From assembly GCF_000299415.1 (NCBI RefSeq), contig NZ_AMPG01000004.1, forward strand, positions 124,001-188,000: DNA of 64,000 nucleotides, read 5' to 3'. Origin of the DNA: Candidatus Microthrix parvicella Bio17-1 (GTDB lineage Bacteria; Actinomycetota; Acidimicrobiia; Acidimicrobiales; Microtrichaceae). The notes under the pieces were generated by a model. It saw only the letters and a program-made list of their open reading frames with translations. It searched no databases and was not told the origin of the DNA. Positions 1 through 64,000 of the stretch are shown here, in pieces; the stretch's first letter is position 1, and each line of letters begins with the position of its first letter. A program made the position numbers and the translations under genes.

Positions 1-1386
1 GATTGGCGCGAGGTCTACGAGGACTTTCCCGCCGGTTCGCTGGAGGCGCAGGCCAGTCGCTGCATGGACTGTGGGGTTCCTTTCTGCAATCAGGGCTGTC
101 CGCTGGGCAACCTGATCCCCGACTGGAACGACCTGATCTACCGCAGCCGGTGGAGCGAGGCCATCGAGGCGCTGCACGCCACCAACAACTTTCCCGACTT
201 CACCGGGCGACTCTGCCCCGCCCCATGCGAATCGGCATGCGTGCTGGGCATCAATGCCGACCCGGTCACGATCAAGCAGGTGGAGTTTGAGATCATCGAT
301 CGGGCCTGGGAGGAGGGCTGGGTTCGCCCGGTGCCGCCCGGCCACCTGACCGGAAAATCGGTCGCCGTGGTGGGCTCCGGCCCGGCGGGGCTGGCGGCGG
401 CCCAACAGCTCACCCGGGCGGGCCACCTGGTGACCGTCTACGAGCGCGCCGACCGCGTCGGTGGTCTGCTCCGCTACGGCATTCCCGAGTTCAAGCTGGA
501 GAAGCGGGTGATCGACCGGCGCCTGGCTCAGATGCGGGCCGAGGGCACCAGGTTTGTCACCAACACCGACGTGGGCGTCGACGTCTCGGCGGCCGAACTT
601 CGCAGCGGCTGTGACGCCGTGGTGTTGGCCGGCGGGGCCACCAACTGGCGTGACCTGCCCATCCCGGGTCGCGAGGCCACGGGCGTGTATCAGGCGATGG
701 AGTACCTGCCGCTCTCCAACCGTGTGCAGGAGGGCGACTTTGACGAGCCGTCGATCTCGGCCAGGGGCAAGGCGGTGGTGATCATCGGCGGCGGTGACAC
801 GGGGGCCGACTGCCTTGGCACGGCCCTCCGCCAAGGGGCCACGTCGGTGCACCAGTTCGAGATCATGGAGCGGCCCCCCGACCTACGCTCCGATGCCCAC
901 CCCTGGCCCGGCTGGCCGTTTACCTACAAGGTGTCCTCAGCTCATCAGGAAGGGGGCGAACGCATCTATGCGGTGTCGACCAAGGCATTCCTCCTCGACG
1001 ACGCCGGCCGCCTGCGGGGGCTGCGCTACGTCGAAGTGGAACAGCACCTGGTCGATGGGCGCCCCAGCTTCGATGAGGTGCCGGGCACCGAGACCGAACT
1101 GCCGGTGGAACTGGCGTTCCTGGCCATGGGCTTCACCGGACCCGATGAGTCACCGCTGCTGGCTCAACTTGGGGTGGAACGCGACGCCCGGTCCAACGTG
1201 GCACGCGACGACACCTACTCCAGCAGCGTCGACGGGGTGTACGTGTGCGGCGACATGGGTCGGGGACAGAGCCTGATCGTGTGGGCCATCGCCGAAGGGC
1301 GAGCCTGCGCTGCGTCGGTGGACAGGGCGCTGATGGGCCACACCGACCTTCCTTCGCCGGTCCTGCCGGGCGACCGCCCCCTGTAG
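1..1386 (+). CDS. gltD: glutamate synthase (NADPH) small subunit, 5'-truncated
   Basis: The reading frame is open from the first base, so the start lies outside the window; about 30 N-terminal residues appear to be missing compared with the family. The first visible residues match the usual GltD lead-in (DWREVYEDFP), followed by the first cysteine cluster (CMDCGVPFCNQGC) and the second (CPAPCESAC), which bind Fe-S clusters. A dinucleotide-binding motif (GSGPAGLAAA) binds FAD, and a second one (IIGGGDTGADC) binds NADPH. The C-terminal CGDMGRGQSLIVWAI segment is the conserved FAD-contacting end. The enzyme passes electrons from NADPH to the large subunit GltB, which turns glutamine plus 2-oxoglutarate into two glutamates. 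gltB is probably just upstream of the window. Identification is secure; only the start is unseen. Confidence 0.96.
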   Translation, partial: DWREVYEDFPAGSLEAQASRCMDCGVPFCNQGCPLGNLIPDWNDLIYRSRWSEAIEALHATNNFPDFTGRLCPAPCESACVLGINADPVTIKQVEFEIIDRAWEEGWVRPVPPGHLTGKSVAVVGSGPAGLAAAQQLTRAGHLVTVYERADRVGGLLRYGIPEFKLEKRVIDRRLAQMRAEGTRFVTNTDVGVDVSAAELRSGCDAVVLAGGATNWRDLPIPGREATGVYQAMEYLPLSNRVQEGDFDEPSISARGKAVVIIGGGDTGADCLGTALRQGATSVHQFEIMERPPDLRSDAHPWPGWPFTYKVSSAHQEGGERIYAVSTKAFLLDDAGRLRGLRYVEVEQHLVDGRPSFDEVPGTETELPVELAFLAMGFTGPDESPLLAQLGVERDARSNVARDDTYSSSVDGVYVCGDMGRGQSLIVWAIAEGRACAASVDRALMGHTDLPSPVLPGDRPL

Positions 1387-1498
1387 GTACCCAGCCACCG
1401 CCCTCCTGAGGACGGAAGCCTCACAACCCCTGGCCTTTGTCCGATGGAACGAGGACGGTCCACCACGGCTCGTCGGCTCGGAATCGGGAGAAGCGTCG

Positions 1499-3337
1499 AT
1501 GAAGACTCGCTTGAGGGTTGGGAGACGACTCCTTGTCGTCGTTGCCGTGCCCCTCATTGCACTGGGTGTGCTCACCGCCGTCTTCGTGAGCGGGCAGCGT
1601 GAGCAGCGCTCCTTGGCGCTCAACGACCGTGCGCTGGTTCGTGCGTTCGCCGACGCTGGGCGGGCTCAGGCGGCCCTGCGGGCCGAGCAGGTGCTGTCGG
1701 CGTCCTTCATGGCCTCCGGTGATCCCGCAACGGCCGACCAACTCGCCGGCGCTCGATCGACCACCGACGAGGCCTTCGCCAGGTCGACGGCCGGCCTGGC
1801 TGCGGTTCACGTCGAGGACCCGGACGGCAGCGTTGCCCGGCTGAGTGCCCGGTACCGCGCCATGGTGTCGGAACTGCCCAACGTTCGATCCCTGGTGGAG
1901 AACACAGGTCAGGACGACGCCGTCGATCGCCTTGAGGACCTCGCCACCCGAGCCGATATCGCAACCGAAATGAGCACGTCCCTGGCCGGCGCCACCAGCC
2001 CGGCCATCGACCTTTCGGCCGGCCTCGTGCTGGACCAGACCATGGCGGCCAACGGCAGCCGGTTCGCCTACGCCGTGCTGGTCAGCGCCCCCGGTGAGGT
2101 CGACAAGGTGGCCCAGGACCGGTTCGAGGTTGCAGGTGAGCGCCTCGATGCGCTGAACCTGACGTCCCGCACCACGCCGGCCGATGCCGCCGAACGGGCA
2201 ATTCTCAACCGTGCGCGACACACCGAGGCGGTCCGTCATGCCGACGGGCTGATGCAAGCCTTGGATACGAAGGCACCCGCCGACGAGCGCCCCACCGACT
2301 CGGCCAAGCTCGGCTCCGATGCCGTGGCCGCCATCATGGCCTTCGATACGGCCCAGACCGAGGTGCTGGACTTGGCGCTGAACGCGTCGGCGGTGCGGGT
2401 CGCTGAGGCCACCGACACGATCTGGATGGTCGTGGCCATCGCCGCCGCAGGCCTGGTGTTGACCGCACTGGTTGCCTGGGGCGTCAAGCGCTCGCTGGAC
2501 AACCCGGGCATCGTCCCGCCGAAGATCAACGACCTCGGTCCGGCGGGTGCCGATGCGTGGATCAACCTGGCCCGGCGCAACCAGGGCCTGCTCGACCGCC
2601 AGATTCGATACCTCGACTCCCTGGAATCAACCGAGCAGGATCCGGATCAGCTGGAGCGACTGTTCCATCTCGACCATCTCGCCACCCGCATGCGCAGAAA
2701 CGAGGCGTCGATGTTGCTCCTGGCCGGGGCCGAACCATGCAGACAACGCTCCAGGTCGGTGCTGCTCACCGACGTGGTGAGGGCGGCCATCGGGGAGGTT
2801 GAGGACTATCAACGTCTCGATCTTGGCGAGATGGCGAAGGCGAACGTGCGTGGCAGCGCCGCTGCAGACCTGACCCACCTGTTGTCCGAGCTGATGGAGA
2901 ACAGCACCCGGCACTCGTCGCCGGAAACCACCGTGGGGGTGGCCGGCCGGACCACCCCCGACGGTGGCTACGCCGTGACCCTGACCGACGACGGACCGGG
3001 CATGGACGCCGAACTCATGTCGGAGGTCAACGAACGGCTCGCCTCCCCGCCGGAAGTGGGCCCGAGCATGGGGTCGGGCCCTTCGCTTGGTTTCCTGGTG
3101 GTCGCAGCACTGGCGGCCCGGCACCGGATTTCGGTGCGATTGTTGCCGGGCCGGGCCGGGGGCGTGATCGCAGCGGTGACGTTGCCCATGCACCTGGTGG
3201 AGCCGATTGCGGCGCCTGAGGGCGGGCCAGGCCCGAACGCATCTCCAAAGAACGCCGAGGCCCACCCGGTTGTGCCCGGTCAGTCGCTGCCGGTTCGGGG
3301 CCATGGCGCCGCGCTTCGGGCAGAAGTTGGTCGCTGA
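1499..3337 (+). CDS. conservon-type (CvnA-like) membrane sensor histidine kinase
   Basis: A 612-residue protein with the CvnA layout known from Streptomyces conservons. Residues about 9-30 form a membrane segment. A roughly 280-residue extracellular helical region resembling nitrate/nitrite-sensing (NIT) domains follows. A second membrane segment lies at about 308-330, then a helix around H390/H393 (FHLDHLATRMRRN), the signature of this family. The ATPase domain has an N box near E464-N468 (ELMENSTRHS) and a G box DDGPGM. The C-terminus is a Pro/Gly-rich tail. ATG at 1499 follows GGGAG by 8 bases. The gene is 2 bases upstream of a fused DUF742-GTPase gene, so the two are probably co-translated. 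Whether it phosphorylates a partner is unknown: conservon kinases usually signal through the CvnB/C/D proteins on the membrane rather than a classical response regulator, and no response regulator is nearby. Confidence 0.85.
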   Translation: MKTRLRVGRRLLVVVAVPLIALGVLTAVFVSGQREQRSLALNDRALVRAFADAGRAQAALRAEQVLSASFMASGDPATADQLAGARSTTDEAFARSTAGLAAVHVEDPDGSVARLSARYRAMVSELPNVRSLVENTGQDDAVDRLEDLATRADIATEMSTSLAGATSPAIDLSAGLVLDQTMAANGSRFAYAVLVSAPGEVDKVAQDRFEVAGERLDALNLTSRTTPADAAERAILNRARHTEAVRHADGLMQALDTKAPADERPTDSAKLGSDAVAAIMAFDTAQTEVLDLALNASAVRVAEATDTIWMVVAIAAAGLVLTALVAWGVKRSLDNPGIVPPKINDLGPAGADAWINLARRNQGLLDRQIRYLDSLESTEQDPDQLERLFHLDHLATRMRRNEASMLLLAGAEPCRQRSRSVLLTDVVRAAIGEVEDYQRLDLGEMAKANVRGSAAADLTHLLSELMENSTRHSSPETTVGVAGRTTPDGGYAVTLTDDGPGMDAELMSEVNERLASPPEVGPSMGSGPSLGFLVVAALAARHRISVRLLPGRAGGVIAAVTLPMHLVEPIAAPEGGPGPNASPKNAEAHPVVPGQSLPVRGHGAALRAEVGR

Positions 3338-3339
3338 CG

Positions 3340-4194
3340 ATGTTGGACCACCCCTCACCCGAGGTTGACAACGGCGACCACGAGCCGCATCTGGGTGGGC
3401 GCCTCATTCGCCCCTACTCGGTCACGAAGGGTCGAACCCGGCCTTGCTTCGACATCCCAATCGAAACGTTGGTGCGCTCAACCGGGCGAGCGGCCGCCCC
3501 CACCCTCGGCGCTGAGGAGCGTTCGATCCTGGCTCTGCTCCGCGGGCCGATCTCGCTTGCCCAGATCGCGGCCCGCCGAGGTTTGGGCCTGGGTGTGGTG
3601 CGGGTGCTGGTGGCCGACCTGGTTGTTTCGGGCATGGTCGAGACCGTTGAGAGCCGAGCGGCGCGGTCTGGTCGACAGGCTGAAGCGCCCTCCGGATCGA
3701 TGACCCCGCCGCCCCCGGTGACGGTTCCCGTGAAGATCGTGGTCGCCGGAGGCCTCGGCGTGGGTAAAACCACCTTCATCAACTCGGTTTCAGAGACTGA
3801 ACCCCGGACCGCCGAGGCGGCGACGGACGTTGGTCGGGTCACCCTGGGCGACGACCTGATCGTTCATCTCTTCGGGGCCCCGCAACAGGAGCGCCTGCTC
3901 TCGGGATGGGACGACCTGATCTGTGGAGCGCTCGGCGCGGTGGTGCTGGTCGACACCGGTCGGCTCTCAGACTCGTTCCTGGTGATCGACTCGTTCGAGC
4001 GGAGCGGCCTCCCGTTCGTCGTCGCAGTGAACTGCTTCTATGCCAACGCCTACCATTCGCTCGTGGAGGTTCGAGAGGCACTGACCGTGGCTGCCGGCGT
4101 CCCGATCTTCTACACCGATGCCAGAAGGAACGGCGCCACCAGGAACAGCCTGCTGCAACTGGTGCAGTACGCACGGAGTCGGGCGGCGAGCTGA
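3340..4194 (+). CDS. DUF742-GTPase fusion (CvnC-CvnD type)
   Basis: 284 residues combining two conservon components that are normally separate. Residues about 20-105 match CvnC/DUF742 (RLIRPYSVTKGRTRP, then a winged-helix-like stretch ending VRVLVADLVVSG). A Ser/Pro-rich linker (about 112-130) leads to a CvnD-like small GTPase. It has a P-loop GGLGVGKTT at 137-145, a core LFGAPQQER at 177-185 and VVAVNCF near 228-233. Compared with the usual family sequence the stretch between P-loop and core is short and lacks the Thr-rich switch I, and the invariant Gly of the G3-like PGQ motif is Gln182. GTP turnover may therefore be impaired; this is inference. There is no roadblock (CvnB) gene on either side: a leftward gene begins its 3' end 45 bases downstream. 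The start ATG lies 2 bases after the kinase stop. Confidence 0.82.
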   Translation: MLDHPSPEVDNGDHEPHLGGRLIRPYSVTKGRTRPCFDIPIETLVRSTGRAAAPTLGAEERSILALLRGPISLAQIAARRGLGLGVVRVLVADLVVSGMVETVESRAARSGRQAEAPSGSMTPPPPVTVPVKIVVAGGLGVGKTTFINSVSETEPRTAEAATDVGRVTLGDDLIVHLFGAPQQERLLSGWDDLICGALGAVVLVDTGRLSDSFLVIDSFERSGLPFVVAVNCFYANAYHSLVEVREALTVAAGVPIFYTDARRNGATRNSLLQLVQYARSRAAS

Positions 4195-4239
4195 CCCCAC
4201 GCCCGCACCGAGGGCGAATCGTCGAAGCTTGGCGAAGCC

Positions 4240-5046
4240 CTACGTTGGGACCGGAGGGTCGGTCGGTGGGCCGGCGAACGCCTGGGCCTGGGTCATCCAA
4301 CCGAGGGCATCGTCCCCCACGACCCGAAGCGAGGTGTCGTCGACGTGACGGCGTTGGGTGACCACCAGGCAGAACTCCTCGGCGTCACCGGTGACCTGCT
4401 GGGCGGCATGCTCGGGTCCGAAGGTCCACCGCTCGCCACCAGGGCCATCGAGTTGAACCCGCAGTTCGGTCACCGGAGCATCCATGCCCCGGTTGACATA
4501 CGACCAGCCCCGGGTGAGAAACCCCAAACGCGCGATGTGGGCCAGGCGAGCGGTCGGTTCCCGAGCCACCCCGACCGCGTCACAGACGTCTTGGCCGTGG
4601 GCCCACACCTCCATCAGCCGGGCGGTCAGAAACGAACGCGAACTCATCGACGGTCCGAACCACGGCACCCGGTCACCATCGTCGAGTGACATGGCTGCGT
4701 CGCTCAGTTGGCTGCGGCCCCGCCGCCAGGTCGCCAGGAGCTCCGCCGGTGTCAGCACCCGATACTGCTCCAGCGTGTGACGGTCCATCGCCTCGGCGCT
4801 GTCCGCTGCCGAGCCGGTGCCCAAGGCGCCGATCAGCGCCTCCACCTCGGCGGTGAACGCGTCCGGGTCGCCCATCGCCGTCACGGCCGCACGATCGAAA
4901 TAGGTGAGGTGGGCCACCTGATCGGCGACGCTCCAGCGCGGGCTCGGGGTTTGGAGTGACCACTGCTCGTCGGTCAACGGAGCCAGCACGTCGTCCAGCG
5001 CCTGTTGCTCGGCGGTCAGGTCACGGTTCAGTTCTTCGGTGTTCAA
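4240..5046 (-). CDS. TIGR03084/MDMPI-type metal-binding protein (DinB fold)
   Basis: 268 residues resembling the actinobacterial TIGR03084 family, related to mycothiol-dependent maleylpyruvate isomerase. The N-terminal half is a four-helix DinB-like bundle. The metal triad typical of the fold is visible as H46 (DQVAHL) and E146/H150 (LMEVWAHGQDV, an E-x3-H). The C-terminal half (about 190-268) is a smaller alpha/beta domain like the family's second domain. Members are thought to carry out thiol-dependent chemistry with mycothiol, but the substrate cannot be told. I chose TTG at 5046 because GGAG lies about 8 bases upstream and the family similarity begins there; longer in-frame extensions run into the divergent gene. 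Neighbours are unrelated, so context does not help. Confidence 0.75.
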   Translation of the reverse strand: MNTEELNRDLTAEQQALDDVLAPLTDEQWSLQTPSPRWSVADQVAHLTYFDRAAVTAMGDPDAFTAEVEALIGALGTGSAADSAEAMDRHTLEQYRVLTPAELLATWRRGRSQLSDAAMSLDDGDRVPWFGPSMSSRSFLTARLMEVWAHGQDVCDAVGVAREPTARLAHIARLGFLTRGWSYVNRGMDAPVTELRVQLDGPGGERWTFGPEHAAQQVTGDAEEFCLVVTQRRHVDDTSLRVVGDDALGWMTQAQAFAGPPTDPPVPT

Positions 5047-5118
5047 CGCTGTGTCTCCAACTCGACGGCCCCCGGCTTCATTTGGCGGGACCGTACCAGC
5101 CCGGGGGAAGCTGAGCGC

Positions 5119-6018
5119 GTGCAACGATTCACCGGGCTGCTGATCCATCGGAACGCATCGGATTCGCTGCTTGGCGTCTTGGACTCGTGGCTGCTGCAAG
5201 CCGGCCTGGAGCGGCTGATCGTGGTTGACAACGGCTCCGGCGCGGACCACCTCAAGGCCATACGCGAGGCCATGGCGGCCCACGCGGGGGGCCCGGTGGC
5301 CATCGAGCTGTTGGAAGCGGGCGGGAACCTGGGGTTCGGCCCCGGCGCCAACGCAGGGCTCAGGCATTGGTTGACCACCCACGACACCCAATGGGTGGCG
5401 TTGGCGCCCCATGACGCCGCACCGGCCGACGATTGCCTGGCGCTCATGGGGGCTGCGCTCGGGCGACGCCCCCGGGCGGGCCTCGCCTGTGCCGACGTGG
5501 GCGATGGCTCGATCCCCGTGATGGACCCGTATTTTGGAGGTTTGGTGATGAAACCTCGAAGTGACGCTGGGGCGCCCGGCCCAGATGGGTGGGAGGAGGT
5601 GGACTACCCCCACGGCACGCTGATGGTGGCCCGCCGGGCGACGCTGGAGGAGATCGGCCTGTTCGACGAGCGATACTTTGCGTACTGCGAGGAGGCCGAC
5701 CTGGGCATCCGTGCCCGCCGGCACCATTGGAGGGTCGGCCTGGTTCGCGGGGCCCGCGTGACCAACACCCATCTGGGCTCCAGCGTGGCGCTGGTCGATT
5801 ACCTACAGCACCGCAACACGTTGCTGCTGGTGCGCACCCACTCGGGCCGTTACCACGCGTTCATACGGCTGTTGATCAGCGCCTACCAGCTGCTCGATGG
5901 AAGCGTGCGCCCGACGCGTCGGCCACTGGTGTTTGACGCCGCAGCTCGCCGTGACGGGGTCAGGGACTACCTGCGGCACCGCTTTGGCCCGCCTCCGAGC
6001 CGGTACCTTGGCCGGTAG
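5119..6018 (+). CDS. GT2-family glycosyltransferase, WbbL-like
   Basis: 299 residues with the GT-A fold order of rhamnosyltransferase-like GT2 enzymes. An N-terminal strand leads to VVDNGSG (nucleotide-sugar binding). GGNLGFGPGANAG is the typical glycine-rich N-x-G-F-G-x-G-x-N motif. A substrate/acceptor region LMVARRATLEEIGLFDERYF precedes CEEADLGIR, the E-x-D-L motif near the catalytic base. No membrane segment is evident. GTG at 5119 follows GGGGAAG by about 9 bases; an upstream in-frame ATG at 5005 would overlap the divergent gene and adds residues unlike the family. WbbL of mycobacteria adds rhamnose to the arabinogalactan linker, and this gene points at an AftD-containing cluster, so a role in envelope glycan assembly is a reasonable inference. 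The donor sugar is not determinable. Confidence 0.82.
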   Translation: MQRFTGLLIHRNASDSLLGVLDSWLLQAGLERLIVVDNGSGADHLKAIREAMAAHAGGPVAIELLEAGGNLGFGPGANAGLRHWLTTHDTQWVALAPHDAAPADDCLALMGAALGRRPRAGLACADVGDGSIPVMDPYFGGLVMKPRSDAGAPGPDGWEEVDYPHGTLMVARRATLEEIGLFDERYFAYCEEADLGIRARRHHWRVGLVRGARVTNTHLGSSVALVDYLQHRNTLLLVRTHSGRYHAFIRLLISAYQLLDGSVRPTRRPLVFDAAARRDGVRDYLRHRFGPPPSRYLGR

Positions 6019-6028
6019 CGCGGGCTAC
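6015..6028. terminator. small dyad spanning both convergent stop codons
   Basis: GTAGC (6015-6019) and GCTAC (6024-6028) form a 5-bp stem with a 4-base loop. The TAG stop of the rightward GT2 gene and the TAG stop of the leftward GT4 gene both lie inside it. It could act as a weak bidirectional terminator. There is no T tract, so confidence is low. Confidence 0.28.
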
Positions 6029-7260
6029 GCCCCGCCGGTGGGTCGAGCAGAACTCACCGAGCCGGTGCAGAGCACCTCGAGGTTGGCGATGGCGGTGTGT
6101 TCCCAGGTGAGCTCTGCGGCCCGGGCGAGCGCGCCGGCCTGAAGCCTGGCCCGCAACGTGGCGTCGCCAAGCAGGCGAACCAGGCCGTCGGTGAGCCCCT
6201 CCTCACCGTCACAGAGCAGCCCACTGAGTTCGTCTCGGGTGGCGTCGGAGTGACCGGCGATGTTGGTGACGACCGCCGGGGTACCGCACGCCGCCGCCTC
6301 GGTGAGGGTCATGCCCCAGCCCTCCCGTTCTGACGCCGATGCCACGCACCATGCGGATCGGTACAGCCCAATGAGCTCGTCGTCGCTGACGTGGCCGGCC
6401 AGCCGAACCCAGTGGTGACCACCAACCTCGTCGATGGTGGCCACCACGTCGGGCCGGGTGTAGCCCTCACCGACGATCACCAACTGCAGGTCGCCGATGC
6501 GCTCTCGGGCGCGAGCAGCCGCGCGAATCAACATGGGAAAGCGCTTGACCGGCGCCAGGCGTCCCACCGCCACCACCAAAGGGGTGTCGGAACGTGACCC
6601 ACCGGGGCTGTAGCGGGCATCGATGCCGGGCTCGACCACCCCGACACGCGCGCGATCAAAACCGAGTTCGTCGATCAACTCTGCTTCCGATGACTGCGAC
6701 AGCGTGACGACCGGGACGCGTCGATAGAGCGGGGGAGCGAGGCGTTCCTCCAACAGCCGACCGACCCGGCCCAGCGTGTCGCCCAACGCCATGTTCCACA
6801 TGGGGCCGTGCACGTGATGCAACCACACCGCGTGCGGGCCCCGCCACCACAGCGGTGAGGCGAAGGGCATGCCGTTCCAGATTTCGACCAGCGCATCGCA
6901 GGGGCCGTGTCGTCCGGTGATCTCGGCTGCCGCAGCACGAGGAAAGACGCCGTACCGAGACCCGCGGCGCACCACCCGGTAGCCGTCTCGAAAACCCACG
7001 GCGCTTCGCCCCACCGATGCCGAGGAACGCATGGTGATCTCGAGGCCGGCCTGGGCCCACAGGGCCGCCACGGTCGAGGCATGCACCTCCGACCCACCGG
7101 CCTCGTCGTCGTCCAGGTCACGCCAGCCCAGCATGTGGATTCGACGAACTCCGGCCTGGTCGGCCAACTCCACCATGCGTGCCCGGCCGGCGTCGCTCAG
7201 CGGGCCCGCATCGACCGTCGGGCCGGTGGAAATCGGCGCATTCAACGACGTTTCGGTCAA
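6025..7260 (-). CDS. GT4-family glycosyltransferase
   Basis: 411 residues with a GT-B fold. The N-terminal domain includes a GGSEVHAS motif that binds acceptor or donor near the start, as in many GT4 enzymes. The C-terminal domain begins around VVAVGRLAPVKRFPMLI, and the donor-binding region reads REGWGMTLTEAAACGTPAV with the paired Glu residues of the EX7E-type motif. The start is taken as TTG at 7260: GGAGGAA sits 5 bases upstream, and TTGA overlaps the TGA stop of the upstream AftD-like gene by 4 bases, implying translational coupling. It is the last gene of the leftward envelope-glycan operon. The sugar transferred is unknown; mannose or another hexose on a polyprenyl or surface glycan acceptor would fit. 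Confidence 0.85.
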   Translation of the reverse strand: MTETSLNAPISTGPTVDAGPLSDAGRARMVELADQAGVRRIHMLGWRDLDDDEAGGSEVHASTVAALWAQAGLEITMRSSASVGRSAVGFRDGYRVVRRGSRYGVFPRAAAAEITGRHGPCDALVEIWNGMPFASPLWWRGPHAVWLHHVHGPMWNMALGDTLGRVGRLLEERLAPPLYRRVPVVTLSQSSEAELIDELGFDRARVGVVEPGIDARYSPGGSRSDTPLVVAVGRLAPVKRFPMLIRAAARARERIGDLQLVIVGEGYTRPDVVATIDEVGGHHWVRLAGHVSDDELIGLYRSAWCVASASEREGWGMTLTEAAACGTPAVVTNIAGHSDATRDELSGLLCDGEEGLTDGLVRLLGDATLRARLQAGALARAAELTWEHTAIANLEVLCTGSVSSARPTGGA

Positions 7261-10200
7261 GGTTCTTCCTCCGTATCGTCCATGGTTCGGCGCCAACCAC
7301 CGAGCAGGCCCTCGACCAGCACGTCGACGGCAACCATGGCCAGGGAGACCAAAACCAGCAGGTGAGCGGCCGGGAACAGGTTGGGCCACTCAAAGCCCAG
7401 TTCGTAGCCGTTGCGCAACTGCTTGGCGATCACGTACAACGCACCGAGGGCGTATCCGCCGACGCCCACCGCCCGAAGAACCGGCCACGTGGCAGGTCGG
7501 ACCAACACGGCAAACGTGAGGACGCCTGCGAGCACGCCGATCGGAACGCCAAAAGCCGCGATGCCCGCCAAGCCGGCGATCACGGCCACCACAGCGGCCT
7601 TGAGGGCCGGGCGCGGCACGCCGAATCGGTCCATGGGTGGAAGCGCCAGTACCCGCGACACCCGGGCTCCGGCCAGGTTGCGTCGCCCGGCGAGCAGGTT
7701 CGGGTCGAACGCCGCAACCGCCAGGGTGATCAGCACTCCGAACAGCGAGAGCGCCAAGGCAATCCAGACGGTTCGTTGCGGGGTCCACTCGACGACGAAT
7801 GTGGCGTCCGGGCCGACCTTGGCGGGATCGATCCTCCACCCGTTGGCGAAGCCGTTGACCAGGGTTGAGGGCCCCAGGTCGGTGCCGTCGGACGTGGTGA
7901 GGTGCCACCCCGGATTGAACGACTGGCCCATGACCAACCAATACGGCTCGGTGGCATCGGAGACCGATGCCCGGTACGTGAGGCGGGAGGTTCGTTTGGT
8001 GGTGGTGGCCGGTGGAGCAGCGGTTGGGCCTTGCGGTTGCACCCCGGCCTGCGTCGGGCGGTCGGGCGACGTTGGCGTCACGGCCGAACCACCGGCGGCC
8101 GACCGAAGCCACAGCTCGTCGATGTCCACGCCCGTCTTGAGGCCGGGGGTGGTGCGCAGCAACGATGGCTTGGGGCCCAACTCGATGGTGGGCGCCGCGG
8201 CCTTCGACCCGCCGGTGTCGCAGCTGCGAATGGGCACCGGAATTCTGTCGAGGAGGTCGTCGGTGGTTGCGTCGAGCACGATCCCAACGGGAGTGCCGTC
8301 GAGCGAGAGCAGATCCTTGCGGCACGTGGGCGCCAGGCGCGGCGGGGCGGGCGGCACGGTTGGGCCTCCCCAGCCCACCTCGGCGATACCGATCGGCAGG
8401 TTCACCGTTGAGTGGCTGAACCACTCACGGGTGCTTCGAGGCCGAACCTGGTCGATCACCAGGCGCAGGCTCGTCCCGCTCACGGACTTGGGCAACGCCA
8501 ACCGAACGGTGGTGGTGTCACCGCGCTGGTCACCCGGCTCGGCGGCTGGGATGTCGATGGGGGCACCGGCACCGTCGGCGCCTTCGAGATGGATGACCGA
8601 TGGCGTGGAATGCCGGCCGTCGTTGAGGTAGGTGAACTGGAGGTCGTTCACCGTGATCGCCTTGGGATACTCAAAGTTCAGCCAGAGGCCGGCGCCTTGG
8701 TTGACCGGTCCCTGCCAGGCGGTGGACGTGTCACCGTCGTTGGCCGAGGCGGAACGAGCCCGAAGGTTGGGCAGCCGGGCCTTCGAGGACGCTGTGACAC
8801 CGCCGTTGGAGGCGTCGGGGATGCCCAGAATGGCGTCGATGCTCTCGTCGGGTTGCTCCAACGGCACCCGAGCCAGCCCCTCGACGCCGAAGGTGCGCGT
8901 GGCGGGCACCGACAGGGTTCGCACCATCGACGGCTCTTCGTCGTCGAGCACAACCTCCTCCGGATTGGCTGCGGCCCGCTTCAGCACGATGGCCAGCGGA
9001 CGGTTGGTGCCGGCGACGCCAAGCGTGTCCAACAGGTCCGTCGGCGGGCGAACCACATCCTCAAGGGTGGTGTCGGCCACCTTGAGCTCGGCGATGCCCA
9101 CCTCGGACACCTTGCCGTAGTCGGCCAACTCACCCACGTTGGTGTCGAGAATCTCCAAACGGAGTCGCTTGAAGGTTCGCTTCGGGAAGTCGATCACCTG
9201 ACCTTCCGGGCTCAGCGACTCCTCGCCCAGGTCAACATGAATCGGGTCGGTGAAAACGCCCGAACCATCGTCGAAGCTGAGCTCCACCTCGGTCATGTAG
9301 CGGTTCACCTTGCGCTGGCTCTGCACGAGGGTGGCCGTGTCGGTGGTGACCGGGGAGTCCCAGGTGAGTTGCAGCGCATCCTCGGTCAGCTTGCCGAACG
9401 CGCCGGTTCGCCACGCCGTACGCAGCGAGCCGTCGACCGCGAAGGCGGGCTTGTCGCCCGGGGTGTAGCTGACCCCGTTCCCGTAGGTGGTGGCGTCAAC
9501 GGTGGCTCCGCCGCGGGTCTCCACCACGCTCTGTGTGTCGGTGCCGGCATCCGGGAACACATCCAGGCGGTTGTCGGTGACGTCGGGGATGATCGGCTTG
9601 CGGTCGGCCCGCTCGGTGTAACCGCGGTTTTCGCGCACCGAACCCCATCGCAGACCCTGCTTGCGGTTGGAATCGGTGACCACCAGTTCGGCCCCCGGTT
9701 CGGCGGCCAGCGCGCGGAGCGCGTCGGGATCGTCGGCGAAGGTCGCGGAATAGAAGACCGGGCGGTCAGGGTCGACCAGGTTGGCGCCGGCGGCGGACAC
9801 CAGGCCGTGGGCGTCGCCCGCCACCAGTAGCGGGGCATCCGCCGACTCGGTGCGCAGCATCGGCCGAGGATCCTCCACCGGAAAGACACCGACCGAGGGC
9901 GGGTCCGGCAGCGTCGGGTCCATGCCCAGTTCGATCTCGTCGATCAGCGGGACGACGGGATCGGGCGCGTCGGACACGTCGGGGCCGAACCACTCGGGAT
10001 CGCCCAGGCCCGATACTTGAAGCATCTGGTCCCAGAACTTTCGCGGCCGGGGTGAGCGGTACCGTCCGAAGCGAAGGTCGTTCCGGGTGACCAGGTCGCC
10101 CACCGACATCATCTGCAATATGGGGCCGAGCGCGGCAGGGTTGACCGTGCCCTCCTGGTAGGGCAGGTCGACCGCCATCATCAATTGGGCCGAAGCGAAC

Positions 10201-11699
10201 GACCCGTAGGGGATCAACTCGCGGGCAGCAAAGTCGCGATCGATCAGCCCCGGCGTGATCGGGTCGACCGTGTTGCCCCAGGTGTAGCTGGCGAAGTCGA
10301 TGCCGGGCATCGCCAGCACCCGGGTGTCACGGTCGCCGGCATCAAGGCGTGCTGCCACCTCGTTCCAGTATTCGGGGATGTTCTCTGAGCGCTGCAGGTT
10401 GTTGTCGACCATGCGGCCCTGAAAGAGGGGAGCCTGATTGATTCCGATCAGCGCCACCACGGCCAGCGCAACGGGCACCCTGAGGCGTGGGCGGACCGTC
10501 GCCACCGCCGAGATGCCCGCCGCCAACAAGACGGCCCCGCCGAGCGCCAACAGCGGGATGGCGCGGGGGGTGGATCGAAACGCAAGCCCCGCGTCGGTGC
10601 CGGTGGCCGCCTTGAAGATCGCCCCGGCGGGTGTCGGTGACTCGTAGGGGTGCGATGCGATCGAGATGAGCGCACCGACGACCACCATCATCACGAAGTA
10701 GGCCCGGTAACGGAAGCGGGTGAACAGCGCCGACAGCACCACCAGGCCCGGCAGCAGGAAGCTGACGGTGAGCACCAGTGGGTTCTGCACCATGGTGACC
10801 GCCCCCGAGATCCAGGGGCCAAGGGAGTCGCTGCCGTAGAAGAACCAATAGCCGAGCCCCCGCATCACCTCCGGTGCGGTCGATGCGGTGGCCACCACCT
10901 TGTAGGTCTCGGTGTAGTCGAGGATCGGGATGCCGTAGTTGCCCTGCAGCATCAGCCCGGCCATCCACCACAGCGAACTGATCAGCGTCAGCGAGCCGAT
11001 GCGGGCTCCGACCGCCAGCACACGGCCCCAGGTGACCTCTCGTTCCGCGAACAGCGCGTACGCCACCCACATGGCGGGGCCGACCAGCACCAGCAACAGC
11101 GAGGTCGCATTGATCCCGCCGACCGTCAGGGTGATCAGCGCGAATGCGGCCGGATCGCGCCAGCCGCCACGACGCAGGGCCCGAATGGTGAACCCGATCA
11201 GCCAGGGAAGCCCGGCGAACGGCAACAGGATGATCGAGATGCGAGCCCCGTAATGCAACAGGAAGGGGCTGAGCGCATAGGAGAACGCGGCGACCGTGGC
11301 GCCGGGCAGCTCCCAGCGCAGCGTGCGCAGCATGAAGCGGACGCCCATGCCCGCGGCGAAGATGATCGTGCCCAACCAGAGCCGCTGAGCGATCCAGTCG
11401 GGCGCTCCGAGCGTGTCGAAGAACCAGTAGAACGGGCCCGACGGCCACAGGTAGCCGATGTTCTGGTGGGTGACGGTGCCAAGACCAACCCCGGTTTCCC
11501 AGAGCCAGGGAGCGTCGGCCAACAGCTTGCCCGGATTGAGGTAGAGGTAGCTCTTGGTGTCGGCTCCGACCTGGCCACGGTGGGTCAACAACAACGGCAC
11601 GTAGGAGACGAGGGCCAGCGCAGCGATCGGCCAAGGCCTCCACTGCTCCAACCTGCCGAGGAGCCGTCTCATGACCCGGGAGATGATAGTGGTCTTCAC
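7257..11699 (-). CDS. AftD-like alpha-(1->3)-arabinofuranosyltransferase (GT-C, DUF3367)
   Basis: A 1480-residue polytopic enzyme. Residues about 20-450 hold around ten membrane segments with a GT-C-type first loop (GADTKSYLYLNPG near residue 45). A long extracytoplasmic region follows (about 460-1310) with two discoidin-like carbohydrate-binding modules, one around 740-860 (AFAVDGSLRTAW) and one around 980-1090 (NDGDTSTAWQGP). The last about 150 residues return to several membrane segments. Length and order match mycobacterial AftD, which adds alpha-1,3-arabinofuranose branches to arabinogalactan and lipoarabinomannan from decaprenyl-phosphoryl arabinose. The start is GTG at 11699, 9 bases after the DUF2304 stop; an ATG at 11672 is an alternative and neither has a strong ribosome site. 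The exact linkage made here is inference from the family. Confidence 0.85.
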   Translation of the reverse strand: MKTTIISRVMRRLLGRLEQWRPWPIAALALVSYVPLLLTHRGQVGADTKSYLYLNPGKLLADAPWLWETGVGLGTVTHQNIGYLWPSGPFYWFFDTLGAPDWIAQRLWLGTIIFAAGMGVRFMLRTLRWELPGATVAAFSYALSPFLLHYGARISIILLPFAGLPWLIGFTIRALRRGGWRDPAAFALITLTVGGINATSLLLVLVGPAMWVAYALFAEREVTWGRVLAVGARIGSLTLISSLWWMAGLMLQGNYGIPILDYTETYKVVATASTAPEVMRGLGYWFFYGSDSLGPWISGAVTMVQNPLVLTVSFLLPGLVVLSALFTRFRYRAYFVMMVVVGALISIASHPYESPTPAGAIFKAATGTDAGLAFRSTPRAIPLLALGGAVLLAAGISAVATVRPRLRVPVALAVVALIGINQAPLFQGRMVDNNLQRSENIPEYWNEVAARLDAGDRDTRVLAMPGIDFASYTWGNTVDPITPGLIDRDFAARELIPYGSFASAQLMMAVDLPYQEGTVNPAALGPILQMMSVGDLVTRNDLRFGRYRSPRPRKFWDQMLQVSGLGDPEWFGPDVSDAPDPVVPLIDEIELGMDPTLPDPPSVGVFPVEDPRPMLRTESADAPLLVAGDAHGLVSAAGANLVDPDRPVFYSATFADDPDALRALAAEPGAELVVTDSNRKQGLRWGSVRENRGYTERADRKPIIPDVTDNRLDVFPDAGTDTQSVVETRGGATVDATTYGNGVSYTPGDKPAFAVDGSLRTAWRTGAFGKLTEDALQLTWDSPVTTDTATLVQSQRKVNRYMTEVELSFDDGSGVFTDPIHVDLGEESLSPEGQVIDFPKRTFKRLRLEILDTNVGELADYGKVSEVGIAELKVADTTLEDVVRPPTDLLDTLGVAGTNRPLAIVLKRAAANPEEVVLDDEEPSMVRTLSVPATRTFGVEGLARVPLEQPDESIDAILGIPDASNGGVTASSKARLPNLRARSASANDGDTSTAWQGPVNQGAGLWLNFEYPKAITVNDLQFTYLNDGRHSTPSVIHLEGADGAGAPIDIPAAEPGDQRGDTTTVRLALPKSVSGTSLRLVIDQVRPRSTREWFSHSTVNLPIGIAEVGWGGPTVPPAPPRLAPTCRKDLLSLDGTPVGIVLDATTDDLLDRIPVPIRSCDTGGSKAAAPTIELGPKPSLLRTTPGLKTGVDIDELWLRSAAGGSAVTPTSPDRPTQAGVQPQGPTAAPPATTTKRTSRLTYRASVSDATEPYWLVMGQSFNPGWHLTTSDGTDLGPSTLVNGFANGWRIDPAKVGPDATFVVEWTPQRTVWIALALSLFGVLITLAVAAFDPNLLAGRRNLAGARVSRVLALPPMDRFGVPRPALKAAVVAVIAGLAGIAAFGVPIGVLAGVLTFAVLVRPATWPVLRAVGVGGYALGALYVIAKQLRNGYELGFEWPNLFPAAHLLVLVSLAMVAVDVLVEGLLGGWRRTMDDTEEEP

Positions 11700-11708
11700 G
11701 CGGGTCGC

Positions 11709-12095
11709 TCAGTCGGAGGGACCGTCGCCGGGTTTTACGACGCGCACGGCCGGCTGCTGTTGTTGGGTGTCGTGGGTTCGTGCATCGAGGAGGGCGACCG
11801 CCTCGGCGAGCGACCGGGTGCGGGCCTCCAACCGGCTCAGCTCTCGAACCGCGACCAGCGACATCCCCGAGGCGTACGCCAGCACCAGCAACGCGATGAG
11901 GCCCATCGGCGATCCAACACCCAGACGGTCGGCCAACGACCAGGCCATGCGAGGCCAGGCCGCCAGCAGGCCCACGAGGACCCCCAGCCCCATCGTGGGA
12001 ACCGCATACTTGACGCGAAGCCGACCGAGACGAATGAACCACACCACCGTGCCCACCGACGCCACGGCCCACACGGCCGCGAGCACCCGCCACAC
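11709..12095 (-). CDS. DUF2304-type small membrane protein
   Basis: 128 residues: a short N-terminal membrane helix, then a R-x-K-Y-A-V entry to two further hydrophobic helices (about 30-48 and 62-82). A C-terminal charged helix follows (LSRLEARTRSLAEAVALL), likely coiled coil, and then a Gln/Pro-rich tail. This is the pattern of DUF2304 proteins, which are usually encoded right beside GT2 polyprenyl-phosphate sugar synthases, as here. They may help assemble or anchor the glycosyltransferase. GTG at 12095 is 1 base beyond the stop of the upstream GT2 gene, which supports coupled expression. No enzymatic motif is visible. Confidence 0.75.
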   Translation of the reverse strand: MWRVLAAVWAVASVGTVVWFIRLGRLRVKYAVPTMGLGVLVGLLAAWPRMAWSLADRLGVGSPMGLIALLVLAYASGMSLVAVRELSRLEARTRSLAEAVALLDARTHDTQQQQPAVRVVKPGDGPSD

Positions 12096-12096
12096 G

Positions 12097-12855
12097 TCAG
12101 GCCCGCCTTCGTCGCTGCAGCATCAACGCCATCCACATGCGCAGGTAGTGAAAGCCCAAGCGATGCCCACGGTGCGACGGGACACCGGCGACGCGCGCCC
12201 GGCCCGTGATGGGCACCTCCACCACCCGGAACCCCAGCAGATGGGCTGAGATCAGTGCCTCAACCGATTCGAGGTAGTCCAACGGGTACTCGCGGGCGAA
12301 CGACTCACACATCGGCCGGGAGAACCCCCGAAAGCCACTGGACGGATCGGTGTGGCGGGCGCCGGTGTGGAGCCTGACCCCAAGGCGCATCCAGCGCATG
12401 GCCAGCGCCCGTTGGGCCGAGGGGAGGTACCGGTCGCCGGGCACCTCGTCGGCGGGGTCGAACCGGGTGCCGATCACCAGGTCGGCCCCGTCGGCCAACC
12501 CGACCAGGATGCGTCTGATCTCGCACGGATCGTGCTGACCGTCCGCATCCAATTGGATGGCGCCGTCGTAGCCGGCATCGACCGCATGGCGGAATCCCGT
12601 GCGCAGTGCGGCGCCGATCCCCAGGTGAATCGGCATGGGCGCGACCGCAACCCCCATCCGGCGGACTTCGCTGACGGTGCCGTCGATCGATCCGTCATCG
12701 ACCACCAGCAGGTCCAGGTTGGGGAGACTGCGCCGAACCGTCTCGAAGCGTTGCAGCAGCGTCGCGATCGACGCCTCCTCGTTGTAGGCGGGCACGATCA
12801 CGAGGATGCGTGGGCACGGCGCCGCACCGCCCTCATCAATCAAGCAGGCCTCCAC
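12097..12855 (-). CDS. GT2 glycosyltransferase, dolichyl-phosphate-mannose-synthase-like
   Basis: 252 residues with all hallmarks of DPM1-like GT2 enzymes: VPAYNEEASI at the N-terminus, VVDDGSIDGT binding the nucleotide sugar, QLDADGQHDP carrying the catalytic metal-binding D-x-D, and a downstream SSGFRGFSR acceptor region. No C-terminal membrane helices are present, and the adjacent DUF2304 protein may supply the membrane contact. The likely product is a polyprenyl-phosphate-linked sugar used by membrane GT-C enzymes such as the AftD-like protein two genes downstream. GTG at 12855 is preceded by a TAGTCT box only 6 bases upstream, suggesting a leaderless transcript that starts the operon. 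The donor sugar is not known. Confidence 0.88.
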   Translation of the reverse strand: MEACLIDEGGAAPCPRILVIVPAYNEEASIATLLQRFETVRRSLPNLDLLVVDDGSIDGTVSEVRRMGVAVAPMPIHLGIGAALRTGFRHAVDAGYDGAIQLDADGQHDPCEIRRILVGLADGADLVIGTRFDPADEVPGDRYLPSAQRALAMRWMRLGVRLHTGARHTDPSSGFRGFSRPMCESFAREYPLDYLESVEALISAHLLGFRVVEVPITGRARVAGVPSHRGHRLGFHYLRMWMALMLQRRRRA

Positions 12856-12861
12856 CGGTCC

Positions 12862-12867
12862 AGACTA
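12862..12867 (-). promoter_or_regulatory. putative -10 box (TAGTCT) for the glycan operon
   Basis: On the minus strand TAGTCT ends 6 bases before the GTG at 12855. With a normal -10 to start-site distance transcription would begin at about the start codon, giving a leaderless mRNA. No convincing -35 element is seen. Confidence 0.45.
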
Positions 12868-12904
12868 CCGCCGGTTCTCCCGCAGTCCCGGCCCCATCCC
12901 GTGC

Positions 12905-13168
12905 TCAGGCCGAGATCAACGCCACCGGCGCAACCCGGGTGGTCGTGCCGCCGGCTGAACCGCTTGACGGTGCCTCACAGGCGGTTGCGCGGATGACCAG
13001 GAGCTGGTCGGTACGGAAGCTGGCCACCCGTTCCGACCAGCAGTCGATTGCGCGCCGGGCGTTGTTTGACCGAAAGAACGTCGTCATCGTTCGTTCGGGC
13101 TGGTAGGCGTCCACGTCGTCGACGCGATGGGTGGAACCGTCCCGCAGGTGAACCTCAAAAGCTGCCAT
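12905..13168 (-). CDS. small hypothetical protein (87 aa)
   Basis: I do not recognise a named family. The first 60 residues look like a folded small domain (FEVHLRDGSTHRVDDVDAY, then MTTFFRSNNARR and WSERVASFRT) of a type often annotated as hypothetical in actinobacteria. The last about 25 residues are low-complexity Ala/Ser/Thr/Gly. There is no signal peptide or membrane helix. The ATG at 13168 is preceded by TACCGT with a 6-base spacing, the same spacing seen before other genes in this window, which supports both the gene and its start. It is monocistronic between the glycan operon and the AlkA-like gene. Confidence 0.6.
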   Translation of the reverse strand: MAAFEVHLRDGSTHRVDDVDAYQPERTMTTFFRSNNARRAIDCWSERVASFRTDQLLVIRATACEAPSSGSAGGTTTRVAPVALISA

Positions 13169-13174
13169 GTGACG

Positions 13175-13180
13175 ACGGTA
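13175..13180 (-). promoter_or_regulatory. putative -10 box (TACCGT), leaderless type
   Basis: Minus-strand TACCGT ends 6 bases before the ATG at 13168. The position matches the leaderless pattern seen elsewhere in the window; no clear -35 is visible. Confidence 0.42.
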
Positions 13181-13262
13181 CGCCCTTCACCCTGTGGGGA
13201 GGAAGAGGACAACCCTGTGTCTTTCGCGGCGATCTTGGGGACGGCCTGTGAGCTGCTGTGGA

Positions 13263-14237
13263 TCACATGGAGGCGATGGGGAGAGGCTTGTACCTGGAGG
13301 CTCGGCGGGGCGCCCGAATACGGGTCGACTTGATCAACTGCTGAACCCTTGCCCGGTTGCCGGCATAGGGCGCAAGCAACTCCAGCATGCGGTCGTCGTC
13401 GGCTCGCTCCTCGCGGGCCAGCGCCCAGGCGACGGTCGATGGCAGATGCAGGTCACCGATCAACACGGCATCCGGGTCGCCCAGTGCCACGCGGGTGGCG
13501 ATCGACGCCGTCCAGGGCCCCACCCCGGGCAGGGTCATCAGGCGCCGGCGCACGTCGGCAGGTGGGAGCGTCACCAGGGCGTCGATGGTCGCTGCCCGCC
13601 GAGCCAGACCCACGAGAAGGTCGCCCCGGGAGCGGTCCACCCCGTAGCGGTGTAACTCATGCGCGGCCAGTCGGGCCAACACCCTGGGTTGGGGCGGAAC
13701 CAACAGCGTCGGCAGCTCGGCCTCGCCGAGCAGCACGTTCAGGCTGGGGTCGTTGGGGGCGCCTTCGCCCAGGTCGCGGCACAACGCCGTCCACGATCCG
13801 TGGGCCTCTCCGGCGGTGACCCGTTGGCCCAGCACGGCAGGAAACAAGGCGCCGGAGAGGTCGCCGGTGGCTCCCATCCGAAAGCCCGTGCGTCGGCGGG
13901 CCAACCGTGCCAGAGCAGGAGGGTGGACCTCGAAGAGTTGTCGATGGTGATCGTCCAGCCCGATCAGCGTGGGGACGTTGTCGAGCGCCTCGGCAGCGCC
14001 GTCGCCCACGGCCACCGCCAGGACCGAGTCGTCGACGATCCGAAGCCCCAACGTTGCCGGACCCGATCGCCGGCTGCCCACCCACAACGCACGGTCGGCT
14101 CGGAGCCATCGGGTCGGAGCGGAGCCTCCGCGCAGTCGGCCCAGCGTGGCCTGCAAATCCATGGCACGGTCGAGTGGCCAGGCGGCACGCTCCACGCTGT
14201 CGCCGGGGCGACGAGACGCACCGGGCCGACCGCTCAT
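13263..14237 (-). CDS. AlkA-like DNA-3-methyladenine glycosylase II
   Basis: 324 residues. The N-terminal about 120 residues form the alpha/beta domain seen in AlkA-type enzymes. The C-terminal part is the HhH-GPD fold, with hairpin LPGVGPWTAS at about 236-245 and the likely catalytic aspartate D262 (IGDLHLP), spaced as in AlkA. It would excise alkylated bases in base-excision repair. There are no C-terminal Fe-S cysteines. The ATG at 14237 overlaps the TGA of the upstream PGPGW gene (ATGA), so translation is probably coupled; a longer in-frame extension is ignored for that reason. It is the last gene of the operon acyl-CoA synthetase, PGPGW protein, glycosylase, an odd functional mix. A second glycosylase lies 2.4 kb away in the opposite direction. 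Confidence 0.85.
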   Translation of the reverse strand: MSGRPGASRRPGDSVERAAWPLDRAMDLQATLGRLRGGSAPTRWLRADRALWVGSRRSGPATLGLRIVDDSVLAVAVGDGAAEALDNVPTLIGLDDHHRQLFEVHPPALARLARRRTGFRMGATGDLSGALFPAVLGQRVTAGEAHGSWTALCRDLGEGAPNDPSLNVLLGEAELPTLLVPPQPRVLARLAAHELHRYGVDRSRGDLLVGLARRAATIDALVTLPPADVRRRLMTLPGVGPWTASIATRVALGDPDAVLIGDLHLPSTVAWALAREERADDDRMLELLAPYAGNRARVQQLIKSTRIRAPRRASRYKPLPIASM

Positions 14238-14749
14238 GCACCGGTTTTGAGGTAGATCCCAACCGCGATGCCCGACGCGGTCAACAGCCCAATGACCAGC
14301 CAGGTCGAGCGGGGGATCCGCCCGTCGGCGGGTACGCCCGGGATCTTCTCGCGAATGAAGTGCAGGGCCTGGTCGGCCCACACCACGTCCTTGGACAGGA
14401 TCGCCAGACCTGCGGCGATGCCCAGCCACCCTGGACCTGGAATCACCAGCATGATGACACCGACCAGCATCACGGTGAAGCCCAACGTCATCCGGCCGAC
14501 GCGCAACAGGACGCTGCGGTGGGCGTCGGCGGAGGTCTCCTCCCGCTTTCCGGTTGCCAGTTCGGCGGCCAGCGCAGCGGCACGCAGGCGCCCGTGCTCC
14601 TTCGGCTCGATCAGCACATCTGACGAACGCCGAAATCGCGAGCCGCTCGGTCGCCGGAACATGCCCAGCACCGGGTCGCTTGATGACTTCCGGGAGCCGG
14701 TTGCGTCACGCTCGGGGCCCCTCATGGCCACGAGCGTACCGCCGCTCAT
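14234..14749 (-). CDS. PGPGW-motif transmembrane protein (TIGR02611-like)
   Basis: 171 residues. A Ser/Arg-rich N-terminal about 75 residues is probably cytosolic and disordered. Two hydrophobic helices flank the diagnostic PGPGW motif (VIPGPGWLGIAAGLAIL, about residues 103-119), and a third helix is near the C-terminus (about 147-166). The family is widespread in actinobacteria and has no assigned function. The start at 14749 is chosen because ATGA overlaps the stop of the acyl-CoA synthetase, and the stop in turn overlaps the start of the AlkA-like gene, so the three genes form a tightly coupled unit. Confidence 0.75.
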   Translation of the reverse strand: MSGGTLVAMRGPERDATGSRKSSSDPVLGMFRRPSGSRFRRSSDVLIEPKEHGRLRAAALAAELATGKREETSADAHRSVLLRVGRMTLGFTVMLVGVIMLVIPGPGWLGIAAGLAILSKDVVWADQALHFIREKIPGVPADGRIPRSTWLVIGLLTASGIAVGIYLKTGA

Positions 14750-16503
14750 CGGTCGAGTTGGCTCCGAGCCCAGCGATAGTCGGGTTTGCCACTTGGAGAG
14801 CGCACCACCTCGTCCACCACCACCAGGCGTCGAGGCAGCTTGTAGTCGGCCAACGACAGGCGTCCAAACTGCCGAAGGTCGTCCAGGTTCACCGAGGCAC
14901 CGGGCCTCAGGGCCGCCACGACTCCGACCGCCTGACCGAACTGCTCGTCGACGGCCGGGGCAACCAGCAGGTCGACCACCGCCGGGTGCCGGTTGAGGCA
15001 GACCTCAACCTCCTCGGCAAACACCTTTTCGCCTCCGGTGTTGATACAGGCCGATTCGCGACCCAGCAGTTCGATCCGCAGTTGGTCGTCGCCGGCGAGG
15101 GTGTACCGGGCCCGGTCCCCGGTGACGGCCAGGTGCTGCCCGTCGAGTACCGGGAACGTTGCCGCCGTGCGTTGTGGATGGCCGAGGTACCCCAGCGGAA
15201 CCCGACCCCGCCGGGCCAACCATCCGACCTCCGACTGCTCGCCGGCGGCCGGTGGCTCGATGATCGCCGAAACCGATTCGTTGAGGATGACCGTGGCGTC
15301 GTCGGGCTGAAAGACCCGGGCGTCCGGTACGGCCTCACGAGCTGTGACTGCACGATGCCTGTGCACGGCTGTGACTGCACGATGCCTGTGCACGGCTGTG
15401 ACTGCACGATGCCTGTGCACGGCTGTGACTGCACGATGCCTGTGCACGGCTTGTCTCCCCGACTCCGAGCTGCCGAGCACGTCCACCACGGTGAGGTGCG
15501 GCCACCGTTCGATGAGCTGTGCCTTGACCGCCGGCGACAGGGTTGCGCCGCCGGTCAGCAGGTGACGCAGCGAGGCCAGCTCGCGGTGACGCCCTCGGTC
15601 GGCCTCCAGCAGGGGACGAGCGAAGGCATCCCCCACGATGATCAGCGCCGACGCGGCACCCCACTCCACGGCATCGAGCACCGCGTCGGGATCGAATCGC
15701 TCAGGATGTTCCGGCAGGACGACGGTGCCGCCCTTGAGCCATGCGGCCAGTGCGTTCCAATGGGCGGCACCGTGCATGAACGGGGGAGCAGGCAACGTGG
15801 CCGGGCCGTCCGGCGGCAACCGGCGTGCCCACTCGGTGACCCCCCGGCTGAGCGCTGCCGGGGCGAAACCCAGCGCCGAGACCGCAAAATCGCTCTGGCG
15901 CCACAGCACCCCCTTTGGCGTGCCGGTGGTGCCGCCGGTGTACACCAGGTACCGGTCCTCGTGACTCCATTGGCGTCGCACCTCGTTGTCCAGCGGCCCG
16001 GCCGCCCTCAGCAGGTCCTCGTACAGGATCGCACCCGGCAGAAGGTCGTGGTCGGACTCGTCAGGCACACACACCAGCAACCTGGGCACGATCTGCAGCC
16101 GGGTCAGTACCTCGTGCAGCGTTGGTGTGAAGCACCGGTGGTACACGATCGCCTCCGGTGTGCCGTCATTGAGGAGGTCGACAAGTTCGGTGGCGCGGTA
16201 GCGGTAGTTGACGTTCATCGCTGTTGCCCCGGCCTTCCACGCACCGACCATGGCCTCCAGGTAGGCCGGGTGATTGTGGAGGTACAGGGCCACGCGTGGG
16301 TTGGGGCACTCCCACGGTTGGGCCGGACCATCGTCTGCTGTGGAGCGACGACCGATCCCGGTGGCCGCCAGTGCCGCCGCGAGCGCATCGGTACGGGACG
16401 CCAAGTCCGCCCACGTGGTGGTGTGGTTGCGTGTTCGAATGGCGGCGGCGGTTGGGCGGTGCGAGGCGATCGCGTCGAACAGCGTCGGAACGTGCGGGTC
16501 CAT
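14746..16503 (-). CDS. acyl-CoA synthetase (AMP-forming) with in-frame tandem-repeat insertion
   Basis: 585 residues of the adenylate-forming (ANL) superfamily. The ATP-binding P-loop-like motif is YTGGTTGTPKGV. The A5 motif VLGSSESG is intact, followed by TGDRARY and INTGGEKVFAEEVE (A8 hinge), and the catalytic lysine is in PSGKPDYRW. It probably activates a fatty acid to acyl-CoA through acyl-AMP. Directly after the A5 motif, at residues about 352-388, there are four identical copies of a 9-residue unit (AVHRHRAVT) that homologous enzymes lack; without it the length would be a normal about 549. The insertion is near the active-site cleft, so activity could be altered. ATG at 16503 is chosen because family similarity starts there and upstream sequence leads into the divergent glycosylase gene. 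It is first in a three-gene operon. Confidence 0.85.
   Translation of the reverse strand: MDPHVPTLFDAIASHRPTAAAIRTRNHTTTWADLASRTDALAAALAATGIGRRSTADDGPAQPWECPNPRVALYLHNHPAYLEAMVGAWKAGATAMNVNYRYRATELVDLLNDGTPEAIVYHRCFTPTLHEVLTRLQIVPRLLVCVPDESDHDLLPGAILYEDLLRAAGPLDNEVRRQWSHEDRYLVYTGGTTGTPKGVLWRQSDFAVSALGFAPAALSRGVTEWARRLPPDGPATLPAPPFMHGAAHWNALAAWLKGGTVVLPEHPERFDPDAVLDAVEWGAASALIIVGDAFARPLLEADRGRHRELASLRHLLTGGATLSPAVKAQLIERWPHLTVVDVLGSSESGRQAVHRHRAVTAVHRHRAVTAVHRHRAVTAVHRHRAVTAREAVPDARVFQPDDATVILNESVSAIIEPPAAGEQSEVGWLARRGRVPLGYLGHPQRTAATFPVLDGQHLAVTGDRARYTLAGDDQLRIELLGRESACINTGGEKVFAEEVEVCLNRHPAVVDLLVAPAVDEQFGQAVGVVAALRPGASVNLDDLRQFGRLSLADYKLPRRLVVVDEVVRSPSGKPDYRWARSQLDR
15341..15448. repeat. four perfect tandem copies of a 27-bp unit
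   Basis: Units occupy 15341-15367, 15368-15394, 15395-15421 and 15422-15448 and are identical as read. Each unit contains GTGCAC, and across each junction GTGCA and TGCAC form an inverted repeat with a 10-base loop. The unit length is a multiple of three, so the enclosing acyl-CoA synthetase frame is kept. Perfect identity implies recent expansion or ongoing homogenisation. Confidence 0.95.
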
Positions 16504-16632
16504 CCCGCTCGAACCAAGGACGGGTGCAGCGCCGGGCGCAATGGTGGGTTCGTCAACGATGACCGGATCGTACCGGTGGCGCCGTTCGTTCCGCAGTGGT
16601 GGACCGACCGGGTTGAGTGGAAGGCTCGCACC

Positions 16633-17262
16633 ATGGCACGAGCGGTTCGTTGGGTCTATGAGGGCATCGATGCCATTCGAGGCAGGTCCCCCGAGATCGA
16701 TGCGCTCATCGACCGACACGGAGCGCCGGCATGGGGTCGGCCCATCCCGGCCGGCGAGCGGTTTGCCACGCTGGCGCGCATGATCGCCTATCAGCAGCTG
16801 GCCGGTGCGGCGGCGGCGGCCATCTGGGGGCGCGTGGAGGCGGTGGTTGGGGCACCCGTCGAGCCGCGTGCGATACGGGTCACCGGCGAGGCCGAACTGC
16901 GCGGCGCCGGTCTGTCGCGGGCCAAGGTTGCGGCGGTGCACGACCTCGCCGACCGGGTGCTCGACGGGCGCCTGCGCCTGGGCCGCCTGGGGTCGTTACC
17001 CGACACCGAGGTCATCGAGCGGCTCACCAGCGTGCGTGGTATCGGCGAATGGTCGGCGCAGATGTTTCTCATCGGTGCCCTGCGCCGCCCGGACGTGTGG
17101 CCCTGCGCCGATGTGGGTGTGCGGGCCGGATGGGCCAGGGCGCACGACGTCTCGGCACCGTCGGTGCACCAGATGCCGAAGCTTGGCGAGCCGTATCGGC
17201 CCTACAGGTCGCTGGTGGCCTGGTACTGCTGGCAGGCCGCGGATACGCCGTTGCCTGGGTGA
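16633..17262 (+). CDS. HhH-GPD DNA glycosylase (3-methyladenine glycosylase II family)
   Basis: 209 residues containing essentially only the HhH-GPD domain. The hairpin motif is [11 protein letters not shown] at about 133-143, and D160 (PCADVGV) is the expected catalytic aspartate. The helix [15 protein letters not shown] near residue 60 is the conserved region that inserts near the lesion. The N-terminal AlkA-type extra domain is missing, so this is the short form. It would remove alkylated purines. ATG at 16633 has GGAAGG about 8 bases upstream; the frame is open much further upstream, but that stretch is antisense to the acyl-CoA synthetase operon and is not coding. It is divergent from that operon, with a 129-base shared intergenic region, and 86 bases ahead of mscR. 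Confidence 0.85.
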
Positions 17263-17348
17263 GGGTTGGGTCCGGTCGCGAGGGCCAGGTGAACCCGGCC
17301 CGGCCGAGTATCGTCGGTGGTCACCGACCAGGCCGAGGGGGCACAGCG

Positions 17349-18437
17349 ATGTCGATGACCGTTCGTGGAGTGATTGCGCGCAGCGAGGGTGCACCGGTGG
17401 AGGTGACCGACATCGTCGTGCCCGACCCCGGCCCCGGCGAGGCCCGCGTGACCGTGCAGGCCTGCGGGGTGTGTCACACCGACCTTCACTACCGCGAGGG
17501 CGGCATTTCCGACGAGTTTCCGTTTCTGCTCGGCCACGAGGCCGCCGGCGTCGTCGAGTCGGTCGGCGAGGGCGTCACCGAGGTCGAGGTGGGCGACTTC
17601 GTGGTGCTCAATTGGCGGGCGGTGTGCGGCGAGTGTCGGGCATGCGCCAAGGGCAGGCCTCAGTACTGCTTCAACACCCATAATGCCGTTCAGCCCATGA
17701 CGCTCACCGATGGCACGCCACTGTCGCCGGCCCTGGGCATCGGCGCATTCGCCGAGGCCACCCTGGTGGCGGCCGGGCAGTGCACCAAGGTGAACCCTGC
17801 CGCCGACCCGGCGGTCGCAGGCCTGCTCGGTTGCGGGGTCATGGCCGGCTTCGGCGCCAGCGTCAACACCGGAGAGGTCGGCCGGGGCGACTCGGTGGCC
17901 GTGTTCGGTTGCGGCGGCGTGGGCGACGCTGCGATCGCCGGAGCTGCGTTGGCCGGTGCCACCACCATCGTGGCGGTCGACCGCGACCCGAAGAAGCTGG
18001 AGTGGGCCAAGAGCTTCGGGGCCACGCATACGGTGGACGCGTCTGCGGTGGACGCGGTCGAGGCCATTCGGGAGGCCACCGGTGGTTTTGGCGCCGACGT
18101 GGTGGTGGAGGCGGTCGGCCACCCGGAGGTACTCAAGCAGGCGTTCTACGCCCGGGATCTGGCGGGCACGGTGGTGCAGGTGGGCGTGCCCACCCCCAAC
18201 ATGGTGATGCCCGAACTGCCGATGATCGACTTCTTCGGTCGGGGCGGGGCGCTGAAGCCGTCGTGGTACGGCGACTGTCTGCCCAGCCGTGACTTCCCAG
18301 AACTGGTCGACCTGTACCTGCAGGGCAGATTTCCGTTGGAGGCCTTCGTCACCGAGCGCATCGGCATCGACGGTGTCGAGGAGGCGTTCGCAAAAATGGG
18401 CACCGGCGAGGTGCTCCGCTCCGTCGTCGAGATGTGA
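17349..18437 (+). CDS. mscR: S-(hydroxymethyl)mycothiol dehydrogenase
   Basis: 362 residues of the zinc alcohol dehydrogenase class with close resemblance to mycobacterial AdhE2/MscR. Catalytic-zinc residues are C42 in ACGVCHTDL and H63-E64 in LGHEAAG. The structural zinc is held by C93, C96, C99 and C107 ([15 protein letters not shown]). The cofactor motif is [12 protein letters not shown]. Family-specific stretches such as [24 protein letters not shown] and [22 protein letters not shown] are all present. The enzyme oxidises the adduct of formaldehyde and mycothiol with NAD, the actinobacterial formaldehyde detoxification route, and it also has S-nitrosomycothiol reductase activity in known members. 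The ATG at 17349 follows a GGGGGC stretch. This is one of the strongest signs that the host makes mycothiol. Confidence 0.93.
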
Positions 18438-18454
18438 CCGTCGTCGAGATGTGA
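18421..18454. repeat. 17-bp tandem duplication across the mscR stop codon
   Basis: CCGTCGTCGAGATGTGA occurs at 18421-18437, ending with the mscR stop, and again immediately at 18438-18454. The second copy lies outside the gene and is out of phase. It looks like a slippage or short duplication event. Confidence 0.9.
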
Positions 18455-18457
18455 CTG

Positions 18458-18470
18458 CCTGAATCGCCGC

Positions 18471-18475
<5 letters not shown>
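18458..18475. terminator. short dyad between convergent mscR and uvrA-like genes
   Basis: CCTGA (18458-18462) pairs with TCAGG (18471-18475) across an 8-base loop, and the right arm includes the stop of the leftward gene. The stem is only 5 bp and there is no T tract, so a terminator role is tentative. Confidence 0.22.
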
Positions 18476-20858
<2,383 letters not shown>

Positions 20859-20905
20859 CGCAGCGACTATCAGGCTGTCGGCGCGTCCACCCCGACCGTC
20901 GCTGC

Positions 20906-21931
20906 TCAGGCCTTGACGGTGGGTGCATCCACCTTGGTCTCCGTGAGCGGAAAGTGGCAGGCCACCCAGTGGTCATCGTCGACCCGTGCCATTTGTGGCT
21001 CGGCCTGGCTGCAGATCTCCTGGGCCAGTGGGCAGCGGGTGCGAAACCGGCATCCCGAGGGGGGTGTGATCGGGGAGGGCAGTTCGCCCTCAAGGCGAAA
21101 CTCGATGTCTTGGGGCACGTCGGGATCGGGCACCGGGATCGAGGAGATCAACGCCCGGGTGTAGGGGTGCGCAGGTGCGTCGTACAGCGCATCGGGTGGG
21201 CCGATCTCACACATCTTCCCCAGGTACATCACCGCCACCCGGTCGGAGATGTTCTTCACCACGGCGAGGTCGTGGGCGATGAACACCAGCGTCAGGCCAT
21301 AGCGCTGCTTCATTTCCTCGAGCAGGTTGAGGATCTGTGCCTGCACCGACACGTCCAGTGCCGACACCGGCTCGTCACAGATGATCAGCTTGGGGTCGGT
21401 GATGACGGCCCGGGCGATCGAAATGCGTTGACATTGACCGCCGGAGAACTCGTGCGGCTTGCGTTCGCCGGCCGCCTCGGGGTCGACGCCGACGTCGGAC
21501 AGCGTGGCGGACGCCTTCGCCAAGCGCTCGGCCTCGGTGCCCGTCTTCCAGATGTTGAGCGGCTCGGCGACGATATCGGTGACGGTGCGGCGAGGATTGA
21601 GCGACGAGATGGGGTCTTGGAAGATCATCTGCATCGTGGGACGGGTGGCTCGGAGCGCCTCGCCCTTCAACGCGGTCAGGTCGGTGCCGTCCAGGGTGAC
21701 CGACCCGCGGGTGGGGGGTGGCAACTGCATGATCGCCTTGCCCGTCGTCGACTTGCCGCAACCCGACTCGCCGACCAGACCAAGGGTTTCGCCGGGTGCC
21801 ACGTCGAAGCTGATGTTGGAGACGGCGTTCACCCGGCGGCCGCCCTTGGCGGGAAACTCCATCACGAGATTTTCAACCCGAAGGAGTACCTCGTCGGCGG
21901 GTCGCAGATGGGCGGTTCCGGAACCGGCCAT
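20906..21931 (-). CDS. oligopeptide/dipeptide ABC transporter ATPase (DppF/OppF type)
   Basis: 341 residues. P-loop GESGCGKSTTGK, Q-loop MIFQDPISSLNPR, signature FSGGQCQRISIAR (Phe and Cys replace the usual Leu and Gln/Arg positions), Walker B LIICDEPVSALDV and switch His in IAHDLAVV. The C-terminal cysteine-bearing oligopeptide domain (GCRFRTRCPLAQEIC) is typical of peptide importers, and in some homologues it binds an Fe-S cluster. ATG at 21931 has GAGGAGG 6 bases upstream and is 1 base beyond the preceding ATPase's stop, so I prefer it over longer frames. It is the last gene of a five-gene leftward operon. Confidence 0.9.
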   Translation of the reverse strand: MAGSGTAHLRPADEVLLRVENLVMEFPAKGGRRVNAVSNISFDVAPGETLGLVGESGCGKSTTGKAIMQLPPPTRGSVTLDGTDLTALKGEALRATRPTMQMIFQDPISSLNPRRTVTDIVAEPLNIWKTGTEAERLAKASATLSDVGVDPEAAGERKPHEFSGGQCQRISIARAVITDPKLIICDEPVSALDVSVQAQILNLLEEMKQRYGLTLVFIAHDLAVVKNISDRVAVMYLGKMCEIGPPDALYDAPAHPYTRALISSIPVPDPDVPQDIEFRLEGELPSPITPPSGCRFRTRCPLAQEICSQAEPQMARVDDDHWVACHFPLTETKVDAPTVKA

Positions 21932-21932
21932 G

Positions 21933-23159
21933 TCAGGCCTCCTCTGAACGTTGTTGTTGGGCCTGATCTGCGGTGTCGGCAAGTTGTTCACGCACCGACG
22001 CCTGAGGGTTTCGTGTTGGGGCAGTCGTCGGGCTGTCGGCCAACTGGTCGCCTGGCAGCGACACACCGGCCTTGCGCAGTTGCACCCGAATCTCATCGTT
22101 TTCCGGTGAGCCGACTGGAAAGTGACAGGCGTAGAAGTGGCCGGGAGTGGTGGCGCTCTCCTGCAGTTCGGGCTGTTCGGTGCGGCATCGGTCCTGCACG
22201 TAGGGGCACCGCGGGCTGAAGCTGCAACCCTCCGGCGGATTCACCAGGTCGGGAGGCCGACCACCGATGGCCACCAGGCGGGTGTGCGACGCCATCTCCA
22301 GCTTGGGGATGGCGGCCAGCAGCGCCTCGGTATAGGGCATCTTCATCTCGCGGAAGAGCACCCTGGTGGGGGCACGCTCCACGATGCGACCGGCGTACAT
22401 CACGGCGATTTCGTCGGCCCGTGACGCCACCACACCCAGGTCGTGGGTCACCAGGATCATGCCCATGAAGCGCTCGCGCTGCTGCTCGGCCAACAGGTCG
22501 AGCACCTGGGCCTGAACCGTCACGTCGAGTGCGGTGGTGGGCTCGTCGGCGAACAGCAGCTTCGGGCCGCACGCCAACGCCACCGCGATGACGACCCGCT
22601 GGCGCATGCCGCCTGACATCTCATGGGGGTAGACGTCGATGCGCTTGTGGGGTTCGGGGATCCGGACCGCCTCCAACAGCGCCAGGGTGCGCTCCCGGGC
22701 CTCGCTCTTTGACAGGTCCAGGTGCACCCGCATGCTTTCGGCGATCTGATTGCCCACCTTCATCACCGGGTTCAGAGCGGTCATCGGGTCCTGGAAGATC
22801 ATGGCCATCTCGGTGGCCCACAACTTGCGGTATTCCCCCTCGGACAGGTCGGTGATGTCGCGTCCGAGGAGCCGCACGGTGCCCGACCGTTCGGTGTTGC
22901 GCCGAGGGGTGAGCCCCATGATCGACCGGCTGGTGACCGACTTTCCCGACCCGGACTCGCCCACCAGGCCAAGCGTCTTGCCCCGTTCCACCGACAGGCT
23001 GAGGCCGTCGACTGCGCGGACGAGGCCCCTCGGGGAACGGAACGAGGTACGAAGGTCGGTGACCTCCAACAACTTCGAGGTTGCGGTCAGGTCGTCACCG
23101 GCGTTGCCCGAAGCGGTGCCCGGCTCGTCGGTGGCGGTGGCTTGGGTGGCGGGGCTCAC
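21933..23159 (-). CDS. oligopeptide/dipeptide ABC transporter ATPase (DppD/OppD type)
   Basis: 408 residues. P-loop [10 protein letters not shown]-loop [13 protein letters not shown], signature [13 protein letters not shown], Walker [14 protein letters not shown] and switch THDLGVV are all canonical. The C-terminal oligopeptide domain has the cysteine pattern [15 protein letters not shown]. An unusual Thr/Ala/Gln-rich tail of about 55 residues extends past the domain. The start is GTG at 23159, where GTGA overlaps the stop of the upstream permease by 4 bases. It pairs with the DppF-type ATPase to power peptide import through the two permeases encoded upstream. Confidence 0.9.
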
Positions 23160-24076
23160 AGGAGGCTCTCCCTCACGTTGAAGCGTTTCTGGATGACGTC
23201 GCCGAGAAAGTTCAGCGACATGACGGTAAAGAAGATGCAGATCGTGGGAGCGATCACCATCATCGGCACCCGTCGAAGTTCCAGCTTTCCCTCGGCCATG
23301 ATGTTGCCCCATGAGGGGGTGGGCAGCTTGACCCCGAGCGACAGGAAGGCCAGGCCGGCCTCCGCCACGACGGCGACCCCCACCGCCAGCAGCGTGATGG
23401 CCATCATCGCGGGAACCACGTTGGGCAGCACGTCCCGAAACAGCACCCTCCACGGCTTTGCGCCCATGGCTTTGGCGGCCATCACGAAGTCTCGGTCGGC
23501 CCACGCCATGGTGTTGGCCCGGGTGATGCGGGCCAACAGCGGTATGGCGATGATTCCGAGCGCCACGATCAGTACGAAGATCCGCTTGGCAACGGAATCA
23601 TCGGCGCCGTTGGCAAAGACCGAGACCAGCAGCAGTGCCAGAACCAACTGCGGGAACGCCAGCATGATGTTGAAGCTGGGCGAGAGGACGGCGTCGAACC
23701 CGCCCCGGAAGTAGCCGGACACCAGGCCAAGAAACCCTCCGACCACCACACCGATGAGGACGGCGCCAAGAGCGATGAGCAGGGTCCACTTCGATCCGTT
23801 GATCACCCGGGACAAGATGTCTCGTCCGGTGGCGTCGTAACCCAACCACGCCGAGCCACTGGGCCCGTTACGGGACAGCAACGGGTTGACCGCCTCGGGG
23901 TCCGGAAGGAACAGCGGGGCCAGCGTTGACGCCAGGGTGATAAAGGCAAGCCAGCCGATACTGAGCCAGGCGCCCAGGCCCAGGCCGTGCTTCTCGTCGG
24001 CGGGGGGCAGTTCTTCGGCATGAGCCGGATCAAGCCCTCCTACGGCGTTCATGGTGGGTGTCGTCACATCAGACAT
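23156..24076 (-). CDS. peptide ABC transporter permease (DppC/OppC type)
   Basis: 306 residues with an N-terminal OppC-like segment followed by six membrane helices. The cytoplasmic coupling loop carries the EAA-like motif (AAKAMGAKPWRVLFRDVLPNVVPA) that contacts the ATPases. The periplasmic loop after helix 1 reads WLGYDATGRDILSRVI, a typical DppC sequence. ATG at 24076 overlaps the 3' end of the other permease by 8 bases. It is the third gene of the operon. The imported substrate is inferred to be short peptides but could be another ligand of the family. Confidence 0.9.
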   Translation of the reverse strand: MSDVTTPTMNAVGGLDPAHAEELPPADEKHGLGLGAWLSIGWLAFITLASTLAPLFLPDPEAVNPLLSRNGPSGSAWLGYDATGRDILSRVINGSKWTLLIALGAVLIGVVVGGFLGLVSGYFRGGFDAVLSPSFNIMLAFPQLVLALLLVSVFANGADDSVAKRIFVLIVALGIIAIPLLARITRANTMAWADRDFVMAAKAMGAKPWRVLFRDVLPNVVPAMMAITLLAVGVAVVAEAGLAFLSLGVKLPTPSWGNIMAEGKLELRRVPMMVIAPTICIFFTVMSLNFLGDVIQKRFNVRESLL

Positions 24077-25016
24077 TTCGAATCCTCGGATCGACCACGC
24101 CGTACAGAATGTCCACGCCGATGTTCACCACGACGAACAGGATGGCCATCGCCGCCACGTAGGTTTGGAGCGCGCCGTATTGGAGGCCGATGATCGCCTC
24201 GGCGGTCAAGGTGCCCAGCCCCGGGATCCCGAAGATCACCTCGACCACCAGGGCCGAGCCGATCATGGTGCCAACCGACAGGCCGGCAACGGTCAGCAGC
24301 GTGATCGACGACGCCCTCAGCGCGTGGCGCCACATGATGCGCCGGGGCGTGAGCCCCTTGGCGCGGGCCATGGTGATGAAGTCTTGGCGCAGGGTGGCGA
24401 TCAGGTCGGTGCGCAACAGCCGCATGTAGATGGCGGCGGGGCCCAGCGACAGTGCGAACGCCGGAACGATGACGCGTCTCAGGTGCCCGACCGTGTCGTA
24501 CCAGGGGTCACGCCAGCCGCTGGGCGGTAACACCTGCCACTTCACGCCCAGCCAGTAGGCAAGTAACAGGGTGAGCGCAAACCCGGGTATGGACAGCGCC
24601 GCGTACGCGGAGTTGGAGATGGCGCGGTCCGCGAAACCTCCCTCGTGGGAGGCCGACCAGATCGCCGCCGGCACCGCCATCGCCAAGGCGAGAAACTGGG
24701 CCCACAGCATGAGGATCGCCGACGTGCGGAGGGCCGGCCAGAAGCGGTCGGCGACCGGTCGGGTGGACGACACTGTGTAGTAGTTGCCCAGGTCGCCGGT
24801 GACGAAGCCGCCCAGCCATTTCACGTAGCGCACCGGCACGGGATCATCGAGGTGAAGGTCGGCTCTGATGGCCTCTCGCTGCTGATTGTCGGCGAACGGA
24901 GCGATCACCTTCACCGGATCGCCCGGCAGGAATGACATCACCACCGAGGTCACGAAGGTGACGACCAGCACCACCACCACCAGTTGGAACAGGCGGGTCA
25001 ACACGAACTTGGTCAT
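24069..25016 (-). CDS. peptide ABC transporter permease (DppB/OppB type)
   Basis: 315 residues. The N-terminal helix is followed by FLPGDPVKVI and a periplasmic region, then the permease core with the coupling motif (ARAKGLTPRRIMWRHALRASSI). The end, IGVDILYGVVDPRIR, is the conserved DppB finish. The ATG at 25016 begins MTKFVLTRLFQLVVV, a normal DppB N-terminus; longer upstream frames are not family-like. It lies 61 bases downstream of the binding-protein gene and overlaps dppC. Confidence 0.9.
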   Translation of the reverse strand: MTKFVLTRLFQLVVVVLVVTFVTSVVMSFLPGDPVKVIAPFADNQQREAIRADLHLDDPVPVRYVKWLGGFVTGDLGNYYTVSSTRPVADRFWPALRTSAILMLWAQFLALAMAVPAAIWSASHEGGFADRAISNSAYAALSIPGFALTLLLAYWLGVKWQVLPPSGWRDPWYDTVGHLRRVIVPAFALSLGPAAIYMRLLRTDLIATLRQDFITMARAKGLTPRRIMWRHALRASSITLLTVAGLSVGTMIGSALVVEVIFGIPGLGTLTAEAIIGLQYGALQTYVAAMAILFVVVNIGVDILYGVVDPRIRNV

Positions 25017-25077
25017 GAGCGGCGTTCCTGGGCGTGAGGATGACGGAAACGAGGGGGGCACACGGTCTTCGGGCTCC

Positions 25078-26751
25078 TTATCCGACGGTCTCGACGTCGA
25101 CTGGGATGGAATCCACCTCGGCCTCTGGTGGGCACGAAACGCCCTCTCGGCACATCGCATACAGCGGGTGGGCGGTGGCCAGGCCGGGAAATGGCGGCGA
25201 ACCGTCGGGATTGTTGGCGCCGAGGATGCCCTTCACGTCGGGTGCCGTGACGACCGCCCAATGGGACGAGAACGCCCAGATGTTGAACGCCTCTGCACCA
25301 AACGTGCGGTTCACTTCCTCGTACAACTTGGTTCGCTTTGCCTGGTCCGGCTCGGAACGTGCCTCCACCAGGAGGTCATTGATCTTTTTGCCGCCCGGTT
25401 GGAGCCAGTTGCCCTGGTCGTCCTTGGCGTTGAATCGGGGGAAGTTGACCGGGCCGTCGGTCCACCACACCGCCTGCAGGTCGGGCTCGGTGCCGGGGTG
25501 GTTGCGGAACACCATGGCGTCGAAATCACCGTTGATGGCTCCGTTGATCAGCTGGGCCTGGTCCATCTGTTTCAGCTTGATGGTGATACCGCTGTCCTTG
25601 CCGAGTTGCTGCAACAACTGCCCCAGGGCCACCACCGACGGGATGATCGAGAGTTCAAACTCGAGTGGTTGACCGGTTTCCTCCTCGTACTTCCGACCGT
25701 ACTCCTGAGCCTTTTTGGGGTCGTACTTCGGGAATCCGGGGTCGGGCAGGTAGCCGGGGCTGCCCTTGGGATAGGGCCCTTCCCGCTGTTCGGCCAAGCC
25801 GGCGTACACGGCCTGATTGATGGCGTTGCGATCCCCGCCGTAGGCCAGGGCCAGGCGGGCGTTCTTGTTGGAGAACGGCAACTTGGAGGTGTTCAACATC
25901 ACGTAGCTCAGCTCGGTGAACTTCAGCGTGTCGTACATGTTGACGTTGCCACCGGCCACCTCCGGCCTGAAGTCGTCGACGGCGAGGTCGTCGGAGGTGT
26001 GCATGGCGTCGATCTCGCCGCCCAGCAGCGCATTTCGCCGAGCGTCGGGGTCGGGCATGGGCCGAAACTCCAACTCGTCCAAAAGCGGGTAGCCCTTGAT
26101 CCAGTAGTTGGGGTTCTTCTTCAGCAGCAGCCGGTTGCCGGGCTTCCAGTCCTCGATCATGAACGGTCCGGTGCCCACGGGCTTCGTGTCGCAGGTTTTG
26201 GGGTCGTCCAACTGGCTTTGGGCCATGATGCCGAAACGGTTCGACAGGTTGAGGAACGCAGGAAACGCGCGCCACGGCACCTTGGTGGTGACCACCACGT
26301 TGAACTCGTCCTTCACGCTCACGTCGGCGACGTCCATGAAGGTGAACAGGAACAGCAGCGGCTGACGGGCCGGATACTGACCGCGGAACGCGTCCAGGTT
26401 GTTCTTGACCACGACGGCGTTCAGCGGAGAGCCGTCGTGAAACTTCACGCCCTCCCGCAACGTGATGGTCCACTCGGTGAAGTCTTTGTTGGGCGTCACG
26501 GCCTTGGCGAGGAACGGAACGTACTCACCCTTGTCGTTGGGAACGGTCAGCGGGTCGAACATGGACCGCATGGTGAGCATGCCGGCAGTGGTCATCTGCG
26601 CTTCGGGCAGGCACCAACCCTGGTCGTTCTCGGCCTCCATGCCATAGACCAACTTGTTGGCGGCAGGCGGCGGGCTGCATGCGGCGAGACTCCCGGCCAA
26701 CACGGACAACGCCAACGCGGACGTGATGAACGAACTCAGACGACGTTTCAA
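25078..26751 (-). CDS. peptide-binding lipoprotein (SBP family 5)
   Basis: 557 residues. The N-terminus is a lipoprotein signal: basic KRRLSSF, a hydrophobic run and lipobox SLAAC with the acylated Cys at residue 25. The mature part follows the family-5 binding-protein pattern (WTITLREGVKFHDGSPL, VGTGPFMIEDWKPGNRLLLKKNPNYW, NARLALAYGGDRNAI). It would capture a peptide outside the membrane and pass it to the permeases. I take TTG at 26751 as the start because AAGGAGGG is about 9 bases upstream and the signal peptide begins there. It is first in the operon; minus-strand TAAGGT at 26833-26838 is a possible -10. Confidence 0.9.
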   Translation of the reverse strand: MKRRLSSFITSALALSVLAGSLAACSPPPAANKLVYGMEAENDQGWCLPEAQMTTAGMLTMRSMFDPLTVPNDKGEYVPFLAKAVTPNKDFTEWTITLREGVKFHDGSPLNAVVVKNNLDAFRGQYPARQPLLFLFTFMDVADVSVKDEFNVVVTTKVPWRAFPAFLNLSNRFGIMAQSQLDDPKTCDTKPVGTGPFMIEDWKPGNRLLLKKNPNYWIKGYPLLDELEFRPMPDPDARRNALLGGEIDAMHTSDDLAVDDFRPEVAGGNVNMYDTLKFTELSYVMLNTSKLPFSNKNARLALAYGGDRNAINQAVYAGLAEQREGPYPKGSPGYLPDPGFPKYDPKKAQEYGRKYEEETGQPLEFELSIIPSVVALGQLLQQLGKDSGITIKLKQMDQAQLINGAINGDFDAMVFRNHPGTEPDLQAVWWTDGPVNFPRFNAKDDQGNWLQPGGKKINDLLVEARSEPDQAKRTKLYEEVNRTFGAEAFNIWAFSSHWAVVTAPDVKGILGANNPDGSPPFPGLATAHPLYAMCREGVSCPPEAEVDSIPVDVETVG

Positions 26752-26920
26752 GCGTTTCGTCCCTCCTTGGGCGCCATGTCGGCCCCCCCCAATTCCGGAG
26801 CCGGCAAGTGACATCTTCCACACTGCGGCGTCACCTTAGCTGCACCGGCGAGACCCGTCGCTTCGCTCGATGGTCGGGTCCCCACAACATGGGTGTCGCC
26901 GGACACCGGTCGCCGCCGAC

Positions 26921-27643
26921 TCAGCGGCCGGTGGTTGTCACGGCCCCATCCACGACCAGCACGTATTCCCCTCGTGGCCCTCCGATGGGGCTGCGGAGCG
27001 TGCCCAGGATGATCCGTTCGTGGGTCTTGGTCAGTTCCTTTGCGATCACCGCCCTTCGGTCGGGCCCACAGGCGTCGGCCAGGTCGCGGAGGGTGGCTTC
27101 GACCCGCCTGGGGCTCTCGAAAAGCACGGTCGGCAGCGCCCGGCGGGCGATCGCCTCGATCACCCGACCCCGCGCGGCGCCCGAGCGGGGCGGAAAGCCC
27201 TCCATGACGAACCCGGCATCCACCCATGGCAGTCGGGCCACCACCTCCGACACCGCCGACCTGCCCGCCGCCACCCGGACCTCACCGCCGGCGGCGCGAA
27301 CGCCGGCCACCAGGCGTTGACCGGGATCGGAGATGCCCGGCAGCCCGGCGTCGCTGACCAGCCCCACACGTAGGCCGGCTTCCAGTTGCCGGAGCACCCA
27401 GGGCACAGCCGAGGCCTCGTTCTCTCGGCGCACCGACCGCAGCCGCGGGGCCGTGATGTCGACTGCGGCGAGCAGCCGGCGCGTCCGGCGGGTGTCCTCG
27501 CATGCCAGCACATCGACCCGCCCCAGCTCGTGTCGGGCCGATGGTGTCAGGTCATTGGGATCACCGATCGGGGTGGCGATCAGCACCAGGACGCCGTGGG
27601 CGTGGGCGCTCAACGGGACCGCGGACCCATGTAAAGGGCTCAC
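26921..27643 (-). CDS. rsmI: 16S rRNA (cytidine1402-2'-O)-methyltransferase
   Basis: 240 residues of the SAM-dependent tetrapyrrole-methylase-like fold. Conserved RsmI segments are LIATPIGDPNDLTPSA (usual ATPIGN with Asp for Asn), ACEDTRRTRRLL, SDAGLPGISDPGQRLV and FESPRRVEATLRDL, ending AKELTKTHERIILGTL. The usual PGPSA is RSAVS here, and the C-terminal extension of about 40 residues present in many RsmI proteins is absent. It methylates the 2'-O of C1402 in the ribosomal P site. GTG at 27643 overlaps the stop of the phosphodiesterase gene (GTGA); TTG at 27613 or GTG at 27586 are shorter alternatives. Confidence 0.87.
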   Translation of the reverse strand: MSPLHGSAVPLSAHAHGVLVLIATPIGDPNDLTPSARHELGRVDVLACEDTRRTRRLLAAVDITAPRLRSVRRENEASAVPWVLRQLEAGLRVGLVSDAGLPGISDPGQRLVAGVRAAGGEVRVAAGRSAVSEVVARLPWVDAGFVMEGFPPRSGAARGRVIEAIARRALPTVLFESPRRVEATLRDLADACGPDRRAVIAKELTKTHERIILGTLRSPIGGPRGEYVLVVDGAVTTTGR

Positions 27644-28401
27644 AACGTCGGATGCCACTGGCCCCGCCGGTCCAAGGCGGTGGTGAGGTTTTCCAGGCTG
27701 TCGGTGATGATGCCGTCGACGCCCAGGTCCAGCAGACGCTCGATCTCCTGGGGATCGTCGATCGTCCAAACGTGCACGGGCACACCCGCCCGGTGCGCAC
27801 GCGCAACCGTCCTTCTCGTGACGAGTTCAATGGATTTGTGTGTGGTCGGCACCTGGAGCACGTTGAAGCCCGTGCCGACGCGACCGGCCCGCCACTGACC
27901 TATTTCGCGTGGGCTCGCCGCGGTGCAGGCCTTGTCGCCAAGTTCGCGACGCAGGCGCACCAGCCGCTCGGTAGAAAACGAGGCGAGGCAGACCCGGGCC
28001 AGGGCGTTGGTCCGACGAAGCAGGGCCGGCAGGTGTGCCCCAGCAGCGTCCGACTTGGCATCGATGTTGAACCGCTGTTCGGGAAACTCCTCCAGGAGTT
28101 CCTCGAGCAACGGGATGCTCTGACCGTTCACCCGTGCCTTGGCCACCTCGGAATACGGCAGTTCGGCGATGGGGCCCTCCCGATCGGTCACCCGGTCCAG
28201 ATGATCGTCGTGAAAGGCCACGAGCACGCCGTCGGCGGTGGCGTGCGTGTCGGTCTCGAGGTAGGGGTACCGGGCCCGGACCGCGTGTCGAAACGCCGCC
28301 ATCGTGTTCTCCGGAGCCTCGGAGGCACCACCACGGTGAGCGATTGCATGAGGCCCGGGGAGCGCGAGGTACGGATGGGGCTGGCGGGATGCTCTGGTCA
28401 C
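27640..28401 (-). CDS. glycerophosphodiester phosphodiesterase family protein
   Basis: 253 residues forming a GDPD TIM barrel. The N-terminal catalytic HRGGASEAPENTMAAF holds the His and Glu of the active site. ETDTHATADGVLVAFHDDHLDR holds the metal-binding Glu/Asp and the second catalytic His. The C-terminus VHVWTIDDPQEIERLLDLGVDGIITD is conserved. It would split glycerophosphodiesters into glycerol-3-phosphate and an alcohol. No signal peptide is seen, so it is probably cytosolic. GTG at 28401 has GGGAG about 10 bases upstream. It is first of a two-gene unit with rsmI, an association that may be only positional. Confidence 0.88.
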   Translation of the reverse strand: MTRASRQPHPYLALPGPHAIAHRGGASEAPENTMAAFRHAVRARYPYLETDTHATADGVLVAFHDDHLDRVTDREGPIAELPYSEVAKARVNGQSIPLLEELLEEFPEQRFNIDAKSDAAGAHLPALLRRTNALARVCLASFSTERLVRLRRELGDKACTAASPREIGQWRAGRVGTGFNVLQVPTTHKSIELVTRRTVARAHRAGVPVHVWTIDDPQEIERLLDLGVDGIITDSLENLTTALDRRGQWHPTL

Positions 28402-28468
28402 ACGGGCAGTCTCCCAGAGGCGCGAAACCGATGCCCGTCCGCGTGGCCGGCGGTGCCACAGTGCTTCG

Positions 28469-29755
28469 GTGAGCGACCGGACCATCTCGACGACCCAGGG
28501 CGTGCCACCGCGGCCCGGCGCCACGACCCCCGTCGCGCGGCGGCTGGGACCCTTGCTGCCGGCGATCGTCGCCTCGATCCTCCCGGTCTTTCTCATCGGT
28601 GCGCTGGTGGGGCCCATGGGTTCGGAACTGGGGTACCGGGAGGCGACCGCCGGGTTGTTGATGGCGGCCTTCTTCGCCGTGTCGGCCCTGGTCTCCCGCA
28701 AAGCCGGGGCACTGGCCGATTCGGTCGGGCCCATCACGACGCTGCAGATCGGCCTGGTCGGATTGGCCATCGTGGCCGCAGGGGTGGCGGCCGGGGTTCG
28801 TTCGGTGACCCTGCTGGCGATCGCCATGATGGTGGGCGGAGCGTGCAACGCCCTCACCCAGATCGCCGCCAACGTGTATCTGGCCCGCTACCTGCCTCCT
28901 GATCGCCACGGCCTGGCGTTTGCGGTCAAGCAGTCGGCCAATCCGGGCGGGGCCATGGCGGCCGGACTGCTGCTGCCAACGCTGGTGCTCAACCTGGGTT
29001 GGAGGTCGGCGTTCGTGGTGGCCGCCTGTGGTGCGGGCTGCTCTGCCGTCGCGCTCCAGGCCGGCCGCAACTGGCCACCTGCGGTACCGGTGCCCGACGT
29101 CGGCATCCGCCAGGGGGCGGTCACCACGAGCCCACCACCCACCGGTGGCCGCGACCGCGCATTGATCCTGGTTGCGGCGTCGGCCGCCTTCGGATCGGCC
29201 AGTGCGGTGGCGCTGGGAGGGTTCTTTGTCGAGTCGGGACGCAATGCCGGCATGGCGCTCGGAACGGCCGGGCTGGCTGCATCGGTGGGTTCGGCCTTTG
29301 CCATCGCCGGGCGGGTGGCGACGGGCGTGTGGGCCGACCACACCCTGGCCTCGCCCCGGCGAATCCTCGGCTGGGTCGCGGTGATGTTGGCGGTGGGCTC
29401 GCTGGCACTGGTCGTCTTCGGTATCCGGGCGCCCGCTGCGCATTGGCTGGCTCTGCCGGTGGCCTACGGCGCCGGTTGGGCCTGGCCGGGGGTGTTCAAC
29501 CTGGCCGTGGTCAGGGCCAGGCCCGGGGAACCCGGCCGGGCAACCGGAGTGAGCCAGACCGGCATCTATGTGGGCACCACGTTGGGTCCGCTGGTGCTCG
29601 GCCCGGTCTCCGAACGCGCGGGCTACCCGCTGACCTGGTCGGTCGCGGCCCTGTTGGCCGTCGTCGGGGCGGTCGGCATGTGGGCGGCCCGGTCGAGACT
29701 GGACCCGCAGGGCGCCGGTGGTGGGCGCCGGCAGGAGTCGCGTCGCAGCCGCTGA
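28469..29755 (+). CDS. MFS transporter
   Basis: 428 residues with about twelve hydrophobic helices in two sets of six, joined by a cytosolic loop near residue 205-230. Between helices 2 and 3 the loop reads SRKAGALADSVGP, a variant of the MFS motif GxLaDrxGrr. The second half has a matching GRVATGVWADH. It belongs to the cyanate/CynX-like or general sugar-phosphate-independent MFS group by feel; the substrate cannot be told. GTG at 28469 is divergent from the GDPD gene with a 67-base gap. The C-terminus is a short Arg/Gly/Gln-rich tail. Confidence 0.82.
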   Translation: MSDRTISTTQGVPPRPGATTPVARRLGPLLPAIVASILPVFLIGALVGPMGSELGYREATAGLLMAAFFAVSALVSRKAGALADSVGPITTLQIGLVGLAIVAAGVAAGVRSVTLLAIAMMVGGACNALTQIAANVYLARYLPPDRHGLAFAVKQSANPGGAMAAGLLLPTLVLNLGWRSAFVVAACGAGCSAVALQAGRNWPPAVPVPDVGIRQGAVTTSPPPTGGRDRALILVAASAAFGSASAVALGGFFVESGRNAGMALGTAGLAASVGSAFAIAGRVATGVWADHTLASPRRILGWVAVMLAVGSLALVVFGIRAPAAHWLALPVAYGAGWAWPGVFNLAVVRARPGEPGRATGVSQTGIYVGTTLGPLVLGPVSERAGYPLTWSVAALLAVVGAVGMWAARSRLDPQGAGGGRRQESRRSR

Positions 29756-29765
29756 GGTCGCGCCG

Positions 29766-29771
29766 TAGCTT
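29766..29771 (+). promoter_or_regulatory. putative -10 box (TAGCTT), leaderless type
   Basis: TAGCTT ends 6 bases before the GTG at 29778, so the mRNA may begin at the start codon. No clear -35 element is visible. Confidence 0.38.
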
Positions 29772-29777
29772 GACGGA

Positions 29778-30572
29778 GTGGATGCGTCGCTCCGGTTGCA
29801 GGATGAACTCACTGGTGCCCCATCCCGCGGGCGGCTGGAGCGAGGGTTGATCGCCATCGCCACCCACGCCGACCCAACCGTGGAGGCCGAGGCCGTCACC
29901 GTTCAGCTCGATGCGCTGGCTGCCCGGTACGGCAGCTCCGACCCGGCACGGCTGTGCGGCCTGCTGTTCGGCAAGGACGGTTTTCAGCCCAACCTTCGCA
30001 ACTACTACGACCCCCGCAACTCGCTGCTTGATCAGGTGCTCGATCGTCGGAGGGGAATTCCATTGTCGCTTGCGGCGCTCGCCCTCGCAGTGGCGGAACG
30101 CTGCGGTGCACCGCTGGCCGGCGTGGGCATGCCGGGCCATTTTCTACTGGCTGAGACCCGCGGCGATGACGCCGGGGTCCGCCGCTACTTCGACCCGTTC
30201 GATGGGGGCAGGGAGCTCTCGATCGCACAGGTTGGCGGCCTCCACGTGCGGCTGCTGGGTCGTCCGCTGCCTCCCGGGTCGTTGCGCACCGTGGACCATC
30301 GGGTGATGCTGGTGCGCACCTTGGCCAACCTGCGCATCGCGTACGGTCGTCATCATCAACTTGAAGGGCTGGCCTGGGTGTTGCCGCTGTTGGCCGATTG
30401 TTGCGAGTCGGGGACCGAGGCTCGCCAGGAACTGGCGGTGGTACTGACCAGGCTTGGCCGTTGGGCCGACGCCTCGCGGGTGTGCGCCGAACTGGCCGAG
30501 TCCTGCGATGATCCCAAGCACGCGGCGCGCTGGCGCGGCGAGTCGCAACGCCTTGGGGCCCTCCTGAACTAG
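29778..30572 (+). CDS. SirB1/transglutaminase-like family protein
   Basis: 264 residues. The core (about 75-135) matches the SirB1 pattern: YYDPRNSLLDQVLDRRRGIPLSL, then AERCGAPLAGVGMPGHFLL, followed by a Phe-Asp-Pro-Phe element. The usual transglutaminase catalytic cysteine is not apparent, as is common in SirB1 proteins, so enzyme activity is doubtful. The C-terminal about 90 residues are helical and TPR-like (LANLRIAYGRHHQLEGLAWVLPLL, TRLGRWADASRVCAEL). The role is unknown. The start is GTG at 29778, supported by the adjacent -10-like box. It lies 23 bases after the MFS gene and 74 bases before pyk. Confidence 0.75.
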   Translation: MDASLRLQDELTGAPSRGRLERGLIAIATHADPTVEAEAVTVQLDALAARYGSSDPARLCGLLFGKDGFQPNLRNYYDPRNSLLDQVLDRRRGIPLSLAALALAVAERCGAPLAGVGMPGHFLLAETRGDDAGVRRYFDPFDGGRELSIAQVGGLHVRLLGRPLPPGSLRTVDHRVMLVRTLANLRIAYGRHHQLEGLAWVLPLLADCCESGTEARQELAVVLTRLGRWADASRVCAELAESCDDPKHAARWRGESQRLGALLN

Positions 30573-30634
30573 TCCCCGACACCGAGGGGCCACCAGAGCG
30601 TGCAGCCCGGGGGAGAGCGTCCGGACCCGGTCGG

Positions 30635-30640
30635 TAGGCT
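30635..30640 (+). promoter_or_regulatory. putative -10 box (TAGGCT) of pyk
   Basis: TAGGCT ends 6 bases before the ATG at 30647. The same hexamer occurs at the same distance before uvrC and ruvC in this window. A leaderless mRNA is likely. Confidence 0.5.
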
Positions 30641-30646
30641 GGGTCC

Positions 30647-32074
30647 ATGCCCCGTCGCACCAAGATCATCGCCACGCTCGGTCCCGCATCGGAGTCCGAC
30701 GAGACCGTACGGGCCATGATCGAAGCCGGATGCGACGTGTTTCGGCTCAACCTGGCCCACGGCACCGCCAGCCAGGCGATCGAACGCATGCGTCAGGTGC
30801 GGCGCCTGGCGTCGGAGGCGGGTCGTGCGGTCGGCATTCTGGCGGACCTGCCCGGGCCCAAGGTGCGCCTGAGCGAATTCGTCGATGGCGGGCTGCAGCT
30901 TCACGAGGGCGACACGGTGAGCGTTGCCCCCGGCGGCGAGCGCTCGGGCCCCGACGGCCTGTGGGTTGACTACCCGCTCCTGATCAACGACGTGGGGCCC
31001 GGCGACGTGCTGACGCTGGGCGATGGCGGGGTGTCGCTGACGGTGAGCTCCAACGACGGTGCGCAGCTGAAGGCGACCGTCCATGGGGAAGGGCTGATGC
31101 AGGGCCGCCCGGGGTTACACATCCCGTCCGATCGCCTCACCATGTCATCGCCAACCGCGGAAGACCTCTACTTTCTGGATGCGCTGGTGGAGGAGGGCGT
31201 CGACATGATCGGCCTGAGCTTCGTCCGCTCCGCCCACGACATCCGTCGGGTCGGGGTGGAACCACCGCCGCGTGGGCCGCTGATCGTGGCGAAGATCGAG
31301 ACCCGCGCCGCCGTCGAGAACCTGGACGGCATCCTTCAGGTGGCCGGAGCGATCATGGTGGCACGGGGCGACCTTGGCATCGAGTGTGGCATCGAGGAGC
31401 TGCCCCACCTCCAGAAGCGGATCATCCGCAGCTGCATCGCGTCGGGCCTACCGGTGATCACCGCCACCCAGATGTTGGAGTCGATGGTGCATTCGGCGGC
31501 ACCCACGCGGGCCGAGATCACCGACGTCGCAAACGCCATCTTCGACGGCACCTCGGCGGTCATGCTGTCGGGGGAGACCGCCGTTGGTCACGACCCGGTG
31601 GAGGTGGTGGCGACCATGTCGCGTATCGCCGAACGGGCTGACGCCGAGTTTGACTACCAGGCCTGGCCCCGGGGTATTCGGGATCTGCGGCGCAACACTG
31701 CCACCTCGCCCGAGAGTTCGATCACCGATGCGATCAGCGGCGCCGCCTGGCGGGCGGCCACCGAGCTGGATGCGGCCGCCATCGTGTGCGTGTCTGACAC
31801 CGGGTTCACGGTGCGCTCGATCGCCCGGTTCCGTCCGTCGATGGGAATCATCGGGCTATCGCCATCGACGCGAACCGTCAACCAGTTGGCGCTCAGCTGG
31901 GGGGTCACGCCGATGGTCGCCCCCGCCCGGGACGACGACATGGCCGTGGACGATCTGGCAATTCGGGTGCGCGACACCGGGCAGGTGCGCTCGGGCGACC
32001 TGGTGGCGGTCGTGTGGGGCTCCGGCTCCGGGGTGCGCAAAACCGACACGGTCCGCCTGTTGCGGGTGCCATGA
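30647..32074 (+). CDS. pyk: pyruvate kinase
   Basis: 475 residues, normal for bacterial pyruvate kinase. The start RRTKIIATLGPASES is conserved. The catalytic region reads LIVAKIETRAAVENLDGI and MVARGDLGIECG, the active-site lysine lies in this barrel region, and TATQMLESM and SGETAVGHDPVEVV are family signatures. The C-terminal domain ends with RSGDLVAVVWGSGSGV. It converts phosphoenolpyruvate and ADP to pyruvate and ATP in glycolysis. There is no ribosome-binding site, but a TAGGCT box lies 6 bases upstream. Its stop overlaps the start of the patatin-like gene. Confidence 0.96.
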   Translation: MPRRTKIIATLGPASESDETVRAMIEAGCDVFRLNLAHGTASQAIERMRQVRRLASEAGRAVGILADLPGPKVRLSEFVDGGLQLHEGDTVSVAPGGERSGPDGLWVDYPLLINDVGPGDVLTLGDGGVSLTVSSNDGAQLKATVHGEGLMQGRPGLHIPSDRLTMSSPTAEDLYFLDALVEEGVDMIGLSFVRSAHDIRRVGVEPPPRGPLIVAKIETRAAVENLDGILQVAGAIMVARGDLGIECGIEELPHLQKRIIRSCIASGLPVITATQMLESMVHSAAPTRAEITDVANAIFDGTSAVMLSGETAVGHDPVEVVATMSRIAERADAEFDYQAWPRGIRDLRRNTATSPESSITDAISGAAWRAATELDAAAIVCVSDTGFTVRSIARFRPSMGIIGLSPSTRTVNQLALSWGVTPMVAPARDDDMAVDDLAIRVRDTGQVRSGDLVAVVWGSGSGVRKTDTVRLLRVP

Positions 32075-33189
32075 AAATCCCCACCTGGGTTCCCCGGCCG
32101 AAGGGCTCAAAGGAGCGACGCGAGCCCGATCCGGCCGTCGCCGCCGACGGCATGTCGACCCCGCCGAAGCCGCGACGTCGAAGGGAGCCGCGGGTGGCCT
32201 TCGTGTTGTCCGGTGGTGGCAACCTGGGCTCGGTCCAGGTCGGCATGTTGCGGGCCATGGCCGAACGCTCGATCACGCCCGACCTGGTGCTGGGCTGCTC
32301 CGTCGGTGCCCTCAACGGCGCCGCGTATGCGGCCGATCCCACCCTTGCCGGGGTTCGGCGGATGGAGTCCCAGTGGCTGGCCGTCACGGGTGCCTCCCTC
32401 ATGCCCACGAGCCGCATGCCGGGGCTGGTTCAGCTGCTGCGCAAAGGCGAGTCGGTGCATTCCAACGAGGGACTGCGAAATCTGGTCGACACCATCCTCG
32501 GCAGCCACGACTCCTTCGAGTCGCTCAAGGTGCGCTTTGAGTGCGTCGCCACCGACCTGGTGGCCGGCGTCAGCAGGTGGTTTGGGTCGGGCGAACTGAT
32601 CGAGCCGATCCTTGCATCTGCGGCGTTGCCGGCGGTGTACCCGCCGGTCACGCTGGAGGGGCGACGGTACGTCGACGGTGGCGTGATCGACAACGTGCCG
32701 ATCTCGCGGGCGGTCGAGTTGGGCGCAGAGCGGGTCTATGTGCTGCACGTCGGCCTGCACGGGCGGCCCGAGGCGACGATTCGCCGCCCGGTGGACGGAG
32801 CGTTGCTGGGCTACTGGATTGCCCGAAACCACCGATTTATGCGCGATCTCTCCAACATCCCCAACGGAACGCAGGTGGTCATCCTGCCGACGGGCAGCCG
32901 ACCCGAACTGCGATACGACGACTTCAGCCGCACCAACGATCTCATCGAGGCCGGGTACGCACGAGCGGCGGAGTTCCTCGATGGCGACGAGTTCGGGTCC
33001 CTTCCCAAGCCCTCGTCGTGGCTGGGCCGCCTGGGCCTGGGCAAGGCGGGAGTCGTCGTTGGGCCCCGCCTTCCCACCGACGCGCTGTCGCCGGGGGTGA
33101 GCGACCGGGGTGACGACGGCGATGCGGAGGCGTTGTCCGCGGCAATCGAACTGGTCGAAGCCGCCTCCCCACATCCCGGCGACTCCTGA
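32071..33189 (+). CDS. patatin-like phospholipase
   Basis: 372 residues. After a charged N-terminus of about 45 residues comes the patatin core: oxyanion motif SGGGNLGSVQVG, nucleophile elbow GCSVGALNG with S77 as the nucleophile, and DGG with D202 as the second member of the catalytic dyad. The C-terminal third is less conserved and has no membrane helix. It probably hydrolyses acyl esters of phospholipids; the exact substrate is unknown. ATG at 32071 overlaps the pyk stop as ATGA, so it is expressed with pyruvate kinase, which has no evident biochemical link. Confidence 0.88.
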   Translation: MKIPTWVPRPKGSKERREPDPAVAADGMSTPPKPRRRREPRVAFVLSGGGNLGSVQVGMLRAMAERSITPDLVLGCSVGALNGAAYAADPTLAGVRRMESQWLAVTGASLMPTSRMPGLVQLLRKGESVHSNEGLRNLVDTILGSHDSFESLKVRFECVATDLVAGVSRWFGSGELIEPILASAALPAVYPPVTLEGRRYVDGGVIDNVPISRAVELGAERVYVLHVGLHGRPEATIRRPVDGALLGYWIARNHRFMRDLSNIPNGTQVVILPTGSRPELRYDDFSRTNDLIEAGYARAAEFLDGDEFGSLPKPSSWLGRLGLGKAGVVVGPRLPTDALSPGVSDRGDDGDAEALSAAIELVEAASPHPGDS

Positions 33190-33220
33190 GCGGGGCCAAC
33201 GCGCCGTCGCGGGTGGGTCG

Positions 33221-33226
33221 TAGGCT
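33221..33226 (+). promoter_or_regulatory. putative -10 box (TAGGCT) of uvrC
   Basis: TAGGCT ends 8 bases before the ATG at 33235, with no Shine-Dalgarno sequence between. It is compatible with a leaderless transcript. Confidence 0.48.
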
Positions 33227-33234
33227 GGGCCCCG

Positions 33235-35136
33235 ATGGTTGAGCGTCCCCCCGCCGGCACGATTCCCGACCTGCCGGGCAGCTACCAGTTTCGTGACGCC
33301 GAGGGCCGCATCATCTACGTCGGCAAGGCGAAGTCGCTCCGGCAGCGCCTCTCCAACTACTTCGCCGACCCTCGCAGCCTGCACGTGCGCACCGCCCAGA
33401 TGGTGGCGGCCGCCGAGACGGTCGAGTGGATCACGGTGCGCAACGAGGTCGAGGCCTTGATGCTGGAGTACAACCTGATCAAGACCCATCGGCCGCGCTT
33501 CAACGTGCGCTTGGTCGATGACAAGTCGTACCCGTACCTGGCCTTGACGCTGGGCGACGAGTGGCCCAGGGCAATGGTGATGCGGGGTAAACGCAAGAAG
33601 CCCAACCGCTACTTCGGGCCGTTCGCCCACGCCTATGCGATCCGCGAGACGCTCGACCTGCTGCTGCGCACCTTTCCCATCCGCACGTGCACCGACGGCA
33701 AGTTCAAGCGATATGCGGCAGGCGGCCGTCCCTGCCTGTTGTTTCACATCGAGAAGTGCTCGGCACCCTGCGTGGGGGAGGTGAGCCGCGACGACTACGA
33801 CGCGATGCTCTCCGACCTGTCCAGGTTTCTCGAGGGCGACACCCAGCCGGTGCTCGACAACCTGCGTGGGCGCATGAACGACGCGGCCACCGCGCTGGAG
33901 TTTGAGGCGGCGGCACGCCTGCGCGACCGGCTGGCCAGCGTGGAGAAGGCGATCGAACGCCAGCAGATGGTGGCACCCACCAACGAGAACTTCGATGTGG
34001 TCGGGTTGGCTGAGGACGAACTGGAGGCGGCCGCCCAGGTGTTCCACGTGCGCCATGGACGTGTGGTTGGCCGCAACGGCTTCATCCTCGACAAGGCACT
34101 GGACCTCGACACCTCGGAGACGATGGCCGAGGTGATCGAGCAGCTCTACGCCGACGACCCGGTCGTTGGCCTTCCCAGCCTGGTCGTGGTGCCGGCCGAA
34201 CCGGCGGACGTCGACATTTTCACCCGGTGGCTCAGCGAGCGACGTGAGACCAGCGTGGAGATTCGGGTCCCCAGGCGCGGCGACAAGCGGGAACTGCTGG
34301 AGACGGTCAACCGCAATGCCACCGACACCTTCACCCGCCACCGGCTGAAGCGGGGCTCGGACCACAACAGCCGTGCCAAGGCGCTTCACCAACTTCAGGA
34401 GGCGCTGGACCTGCCCGAGGCGCCGCTGCGCATCGAGTGCTTCGACATGAGCCACCTGCAGGGCACCGACTACGTGGGGTCGATGGTGGTGCTCGAGGAC
34501 GGCCTGCCGAAGAAGAGCGAGTACCGCCGTTTCAAGGTGCGCACCGTCGGCGGGCGGTACGCGGGTGACTCCGACGACTTTGCGGCGATGGAGGAGGTGG
34601 TCACCCGGCGCCTCAAGGCCTATGTTGCCGATCGTGAGCTGCCCCTGGCGGAACGGGGCAAATTTCAGTATCCACCCCAGTTGTTGCTGGTCGACGGCGG
34701 CAAGGGCCAACTGGCCGCGGCGGTGCGGGCGCTCGAGTCGGTGGGCCTGGACTCGGAGATCCCCGTGGCGGCGCTGGCGAAGCGGTTCGAGGAGGTGTTC
34801 GTGCCCGACTCGGAGCAGCCGATGGAGGTGCCTCGGGGGTCGGACGCCCTGTTCATGTTGCAGCGGATCCGGGACGAGTCGCACCGCTTCGCCATCGGCT
34901 ATCACCGTACGCTGCGCGAGAAGCGGTCGACCGCCTCGGTGCTTGACGACGTGGTCGGTCTGGGACCGACCCGCAAGAAGCGGCTGCTGGCCGAGGCCGG
35001 CGGTATCGCCAAACTGCGGGCCGCGGAACCGGGCGAACTGCGGGCGTTCAGCTGGCTGCCCGACGCGGTTGCCGACGGTGTGTGGGAGGCGCTGCACGGC
35101 ATCCCGGTGGCCCGGGGCCCGGCGGGTGACGGCTGA
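33235..35136 (+). CDS. uvrC: excinuclease ABC subunit C
   Basis: 633 residues with complete UvrC architecture. The N-terminal GIY-YIG nuclease (GSYQFRDAEGRIIYVGKAKSL) makes the 3' cut. The Cys-rich segment CLLFHIEKCSAPCVGEVS may hold an Fe-S cluster. The UVR motif (about 200-235) binds UvrB. The RNase-H-like domain begins RIECFDMSHLQGTDYVGSMVV and makes the 5' cut, and a C-terminal helix-hairpin-helix (VVGLGPTRKKRLL) binds DNA. It acts with UvrA and UvrB in nucleotide excision repair; those genes are not in the window apart from the UvrA paralogue. The ATG at 33235 lacks a ribosome site. Confidence 0.96.
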   Translation: MVERPPAGTIPDLPGSYQFRDAEGRIIYVGKAKSLRQRLSNYFADPRSLHVRTAQMVAAAETVEWITVRNEVEALMLEYNLIKTHRPRFNVRLVDDKSYPYLALTLGDEWPRAMVMRGKRKKPNRYFGPFAHAYAIRETLDLLLRTFPIRTCTDGKFKRYAAGGRPCLLFHIEKCSAPCVGEVSRDDYDAMLSDLSRFLEGDTQPVLDNLRGRMNDAATALEFEAAARLRDRLASVEKAIERQQMVAPTNENFDVVGLAEDELEAAAQVFHVRHGRVVGRNGFILDKALDLDTSETMAEVIEQLYADDPVVGLPSLVVVPAEPADVDIFTRWLSERRETSVEIRVPRRGDKRELLETVNRNATDTFTRHRLKRGSDHNSRAKALHQLQEALDLPEAPLRIECFDMSHLQGTDYVGSMVVLEDGLPKKSEYRRFKVRTVGGRYAGDSDDFAAMEEVVTRRLKAYVADRELPLAERGKFQYPPQLLLVDGGKGQLAAAVRALESVGLDSEIPVAALAKRFEEVFVPDSEQPMEVPRGSDALFMLQRIRDESHRFAIGYHRTLREKRSTASVLDDVVGLGPTRKKRLLAEAGGIAKLRAAEPGELRAFSWLPDAVADGVWEALHGIPVARGPAGDG

Positions 35137-35185
35137 GGCGGGCGCCGGCTGTCGCCCGTCGGACGCTGCCGGCAGTGGCCCCAAC

Positions 35186-35191
35186 TAGTAT
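35186..35191 (+). promoter_or_regulatory. putative -10 box (TAGTAT) of lemA
   Basis: TAGTAT lies 26 bases before the lemA ATG. A start site near 35198 would leave a leader of about 20 bases that includes the AAGGAGG ribosome site at 35206-35212. No strong -35 is seen. Confidence 0.4.
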
Positions 35192-35217
35192 GGGTGACTC
35201 TCGACAAGGAGGCGCCG

Positions 35218-35781
35218 ATGAAGGTGCTGATAGCTCTCGTGATCATCATCGTTGTGCTGGCGGTGGGCTTTGGCCTTTACCTCATGGGCGCCTACAACGG
35301 CCTGGTCAAGCTGCGCAACAAGATCGAGTCGGCGTTTGCCCAGATCGATGTGCAGCTCAACCGCCGTCACGACCTGATCCCCAACCTGGTGGAGACGGTG
35401 AGGGGCTACGCCACGCACGAGAAGGAGACGCTGGAGGGCGTCATCGCCGCACGGAACGCAGCGGTGGCAGCCACCGGTCCCGAGGCACAGGCCGAGGCCG
35501 AGGGCGTGCTCAGCGGCATGCTGAAGCAGGTGTTTGCCCTCTCCGAGGCGTACCCGGACCTCAAGGCCAACAGCCAGTTCCTCGACCTGCAGCGTCAGCT
35601 GTCGGAGACCGAGGACCGCATCGCCTACTCGCGCCAGTACTTCAACGACAACGTGCGCACCTACAACACCAAGATCCAGTCGTTCCCGCAGAACCTGATC
35701 GCCAAGAAGATGGGCTTCACCGAGCGGGCGTACTTCCAGGCCGACGAGACCAGCCGGGCCAACGTGCAGGTGGAGTTCTAA
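35218..35781 (+). CDS. lemA: LemA family membrane protein
   Basis: 187 residues: one N-terminal membrane helix (about 2-22), then an all-helical extracytoplasmic domain. Conserved LemA stretches are YNGLVKLRNKIESAFAQIDVQLNRR, RHDLIPNLVETVRGYA, ARNAA and ETEDRIAYSRQYFNDNVRTYNTKIQSFP. The function is not settled. LemA is typically encoded beside M48/HtpX-type membrane proteases or TPM-domain proteins, and here the next gene, 4 bases downstream, is an HtpX-like protein whose zinc motif is lost. ATG at 35218 follows AAGGAGG by 5 bases, one of the best ribosome sites in the window. Confidence 0.93.
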   Translation: MKVLIALVIIIVVLAVGFGLYLMGAYNGLVKLRNKIESAFAQIDVQLNRRHDLIPNLVETVRGYATHEKETLEGVIAARNAAVAATGPEAQAEAEGVLSGMLKQVFALSEAYPDLKANSQFLDLQRQLSETEDRIAYSRQYFNDNVRTYNTKIQSFPQNLIAKKMGFTERAYFQADETSRANVQVEF

Positions 35782-35785
35782 GCCC

Positions 35786-36637
35786 ATGAGTGTGTCGCAG
35801 CCACCCAGCGGCGCCCCGCCCGCCCTCGCGCCCGCCGACGGTGGTCCGCAGCGATCGTTGCTGACCGTTCCCCTGGATCCGGTCGAGCGGCGGGCGATGC
35901 TCGAAGCCGACGTGGCCTCGATGTACCGCTCCACGGCGGCGGTCCTGGCGGTTCCGGTGGTGATCGTGGCCCTTGGGCTGGGACTGCTGAAGTGGTGGCT
36001 CGGGCTGCTGGTGCTGGTCGTGGGCTTCGGTGCGGTCGTGGGCGTGCTCGCCTGGCGGCGCGCCGGCGCGGTGACCGCCGTGCTGAACGCCATGGGTGCC
36101 AGGCGACTGCGCGAGGGCGAATACCCGCGGTATTCCAACCTGATCGAGGGCCTGGGTATGTCGTCCGGGGTGGCCGAGCCGAGGCTGTACGTGGTCGACG
36201 ATCCGGGCGCCAACGCAGCCACCGTCGCCATTGGCGACGAGAGTTGCGTGGTGGTCACCTCGGGTTTGCTGGACGCTGCTGATCGCATCGCCCTCGAGGC
36301 GGTGCTGGCCCAACAGGTGGCACACCTGTCCGGAGGCGACGCCGAGGCCGCCACGGCCGCCTTCGCCTTTCGCACCACGGTCGGCTGGCGCCACGGCTTG
36401 GACCGCCTGTTGCCCGCCCGCCGCGAAGAGTTGTGCGACCTGAACGCACTGGACTTCACCCGCTACCCGCCCGGCATGATCTCGGCCCTGGAACTGGTGT
36501 CCAAACTGGGACCGGCCGTGGCCGCAGCCGATCCGTCGGTGGCCCACTTCTGGATGGCGGCGCCCGACGAGTTCCAGGTGAACAACGCCGCCCAGGTGTC
36601 GATCGCCCGACGGTTGGCGCTCCTGGTCGAGCTGTAG
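35786..36637 (+). CDS. HtpX/M48-like membrane protein with degenerate zinc motif
   Basis: 283 residues. Two membrane helices lie at about 52-72 and 73-91. A domain like HtpX-type M48 peptidases follows: PRLYVVDDPGANAATVAIGDESCVVVTSGLL, then LEAVLAQQVAHLSGGD. In active enzymes this last segment reads H-E-x-x-H; here positions 176-180 are QQVAH, so the first zinc ligand and the catalytic Glu are both gone. The third-ligand region is altered too (REELCDLNALDFTRYPPGM, where active members have a glutamate followed by AD). It should be catalytically dead and may act as a scaffold with LemA. It is immediately downstream of lemA in the same operon. Start ATG 35786. Confidence 0.75.
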   Translation: MSVSQPPSGAPPALAPADGGPQRSLLTVPLDPVERRAMLEADVASMYRSTAAVLAVPVVIVALGLGLLKWWLGLLVLVVGFGAVVGVLAWRRAGAVTAVLNAMGARRLREGEYPRYSNLIEGLGMSSGVAEPRLYVVDDPGANAATVAIGDESCVVVTSGLLDAADRIALEAVLAQQVAHLSGGDAEAATAAFAFRTTVGWRHGLDRLLPARREELCDLNALDFTRYPPGMISALELVSKLGPAVAAADPSVAHFWMAAPDEFQVNNAAQVSIARRLALLVEL

Positions 36638-36702
36638 TGCGGCGAGGCGGCGCGGTGACCCGATCACGGGTCACCGGCTTCTGAGTAGCGGCGCCCGGTC
36701 GG

Positions 36703-36708
36703 TACACT
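36703..36708 (+). promoter_or_regulatory. putative -10 box (TACACT) of pdxS
   Basis: TACACT ends 7 bases before the ATG at 36716, leaving no room for a ribosome-binding site. A leaderless pdxST transcript is inferred. Confidence 0.45.
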
Positions 36709-36715
36709 GCCGGCG

Positions 36716-37612
36716 ATGAGCGACAGCACCCCCACCGCAACGACCGCCACCCCCACCATCAAACGAGGCCTGGCCGAAATGCTCAAGGGCGGCGTCATCA
36801 TGGACGTCGTCGATGCCGAGCAGGCCAAGGTGGCCGAGGACGCCGGAGCCGTTGCGGTCATGGCCCTCGAGCGGGTGCCCGCCGACATCCGCCGAGACGG
36901 TGGGGTTGCCCGCATGTCGGACCCGGCCATGATCGAGGGCATCCAGGCGGTGGTCAGCATTCCCGTCATGGCCAAGGCCCGCATCGGCCATTTCGCCGAG
37001 GCGCAGGTGCTCCAGGCGCTCGACGTGGACTTCGTCGACGAGTCCGAGGTGCTGACCCCGGCCGACGAGGCGTACCACATCGACAAGTTCGCCTTCGACG
37101 TTCCATTCGTGTGCGGCGCCACCAACCTGGGAGAGGCGCTCCGGCGCATCTCGGAGGGAGCGGCCATGATTCGTTCCAAGGGTGAGGCCGGTACCGGCGA
37201 CATCGTGCAGGCGGTGCGCCACATGCGTTCGATCACCTCGGCGATTCGGGCGATCGGCCAGGCCGACGAGGCGGAGCTGTTCGGATGGGCGAAGGATCTG
37301 GCGGCGCCGCTCTCGCTGGTGCAGGAGGTGGCCCGCACCGGATGGCTGCCAGTGCCCCTGTTCTGCGCCGGTGGTGTGGCCACCCCCGCAGACGCAGCCT
37401 TGGTGATGCAGTTGGGCGCCGAGTCGGTGTTCGTCGGGTCGGGCATCTTCAAGTCGGAGACGCCTTCGGTGATGGCCAAGGCGGTCGTCGAGGCGGCCAC
37501 CAACTTCAACGATCCGGACACGGTCGTGCGGGTCAGCCGCGGCCTTGGCGCTGCGATGCGCGGCCTCGATTCGGCCGCCGAGGAGCTCAACTTCGCGCAG
37601 CGGGGTTGGTGA
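36716..37612 (+). CDS. pdxS: pyridoxal 5'-phosphate synthase lyase subunit
   Basis: 298 residues, standard for PdxS. The conserved signature regions are [55 protein letters not shown] with K87 as the lysine that forms the ribose-5-phosphate adduct, and [20 protein letters not shown]. With PdxT it makes pyridoxal phosphate from ribose 5-phosphate, glyceraldehyde 3-phosphate and ammonia derived from glutamine. It forms a 12-mer barrel in known cases. It is the first gene of pdxS-pdxT, overlapping pdxT by 4 bases. Confidence 0.97.
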
Positions 37613-38232
37613 CACCGCCCGGGCGCACCATGGCGACCGTTGGCGTACTGGCGCTGCAGGGCGCCGCGCGGGCCCACCGCCGGATGCTTGAGCACCTTGG
37701 TGTTTCAGTCAGAGAGGTTCGGCGTCCGGCGCACCTGGACGACGTCGAGGCCTTGGTGATTCCGGGCGGAGAGTCGACGACCATCTCGTTGCTGCTCGAT
37801 CGCAGCGGACTGCGTCACCCGCTGGTCGAGCGACTGTCCGGCGGCATGGCCGTGCTGGGCACGTGCGCGGGCGCCATCCTGTTGGCCTCGGACGTGCGCG
37901 ATGGACGCGACGATCGGCCCGGACTTGACGTCTTGGACATGACGGTGCGCCGCAACGGGTTTGGCCGCCAGTTGGCCAGTTTCGAGGCGGACCTCAGCCT
38001 CGAGTTGGACCCCCCGCTGGGCGGATCGAGCCGCGCGGTCTTTATCAGGGCACCCCGAATCGAACGTGTGGGCCCCGGCATCGAGGTGGTGGCGCGCTAC
38101 GGGGGCGAGCCGGTTGCCGTGGCCGCCGGGGGCGTGTGGGCCACCACGTTTCACCCGGAGTTGACCGACGATCTTCGCCTTCATCGGGCGTGGCTGGAGT
38201 CGACGAACCCCGAGGCACGTAAGCTCGCCTGA
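37609..38232 (+). CDS. pdxT: pyridoxal 5'-phosphate synthase glutaminase subunit
   Basis: 207 residues from GTG at 37609, which overlaps the pdxS stop as GTGA; an ATG at 37630 gives a 7-residue shorter form with the usual [11 protein letters not shown] beginning and is equally possible. The class-I-like glutaminase triad is visible: C86 in [11 protein letters not shown], then H182 and E184 in [19 protein letters not shown] is the conserved glycine-rich loop. It splits glutamine and channels ammonia to PdxS. Usual family length is about 190-200. Confidence 0.95.
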
Positions 38233-38259
38233 CCACCTCTGAACGATGGGATACCTCCT

Positions 38260-39012
38260 ATGTCGGGTCACTCCAAATGGGCGACCATCAAGCACAAGAA
38301 GGGCGCTGCGGATGCGAAGCGCGGCAAGCTCTTCGCCAAGCTCATTCGCCAGCTCGAAATCGCCGCCCGCTCGGGCGGCGGCGATCTGGACGCCAACCCC
38401 ACGCTGCGCAGCATGTACCAGAAGGCTCGCAGCGCCTCGGTGCCCGTCGACACGATCGAGCGGGCGATCAAGCGGGGCACCGGCGAACTGGACGGCGTCA
38501 CCTACGAGGAGGTCACCTACGAGGGATACGGTCCCCACGGCGTGGCCATCTTTGTTGACGGCTCGACCGACAACCGCAACCGGACCGGCGCCGAGATTCG
38601 TTCGATCTTCTCCAAGGCCGGCGGCTCGTTGGCCGAGCCCGGCGCAGTGGCCTGGCAGTTCGAACGCAGGGGGTGGATTCAGGTTTCCTCCGACATCGAG
38701 GAGGACGACCTGATGATGACCGCGATCGAGGCCGGGGCCGACGACGTCGTTGCGGGCGATGGAGCCTGGGTGGTGACCACCGATCCTCACGAGTTGATGG
38801 CGGTGCGAGATGCCCTGGAGGAGGCCGGCGTCACGGCGAGTTCGGCCGAGCTGACGATGATTCCGGTGAACACCGTCGAATTGGGCACGGTGGGCGAGGC
38901 TCGTGGCGTCCTGGCACTCATCGAGGCGCTCGAGGACCACGACGACGTGGCCGACACCTACGCCAACGTGGACGTACCCGACGACGTGGCCGAGGCGCTC
39001 GCCGCCGAGTGA
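38260..39012 (+). CDS. yebC: YebC/PmpR-type DNA-binding regulator or translation factor
   Basis: 250 residues with the near-invariant YebC start SGHSKWATIKHKKGAADAKRGKLFAKLIRQ and the motif YEEVTYEGYGPHGVAIFV. The three-domain arrangement is complete, with an acidic C-terminus. Family members were described as transcriptional regulators (PmpR), and some are now known to relieve ribosome stalling at proline stretches; I cannot tell which applies. ATG at 38260 lies 27 bases after pdxT. The last 55 bases overlap, tail to tail, the end of a leftward membrane-protein gene. yebC is often next to ruvC in bacteria; here ruvCAB is 5 kb downstream. Confidence 0.95.
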   Translation: MSGHSKWATIKHKKGAADAKRGKLFAKLIRQLEIAARSGGGDLDANPTLRSMYQKARSASVPVDTIERAIKRGTGELDGVTYEEVTYEGYGPHGVAIFVDGSTDNRNRTGAEIRSIFSKAGGSLAEPGAVAWQFERRGWIQVSSDIEEDDLMMTAIEAGADDVVAGDGAWVVTTDPHELMAVRDALEEAGVTASSAELTMIPVNTVELGTVGEARGVLALIEALEDHDDVADTYANVDVPDDVAEALAAE

Positions 39013-39632
39013 CCCGCAGCTTCGCTGGGGCCCGGTCCGGCCTGGTTGAGCGATTGCCGGTCGGTCATGGGCGTGATGGTGCCGCCGTCGACCGTTGGGT
39101 TGTCGTCGACGAGGCGGAAGGTGACCTGCAGCTGGGCGTCAGGGCGTTGCAACGCCTGACGAAGCCGGGCCCGGGGCCCGTCGTCGATTTCGTCGAGCAG
39201 CGCATCCATCCTGCAGGCGGTTGAGACGGAGAGGCGGAGTTCGATGGTGGGAGGGTTGGCCGCCACCACGGTTGCCGCGGCCGACCGCACCCACCTGAGC
39301 GTCTGGACGTCGCTTTCGAGCGCCCGTCCAATCGAACGCGACGTGACGGTGACCGGCGCGTCTGCTGGGCCCTCCGGCACACCCAGTACCGTGATCAGGT
39401 GGCGGGTTCCCCGGAGGCGGCGAACCAACCAGGCCGCGCCGCAGACCACCACGATCACGCCCGTCGCGGCGACCGCCCAGGGAAACCAGGGCCGGCCGAC
39501 CCATCCGGCCAATGGCCGGCCCACCACCGTCCTCGACGCGGGAACAACCAGCCGTGCGCCAACCAACAGCGCGCCCGTCGCCATGAATGCGGCGGCAAAC
39601 ACGTTCAGCCACCACCGGTCCCACCTGATCAT
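38958..39632 (-). CDS. membrane protein of the Asp23 operon (AmaP-like)
   Basis: 224 residues with two membrane helices (about 10-30 and 50-70), followed by a cytosolic alpha/beta domain (about 85-180) resembling the C-terminal domain of alkaline-shock membrane anchor proteins AmaP. A Ser/Ala-rich tail runs antisense into yebC for 55 bases. ATG at 39632 overlaps the stop of the neighbouring membrane protein (ATGA). It is last in a five-gene operon with two Asp23/Gls24-like genes, so anchoring of Asp23 proteins to the membrane is the likely job. The assignment rests on topology and context more than on clear motifs. Confidence 0.6.
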   Translation of the reverse strand: MIRWDRWWLNVFAAAFMATGALLVGARLVVPASRTVVGRPLAGWVGRPWFPWAVAATGVIVVVCGAAWLVRRLRGTRHLITVLGVPEGPADAPVTVTSRSIGRALESDVQTLRWVRSAAATVVAANPPTIELRLSVSTACRMDALLDEIDDGPRARLRQALQRPDAQLQVTFRLVDDNPTVDGGTITPMTDRQSLNQAGPGPSEAAGHSAASASATSSGTSTLA

Positions 39633-40174
39633 GGGGCCCTCCTGGACCGCACCACCGTCATGCCGCGCGGCGGCTCAACGCCCAACCGGTCGAGGGCGGC
39701 GCCCAGCTGCTGGCGGACCACCTCGATCGTGTCGTCGGTCGGGTCAACGCGACATCGCAGCGTGACCCGCAGACGGCCTCCTCTGGTCCAGCGGGCACGG
39801 GCTGAGGCCACCGCGGGCACGGACTCCGCAGCAGCGATCACCGCGCGCTGAACGTCCACGATGTCGACCCGGGCCCAGGTGGGGCGGTCGTTGCCACCGA
39901 CCGCAAGCGTCCGCCTGTGCCTGGGCGCTGTGCCCAGGACGCCCAGCAGCAGCCCCACGGCGACGAACCCGACGCCGGCAGCTCTCACCCACCCGTCGCC
40001 GACGCGTAGGTCGGCCAGCCGAGCGGAGGTGCGGCGCCATGGCAGTAACACGGGATCCAGCTCGAGGAGGTGGGCCGAGGCCTCGATCACCGCCACCGTT
40101 CCCGCCATGAGCATCAGGAGACCCAACAGTGCCGCCGCAGCCTGTGCAAGCGTGCGTCGGCGGTTGCCGGTCAT
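39629..40174 (-). CDS. membrane protein of the Asp23 operon (DUF6286/AmaP-like)
   Basis: 181 residues: basic N-terminus (GNRRRTL), a membrane helix at about 12-32, a short external loop, a second helix at about 64-82, then a cytosolic domain with a helix-strand pattern (VDIVDVQRAVIAAAESVPAVASARAR ...), like the small domain shared with Asp23-associated membrane proteins. It resembles its downstream neighbour in layout, suggesting duplication and divergence. Both ends overlap neighbours by 4 bases (ATGA), so expression is tightly coupled. The function is inferred only from the operon. Confidence 0.6.
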   Translation of the reverse strand: MTGNRRRTLAQAAAALLGLLMLMAGTVAVIEASAHLLELDPVLLPWRRTSARLADLRVGDGWVRAAGVGFVAVGLLLGVLGTAPRHRRTLAVGGNDRPTWARVDIVDVQRAVIAAAESVPAVASARARWTRGGRLRVTLRCRVDPTDDTIEVVRQQLGAALDRLGVEPPRGMTVVRSRRAP

Positions 40175-40560
40175 GGGGTCCCCTCCAGCGGATCCGTCCG
40201 CACGGGCAGCGATCCCAGTTGCACCACGATGGTCTCCGGATCCCAAGTCGTGCCCAGCGAAGCGTTCAGCCCCTCGCTGACCTCGCGGCGCACCCGAACG
40301 ACCAGGTCGGCCAACGGGGTACCCCACCACGCATCGACGGTCAGTTCGATCCTGGCCTCGTCGCGGGCGCGGGTCACCGTGGCGCGCGTCGGGTGGACGT
40401 TGCCTCGACCCAGCTGCCAACGCCGCCGGGACCGCTCGTCCGCGGCGACACCGTCGACGCCACGGGCCAGCTCGGCCGCCAGCTTTGCGACCGCATCGAA
40501 GGACACGTCGAGGTGGCCGGGAACCCGACCCGGCAGCTGCAAACGCACGACGTCCGCCAT
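40171..40560 (-). CDS. short Asp23/Gls24-like protein
   Basis: 129 residues. The pattern VDGVAADERSRRRWQLGRG ... RIELTVDAWWGTPLADLVVRVRREVSEGLNASLG has the strand-strand-helix order of the Asp23/Gls24 domain in a shortened form. There is no signal peptide. ATG at 40560 lies 4 bases after the stop of the J-domain gene. The stop overlaps the next start. Similar small proteins sit between Asp23 genes and membrane anchors in other actinobacteria. Family assignment is moderate. Confidence 0.6.
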   Translation of the reverse strand: MADVVRLQLPGRVPGHLDVSFDAVAKLAAELARGVDGVAADERSRRRWQLGRGNVHPTRATVTRARDEARIELTVDAWWGTPLADLVVRVRREVSEGLNASLGTTWDPETIVVQLGSLPVRTDPLEGTP

Positions 40561-40564
40561 GGTC

Positions 40565-40879
40565 CTAGTCGACCCTTGAGGGCGGCGGCTGAAGCGACGG
40601 AATGATACGGGCGAACAGGCTTCTGACGCGACGACGCATGATCCGGCGGCGCGACGGCACCCCCCGCGTCCTGACCCGTGACGTTGCGTCGCGCCGGAGT
40701 TGCTCCCGGGCGGCCATCCCGCGACGAAAGACCTCCGGGTCGCCGCCGCGGTCGGGGTGATGTCGTTTGGCGAACGACCGCCATGCCGCATCGACCTCCT
40801 CGGCGGAGGCGTCGGGGTTGACCCCCAGCAAGCGTTCGGCCCCCAAACCGATGCCCGGACCGGCGGTCTCTGGCCCCAC
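40565..40879 (-). CDS. small J-domain (DnaJ-like) protein
   Basis: 104 residues. Residues about 14-60 form a J domain: AERLLGVNPDASAEEVDAAWR, then FAKRHHPDRGGDPEVF with the HPD tripeptide that stimulates Hsp70 ATPase. The rest is a strongly basic helix (RRRIMRRRVRSLFARII) with alternating hydrophobic residues, which could bind membrane or nucleic acid, and a Pro-rich end. There is no Gly/Phe region or zinc finger, so it is a J-only (type III) co-chaperone. GTG at 40879 lies 5 bases after the stop of the first Asp23 gene. A J-protein inside an Asp23 operon is unusual. Confidence 0.75.
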   Translation of the reverse strand: MGPETAGPGIGLGAERLLGVNPDASAEEVDAAWRSFAKRHHPDRGGDPEVFRRGMAAREQLRRDATSRVRTRGVPSRRRIMRRRVRSLFARIIPSLQPPPSRVD

Positions 40880-40884
40880 GCGGG

Positions 40885-41460
40885 CTACTGCACCCGCTGT
40901 TGGCGGCCCGACGACGCACCGGGAACCGAGGGGGTTCCGGCCGATTTCGTCGGCACGTTCACGTCGGTGACCGCAATGTTGACCTCCACCATCTCCAGGC
41001 CGGTCATCTGCTGCACCCGGCGGATGACGTTGTCCCGCACGGCCTGGGCCACGTCTTGAATCGCCATGCCGTACTCGGTGACGATGCTGAGGTCGGCTGC
41101 GGCCTGGGTGCTCCCAACCTCGACGGACACGCCTTCGGTGACGCTGGAGGAGCCGCCGGGCAGGAGGTCCTTGACCGAGCCCATCGCCCGTCCGGCCCCC
41201 GAACCCATCGAGTGAATGCCCGCCACCTCGCGGGTGGCGATGCCAACGATCTTGGCAACGACGCCCTCGGCGATGGTGGTGGTGCCCTTGTCGGTGTGCA
41301 GGGCCGACTCGGCCCTCACCGCGATGGTGGTCGACGTGGCCTCAAGGCCGGCGACAGCACCGCCCTCGCCATCGTTGGATCCTCCATCGGCGGCAACTCC
41401 CGAGTCGGCCTCGATGCCGGAGGTGGTCGTAGTCGGCCCTGCGGGCGCTGTATCGCTCAT
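40885..41460 (-). CDS. Asp23/Gls24 family envelope stress response protein
   Basis: 191 residues. The N-terminal about 55 residues are a low-complexity Thr/Gly/Asp/Ala stretch. The Asp23 domain follows: GTTTIAEGVVAKIVGIATREVAGI, then VTEGVSVEVGSTQAAADLSIVTEYGMAIQDVAQAVRDNVIRRVQQMTGLEMVEVNIAVTDV split across the usual strands. These proteins form a membrane-associated network under alkaline or cell-wall stress in Gram-positives. ATG at 41460 has CTGGAG 6 bases upstream. It heads a five-gene leftward operon; minus-strand TAGATT at 41501-41506 is a candidate -10. Confidence 0.85.
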   Translation of the reverse strand: MSDTAPAGPTTTTSGIEADSGVAADGGSNDGEGGAVAGLEATSTTIAVRAESALHTDKGTTTIAEGVVAKIVGIATREVAGIHSMGSGAGRAMGSVKDLLPGGSSSVTEGVSVEVGSTQAAADLSIVTEYGMAIQDVAQAVRDNVIRRVQQMTGLEMVEVNIAVTDVNVPTKSAGTPSVPGASSGRQQRVQ

Positions 41461-41606
41461 GTTCTGCTCCAGAAAGGTAGATGGATACACCGAAGAGCAG
41501 CAATCTATCCGGAAGGCCCGGGGTGCGAAGGGGAGGGTCCATGGGGCGACGGCGCCCCGCCGATACGGTGAGCACGGACAGGTGGAGTTGGGAACGGGGA
41601 ACGACC

Positions 41607-43829
41607 GTGGCATGGCGTCAAAACAACATCGCTGCAGGCCGCAGCCACCTGCTGGTGGTGTGGACCGCCGTGTTGGCACTTGTACTGGTCGGGGCCTCGT
41701 GTGCCGGTTCGGACCGTGCCGCCGAAGCAGGCTCGCGCGGTGACGACGCATCGACCACCGTCGCCCCCCGGCTGTCCACGAGCGAGTTGCAGACGTTGTC
41801 GCGGGTGGACGATGAGGGCGCCGGATGTGATCCGTTGGACACGACGAATTGCCTCCTGCCCTTTCCCTCCGACGCGTACACCACCTCCGATGATGCAGGC
41901 ACCAGTTCCACCTCGTCCGCCAAGGCAACGGGGCGCCGGGTGGCGCTGCCGGACGCCGGGATGCCTTCGAACGCCGACGGAACCCGCATCGACCCCACCG
42001 AGTGGAACCGCAACGACGGCTTCAGCCCCAACACGCCAATCCTGACCTATTTCCCCAATGTGGGGTTGGAGCGAAGCGGGGTTGCCACCGAGGGAACACT
42101 GGACCTTTCGATGGCGTCGGACAGCCCGAGCCTGCTCATCGACCTGACGACCGGCAACCAGATGCCCCACTGGGTGGAGGTGGACCAGCGCGCTGACGAT
42201 CCGGCCGAACGGCTAACCATCATGCGACCTGCCGTGTCGCTGCCCGAAGGTCACCACTTCGCGGTGGCCTACCGTGAGATCCTCGACGAACGAGGGCGGG
42301 CCATTCCGCCGTCGGCGGCTTTTCGAGCCATTCGTGATGGTCTGGATCTTTCAACGAGCGACGTGTCGTCGGCCACTCGAACCACCCTGGAGGCTCGGGC
42401 CGACCAGCTCAATCCCGTGCTGTCCGACCTCTCGGACCGGGGCGTTGACACCGGTTCCCTCATCGTGGCCTGGGACTTCACCGTGGCCAGTACCGCCAAC
42501 CTGTCCGGGCGGTTGTTGGCCATGCGTGACGCCACCCTCAACCACCTGAAATCGGACCCGGTTCGGGTCAAGGTGACCGGCACCGAGGAAAATCCAAAGA
42601 AGCTGCCGGAGGGGATCGGGCGAAAGGTGACCGGCACGTTCACGTTGCCGCTGTTCCTGGAGGGCAAGGGCGGGCCGGGCTCCTCGATGACCTATGACAA
42701 GTCGAAGTCGACGCCAAAGGCAACGGGCAAGGATTACTCGGCCGGATTCACCTGCATGCTCACCAACGCCCAGTTGGGCAAGAAGTTCGGTGGAAAGGCC
42801 CGAGCGGTGGTGTATGGGCACGGGCTCCTGGGCAGCCGGGACGAGGTGGCGGGCGACGACCTCGGGCGCAACGCAGCCTCCGGCAACCAGATGTACTGCG
42901 CCACCGACTGGCTTGGCATGAGCGCCGGCGACATTGCCTTTGCCACCAAGGCACTGGGTGATGTGTCGAAGTTTCCGGCCATGGCCGACCGCATGCAACA
43001 GGGGATCCTGGCCCAGTTGGTGTTGGCGCGCGCGCTGATCGATCCCAGGTCGTTCCCGCAACTGGCGCAGTTTCACGATGGCGGCGGAGGCGTCAGCTAT
43101 TTCACCGACGAGGTGTACTTCGACGGCAACAGCCAGGGCGGCATCATGGGCGGTGCCGCCACCGCGGTGGCGACCGATTGGACGCGGGCGACGCTGGGCG
43201 TGCCGGGCATGAACTATTCAACGCTGCTGCAGCGGTCCACCGACTGGAACACCTACGCGCAGATCATGGACCCGGCCTACCCCGATGCAGCCGACCGGCA
43301 ACTGGTGTTCGGCCTGTTGCAGATGCTGTGGGATCGCGGCGAGGCGGGCGGCTACGTGCAGCACCTCACCGATGACCCCTACCCGAAGACCCCCAAACAT
43401 CAGGTGATTTTCGAGGTGGCGTTCGGCGACCATCAGGTGGCACCCGTGACGGTCGAGAACATGGCTCGAACGCTGAAGATCCCCTACCACCAACCGGCGT
43501 TGGCCGAGGGCCGGGATCCCCGAAGCAAGCCGTTGTGGGCCCTCGACCCCATCGACGCATATCCGGCCACGGGGTCGGCGCTGTTCTACTGGGACTCGGG
43601 TGCGCTTGCCCCGCCGCTGGGCAACATCAACCCAACGCTGAGCGAGGAGTGGACCGCCGAGTGTGGCGCATTGGGCGAGGACGAGCGCGATGCCAAGCCC
43701 GCCTGCGCCGACCCGCATGAAGACCCACGCCGGGCCATCGGTTTTGTGCAGCAGAAGCAGGCGTTCTTCGAGACGGGCACCATCATCGATCCCTGCGGCG
43801 GCGAGCCCTGTACGGCCAAGTCGACCTGA
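41607..43829 (+). CDS. secreted lipoprotein with alpha/beta-hydrolase-like core
   Basis: 740 residues. The N-terminus is a lipoprotein signal: WRQNNIAAGRSH, hydrophobic VVWTAVLALVLV and lipobox VGASC. A Ser/Thr-rich linker follows. A conserved-looking stretch (CDPLDTTNCLLPFPSDAYTT; IDPTEWNRNDGFSPNTPIL) belongs to a family of large secreted proteins seen in environmental bacteria. A hydrolase-like part has VVYGHGLLGSRDE and a nucleophile elbow GNSQGG with S509. The exact substrate is unknown; lipase or depolymerase activity is possible. GTG at 41607 with GGGGA about 8 bases upstream gives a compact signal peptide; an ATG at 41541 would add 22 residues. It is divergent from the Asp23 operon (146-base gap) and upstream of a dyad-rich region before ruvC. 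Confidence 0.68.
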   Translation: MAWRQNNIAAGRSHLLVVWTAVLALVLVGASCAGSDRAAEAGSRGDDASTTVAPRLSTSELQTLSRVDDEGAGCDPLDTTNCLLPFPSDAYTTSDDAGTSSTSSAKATGRRVALPDAGMPSNADGTRIDPTEWNRNDGFSPNTPILTYFPNVGLERSGVATEGTLDLSMASDSPSLLIDLTTGNQMPHWVEVDQRADDPAERLTIMRPAVSLPEGHHFAVAYREILDERGRAIPPSAAFRAIRDGLDLSTSDVSSATRTTLEARADQLNPVLSDLSDRGVDTGSLIVAWDFTVASTANLSGRLLAMRDATLNHLKSDPVRVKVTGTEENPKKLPEGIGRKVTGTFTLPLFLEGKGGPGSSMTYDKSKSTPKATGKDYSAGFTCMLTNAQLGKKFGGKARAVVYGHGLLGSRDEVAGDDLGRNAASGNQMYCATDWLGMSAGDIAFATKALGDVSKFPAMADRMQQGILAQLVLARALIDPRSFPQLAQFHDGGGGVSYFTDEVYFDGNSQGGIMGGAATAVATDWTRATLGVPGMNYSTLLQRSTDWNTYAQIMDPAYPDAADRQLVFGLLQMLWDRGEAGGYVQHLTDDPYPKTPKHQVIFEVAFGDHQVAPVTVENMARTLKIPYHQPALAEGRDPRSKPLWALDPIDAYPATGSALFYWDSGALAPPLGNINPTLSEEWTAECGALGEDERDAKPACADPHEDPRRAIGFVQQKQAFFETGTIIDPCGGEPCTAKST

Positions 43830-43894
43830 CCCGGTGCGGGCCGCACCACCGCCCCGGCGTCCTCCCACGGCCAACCCCGGAACCCGCACCGGGT
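43829..43894. repeat. dyad-rich region with 12-bp perfect inverted repeat
   Basis: ACCCGGTGCGGG (43829-43840) and CCCGCACCGGGT (43883-43894) are perfect reverse complements 42 bases apart. Inside lies a smaller hairpin, GGTGC/GCACC around 43833-43847, and just after it the palindrome GGTGCGCACC (43892-43901). It sits between the lipoprotein stop and the ruvC promoter. A terminator or protein-binding site is possible. No T tract is present. Confidence 0.5.
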
Positions 43895-43943
43895 GCGCAC
43901 CGCCCCGGTGGTGACGGTCCCGCTGGACCTGTCCAACGGGTGG

Positions 43944-43949
43944 TAGGCT
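43944..43949 (+). promoter_or_regulatory. putative -10 box (TAGGCT) of ruvCAB
   Basis: TAGGCT ends 7 bases before the GTG at 43957. No ribosome site fits in between, so a leaderless ruvC mRNA is inferred. Confidence 0.5.
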
Positions 43950-43956
43950 CGTACGC

Positions 43957-44448
43957 GTGTTCGTTCTTGGGATTGATCCGGGGTTGTCCCGATGCGGGTA
44001 CTGCTGTTTGGACACCGATGGTCGGGCCCACACCACCATGGCCATCGGCGTGCTGACCACACCGCCGGACGCACCGGTGCCGCAGCGGTTGGCAGAACTG
44101 GCGAGCGACCTTCGGTCGCTATTCGACGAGCTTCAGCCCCAGGCCGTTGCGGTGGAACGGGTGCTCTTTCAGGTCAATGTGCGCACCGCCATCTCTGTCG
44201 GGCAGGCCAGCGGGCTGGTACTGGCCGAGGCGGCAGGCCGTGGCTGCGAGGTCGTCGAGTATTCGCCAAATCAGGTGAAGGGGGCGGTTGCCGGACACGG
44301 CGCCGCCGATAAAAACGAGGTGGCCACCATGGTGCAATGGCTGCTGGGCCTCAGCCGACCGCCTCATCCCGCCGACGCGGCCGACGCGGCCGCCATCGCG
44401 CTCTGCCACATCGCGATCAGCGGCACCACCGTCGGAGCCGCCCGATGA
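43957..44448 (+). CDS. ruvC: Holliday junction resolvase
   Basis: 163 residues, standard length. Catalytic acidic residues are D7 in LGIDPGLSRCGY, Glu in AVERVLF and the Asp residues in HPADAADAAAIA. The helix FQVNVRTAISVGQASGLVLAEA is the conserved structural core. It cuts Holliday junctions symmetrically during recombination repair with RuvAB. GTG at 43957 is used. The stop overlaps the ruvA start (ATGA). Confidence 0.96.
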   Translation: MFVLGIDPGLSRCGYCCLDTDGRAHTTMAIGVLTTPPDAPVPQRLAELASDLRSLFDELQPQAVAVERVLFQVNVRTAISVGQASGLVLAEAAGRGCEVVEYSPNQVKGAVAGHGAADKNEVATMVQWLLGLSRPPHPADAADAAAIALCHIAISGTTVGAAR

Positions 44449-45059
44449 TCGGTTCGTTGCGCGGCACATTGCTGGCCCGGCGTGGAGCCGAGTTCACCAT
44501 CGAGGTCGCCGGGGTCGGGTACCGCTGCGCGGCCTCACCGGGTTTAACGGGCGCAGCGGGGGAGGAGGGAGCCGAGCTGTTCTGCTGGATCCACCACCAC
44601 ATCCGCGAAGACGCCCAGACCCTGTACGCGTTCGCCACCGAGGACGAACGGCAGTTGTTCGAGGCGCTGATCGGCGCGCATGGGGTGGGGCCGGCGTTGG
44701 CCATGTCGATCCTCGGCGTTCACTCACCCATCGCGTTGGCGCGCGCCGTGGCGGCCGACGATGTGGCTGCGCTGTGTCTGGTGCCCGGGGTGGGAAAGAA
44801 GACGGCGGCACGACTGCTGGTGGAGCTGAAGAGCCGGCTGGACGTCGGCAGTTTCGACTCGTCGCCCATGGTTGATGGATCCGGCCCCGACGTCTCCGAT
44901 GCGGATTCGGTGTCCTCGGCGCGGGCCGACGTTCGCTCCGCCCTCGCGGAGTTGGGGTACTCGGCCGACGAGGCCAACCAGGCCATCGCCGCCCTGCCCG
45001 AGGGCGACAACTCCGGCGACCTTTTGCGTGCTGCGCTTGGGTTCCTGGCGGGGGGCTGA
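44445..45059 (+). CDS. ruvA: Holliday junction branch migration protein, DNA-binding subunit
   Basis: 204 residues. The N-terminal OB domain is IGSLRGTLL ... GVGYRCAAS. Two helix-hairpin-helix motifs follow ([15 protein letters not shown] and [17 protein letters not shown]). After an acidic Ser/Asp-rich linker comes domain III ([23 protein letters not shown]), which contacts RuvB. Tetramers hold the four-way junction. It is translationally coupled to ruvC and 2 bases ahead of ruvB. Confidence 0.96.
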
Positions 45060-45061
45060 CC

Positions 45062-46156
45062 GTGGCCCGGGACGAATTGCTCGATCCGCACCTGGGCGCG
45101 CAGGACCCACCGGTGGACGCGCTCAACCCGACACCCGAGGAGCAGCCCACCGAGCCGGGCCTGCGGCCGCGCACGTTGGAGGAGTTCGTCGGACAGCGTG
45201 AGCTGAAGGAACGCCTGCGGATCATTCTGGAGGCGGCCCGGCGGCGCGGCGCGGCATCCGACCATCTGCTTTTTGCCGGGCCTCCGGGCCTGGGCAAGAC
45301 CACCTTGGCCGGCATCGTGGCCACCGAGGTGGGCTCCACCATGCAGGTCACCAGTGGCCCTGCGCTGGAACGCGCGGGCGACCTGGCGGCCATCCTGACC
45401 AAGATCGGCTCGGGCGACGTGTTGTTCATCGACGAGATCCACCGCCTGCCGAGGGCGGTGGAGGAGGTGCTGTACCCGGCGATCGAAGACTTCCAGCTCG
45501 ACATCGTGTTGGGTAAGGGCCCCGCCGCCAGGTCGATTCGTCTTGACCTGCCAGAGTTCACGCTGGTGGGCGCCACCACCCGTACCGGGCTGATCACCGG
45601 CCCGCTGCGTGATCGCTTCGGGCTGGTGGCCCGCCTCGACTATTACGAGCCCGCCGACCTCCAATCGATCGTGGAGCGCACGGCCACCATCATCGATGCT
45701 CCGCTGAGCACCGATGGTGCCCGGGAGATCGCACGGCGCTCGCGGGGCACGCCGCGCATTGCCAACCGGTTGTTGAGACGAGTGCAGGACTATGCCGACG
45801 TGGAGGCTGACGGCAACATCGATGCCGACGTTGCTCAGCGGGGGCTTGCGGTGTTCGGCATCGATGGCCTCGGTTTGGACAAGGTGGACCGTGCGATCCT
45901 CGATTCGATCGTCCGTCGCTTCGCCGGGGGTCCGGTCGGCCTGTCCACGCTGGCGATCGCCGTGGCCGAGCCCACCGAGACCGTCGAGGACGTGCACGAG
46001 CCGTTCCTGATTCAGCAGGGACTGCTCATGCGCACCCCGCGAGGACGGGTCGCCACGCCCGCAGCCTGGACCCATTTGGGCCTCACCCCACCGGAAGAGG
46101 CGCCGGGCCCGGCGTCGCTCTTTCGGAGGCAGGAATGGAACACCGACTCAGGCTGA
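45062..46156 (+). CDS. ruvB: Holliday junction branch migration ATPase
   Basis: 364 residues. Walker A is [13 protein letters not shown] and Walker [10 protein letters not shown]. Sensor 1 lies in VGATTRTG and the arginine-finger region in GPLRDRFG. The RuvB-specific C-terminal winged helix ends with [17 protein letters not shown]. An N-terminal extension of about 35 residues precedes the typical [12 protein letters not shown] start. Hexamers drive branch migration. GTG at 45062 lies 2 bases after ruvA, completing ruvCAB. Confidence 0.97.
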
Positions 46157-46175
46157 ACGGGGGCGCCGTAGTGAG

Positions 46176-47918
46176 CTACCCGGGGCTGGAGGGCGCAGCG
46201 GGGCCCGCGTCGGACGTACCCAGGCCGGCATCACCCGCGGCCGGGCAGAAGTCGGGGAGTCCCAACGATTGTCGAGCGCCGTTGAGCCGGGTCGACATGA
46301 ACGTGAAGCGGTCGTCCGGGTCGGCCGAACCGCCGGCGCTGGGTGGAAGCCGGGCCCACTCACGGATGAGGCCACAGTTGGCGTCTTGAGCGCCGCCGCT
46401 GCTGACGAACGCCCTGCCGATCGCGGCGTTCACCCGACCGGAGGTGCTGGAGGCACTCCAAGCGGCGAATGCGGCATTGGTGACCGGTACCAGCGCCCAC
46501 ATGGCCGCAATGCCGACCAGCATGACGCGCCTGACCGTGCGCGACACCCTCGGGGCGACGAGCAGCCAGATCGCGGTCATCACCATGGCCCAACCTGCGG
46601 CGCTCAAGGCCGAATTGCGCCAGGCCTGACCCATGCCGACGCGCCCGGTCGCCTGCTGAAAACCGACGCTCAGCGCAGGCACCAACTCTGACAGCACCAC
46701 CAGAACCGCCCCCGCCAACACCAGCGGGATCACGTTGGGGCGCGTCGCCGGCGTCAGGCGCAACGACGACCGCCCGTCCTCGTCGGTGCCTGCCGCCGAT
46801 GCGGGTGGGCCGGGCTGACGGCGGGTCACCAGGATGGTCACGGCGGTGGCGATGACGACCGCCACAACAAGCACCACTACCGAGAGGTAGGCCCGCACGT
46901 TGCTGATCGCCCACAGATACCTGACCGGTGGGACGCTGCTCCAGAGTCTGGTGACGAGGGTGGACGGCGTGTCGGAGGTGATTCCAAACTCCGAATAGCG
47001 GTAGCAACCCCCGGCGGCGCACGCCCGTCCGATGGCCATCCGGCCGACGACGGTGACCAGCAGAAACGATGCGACCAGGATCCCGCAGCAGATCGACCCG
47101 AGTGACGTGAGCACGCGCAGGGCATCGCGACGGTGCACCCACAGCATCATGACCGCCCAAAACAGCACCATCGGCACGGCGATGGCGCTGACCTCTCCCC
47201 AGGCCGCAAGCGCTGCGCCGATGGCCGCCGAAACGACCGCGCGGGCAGCGTGACGTGGGGACAGGGTGGGGGCCGACAGCCACAGCTCCGGGCGGGCAAT
47301 CCAGCGAAGGGAGGCCCCGATGATCAGCACCACCACCAGGTAGCTCGAGGGGAAGAAGATCGGTGCACCGGTGAGGCCGGCGGCGATCATGCCGAACGAG
47401 AAGGCAACACAGATCGGCAGGATCAGCCGATCGCCGGCCGGCTCGTCGTTGTTCGGCGCATCGTAGGAACCCACCTCGACAAACGATCTGGCCAGCAGCA
47501 GGGCCCCGTAGGCGGCGGCCATTCCGAACAGGCACCGCAGGAGACCCCACACCACATGGGGCGTCAGACCGGAGAACTCGGCGATCCGTACGGTCCACGA
47601 CGTGGCGTAGGCGCGAAAGGCACGCCCGAGGGGACGGAACGTCCCTTGGTTCTCGATGTAGGGCCCGATGTCTGCGATGGCGGTGCGCGCAGGGTCGAGC
47701 AGGAGGTTGGGCGATCGGGCCAGATCCTGGTACGGGAGATGCTCGGCATCGCTGTAGAAGGGATCCCTCACCAGCGGGAGCAGCGACACCCCGACGAGAA
47801 GAAGCGGAAGCCCGGTCCACACCCGGCCCGATCGCCCGGCTTGGGTCGGTTTCGAAGCCGTCTCGTCAGGGTCGCAGACGGCAGGACCCGGTTGCTCTAG
47901 AAACCCCTCATCAGGCAT
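46176..47918 (-). CDS. polytopic membrane protein of unknown function
   Basis: 580 residues with about ten hydrophobic helices spread between residues 35 and 500. The first external loop (PFYSDAEHLPYQDLARSPNLLLD) is Asp/Glu-rich in the way GT-C glycosyltransferases and related carriers are, but no diagnostic motif can be named. The C-terminal about 80 residues are outside the membrane and contain a Cys (DANCGLIREW) and a later DFCPAAG. ATG at 47918 overlaps the stop of the upstream flavoprotein by 8 bases, so it is expressed with a UDP-galactopyranose-mutase-like enzyme; a role in surface glycan assembly is a guess from that. It is convergent with ruvB. Confidence 0.6.
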   Translation of the reverse strand: MPDEGFLEQPGPAVCDPDETASKPTQAGRSGRVWTGLPLLLVGVSLLPLVRDPFYSDAEHLPYQDLARSPNLLLDPARTAIADIGPYIENQGTFRPLGRAFRAYATSWTVRIAEFSGLTPHVVWGLLRCLFGMAAAYGALLLARSFVEVGSYDAPNNDEPAGDRLILPICVAFSFGMIAAGLTGAPIFFPSSYLVVVLIIGASLRWIARPELWLSAPTLSPRHAARAVVSAAIGAALAAWGEVSAIAVPMVLFWAVMMLWVHRRDALRVLTSLGSICCGILVASFLLVTVVGRMAIGRACAAGGCYRYSEFGITSDTPSTLVTRLWSSVPPVRYLWAISNVRAYLSVVVLVVAVVIATAVTILVTRRQPGPPASAAGTDEDGRSSLRLTPATRPNVIPLVLAGAVLVVLSELVPALSVGFQQATGRVGMGQAWRNSALSAAGWAMVMTAIWLLVAPRVSRTVRRVMLVGIAAMWALVPVTNAAFAAWSASSTSGRVNAAIGRAFVSSGGAQDANCGLIREWARLPPSAGGSADPDDRFTFMSTRLNGARQSLGLPDFCPAAGDAGLGTSDAGPAAPSSPG

Positions 47919-49461
47919 CAAGGCGCGGTGCCGAGGAGGGAATGATCGGCGCATCGCGCCCGGTGTTACCGGAGGAGCCGTTGCCGTCGGCCGGGCCCTC
48001 CTCGTGGTACTCCTCCTCCACGTTCACCGTCCACACGTCATGGGTGGAGCCGGTGGCGATGTTCTCGGCCGTCAGCATGGCCGTATACATCGAGTGGTCC
48101 TGGTTGTTGTAGCGGAACATGCCGTTGCGCCCGATGGGGTGCACGTTGCTGGTGTGCTCAGCAAGCCAGCCCCGGAGCACGTCGACGTTGGCCTTGTAGG
48201 TCTCGTCGTAGGTTGGATATGCCTTCTTCTGACGAACGACGTAGCCACCCTCCACGTCGCCCGGCTCGATCAGCCCCAGGTGAACCAGCTCGCGCCTGCC
48301 CTGCTCGATCAGCTCCTCGTCCGGGGCGGTCCATGCCGCGTCGGTCTCGAAGACGGTGTACTCGAGGCCGAGCACGTTGCGGCCGTCCTTCACGAGGTGC
48401 GGCGACCACGAACCGAAGTTCTGGATGCGCATCGTCTTGACGGCGGGGTCGTGGATGTAGATCCAGTTGTCGTTCCAGTCGACCTTCGACTCGGGTACCA
48501 CCAGGGCAACCGTGATGAAGTCGCGGTAGCTCAGGCCCGTGGCCGCCGCCATCACGTGGTCCGGCACCGGCGGGTCCATGCCGGCGAGCAGCGCCGAGAT
48601 GGGCATCGAGGAGACGACGTGGTCGGCCTCGTGCTCCTCGGTGGTGCCGTCGGCGTGCGTGGCGATCACGTGGGTCGCCCGGCCATCGACATGGCGCACC
48701 CCGGTGACCTCCGCGCCGTAGGTCATGGTGGAGCCCTCGGCCACCACCTTGTCGCGGCAGACCTCCCACATCATGCCCGGCCCGTACTTGGGGTACTGGA
48801 ACTCCTCGATCAGCGAGGCGATGTCCTTCTGATTTCGGTTGGGCAGCAGCGCGTTGACCACGGCGCTGAACAGCGACAGGTTTTTGATGCGCTGGGCGGC
48901 CCAGTCGGCCTCGATCTGGTCGGCCGGCACGCCCCAGACCTTCTCGGTGTAGGCCTTGAAGAAGGTGCGATACAGACGCCAGCCGAAGCGTGCGGCCACC
49001 CAGCCCTCGAAGTTGGATTGGTCCTTTGGCGGCCGAATGCGGACCCACACGTAGCTGAGCACGCACCGGATCGCCTCGATGATGCCCAGGTTGCGGAGCG
49101 CATTGGTGGCGCGCAGCGGGTAGTCGTAGAACTTGCCGTTGTAGAAGATGCGGCTCTTCCGGGGCCGCATCATGAAATCCTCATCGGGCAGGATCTCGTG
49201 CCACAGCGCCTCGACCTCGGGCACCTTGGTGAAGAAGCGGTGCCCGCCAATATCGAAGCGCCACCCGTCGCGCACCTCGGTGCGGGAGATGCCACCGACG
49301 GTGTCGGAGCCCTCGAGGATGGTGGAGGCAATGCCGTACTTGTGCAGCTGGTAGGCGGCGGTGAGGCCGGCGGGGCCTGCGCCGATGACCACGACCTCAC
49401 CGGGATCGGTACCGATCAGGTCGGCCTCGTGTGGTGCGAGCGTGGGGCGGGAGTCGTCCAT
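47911..49461 (-). CDS. FAD-dependent oxidoreductase, UDP-galactopyranose-mutase-like
   Basis: 516 residues. The FAD-binding dinucleotide motif GAGPAGLTAAYQL is at 27-39. GGISRTEVRDGWRFDIGGHRFFTK resembles the flavin-contacting loop of UDP-galactopyranose mutase and protoporphyrinogen-oxidase-like enzymes. Later stretches (FKAYTEKVWGVPADQIEADWAAQRI; HPIGRNGMFRYNNQDHSMYTAM) are characteristic of the subgroup often annotated as NAD(P)-binding flavoproteins near glycosyltransferases. It is longer than true Glf (about 390), so the reaction is uncertain. A Gly/Ser-rich tail of about 35 residues ends the protein. ATG at 49461 is chosen over an upstream in-frame ATG at 49512 because the family begins near there. 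It is divergent from queA. Confidence 0.78.
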   Translation of the reverse strand: MDDSRPTLAPHEADLIGTDPGEVVVIGAGPAGLTAAYQLHKYGIASTILEGSDTVGGISRTEVRDGWRFDIGGHRFFTKVPEVEALWHEILPDEDFMMRPRKSRIFYNGKFYDYPLRATNALRNLGIIEAIRCVLSYVWVRIRPPKDQSNFEGWVAARFGWRLYRTFFKAYTEKVWGVPADQIEADWAAQRIKNLSLFSAVVNALLPNRNQKDIASLIEEFQYPKYGPGMMWEVCRDKVVAEGSTMTYGAEVTGVRHVDGRATHVIATHADGTTEEHEADHVVSSMPISALLAGMDPPVPDHVMAAATGLSYRDFITVALVVPESKVDWNDNWIYIHDPAVKTMRIQNFGSWSPHLVKDGRNVLGLEYTVFETDAAWTAPDEELIEQGRRELVHLGLIEPGDVEGGYVVRQKKAYPTYDETYKANVDVLRGWLAEHTSNVHPIGRNGMFRYNNQDHSMYTAMLTAENIATGSTHDVWTVNVEEEYHEEGPADGNGSSGNTGRDAPIIPSSAPRLDA

Positions 49462-49642
49462 GTGGGGAGTGAACCTCAAGGGTGTGGCCGTGGGCGGGAA
49501 GCGAGGCGCCATCGCGGCGACCCGTGGTCAGGAGGTGCAAACCGGGCCCGTGATTGCATCGGGTGATCGGGTCGCTGACCGCTCCAGCGTAGTCTCCCAG
49601 CGGTACGCCGAGCCCGATGGGCCCGACCAAAGGGAGTGAGCC

Positions 49643-50737
49643 GTGCAGCTGGGAGACTTCGATTACCCGCTGCCGGACGACCGCATCGCGCAGGTTCCGG
49701 TCGAGCCCCGTGACGCCGCACGGCTGATGATCGATGCTGGAGCAGGGATTCCTCCGGAGGATTCGACGGTGTCGCGTTTGGCCGACGTCGTCGGTCCCGG
49801 GGACGTGGTGGTGATCAACACCACGCGGGTTCGCCCGGCGCGTTTGAGCATGCGGCGATCGACCGGTGGGGCAACCGAGGTGTTGCTGTTGACGCCGATC
49901 GACGGCTCGACCAGGTGGGAGGCGCTGGTGCGTCCGTCGAGGAAGGTGGCGCCCGGGGAACTCCTGATGCCCGCCTCGGCCTCCCGATCGCCCGACGAAT
50001 TCTCCATCCTGGTGGGCGAGGACCGCGGCGCGGGGCGGCGCGAGGTCACGCTGCTGAGCGACGACGGCCCCCTGGGCGGCGGCGCCGAACTGGACCGTGC
50101 GCTGGAGCGTTTCGGGGTCATGCCGTTGCCGCCGTACCTGGACGATCGCGAACGCGATCCGAGCCGTTACCAGACCGTGTTCGCCGACCGGCCCGGCTCT
50201 GCGGCCGCACCGACTGCCGGGCTGCATCTCACCACCGAGGTGCTGTCGGCGGTCCGCCGGGCGGGCGCCGAGGTGGTCGAGGTGGAGTTGGAGGTGGGCC
50301 TGGGAACGTTCCGCCCCATGACCGCCGATCGGGTGGAGGACCACGTGATGCACGCCGAGCGCTATCGCATCACGCCCGAGGCCTGGGACACCATCAGGGC
50401 GGCCGCCGAGTCGACCGGACACGGTTCGGTTCTGGCGGTGGGCACCACCACGCTGCGTGCACTGGAGTCGGCCGCCCGCAGCGGTGAGTTGTCCGGCACG
50501 ACCGAGTTGTTCCTGCATCGGGGCGCCGAGTTTCTGGTGGTCGACCGGCTGATGACCAACTTTCACCTGCCCAGGTCCAGCCTGTTGGTGCTGATCGATG
50601 CGTTCATCGGGCCCAGGTGGCGTGGGCTGTACGAAGCGGCCATGGAGCGTGGCTACCGCTTCCTCTCCTTCGGCGACGCACAGCTCCTGGATCGACGGCT
50701 GCCGGATCGAGGACCGACGGTTGGAGGCGATCGATGA
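49643..50737 (+). CDS. queA: S-adenosylmethionine:tRNA ribosyltransferase-isomerase
   Basis: 364 residues. Conserved QueA segments are DFDYPLPDDRIAQVPVEPRDAARLM, VVVINTTRVRPARL, YQTVFADRPGSAAAPTAGLHLT, VEVELEVGLGTFRPM and TNFHLPRSSLLVLIDAFIG. It transfers the ribosyl part of SAM to preQ1 in tRNA, making epoxyqueuosine. GTG at 49643 follows GGGAGTGAG. The 181-base gap upstream is shared with the divergent flavoprotein gene and includes a TAGTCT hexamer at 49590-49595. The stop overlaps the tgt start. Confidence 0.96.
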   Translation: MQLGDFDYPLPDDRIAQVPVEPRDAARLMIDAGAGIPPEDSTVSRLADVVGPGDVVVINTTRVRPARLSMRRSTGGATEVLLLTPIDGSTRWEALVRPSRKVAPGELLMPASASRSPDEFSILVGEDRGAGRREVTLLSDDGPLGGGAELDRALERFGVMPLPPYLDDRERDPSRYQTVFADRPGSAAAPTAGLHLTTEVLSAVRRAGAEVVEVELEVGLGTFRPMTADRVEDHVMHAERYRITPEAWDTIRAAAESTGHGSVLAVGTTTLRALESAARSGELSGTTELFLHRGAEFLVVDRLMTNFHLPRSSLLVLIDAFIGPRWRGLYEAAMERGYRFLSFGDAQLLDRRLPDRGPTVGGDR

Positions 50738-51831
50738 GGTTGCAGCTCGACATCGCAGCCACCGACGGCGCGGCCCGAACCGGGCGCGTCGCCACTGCGA
50801 AGGGTGGGTTCCAGACTCCGGTGTTCATGCCGGTGGGCACCAGGGGCACGATCCGGGCGGCCACCACCGCTCAGCTCGCCGACCTGGGGGCGGAGTTCAT
50901 GCTGGGCAACACCTATCACCTGATGCTGCGACCCGGCGCCGATGTCGTGGCCGAGCTTGGTGGGTTGGGTCGCTTCGCGGGGTGGGACGGCCACCTGCTG
51001 ACCGACTCCGGTGGATTTCAGGTGTTCTCGCTGTCGCCGAAGGTGACCGACGAGGGGGTGAGGTTCAAGAGCGTGTACGACGGGTCCGCCGTTCACTGCA
51101 CGCCTGAGAGCATCGTCTCCACCCAGGAGCTGCTTGGCGCCGACATCCAGATGGTGCTGGATGTGTGTCTGCCCCTTCCCGCCGAGCGCGGTGACCTGGC
51201 CCGGGCGGTGCGGCGCACGGCCGAGTGGGCCGCTCGGGCACGGTCCGCCCACTCCCGGCGCGAGGACCAGGCGCTGTTCGGCATCGTGCAGGGCGGGGTG
51301 GACGCCGACCTGCGACGCGAGTCGGCCCAGCGGACCGTGGCACTGGACTTCGACGGCTACGCCATCGGGGGCCTCTCGGTTGGCGAGGAGCGCGGCGTGA
51401 TGATGCACGGCCTGGAGGCCGCCATCGCAGAGCTGCCCGCCGACCAGCCGCGCTACCTGATGGGCGTGGGCGACCCGCTCTCGATGGTGGAGGCCGTGGC
51501 CCGCGGGGTCGATATGTTCGATTGCGTGCTGCCCACCCGACTTGGGCGGCACGGCACGTTGCTCACGGGCCGGGGACGGGTGAACGCCAAGCGGGCCGAG
51601 TTTGCCCGCCGGGACGATCCCGTCGATCCCGAGTGCCCCTGCAAGGTGTGTGGTACCTATTCGGCGGGCTACCTCCGGCACCTGCTGGTGGTGGGTGAAC
51701 CGGCGGGCCGAACGTTGTGCGTGTTGCACAACCTGGCCTGGATGCTCGGCTTTGTCGACCGCATGCGGACGTCGATCAGCCGTGGTGAGTTCGGGGCACT
51801 TCGGGCCGAGGTGGCCAACTTCTGGGCCTGA
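50734..51831 (+). CDS. tgt: queuine/preQ1 tRNA-ribosyltransferase
   Basis: 365 residues. TPVFMPVGTRGTIRA opens the TIM barrel. HLLTDSGGFQVFSLS holds the catalytic Asp region, GIVQGGVDADLR and IGGLSVGEE bind the base, and VDMFDCVLPTRLGRHG holds the nucleophilic Asp. The zinc site is CPCKVC plus the His in YLRHLL. It exchanges guanine-34 of GUN tRNAs for the queuosine precursor. ATG at 50734 overlaps the queA stop and has GGAGG 7 bases upstream. Confidence 0.96.
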   Translation: MRLQLDIAATDGAARTGRVATAKGGFQTPVFMPVGTRGTIRAATTAQLADLGAEFMLGNTYHLMLRPGADVVAELGGLGRFAGWDGHLLTDSGGFQVFSLSPKVTDEGVRFKSVYDGSAVHCTPESIVSTQELLGADIQMVLDVCLPLPAERGDLARAVRRTAEWAARARSAHSRREDQALFGIVQGGVDADLRRESAQRTVALDFDGYAIGGLSVGEERGVMMHGLEAAIAELPADQPRYLMGVGDPLSMVEAVARGVDMFDCVLPTRLGRHGTLLTGRGRVNAKRAEFARRDDPVDPECPCKVCGTYSAGYLRHLLVVGEPAGRTLCVLHNLAWMLGFVDRMRTSISRGEFGALRAEVANFWA

Positions 51832-51844
51832 GGAGGACCGGTGG

Positions 51845-51874
51845 TTGGGACCGCGCCCGATTCGCCCATAAGAT
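51845..51874 (+). promoter_or_regulatory. putative promoter of yajC-secD-secF
   Basis: TTGGGA (51845-51850) and TAAGAT (51869-51874) are separated by 18 bases, the only full -35/-10 pair I find convincing here. The -10 ends 9 bases before the GTG at 51884, so transcription would begin at or just before the start codon. Confidence 0.55.
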
Positions 51875-51883
51875 CGACCCTTC

Positions 51884-52378
51884 GTGGAAACCCTCTTGAT
51901 CTTCGCAGCAGACAAAGCAAACGGTGGCAGCGGCGCCACGTCGATCATCTTGTTGGTCGCCATGATGGGCGTCATGTACATGGTGCTCATCAGGCCCCAG
52001 CAAAAGAAGCAGAAGGATCAGGCGTCCTACACCAGCAGCGTCGAGGTGGGGGACAAGGTGGTCACGTCGGCCGGCATCTACGGCACGATCAATCACATGG
52101 ACGCCGAATCGGTGCACCTGGAGGTGGACCGCGACGTGGTCATTCAGGTGGCCCGCGCCGCCATCATGCGCTCCCAGGACGCCCCGCCAGAACCCGCAAA
52201 GGGTGGCGGAATGCTGGCCGGACTGTTCGGCGGCGGCCCGAAGGCCTCGCCGTCCGAGCCGGGGGACGACCTGCCTTCGGCCCCGGCCCCGGGTAAGCGC
52301 ACCAACAAGGCTGCGGGCGACGGCACACCGAACGGCAAGAACAAGGGCGGCACGGGCAAGCAGCGCCCCAAGCGATGA
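51884..52378 (+). CDS. yajC: preprotein translocase accessory subunit YajC
   Basis: 164 residues: one N-terminal membrane helix (about 18-38) followed by IRPQQKKQKDQ, the typical YajC junction, and a small beta domain (VEVGDKVVTSAGIYGTI). The C-terminal half is an extra Gly/Pro/Lys-rich tail of about 65 residues not found in short YajC proteins, ending very basic. It associates with SecDF at the Sec translocon. GTG at 51884; the stop overlaps secD (ATGA). Confidence 0.93.
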   Translation: METLLIFAADKANGGSGATSIILLVAMMGVMYMVLIRPQQKKQKDQASYTSSVEVGDKVVTSAGIYGTINHMDAESVHLEVDRDVVIQVARAAIMRSQDAPPEPAKGGGMLAGLFGGGPKASPSEPGDDLPSAPAPGKRTNKAAGDGTPNGKNKGGTGKQRPKR

Positions 52379-54285
52379 AGCGTTCCTCGCTGATCCAGAT
52401 GGTGATCATGGTGGTGTTCACCATGGCGGCGCTGATCGCAGTGATCGTGACCGACACCAAGCCGGTGCTTGGTCTCGATCTTCAGGGCGGCATTTCGGTG
52501 GTGCTCGAGCCGTTTGTGGATGGCAAGCCCGCCGAGAACGTCAAGGACGAGCAGGTCGAGCAGGCCATCGCGATTATTCGCAACCGCATCGACGCCCTGG
52601 GTGTCTCCGAGCCCGAGATCAGCTCTCAGGGCAACAGCATCCTCGTCCAGTTGCCCGGCATCGACGACCAGGAGCGGGCGCTCGAGCTGGTGGGCCGCAC
52701 GGCGAAACTGGAGTTCCGTCCGGTGCTGTCCTCCTCGCCCATGGTGGCTCCCGACCCCAAACGTGAGGCGACGCTCCGCAAGGAGCTGAACATTCCCGAG
52801 GGCACGACCGCGGAGGACATCGCCAAGGAGGAGGATGCGGCGCAGGCGGCCCTGGCGCCGACCGATCCGACCGCCACCGGCGATCCGAGCGCCACCGGCG
52901 ATCCGAGCGCCACCGTCGATCCGAGCGTTCTCGTCGATCCGGAGGCGAACACCAACGCCCCCGTCACACCGGCCCCAACCACCGGCGCACCGGCTCAGGG
53001 CTTCGGTGGAGCCCACCGCTCGCCATTCGTGCCGGTCCAGGAGACGCCCACCACCACCTCGCCGGCGGCAGGTCCCACCACCACGACACCGAAGCCCCTC
53101 AACAAGGCGGGCGTCAACGTCTACGACCCGCGGTTTGCCGAGCTCTATCAGCTCGAGAAGGCCGACACCACCCAGTTCACCGATCCCGATGCGCTCGGCG
53201 GCAAGGCCAAGGAAAAAGTCACGCTGCCCGACAAGGACGGCGAGCAGCAGTACGAGTTGGGCCCGCAACTGCTCACCGGCAGTGCGTTGTCGGGAGCCAG
53301 CGCCGGGCTTGACCAGCAGGGCCAATGGCAGGTCGGTCCATCGTTTAAGGGCGGCAAGAACGGCATCGACCTGTTCAACAAGGCCGCCACCCTGTGTTAC
53401 AACGGCGATCCGCTGTGCCCGCCCAACTCTCAGGACTCGTCGACCGGCGCCGCACGGGGGCAACTCGCCATCGTGCTGGACGGCAAGGTGCTGACCGCAC
53501 CGTCGATCAACGAGGCCGAGTTCAACAAGGACCAGATCAGCATCTCGGGCAGCTTCGCCGAGCAGGAGGCCAAGGACGTGGCGACGGCCCTTCGCTACGG
53601 CGCCCTGCCGTTGGAGCTGCGTCCCAGCACCACCCAAACCGTCACCGCCACCCTCGGTCAGGGCGCGCTTCGTGCAGTGATCATCGCCGGGCTGGTGGGA
53701 CTGGGCATCGTGGCGCTGTACTTCATCGCCTACTACCGCCTGCTGGGGATCGTGGCGTTTATCAGCCTGGCCCTGTCGGGTTCGCTGTTGTGGATCATCA
53801 TCTCGCTGCTCGGCGCCACGCTGACGCTCGCCGGGCTCGTGGGCATCGTCGTGTCCATCGGTGTGTCGCTCGACTCCAACGTGGTGTTTTACGAGCACTT
53901 GAAGGAGGACGTCCTCAGTGGCAAGAGCCTCAGGTCGTCAGGGGAGAAGAGCTTCCCCGCCGCCTTCAGTACCATCGTCAAGGCGGATGTCTCCAGCCTG
54001 ATCGGCGCCGCCGTGCTCTACTTCCTGACCGCCGGCAGCGTTCGGGGCTTTGCGTTCTACCTGGGCCTCTCGGTGCTGCTGGACCTGGTGGCCAGCTACT
54101 TCTTCATGCGCCCCGCCGTCGCCTTCCTGACCCGCTCCAAGCTGGGTGGGAAGCGATCGCTCTTCGGCATTCCGGTGTTGTACACCCCGGCCGAGTTGGC
54201 CGATCAGCGGGGGCCCGGCCTGCCGTACGTCCCCGAGGTTGAACCATCCGCCGACCTGGCGACCACCGTCGGGGGGAAGCGATGA
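52375..54285 (+). CDS. secD: protein translocase subunit SecD
   Basis: 636 residues. The first membrane helix is followed by GLDLQGGISVVLEP and the P1 domain. A low-complexity Asp/Pro/Ala/Thr insertion at about residues 150-245 contains an 18-bp repeated unit. Then come P1/P4 regions (KVLTAPSINEAEFN; GSFAEQEAKDVATALRYGALPLEL) and five C-terminal helices, with VSIGVSLDSNVVFYEHLKEDV in place of the usual D-N-V-I-F motif that carries the proton-relay Asp. It uses proton-motive force to pull exported proteins out of SecYEG. The stop overlaps the secF start. Confidence 0.95.
   Translation: MKRSSLIQMVIMVVFTMAALIAVIVTDTKPVLGLDLQGGISVVLEPFVDGKPAENVKDEQVEQAIAIIRNRIDALGVSEPEISSQGNSILVQLPGIDDQERALELVGRTAKLEFRPVLSSSPMVAPDPKREATLRKELNIPEGTTAEDIAKEEDAAQAALAPTDPTATGDPSATGDPSATVDPSVLVDPEANTNAPVTPAPTTGAPAQGFGGAHRSPFVPVQETPTTTSPAAGPTTTTPKPLNKAGVNVYDPRFAELYQLEKADTTQFTDPDALGGKAKEKVTLPDKDGEQQYELGPQLLTGSALSGASAGLDQQGQWQVGPSFKGGKNGIDLFNKAATLCYNGDPLCPPNSQDSSTGAARGQLAIVLDGKVLTAPSINEAEFNKDQISISGSFAEQEAKDVATALRYGALPLELRPSTTQTVTATLGQGALRAVIIAGLVGLGIVALYFIAYYRLLGIVAFISLALSGSLLWIIISLLGATLTLAGLVGIVVSIGVSLDSNVVFYEHLKEDVLSGKSLRSSGEKSFPAAFSTIVKADVSSLIGAAVLYFLTAGSVRGFAFYLGLSVLLDLVASYFFMRPAVAFLTRSKLGGKRSLFGIPVLYTPAELADQRGPGLPYVPEVEPSADLATTVGGKR
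52863..52934. repeat. four imperfect 18-bp tandem units inside secD
   Basis: Units begin at 52863, 52881, 52899 and 52917, each starting CGATCCGA. They encode repeated D-P-S-A-T-x hexapeptides in a disordered segment of the extracytoplasmic domain. Copies two and three differ by one base; copy four is diverged. Confidence 0.85.
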
Positions 54286-55415
54286 GTTTGTACGGACGCA
54301 TTTATCGGGGACAGATCGACTTCAACTTCCCGCGCATCAACCGACGTCTGCTGGTCCTCTCGGCCGTGCTGATCATCGTGTCGCTCGGTGCGATCATCAC
54401 CCAGGGTCTCAACCTCTCGGTGGACTTTGTTGGCGGCACCGTGTGGGAGGTGCCGTCCAAGACCCTCACCCAGGGCCAGGCCACGGAGGTGCTGGCCAAG
54501 AACGGTGCAGCGTCGGGTTCCAAGATCCAGATCGCCACCGACGCCAACAATGTTCGCCTCGTACGTGTTCAGAGCGGCGTGACCGACCAGAAGGAATCGG
54601 CAAAGATCACGAAGGACCTGGCAGAGGCCGCCAAGGTGAAGGTCACCCAGGTGGAGACCAACTTCGTGGGCCCCACCTGGGGCAAGACGGTGACCCGCCA
54701 GGCGGTGAAGGCCTTCATCATCTTCCTCATTCTGGTGGGGATCTACATTTCGGCCAGCCTCGAGTGGCGCATGGCCATCAGCGCGATCATCCCGTTGATC
54801 CACGACCTGATCCTGACGGTGGGGCTGTACGCCCTGTTCCAGTTTGAGGTCACGCCGCCCACGGTGATTGCGGTGCTCACCATCCTCGGGTATTCGTTGT
54901 ACGACACGGTGGTCGTGTTCGACCGATCGCTCGAAAATCAGGCCCGCTACACAAAAACCGGCAACTACACCTTCACCCAGTTGTCGCGTCGCAGCCTCAA
55001 CCAGGTGTTCATGCGGACGATGAACACCACGATCACCGCGCTGATGCCGGTGATCGCCATGCTGGTGATCGGTGCCCTGTATTTCGGTCAGGCCACACTC
55101 GCCGAGTTCTCGATCGCCCTGCTCATCGGCCTCGTGACCGGCGCCTACAGCTCGATCGTGATCGCCACCACGATTCTGGAGGTGCTCAAAGAGCGGGAGC
55201 CACAGTTCGTCAAGATTCGCCAACGCATCATCGACCGCGGCGGCGACCCGACCGACACCCGGTGGGTGGAGCACTCCCGCAAGGCTCAGCCCGGTCGGTC
55301 CGACCAGCGCTCGGTCCGTGCGGGCGAACCGGTCATGGCGGGTGGCACCATCGATCGGGCCGAACTCTACGAGCGACCGCATCCGCCCCGGCCGCGGAAG
55401 AAGACCAAGCGCTGA
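54282..55415 (+). CDS. secF: protein translocase subunit SecF
   Basis: 377 residues. Helix 1 is followed by GLNLSVDFVGGTVWEVP, and P1-like and membrane regions end with LGYSLYDTVVVFDRSLEN, which holds the conserved Asp/Arg proton-relay motif. SRRSLNQVFMRTMNTTITAL is the SecF signature. The cytosolic C-terminal extension of about 70 residues is Arg/Pro/Lys-rich. It works in complex with SecD and YajC. ATG at 54282 overlaps secD. Confidence 0.96.
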   Translation: MSLYGRIYRGQIDFNFPRINRRLLVLSAVLIIVSLGAIITQGLNLSVDFVGGTVWEVPSKTLTQGQATEVLAKNGAASGSKIQIATDANNVRLVRVQSGVTDQKESAKITKDLAEAAKVKVTQVETNFVGPTWGKTVTRQAVKAFIIFLILVGIYISASLEWRMAISAIIPLIHDLILTVGLYALFQFEVTPPTVIAVLTILGYSLYDTVVVFDRSLENQARYTKTGNYTFTQLSRRSLNQVFMRTMNTTITALMPVIAMLVIGALYFGQATLAEFSIALLIGLVTGAYSSIVIATTILEVLKEREPQFVKIRQRIIDRGGDPTDTRWVEHSRKAQPGRSDQRSVRAGEPVMAGGTIDRAELYERPHPPRPRKKTKR

Positions 55416-55483
55416 CACCGGTGGCCGGCGAAGGTCGGGTGCCGCCGGGACCGGTCCCCATGGGGCGCCGGGTAGGCGTTCGG

Positions 55484-55489
55484 TAGGCT
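55484..55489 (+). promoter_or_regulatory. putative -10 box (TAGGCT) of rel
   Basis: TAGGCT lies 21 bases before the ATG at 55511. A start near 55496 would give a leader of about 15 bases that contains AGGAGG (55498-55503). It is the same hexamer as before pyk, uvrC and ruvC. Confidence 0.45.
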
Positions 55490-55510
55490 GGATTGCCAGG
55501 AGGTCGGCCG

Positions 55511-57757
55511 ATGGTACCGGTGACGCGAGTTCTCCCGTGGCGACGCCACACCGAGCCGCGCTCCGATGAGTTGCGTCCCTTGGTGCAGGCGATGCGAGAC
55601 GCGCGTGGGAAGCCGGACATCGACGTCGTGGAGCGTGCCTATGGCTTTGCCAAGGTGGCTCACGACGGACAGCTTCGTGCCTCCGGGGAGCCGTACATCA
55701 CCCATCCCTTGGCCGTGGCCACCATCGTTGCCCGCTATGGCGCCGACGAAGCAACGATCTGCGCCGCGCTCCTCCACGACACGGTGGAGGACTGTGACGT
55801 CACCTTGGCGGAAATCGGCCTGGCCTTTGGTCCGGTGGTGGCCGCTCTGGTGGACGGTTGCACCAAGTTGGAGCGCGTCGAGGTGGACTCGAAGGACCAC
55901 CAGAAGGCCGAGACGTTCCGCAAGATCATCTTGTCGATGGCCAACGACCTGCGGGTGATCGTGATCAAGCTGGCTGATCGTCTCCACAACCTCCGCACCG
56001 TGGCAGGGATGTCGACGAGGCATCAGGAGAAGCAGGCACACGAAACCATGGAGGTCTATGCGCCGTTGGCGCATCGTCTTGGCATGACCGAGCTCCGCCA
56101 ACAACTGGAGGACCTGAGCTTCGCCGTGCTGCACCCACAGGTGTTTGCGGAGATTGACCTGCTGGTGGCCCAGCGCGCCCCTGAGCGCGACCTGTACCTG
56201 ATGCAGGTGATCGAGGAGATCAGGGGACGGCTGGAGGGCCTTGGAATCACCGGCGAGATCATCGGCCGCCCCAAGCACCTCTGGAGCCTGTACGAAAAGA
56301 TGATCATTCGGGGCAGGAGTTTCGACGAGATTCATGACCTGATGGGCGTGCGCATCATCGTCGACGAGGCGAACACCTACGCGGCACTCGGGGCGATACA
56401 CGCGTTGTGGCGGCCGATTCCCGGCCGATTCAAGGACTACATCGCCATGCCAAAGTTCAACCTGTACCAATCGCTGCACACCACGGTGGTCGGACCCGGC
56501 GGAAAGACGGTCGAGGTGCAGATCCGCACCAGCGACATGCATCGCCAGGCGGAGTTCGGTGTGGCGGCCCACTGGGCCTACAAGGGCGCCGCACAGTCGG
56601 GCCCGCGGGATCAGCAGCGCGTGGTCGAGGAGTCGGGTACCGACGAACGGGCCGACTGGCTGGACCGAATCGTCGACTGGCAGCAGTACCTGACCGACCC
56701 GGACGAGTTCATGCTGAACCTGAAGACCGATCTGGGTCAGGGTGAGGTCTTCGTCTTCACGCCGAAGGGTCGCCTGGTGACGTTGCCGGTTGGGGCCACG
56801 CCTGTGGACTTTGCCTACGGCGTGCACACCGAGGTGGGCCATCGATGCATCGGTGCCCGTGTCAATGGGCGGCTGGTGCCGCTCGATCACGTCCTCAGCT
56901 CCGGCGACACCGCTGAGATCGTGACGGCCAACGATGGCCACCGGCCGTCGGAGGATTGGCTGGAGTTCGTCAAGAGCCGGTCGGCCCAGGCGAAGATTCG
57001 GCAGTGGTTCAGGCGGGAGCACCGAGAGGACATCGTCGATCGCGGCCAGGATGAACTTGAGCGGGCGCTACGACGCGAGCGCCTTCCCGCCGAGCTGATC
57101 GAGGGCGAGACGATCGACGAGGTGGCCACCCAGATGGGCTACTCGGGAGGTGAGGCGCTGACCCAGGCGATCGGGGAGGAGAAGGTGCGGGCGGCCACGG
57201 TTGCCGGCCGTCTCGTGCGGCAGCTTCAGCACTCGTCGGGGCAGGGTACCCCGATGCTGGCCACCGACGTGCTGGGCGAACGTCGGCGCACGAAGCGTGC
57301 GGACGGCAGCGGCGTGCACGTCGAGGGTTTTCGAGAGGAGTTGGTGCGCCTTGCCCGCTGCTGCTCGCCCGTTCCGCCGGACGAGATCATGGGCTTCCTC
57401 ACCCGCGGCAGAGGCATCGCCGTTCACCGCACCGACTGCACCAACGCCGTGTCGCTGTCCTCGCACACCGACCGGGTGGTTGACGTGGAATGGGAGCAGG
57501 AGAGTCGGGGCAGTTGGGAGGTGGCCATCGAGGTGCGTGGCCTGGATCGACCCCGACTGCTGGTTGATGTGGCCGCCGTGATCGCCGAGGCACAGGTCGG
57601 CGTGCGCACACTCAATGCCCGCACCGGTGACGATCGTGTTACCGTGTTGCGTTTCGATCTTGAGATGGGGGACCCGACCCACCTCGACCGGCTGCTGGGC
57701 AGCCTCTACAGCGTCGACACGGTCTATGACGCGGAGCGGGTGCAACCCAACGGGTGA
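55511..57757 (+). CDS. rel: bifunctional (p)ppGpp synthetase/hydrolase
   Basis: 748 residues with the full Rel layout. The HD hydrolase domain has H65, H89 and D90 (YITHPLAVA; ALLHDTVED) and looks intact. The synthetase domain reads DLMGVRIIV and RFKDYIAMPKFNLYQSLHTTVVGPGG. The TGS domain starts near EVFVFTPKGRLVTLPVGATPVDFAYGVH. A zinc-finger/CC region has RCCSPVPPDEIMGFLTRGRGIAVHRTDCTN, and the ACT domain is at the C-terminus. It makes and degrades the stringent alarmone. ATG at 55511 has AGGAGG 7 bases upstream. It is located between secF and hisS, a common bacterial order. Confidence 0.96.
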   Translation: MVPVTRVLPWRRHTEPRSDELRPLVQAMRDARGKPDIDVVERAYGFAKVAHDGQLRASGEPYITHPLAVATIVARYGADEATICAALLHDTVEDCDVTLAEIGLAFGPVVAALVDGCTKLERVEVDSKDHQKAETFRKIILSMANDLRVIVIKLADRLHNLRTVAGMSTRHQEKQAHETMEVYAPLAHRLGMTELRQQLEDLSFAVLHPQVFAEIDLLVAQRAPERDLYLMQVIEEIRGRLEGLGITGEIIGRPKHLWSLYEKMIIRGRSFDEIHDLMGVRIIVDEANTYAALGAIHALWRPIPGRFKDYIAMPKFNLYQSLHTTVVGPGGKTVEVQIRTSDMHRQAEFGVAAHWAYKGAAQSGPRDQQRVVEESGTDERADWLDRIVDWQQYLTDPDEFMLNLKTDLGQGEVFVFTPKGRLVTLPVGATPVDFAYGVHTEVGHRCIGARVNGRLVPLDHVLSSGDTAEIVTANDGHRPSEDWLEFVKSRSAQAKIRQWFRREHREDIVDRGQDELERALRRERLPAELIEGETIDEVATQMGYSGGEALTQAIGEEKVRAATVAGRLVRQLQHSSGQGTPMLATDVLGERRRTKRADGSGVHVEGFREELVRLARCCSPVPPDEIMGFLTRGRGIAVHRTDCTNAVSLSSHTDRVVDVEWEQESRGSWEVAIEVRGLDRPRLLVDVAAVIAEAQVGVRTLNARTGDDRVTVLRFDLEMGDPTHLDRLLGSLYSVDTVYDAERVQPNG

Positions 57758-57807
57758 CCCGGCAATCGGGCGGCTCCGACGTTGTCGGGACTCGTGGCCT
57801 GGCCAAC

Positions 57808-57813
57808 TACGAT
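57808..57813 (+). promoter_or_regulatory. putative -10 box (TACGAT) of hisS
   Basis: TACGAT ends 8 bases before the GTG at 57822; only a weak GGGG lies between. It is consistent with leaderless initiation. Confidence 0.4.
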
Positions 57814-57821
57814 CCGGGGTC

Positions 57822-59162
57822 GTGCCCGACCCTGATGAGCCCAGAAGATCAGCCAAGCCGCAGCGGTTTCAGGCGCCGATCGGTACCCGTGACCTGCTCA
57901 GCCCCGAGTCGGAGCGGCGTCGGGCGCTGGTGGACCGCTTTGCCGAGCACGCAGCGCTGGCCGGATACCGCCACCTGGTCACCCCGATGTTTGAGGACCT
58001 CGGCGTGTTCACCCGGTTGGGTGCTGCGACCGATGTGGTCACCAAGGAGATGTACGACTTCACCGACAAGGGCGGTCGTCGCATGGCACTGCGCCCCGAA
58101 CTGACCGCTTCGGTGTGCAGGGCGTTCACCGAGCACAACCCGGCGGTGTTGCCGTGGAAGGTCTGGTATTCCGGTCCTCAGTTTCGTCATGAGAAGCCGC
58201 AGAAGGGTCGGTACCGGCAGTTCGATCAGGTGGGCGTCGAGGCGCTTGGATCGGAGGACCCCGATCTGGACACCGAGTCGATCGCCCTCGCCTGGCGGTT
58301 CTTTGACGACCTGGGGCTTCGACGCGTGCGGCTGCTGGTGAACTCGCTGGGCGAGGCCACCGAACGCGCCCGGTACGTGGAGGCGCTGGCTGACTACCTT
58401 GCCCGTCACACCGACGCGCTGTCGGACGCCGCCGTAGCCACGCTGGCCCGAAACCCGCTGAGGGTTCTCGACTCAAAACGCCCTGAGGACGGGTACGTGA
58501 TCGCCGGGGCGCCGCAATTGTCGGACTTTCTCGGCGTGGCGTCGGTGACTCACTTCGAGCGGGTGCTCGCCGGGCTGGACTCGCTTGGCATCGACGCCGA
58601 GGTGTCGCCCAAGCTGGTGCGCGGGCTCGACTACTACCGCCGTACCACGTTCGAGTTCACCGCCGAGAGCCTGGACGCGTCCCAGAACGCCGTCGGCGGG
58701 GGCGGACGCTACGACGGGCTGGTCGAGGCACTGGGCGGTAAACCCACCGCCGGCGTCGGCTTTGCGTTGGGTGTCGACCGCACGCTGCTGGCCTGCGATG
58801 CCGAAGGGGTGTTTGGCCCGGTCGAGAGGACGGTCGAGTGCTTCGTGGTGGACACGACCGGTGGCCTGACCGGCTACGAGATCACCGAGGCGCTTCGACG
58901 TGCCGGGGTGGCCACCGATCGCAGTTGGGCCGGCGAGCTTACCGACGAGGGTCTTGGGCGTCCTCGCTCGATGAAGGCGCAGATGAAGGCGGCTGATCGC
59001 TCTGGAGCGAACCTGGCGGTGCTGATGGGACCAGACGAATTGGAGGTTGGAGCGGCAACGATTCGTCGGTTGCGGGCAGGTCCTGATCAGGCGCCGTCCG
59101 CTCAGCGGCGGGTGCCGTTGTCCCGGGTGGTGTCCGAGGTTCAGACCGAACTGGGCCGCTGA
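57822..59162 (+). CDS. hisS: histidyl-tRNA synthetase
   Basis: 446 residues. Class II motifs are present: motif 1 region HLVTPMFEDLGVF, motif 2 WYSGPQFRHEKPQKGRYRQFDQVGVE, HisA box VRGLDYYRRTTFEF and motif 3 AGVGFALGVDRTLLA. The C-terminal anticodon-binding domain is complete. GTG at 57822 gives a short N-terminus before FQAPIGTRDLLSPES. The last 224 bases are overlapped on the opposite strand by the end of the large hydrolase/phosphoesterase gene. Confidence 0.96.
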   Translation: MPDPDEPRRSAKPQRFQAPIGTRDLLSPESERRRALVDRFAEHAALAGYRHLVTPMFEDLGVFTRLGAATDVVTKEMYDFTDKGGRRMALRPELTASVCRAFTEHNPAVLPWKVWYSGPQFRHEKPQKGRYRQFDQVGVEALGSEDPDLDTESIALAWRFFDDLGLRRVRLLVNSLGEATERARYVEALADYLARHTDALSDAAVATLARNPLRVLDSKRPEDGYVIAGAPQLSDFLGVASVTHFERVLAGLDSLGIDAEVSPKLVRGLDYYRRTTFEFTAESLDASQNAVGGGGRYDGLVEALGGKPTAGVGFALGVDRTLLACDAEGVFGPVERTVECFVVDTTGGLTGYEITEALRRAGVATDRSWAGELTDEGLGRPRSMKAQMKAADRSGANLAVLMGPDELEVGAATIRRLRAGPDQAPSAQRRVPLSRVVSEVQTELGR

Positions 59163-62100
59163 CCCCGGAGCCGATGCGATTCGGCGACACGGTGAAGGGT
59201 GGCTCGATCAACTGCGGATCGCTGGCGAACACCGCCGGGTGGGCGTCGATCCCCACGCCGTCCTTCGGTGCGGTCCGGCCGAGCGGCCGCCGGGTACGTC
59301 GCAGCCCAACCGGGTACACGGTGAGGTCTCCGTTCGGCTCAACCCGAATGCGGAGGAAGTTCTTGTGTGTGGTCAGGCGAAGCGCTGAGAACACCTCGTT
59401 GGTGTGCATGCCCAGGGTCAGGTTGGAAACAACCAGATAGGCGGCCAGGGTCCACGCACAAAACAGGGCGCCCAACACCGTGGCGACACCGACCGTGATG
59501 ACCCCGCCCACGATTGCCGGCGCCGACAGCGTGACCCCGAGCAGGGTGGTCGGGTCGCGGCCGGTCACCAGGCCGCCCACGTGCCTGCCCAGGCCCGCGG
59601 CCCAGCCGAGCACCACGCCGATGACGATCAGTTGCGCCAGCCCGTGGACGAAGCCGGCCGTGCGGGCGACCACGACGGAGGCCCGGTCGGCCGCCTCGGG
59701 CTGCGCGAACAGGGTCGTCCCGATGAGCACGGCCGCCAGGGGCAGCCACGACAGGGGGCTGGCCCAGTACTCGGCCATCAGGTGGCCGGACAGGCCACCC
59801 AGGCCTCGCAGCGTTCCCTGATCCCCAACGGTGAAGATGGCGATCATTGCGAAGATCGCAGAGATCGCACCGGTCACTGCAAGGAACCCCGGGTTGATGA
59901 ACGGAAAACCAAGGTGCCGGACGAGCGCCCGTCGGGAGGCAACAAAGCCGGGGAACACCGCGCGTAGGTGCAGCGTCCGAGGCCCGAAGCGCCCGGTGGC
60001 GTCGGTGAGCGCAAACGCAGTGTCGAGGCCGGCCGGATCATCGCCCGGATCATCGCCCGGATCATCGCCCACCGCATGGTTGACACCCAGGGGCCAGACA
60101 CCCGCCGAACGTTGTCGTCGGCGCCGGAGTTGGTGGGTGGGATGGGTGAAGGCGCCGCCGCCACCGGCGGTCACATAGTGAACGCCGCTGACGGGGTCGG
60201 CGAGGTGGGCGTAGTGATGGCTGTCGCCGCTGACGAACAAGGCCACCCGTCGGGGGTCACCCAGGGTGTCGAGGATGAAGCGATCCAACGACACCTGGGC
60301 CTCGACGTGGCGGTGCCCGTCCGCCCATGCCGGCGTGGGCCAGGCGAGAATCAGGCGAACCTCGTCGCCAAGGCTCGCCCCGATGCGCGTGAAATAGTCC
60401 AACTGAACCGGGTCGACGTCGCTGCCGGAGGAGCCGCCGTCGACCGCAAACAGCATCCACCCCGGGGCAACCTGCACGGCGGCATAACTGCGGCGCTGCA
60501 CGGTGCGCCACACCCCCAGGCGACCCTGGTCGCACAGCAGTGCTGAGAATCCGTCGAGACCGTCATACCAATCGTGATTGCCCGGTATGGCAACCACGAC
60601 CGGGTCGGTGCCGTCGGGCGCGGCTTCCAACCCGTCGCAGGCCTGTTGATAGGGCCCGGTCAGGCGATCGCGGTAGGCGGCGGACGTGCCCACCGGGTAG
60701 GCGAGATCCCCGCCGATCACCAGAAGCGAACCGCGCGGCAGGGTCACGTCGGGTCCGTCGGGTCGGGGGCGCGCGGCCAGTTCGACGGCGTCGGTCAGCT
60801 CGACGTTGCCGGCCAGATCGATGGCCTGGGTCATCGTGGTCGGCCGACCCTCCGGCCCGCGACCGATGAGTCCTCGCGCCAGATGCCAGGCCACCGCCGT
60901 GGTTGGCACGTGACCGTCGCCGGTGTCGGCCACGTAGTCCATCCACACGGGCTGCGGGGCGGTGCCCCGCTCAGGTTCGGGACGGCGCCGTGCCTCGTCA
61001 AGGTTGATCACCTCGGCGTCCGGGTCGAGTGCGGCCAGCACTTCGCGTCGGTCTGCAAAAGGCTTCACCGCCTCGGTCACGCTCAAGCTGGAGCCCGCGC
61101 GGAACAACACCGACGGATCGAACCAACCCACCATGGGCCTGGGCGAGAACCGGATACGACCGAGCCGGGGGAGTACGCCTCCGGGTAGGGGAGGCGGCGT
61201 GGCCAACAGAAGAAGCTCGATGCCTCGACGCACCTCGATGTCGTCGAACGCCGGGGTGTGCCCAACCCCGCCGAGGGGCATCTCCACCGGCCCCCTTGGC
61301 GCCACGTGCCGGGCCGGGCCGAACCCGCTCTTCGGTGGGTAATCCATGCCAACGGGCCCGCCCACCGGATCTCCACGACGCCAGGCGTTGATCCACGCCG
61401 CGCCCGTGCCCGACCGGTCCGCCAAGTGCTCGGCCAGCGGTATCAGCGCCTCGGGAGCAAATTGATGAGGAAAGAACCGGCCGTACAACGGACCCAGCGG
61501 ACAGGCATGGGTGACCAGCGATGTACCCGACAGGTTCAGGCCGCCTCCGGCCAAACCTGCCAGCGCGCTGACGGCCAACACCGAGCCCTGGCTGTGGGCC
61601 GACACCACCACCTGGCGCCCCTCCTTCAACGCATCAACCACCTGGAGCTGCAGCTGTGGCACCACGATCTCGGAGTACGGCGTAATGGCCAGCGGATGAA
61701 ACCTGCGAGGCCAGAAGGTCAGCACCTCCCAAACGGACGCCACCCACGGACGCATTCGGGGCAGGTAGCGGGTGGCCCCGGCGGCCAGCCCGGCACCCAG
61801 TGCCAGCAGCAGCGGCGCTGCGGCGGCCAGCCGGGTGAGCCAGCCGGCGTCGGGCCCCTGGATCTGCACCGGCCAGGGGGCGAGCCAGTCCGCCGGTGGT
61901 TGGAAGCGGTGGATGAAAAGGCACAGTCCGACGCCGAATGACACGCCGACGCCGGCCGTTCCGATCAGGTCGATGCCACGAATCGCGCCCTGCAACGCCC
62001 AGAGCGGGCGCGGCACCCGCTGGGCGTCCGCTGGTGGGACGACGGCGGCGTTGCCACCCGCCCTCACGGCGGCGACGATCGCCAACACCGTCGCCATGGC

Positions 62101-63096
62101 CGCAGCGGCGACAACGCCGGCGGTGAACCCCTCCAGCAGTGCCACCTCCGACCCCAGCACCACCTGCCCATCGGCCCGCATGCTGAGCGCTCGACGGGTC
62201 ACCAGGACGACGCCGGACCAACCGGCGTTGGACATGAGCACAGCCAGGCCCATGGCCACCGCCGGACCCGAGATCCTCCACCGGCGAGCCAACAGCCCCG
62301 GTCGTTCCAGCCCGATGATCGCCAGTACCGCCACCCCCGCCCATTGGACGGCGCCGATGGTGCTGAAGACATCCCCCAACCTGAGGGGGTTCGGCACGCC
62401 GGGTACCGGCACCGGCTGGGTGCCGGCCCGATGGAGCGCCAGCATGGTCGTTGCGGCCAGGGTGCCCAGCGCCGCCAGCTGGTGGACGACCGACAAGAAG
62501 GCAAGGTCGGGTTCGTGGGCGAAGAACGCGGGGTTGAAGACACGCTCGTCGTCGTCGACCCCGCCGCGGGTCTCCGGTGCCGCCGTATAGGGGGCAACCG
62601 CCTCCGCTGCGGCGCGGGTGCGACCGGCCAGTGCAAAGGAGGCCAGGATGCCCACCAGCGTGAGCGCCACCCCCAGCCACAAACGCCTCAGTGGGTGGTG
62701 GACCCAGACGTTGAGGCCGACCAGCCCCTGCCACGCCACGATGTCGATCAGCAGATGGGCCACCCAGGCCGTGGTGGTGATCGTGAGGCTGATGCCGATG
62801 AGGTGGGCCACCCGCCGACACCAGGCGGCCCGCCGCGGCGCGTTGGCCGGATGCATCCAACCGGCGACGTTCGCCAGCGTGAACGGCGCAAGCACCACCC
62901 AAAACGGCAGCCACCAATTGTCGGAGATCAGGTCGCCCCAGCGGAAGATTCGGACATCGGTGGGAAGCTGCGCGGCGCCGGGCGGAGGCAGGATCGTGTT
63001 ATCGGGAGGGTTTCCGACCCCATGGACCCGGAGCTCCAGCGGCGTGACGGTGGAGCCGTTCTGGCGGCCGTTGCTGGGCGGATCGCTTGGGCTCAT
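58939..63096 (-). CDS. membrane alpha/beta-hydrolase - metallophosphoesterase fusion protein
   Basis: 1385 residues. The N-terminus LELRVHGVGNPPDN matches a family of membrane hydrolases, followed by about eight to ten helices (70-480) and a soluble part with the nucleophile elbow SAHSQGS at S502. A calcineurin-like phosphoesterase follows: DYVADTGDGH, GGDLAYP with D797, PGNHDWYDG at 839-847, and SGDSHHYAH with H960/H961/H964. Four to five more helices lie at about 1065-1250. The tail of about 130 residues is Pro/Ser-rich and disordered; its last about 74 residues are antisense to hisS. ATG at 63096 follows GGGGG by 7 bases. Two catalytic modules on one membrane protein suggest sequential attack on a lipid, for example acyl release and phosphate removal, but this is inference. 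Confidence 0.78.
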   Translation of the reverse strand: MSPSDPPSNGRQNGSTVTPLELRVHGVGNPPDNTILPPPGAAQLPTDVRIFRWGDLISDNWWLPFWVVLAPFTLANVAGWMHPANAPRRAAWCRRVAHLIGISLTITTTAWVAHLLIDIVAWQGLVGLNVWVHHPLRRLWLGVALTLVGILASFALAGRTRAAAEAVAPYTAAPETRGGVDDDERVFNPAFFAHEPDLAFLSVVHQLAALGTLAATTMLALHRAGTQPVPVPGVPNPLRLGDVFSTIGAVQWAGVAVLAIIGLERPGLLARRWRISGPAVAMGLAVLMSNAGWSGVVLVTRRALSMRADGQVVLGSEVALLEGFTAGVVAAAAMATVLAIVAAVRAGGNAAVVPPADAQRVPRPLWALQGAIRGIDLIGTAGVGVSFGVGLCLFIHRFQPPADWLAPWPVQIQGPDAGWLTRLAAAAPLLLALGAGLAAGATRYLPRMRPWVASVWEVLTFWPRRFHPLAITPYSEIVVPQLQLQVVDALKEGRQVVVSAHSQGSVLAVSALAGLAGGGLNLSGTSLVTHACPLGPLYGRFFPHQFAPEALIPLAEHLADRSGTGAAWINAWRRGDPVGGPVGMDYPPKSGFGPARHVAPRGPVEMPLGGVGHTPAFDDIEVRRGIELLLLATPPPLPGGVLPRLGRIRFSPRPMVGWFDPSVLFRAGSSLSVTEAVKPFADRREVLAALDPDAEVINLDEARRRPEPERGTAPQPVWMDYVADTGDGHVPTTAVAWHLARGLIGRGPEGRPTTMTQAIDLAGNVELTDAVELAARPRPDGPDVTLPRGSLLVIGGDLAYPVGTSAAYRDRLTGPYQQACDGLEAAPDGTDPVVVAIPGNHDWYDGLDGFSALLCDQGRLGVWRTVQRRSYAAVQVAPGWMLFAVDGGSSGSDVDPVQLDYFTRIGASLGDEVRLILAWPTPAWADGHRHVEAQVSLDRFILDTLGDPRRVALFVSGDSHHYAHLADPVSGVHYVTAGGGGAFTHPTHQLRRRRQRSAGVWPLGVNHAVGDDPGDDPGDDPAGLDTAFALTDATGRFGPRTLHLRAVFPGFVASRRALVRHLGFPFINPGFLAVTGAISAIFAMIAIFTVGDQGTLRGLGGLSGHLMAEYWASPLSWLPLAAVLIGTTLFAQPEAADRASVVVARTAGFVHGLAQLIVIGVVLGWAAGLGRHVGGLVTGRDPTTLLGVTLSAPAIVGGVITVGVATVLGALFCAWTLAAYLVVSNLTLGMHTNEVFSALRLTTHKNFLRIRVEPNGDLTVYPVGLRRTRRPLGRTAPKDGVGIDAHPAVFASDPQLIEPPFTVSPNRIGSGVSGPVRSEPRTPPGTTAPAAERTAPDQDLPATDESLPLQPPIRLVPSAPPGSLQSDQPPSSAPSSSEDAQDPRR
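60034..60069. repeat. three 12-bp tandem copies encoding a G-D-D-P repeat
   Basis: CGGATCATCGCC is repeated three times (60034-60045, 60046-60057, 60058-60069). On the minus strand it encodes GDDP units in a loop after the phosphoesterase core. The repeat keeps the frame. Confidence 0.9.
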
Positions 63097-63117
63097 CGGT
63101 TTTCCCCCTGTGGTGGC

Positions 63118-63123
63118 ACGGTA
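63118..63123 (-). promoter_or_regulatory. putative -10 box (TACCGT) of the fusion gene
   Basis: Minus-strand TACCGT lies 21 bases before the ATG at 63096, leaving a short leader that contains GGGGG. No clear -35 is visible. Confidence 0.35.
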
Positions 63124-63157
63124 CCCGACCAGGTCGTTGGCCGTCGGCCGTCGGCCG

Positions 63158-64000
63158 TTAACGCTCGTGGCGCTCGATGCCCACGTCCAGGCCCGTGGCG
63201 TCCCACGGCTGAAGGCCCAGCAGGTCGGTGGCGGCGATGGCACCGGACCCAAGTGCACCGTCGGCCGCATCCACCAGCCGCCAGTTCAAGTACGGAGAGC
63301 CGAGGGCCTGTCCCTCGATGATGACGGCCCGCAGGTCGCCCGGCTCGAATTCGCAGCGTTCCTGAAGGATCGCCAGAAACCGTTCGTCGTGGAGGTGACC
63401 GTCACCGAAGTTCCAGCCGAGCACCATGCCCGCCACCATCTCCCCGTCGATGAGCTCGATCTCCGCGGGATCGAGCTGCGTTGCAGGGTCGGTATGGCGC
63501 GAATCGAGCACGACACCATCCGCCGCCATCGGGAGCAGCGCCGCCAAGGCCCGGCCGTGGAGGTGCATGGCCCGAAACGCCTGGCCGCGTCCAAGCGCAA
63601 CCGTGAGGTCGCCATCGCCTCCAAGGCGCTCCAACTGATGGGCCGGGGTGGCCGCCGCGCAGGGGAGTGCCTGCTCGATGCGATCGAGACAGCCCGGCCG
63701 TAACAACCACGTGCCGGTCGCCCAGTTGCCCGCGTAGTAGCGCATGGCCGGAAGAAACGACACCCGGTCGGGCCGGACGTTGCCGTAGGCGGGGATCACC
63801 ACCAGGCAGACGATGAGCACGGCGATCAGGAGCGGGTTGGAGAGGTCCCAGATCCGCACGTCGCCGTGCTGCCCGAACAGCACCACCGCCGAGTAGATGA
63901 AGAACAGGTTCCACTCGAGGGGAACGCCAAGGGGAAAGCTGGTGAGGATGGTCAGGTGGAAGCCCACGATGGCCACCAAGGTCAGCGTCCGAAGCGGCCC
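63158..64000 (-). CDS. DUF3556-like membrane protein, 5'-truncated
   Basis: The frame is open to the window edge, so the N-terminal part is missing; 280 codons are visible. Near the visible start are two hydrophobic helices separated by FPLGVPLEWNLFFIYSAVVLFG, a stretch typical of the DUF3556 proteins found in mycobacteria and relatives. A soluble C-terminal domain follows (YYAGNWATGTWLL; DGEMVAGMVLGWNFGDGHLHDE; LGLQPWDATGLDVG). The function of the family is unknown. It is on the same strand as the hydrolase-phosphoesterase gene, with a 61-base gap. TTG at 63977-63979 could serve as an internal start but is probably not the real one. Confidence 0.65.
   Translation of the reverse strand, partial: GPLRTLTLVAIVGFHLTILTSFPLGVPLEWNLFFIYSAVVLFGQHGDVRIWDLSNPLLIAVLIVCLVVIPAYGNVRPDRVSFLPAMRYYAGNWATGTWLLRPGCLDRIEQALPCAAATPAHQLERLGGDGDLTVALGRGQAFRAMHLHGRALAALLPMAADGVVLDSRHTDPATQLDPAEIELIDGEMVAGMVLGWNFGDGHLHDERFLAILQERCEFEPGDLRAVIIEGQALGSPYLNWRLVDAADGALGSGAIAATDLLGLQPWDATGLDVGIERHER

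Follow-up and report, generated by a model that had tools for sequence, protein, structure and literature searches.

A single open frame on the reverse strand of the analysed stretch of DNA, a 64,000-nucleotide window from Candidatus Microthrix parvicella Bio17-1, encodes a protein in which two different hydrolase-like modules, each with an inserted membrane bundle, are joined by a short linker. The insert that carries this fusion gene sits between hisS and aspS, and the features of the locus are as follows.

63158..64000 (-): DUF3556 gene (PF12077, E 1.3e-190), upstream and co-directional, continuing past the window.
58939..63096 (-): fusion gene, 1385 codons and a stop; open frame, single copy in its own genome.
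61201..63096 (-): N module, residues 1-632, alpha/beta-hydrolase-like with an inserted membrane bundle; delimited by alignment with standalone proteins.
61150..61200 (-): junction, residues 633-649, a linker of about 17 residues; module ends from alignments.
59167..61149 (-): C module, residues 650-1310, predicted PAP-fold metallophosphoesterase with an inserted membrane bundle; AlphaFold and VIA-align.
58939..59163 (-): tail at the C terminus, residues 1312-1385; covers the 3' end of hisS in antisense.

The frame had been described beforehand as one polypeptide of 1385 residues, and it does run uninterrupted from 58939 to 63096. Its start ATG has GGGGGAAAACCG upstream, and another ATG, at 63270, was rejected as the start because it overlaps the DUF3556 gene, whose frame ends at 63158. 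GC3 is level around the junction (0.75, 0.78, 0.82) and stands at 0.55 in the C-terminal tail as against 0.70-0.97 in the preceding blocks; these last 74 codons (1312-1385) fall beyond the conserved C-module domain. Because each half aligns over its full length with independent proteins, the two-module make-up is more than a product of chance, and the earlier statement that the modules are known in separate proteins is borne out by the standalone relatives of each. Profile searches of the fusion protein against PHROGs and NCBIfam gave no match, a PDB sequence search gave no relative at a useful E-value, and a literature search found no description of this two-module architecture.

The genes hisS and aspS adjoin in every one of the 14 family genomes that gave a match to hisS, six of which were also read by eye, and the same pair is found in five of six order-level genomes, the sixth having a weak aspS-like match (29% identity) after hisS. 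This adjacency across the family makes a chimeric contig unlikely, and an assembly-caused fusion, which the preliminary description had named as something that would refute its reading, was judged improbable on the grounds that the synteny is kept across the insert. As far as the assembly shows, the fusion is real, and so far it is known from one genome.

The N module looks like an alpha/beta-hydrolase from residue 1 to about residue 632, a fold assignment made from its motifs, read in the roles usual for this class of enzymes. The conservation set comprised 20 distinct sequences taken from 64 frames, that of the window included.

63013..63027 (-): VHGVG, residues 24-28, His25 and Gly26 in 20/20; proposed oxyanion-hole strand.
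61774..62910 (-): first membrane bundle, residues 63-441, nine hydrophobic segments; hydropathy.
61585..61602 (-): nucleophile elbow SAHSQG, residues 499-504, Ser502 in 20/20; alignment and motif.
61369..61371 (-): Asp576, candidate catalytic acid, 20/20; alignment.
61258..61260 (-): His613 in GHT, candidate catalytic histidine; alignment.

The Ser502 elbow and the N-terminal VHGVG signature were thus both correctly recognised at the outset, and we take VHGVG to be the oxyanion-hole strand from the place of such a strand in the alpha/beta-hydrolase fold. The elbow follows the pattern small-x-Ser-x-small (A500-H501-S502-Q503-G504), with H501 to G504 invariant in 20/20 and A500 in 5/5, counted on two alignments; the five-sequence alignment has 64 invariant columns. 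His613 is nearly invariant in an alignment of 12 sequences, and in the set of 20 it is His in nine and a gap in 11. An AlphaFold model of the N module, built from two sequences, is poor (pLDDT 41.6); within it, the elbow is modelled as strand, turn and helix at a block pLDDT of 69-82, and the hydrophobic segment 504-522 corresponds to the helix that follows Ser502. Segment 63-81 of the first bundle is probably non-crossing, so that, judging from the sequence, about eight membrane helices look to be placed between the first strand of the module and its nucleophile elbow. No Pfam family matched the N module in 12 sequences, the window's among them. When two relatives of each module and the DUF3556 protein were searched against NCBIfam, a single match came up, of one N relative to a phosphoglycerate mutase model, which was judged to be chance (20 bits, cut-off 320). 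Relatives of the N module occur at one place in viral contigs, found twice, and one plasmid record matches it over 23% of the query.

The C module could be modelled with more confidence (pLDDT 81, pTM 0.85), and residues of about 650 to 1310 are predicted to have a PAP fold with a four-helix bundle inserted before the last strands. The best 24 PDB entries returned by Foldseek are PAPs or the PAP-like GAP50, with TM-scores that are low in those entries (0.22-0.26 by model length, at most 0.54 by target length), and VIA-align likewise places the predicted model in the PAP fold, with Z of 25.0 for mammalian PAP, 23.5 for GAP50, 19.3 for GpdQ, at most 19.1 for plant PAPs, which tie with GpdQ, 16.9 for Rv0805 and 16.6 for PhoD. 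The general Metallophos model PF00149 scores the window's protein at 18.9 and 20.5 bits against a gathering threshold of 21.5, gives one relative 27.8 bits, and matches 29 of 52 C-module members at E 1e-3; it is the only Pfam profile to match them at that threshold, the PhoD profile finding none of the 52. The membrane family to which the C module belongs is widespread and has a predicted PAP-like fold, and of the Pfam models only the general one matched it. The alignment of the 52 sequences has 32 invariant columns; for residue counts, 99 of 159 frames were kept after removal of duplicates and of sequences with short coverage, the window's included. The roles given below to PAP motifs are those usual in that family.

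60913..60927 (-): DTGDG, residues 724-728; Asp724 as the DxG ferric-site ligand, 99/99; alignment.
60694..60714 (-): GGDLAYP, residues 795-801; Asp797 and Tyr800 as the GDxxY ligands, each 99/99; alignment and profile.
60559..60582 (-): GNHDWYDG, residues 839-846; Asn840 94/99, His841 and Asp842 99/99; alignment and profile.
60337..60339 (-): Pro920, at the PAP VxxH histidine position; A 50, P 38, G 8, S 3, His 0 (n = 99); alignment.
60205..60228 (-): GDSHHYAH, residues 957-964; His960 99/99; alignment and profile.
59380..59946 (-): second membrane bundle, residues 1051-1239, with four long helices set into the PAP fold; hydropathy and model.
59302..59364 (-): strands that follow the bundle and resume the PAP fold, residues 1245-1265, aligned to about model residue 682.

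The ferric-site ligands D724, D797, Y800 and H960 are therefore invariant in 99/99, Asp724 having been assigned by motif order and structural range, and the others also by a profile alignment that alone is not significant (E 0.75). The second site is different. In PAPs the second-metal ligands are two His, one Asp and one Asn, as described in PMC4223295, and in 99/99 C-module sequences there is no His at the VxxH position or at the first position of GHxH, where Asp958 takes its place (D in 93/99, otherwise G or N). The metal motifs had been taken for a complete calcineurin-like set; GDLAYP, GNHDWYDG and GDSHHYAH are all present, but the set is PAP-like and both second-site histidines are missing, and the C module is therefore not classed as a PAP. 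Position 840 varies together with position 958: 93 sequences have N with D, five have S or T with G, and one has N with N (n = 99), a joint change that is expected if both residues hold one metal.

The two multi-helix membrane blocks noted earlier are recovered by hydropathy, with nine hydrophobic segments at 63-441 and four at 1072-1213, and no hydrophobic segment is found from 523 to 1071 at the cut used. Mean numbers of Lys and Arg in successive loops of the N bundle alternate (4.4, 2.4, 5.6, 1.7, 3.8, 1.5, 7.6, 1.4, 8.4; n = 20), and in the C bundle the middle loop is on average the most basic, the loop test holding in 64 of 99 sequences. With no transmembrane segment predicted between the two sites, and loop charges that favour the inside, both active sites seem, by prediction, to lie on the cytosolic face; the possibility raised beforehand, that they face opposite sides of the membrane, is not what is predicted.

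Outside the window the two modules occur apart. At least 307 candidate stretches encoding the C module were confirmed, and 80 of these loci were kept, with record titles from Actinomycetota, Pseudomonadota, Bacteroidota, Acidobacteriota, Myxococcota and others. An N-module profile has no match in the 80 loci, read up to 8 kb to each side. Among 239 loci, N and C stand in one frame in just four cases, all of them overlapping copies of the fusion gene itself; no second fusion was found among the genomes and loci sampled. Long upstream frames (more than 120 residues) that might have indicated other fusions occur in eight of the 80 C-module loci; the seven that were read (135-634 residues) look like out-of-frame translation of GC-rich DNA, and the eighth has 184 upstream residues. 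A GMC oxidoreductase is found within two genes of the standalone C module at 20 of the 80 loci examined, and at 24 when clusters are formed by the looser rule of single linkage within five genes. Alpha/beta hydrolases, from a family other than that of the N module, lie within five genes at 13 of these 80 loci and within two at nine; these two counts use the alpha/beta-hydrolase queries only, and a figure of 19 within two genes includes another domain. All such neighbour counts come from crude gene calls, carry no background rate, and were made on loci of which 65 of 80 have at least two genes on each side. A protein of 1171 residues that combines GMC and alpha/beta-hydrolase parts is encoded elsewhere in the same genome. 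The N module is present in two of the 10 genomes with a strong C match, as against 31/395, and N and C are thus not clearly enriched together elsewhere among strong matches. Counting weak matches would give an enrichment (9/19 against 31/395); nine of those 19 genomes, seven of which have N, were set aside (E >1e-9) and probably represent another phosphoesterase group.

The closest known systems compare with the protein as follows. The C module resembles the mammalian low-molecular-weight PAPs in predicted fold (Z 25.0; in the three best entries 266-272 residues superpose at rmsd 2.8-3.5) and in having DxG, GDxxY, GNHD and the second His of GHxH, and departs from them in having A, P, G or S at VxxH in 99/99, Asp in place of the first GHxH His in 93/99, and an inserted four-helix membrane bundle. 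The PhoD fold is not known to carry a membrane bundle of this kind. PhoD has tyrosinate-bound Fe(III) and a second site with acidic ligands in place of His, according to PMC4223295, and the C module would share both features; one Cys is among the ferric-site ligands of B. subtilis PhoD and an Asp takes its place in a second PhoD subfamily, in the same paper, whereas the C module keeps both ferric-site Asp in 99/99, aligns to PhoD at the lower Z of 16.6 and lacks a PhoD Pfam match. Plasmodium GAP50 has the PAP fold (Z 23.5) and is a membrane anchor according to its PDB title; unlike this described anchor, the C module retains the ferric-site ligands in 99/99. In tblastn, the C module has 29-30% identity to plasmid proteins of Azospirillum, Mesorhizobium and Rhizobium annotated as 'metallophosphoesterase'; these lack an N module, the Azospirillum one being followed by a 1143-residue 'alpha/beta fold hydrolase'. 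Standalone actinobacterial N-module proteins share the length and motifs of residues 1-632 and have no C module attached.

Several other explanations have to be weighed, which are not all mutually exclusive and do not all exclude the one favoured below. A real possibility, if the lesser one, is that the fusion is recent and functionally neutral, and that the tethered modules act on unrelated substrates. It occurs once in the samples, neither module turned up in the 32 remaining genomes of the family, so that the locus looks newly acquired, the tail antisense to hisS suggests a recent insertion, and N is seen in only two of the 10 genomes with strong C matches. Against this, both candidate catalytic sets are still intact, the linker is short, alpha/beta hydrolases recur around free-standing C modules (13/80 loci), and N is present in 9/19 genomes once weak C matches are included. 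That an error of sequencing or assembly joined two neighbouring genes is improbable. The genomes compared include no second one of the genus, codons 601-667 are free of stops in every forward frame, so that a frameshift there would leave no trace, and codon 606 is an internal ATG with a ribosome-site-like stretch 5' of it; however, a chimeric join would need hisS and aspS to be reunited by chance, GC3 stays level from one side of the junction to the other, and the region of His613, which alignment assigns to the N module, lies 3' of codon 606.

The remaining alternatives concern function and placement. The PAP-like domain might be a non-catalytic or mono-metal scaffold, as the absence of His at VxxH and the D, G or N at the first GHxH His in 99/99, together with the nearness of GAP50 in fold (Z 23.5), would allow. 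This is unlikely, since the four ferric-site ligands and the His and Asp of GNHD are invariant in 99/99, where a non-catalytic protein would be expected to lose some, and since Asp958 and Asn840 covary. Slightly less likely still is an outward orientation of both active sites, with phosphoesters of envelope phospholipids or glycopolymers as substrates: the nine segments of the N bundle permit other topologies, and PhoD is extracytoplasmic, as PMC4223295 states, but on inspection the N terminus has no signal-peptide-like hydrophobic stretch, and the basic loops put the Ser502 side inside.

The explanation favoured here, to which we give a little short of an even chance, is a genuine fusion of two integral-membrane hydrolases in one chain that act, most likely, on one lipid-like class of molecules at the cytosolic face. 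The sequences show that the chain has two modules and a short junction, that the ferric ligands are invariant and that both second-site histidines are missing. In each module a membrane bundle, of about eight helices in the alpha/beta hydrolase and four in the PAP fold, would interrupt a hydrolase fold of the soluble type. Carboxylic (acyl) esters would be the target of the serine hydrolase and phosphoesters that of the PAP-like domain, which would use an Fe(III) bound to a tyrosinate and a further metal with Asp797, Asn840 and Asp958 as ligands; amphipathic substrates could enter both active sites from the membrane, and both activities would most likely target the same class of lipid-like molecules. 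In favour of some link between the modules are the GMC oxidoreductases and alpha/beta hydrolases that lie beside free-standing C modules; the lack of a second fusion in the samples, the absence of a clear joint enrichment among strong matches, and the membership of those hydrolases in another family speak against it. The two-step lipid processing suggested at the outset would be a plausible role for the fusion protein.

A broader and more doubtful proposal is that the C module represents a third class of tyrosinate-iron phosphoesterases beside PAPs and PhoD. Such a class would retain the ferric site of PAPs, have Asp958/Asn840 instead of two histidines in a rebuilt second site, and work at the cytosolic membrane face by means of a fold that includes a membrane bundle. 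It would be part of a lipid-processing set that also comprises GMC oxidoreductase, patatin and alpha/beta hydrolase, and its fusion to a serine hydrolase here would give a bifunctional membrane lipid esterase-phosphatase. If this were true, a family that is annotated, where annotation is visible, merely as 'metallophosphoesterase' would consist of iron enzymes with a new class of ligands, and the fusion and the neighbouring genes would point to the likely partners of the C-module family.

The best supported reading of the gene at 58939-63096 (minus strand) is that its product is a bifunctional membrane hydrolase of the cytosolic face, joining a predicted serine esterase (N module, residues 1-632) to a predicted Fe-dependent phosphoesterase resembling purple acid phosphatases, PAPs (C module, residues 650-1310). 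The single open frame of 1385 codons claimed in the preliminary description is present, occurs once in its genome (4.2 Mb, 13 contigs), and encodes all of the motifs named there. Candidate membrane segments by hydropathy number nine at 63-441 and four at 1072-1213, with a further helix after Ser502.

Residues 24-28, N module: VHGVG
Residues 499-504, N module: SAHSQG
Residues 795-801, C module: GGDLAYP
Residues 839-846, C module: GNHDWYDG
Residues 957-964, C module: GDSHHYAH
63158-64000, running past the window, minus strand: DUF3556 membrane protein gene (PF12077, E 1.3e-190), upstream of and co-directional with the fusion gene

The notion that two modules known separately are fused here was borne out, as relatives match either the N or the C part. 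Searched against 99 relatives, of which the own genome is one, the full-length query matched 8 genomes including its own, all matches in the other seven starting at residue 592 or later, and residues 1-600 matched the own genome alone. Across the 396 genomes of the phylum sample, matches to residues 1-600 came from 32 and matches to residues 601-1385 from 20, the own genome counting in both; nine other genomes carry both, at separate places in each. Matches were found in 47/395 genomes of the class sample and in 1/33 of the family sample, its own. None of the 239 retrieved loci joins N and C in one gene besides copies of the own gene, and the genus is represented by one genome, leaving the fusion without an independent copy. 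Among the titles and abstract starts listed by searches of open-licence PMC papers, none describes this fusion or bacterial PAP-fold proteins interrupted by a membrane bundle. The fusion might be a neutral tether of two modules, and for a partnership the genome co-occurrence evidence is mixed: with the own genome excluded, N occurs in 2 of 10 phylum-sample genomes with strong C matches (G296, G471) vs 31/395 overall, and adding nine weak C matches brings this to 9 of 19 C-carrying genomes vs the same 31/395.

An assembly-caused fusion of neighbouring genes was also considered. The gene aspS directly follows hisS in 14/14 family genomes with a hisS match (six also inspected by eye) and in 5/6 order-level genomes compared; here hisS ends at 59162, aspS starts beyond the window, and the only frames of at least 330 codons between them are the DUF3556 and fusion genes, both on the opposite strand. 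As hisS and aspS flank the insert, a false join inside the fusion gene would need a chance reunion of old neighbours. GC3 across the junction is likewise steady (0.75, 0.78, 0.82). A local base error is a possible rival; the linker of about 17 residues has no in-frame ATG, GTG or TTG, and an ATG with a ribosome-site-like stretch lies at codon 606, before His613. Here (59000-64000 and L103) the hisS-aspS pair is split by two minus-strand genes, DUF3556 and fusion. In the order-level locus L145 (G033), hisS is followed by just a weak aspS-like match (29% identity), differing from the other 19 compared. A Rhodococcus membrane protein with 67% identity to a DUF3556 protein is reported to be up-regulated on polyethylene (PMC8556283).

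The conserved part of the protein stops near LIEPP (1296-1300), and residues 1312-1385 (58939-59163, the last 74 codons) run antisense through the hisS 3' end with lowered GC3 (0.55). This tail is likely the mark of a recent insertion at the hisS stop, where the inserted DNA seems to have landed, losing its own stop codon.

Standalone relatives of the N module align over residues 1-632, with 64 invariant columns among 5 sequences; all of 20 distinct sequences, one of them the window's, share H25, G26, H501, S502, Q503, G504, W568, N570 and D576. The His of a GHT/GHS motif, His613, hardly varies in 12 sequences; in the set of 20 its column, in a badly aligned stretch, holds His in 9 and a gap in 11. 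The pattern fits a putative alpha/beta hydrolase in which a membrane bundle lies between the first strand and the nucleophile elbow. At E 0.01, neither this module nor any of 11 relatives matched a Pfam family, and a structure predicted from two sequences (pLDDT 41.6) is poor apart from the strand-Ser-helix elbow.

The C module was modelled from 52 sequences, 51 from the related-locus search plus the window's (pTM 0.85, pLDDT 81). In Foldseek against the PDB the best 24 rows are PAPs or GAP50; their TM-scores are low (0.22-0.26 by model, 0.28-0.54 by target), as may be expected from the large insertion. VIA-align places mammalian PAPs on top (Z 25.0, rmsd 2.8-3.5 over 266-272 residues), followed by GAP50 (23.5), GpdQ (19.3), sweet potato PAP (19.1), Rv0805 (16.9) and PhoD (16.6); the predicted structure thus matches mammalian-type PAP most clearly, plant PAPs being level with GpdQ. 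The aligned range reaches about model residue 682, past helices 424-612, indicating that the membrane bundle interrupts the PAP fold. Both modules would then follow one design, with membrane helices inserted into a hydrolase fold.

Of 159 frames with a C match, removal of duplicates and short coverage left 99 distinct sequences, the window's included, in which D724, D797, Y800 and H960, the four ferric-site ligands of PAPs, are invariant, as are H841 and D842, the GNHD pair. A scaffold role like that of GAP50, a PAP-fold Plasmodium protein, is a rival for this module. The VxxH position holds A in 50, P in 38, G in 8 and S in 3; the first His of GHxH is replaced by D in 93, G in 5 and N in 1; and the Asn840 column is N in 94, S in 4 and T in 1. 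In PAPs the second metal has a pair of His as ligands, together with one Asp and one Asn (PMC4223295). With the second-site His absent, the C module is not classed as a PAP but as PAP-like, its second metal site being rebuilt. PhoD has likewise rebuilt this site, but in another way. The human PAP correspondence comes from a profile alignment (E 0.75) that alone is not significant and agrees with the structural match. The Asn840 and Asp958 positions covary (N/D 93, S or T with G 5, N/N 1), and the five double variants (L013, the same gene as L003; L007, L009, L073 and L230) retain every ferric-site ligand. Having lost the equivalents of both residues, these homologs are candidate natural one-metal variants; the five may form one clade and need not count as five events.

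Active sites on opposite faces were looked for, and no hydrophobic segment lies between 523 and 1071 at the cut used, which should leave both catalytic domains on the same side of the membrane. An outward-facing topology is a rival here. Mean K+R in the N-bundle loops over 20 sequences alternates (4.4, 2.4, 5.6, 1.7, 3.8, 1.5, 7.6, 1.4, 8.4); the basic loops are often longer, yet the alternation persists per residue (0.22, 0.09, 0.13, 0.09, 0.17, 0.06, 0.18, 0.08, 0.14), arguing that the Ser502 side is inside. Nine crossings would put the N terminus outside, away from Ser502; as insertion is energetically least favourable for segment 63-81 among the nine, we infer eight. In the C bundle, mean basicity is highest in the middle loop (2.83 vs 1.63 and 0.75 over 99 sequences), which exceeds both others in only 64/99. 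Judged from sequence, the loop charges of both bundles point to a cytosolic placement, short of proof.

A scan of named genomes confirmed at least 307 candidate stretches with standalone C modules, and in the 80 of these loci kept the N-module profile found no match. As raw counts without a background rate, 20/80 loci have a GMC oxidoreductase no more than two genes from the C module, 13/80 have a member of one alpha/beta-hydrolase family no more than five genes away, and 5/80 have a patatin nearby, the families being checked by Pfam on examples. Clusters of GMC oxidoreductase and C-module phosphoesterase include a patatin-like protein at L090:3244-8445 and an alpha/beta hydrolase at L096:5586-10538; on a different contig of the own genome, L247:6735-10250 encodes a GMC oxidoreductase-alpha/beta hydrolase fusion of 1171 aa. 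This gene context hints that the substrates may be lipid or sterol-like. In the bifunctional hydrolase, our guess is that both activities would act in sequence on one lipid.
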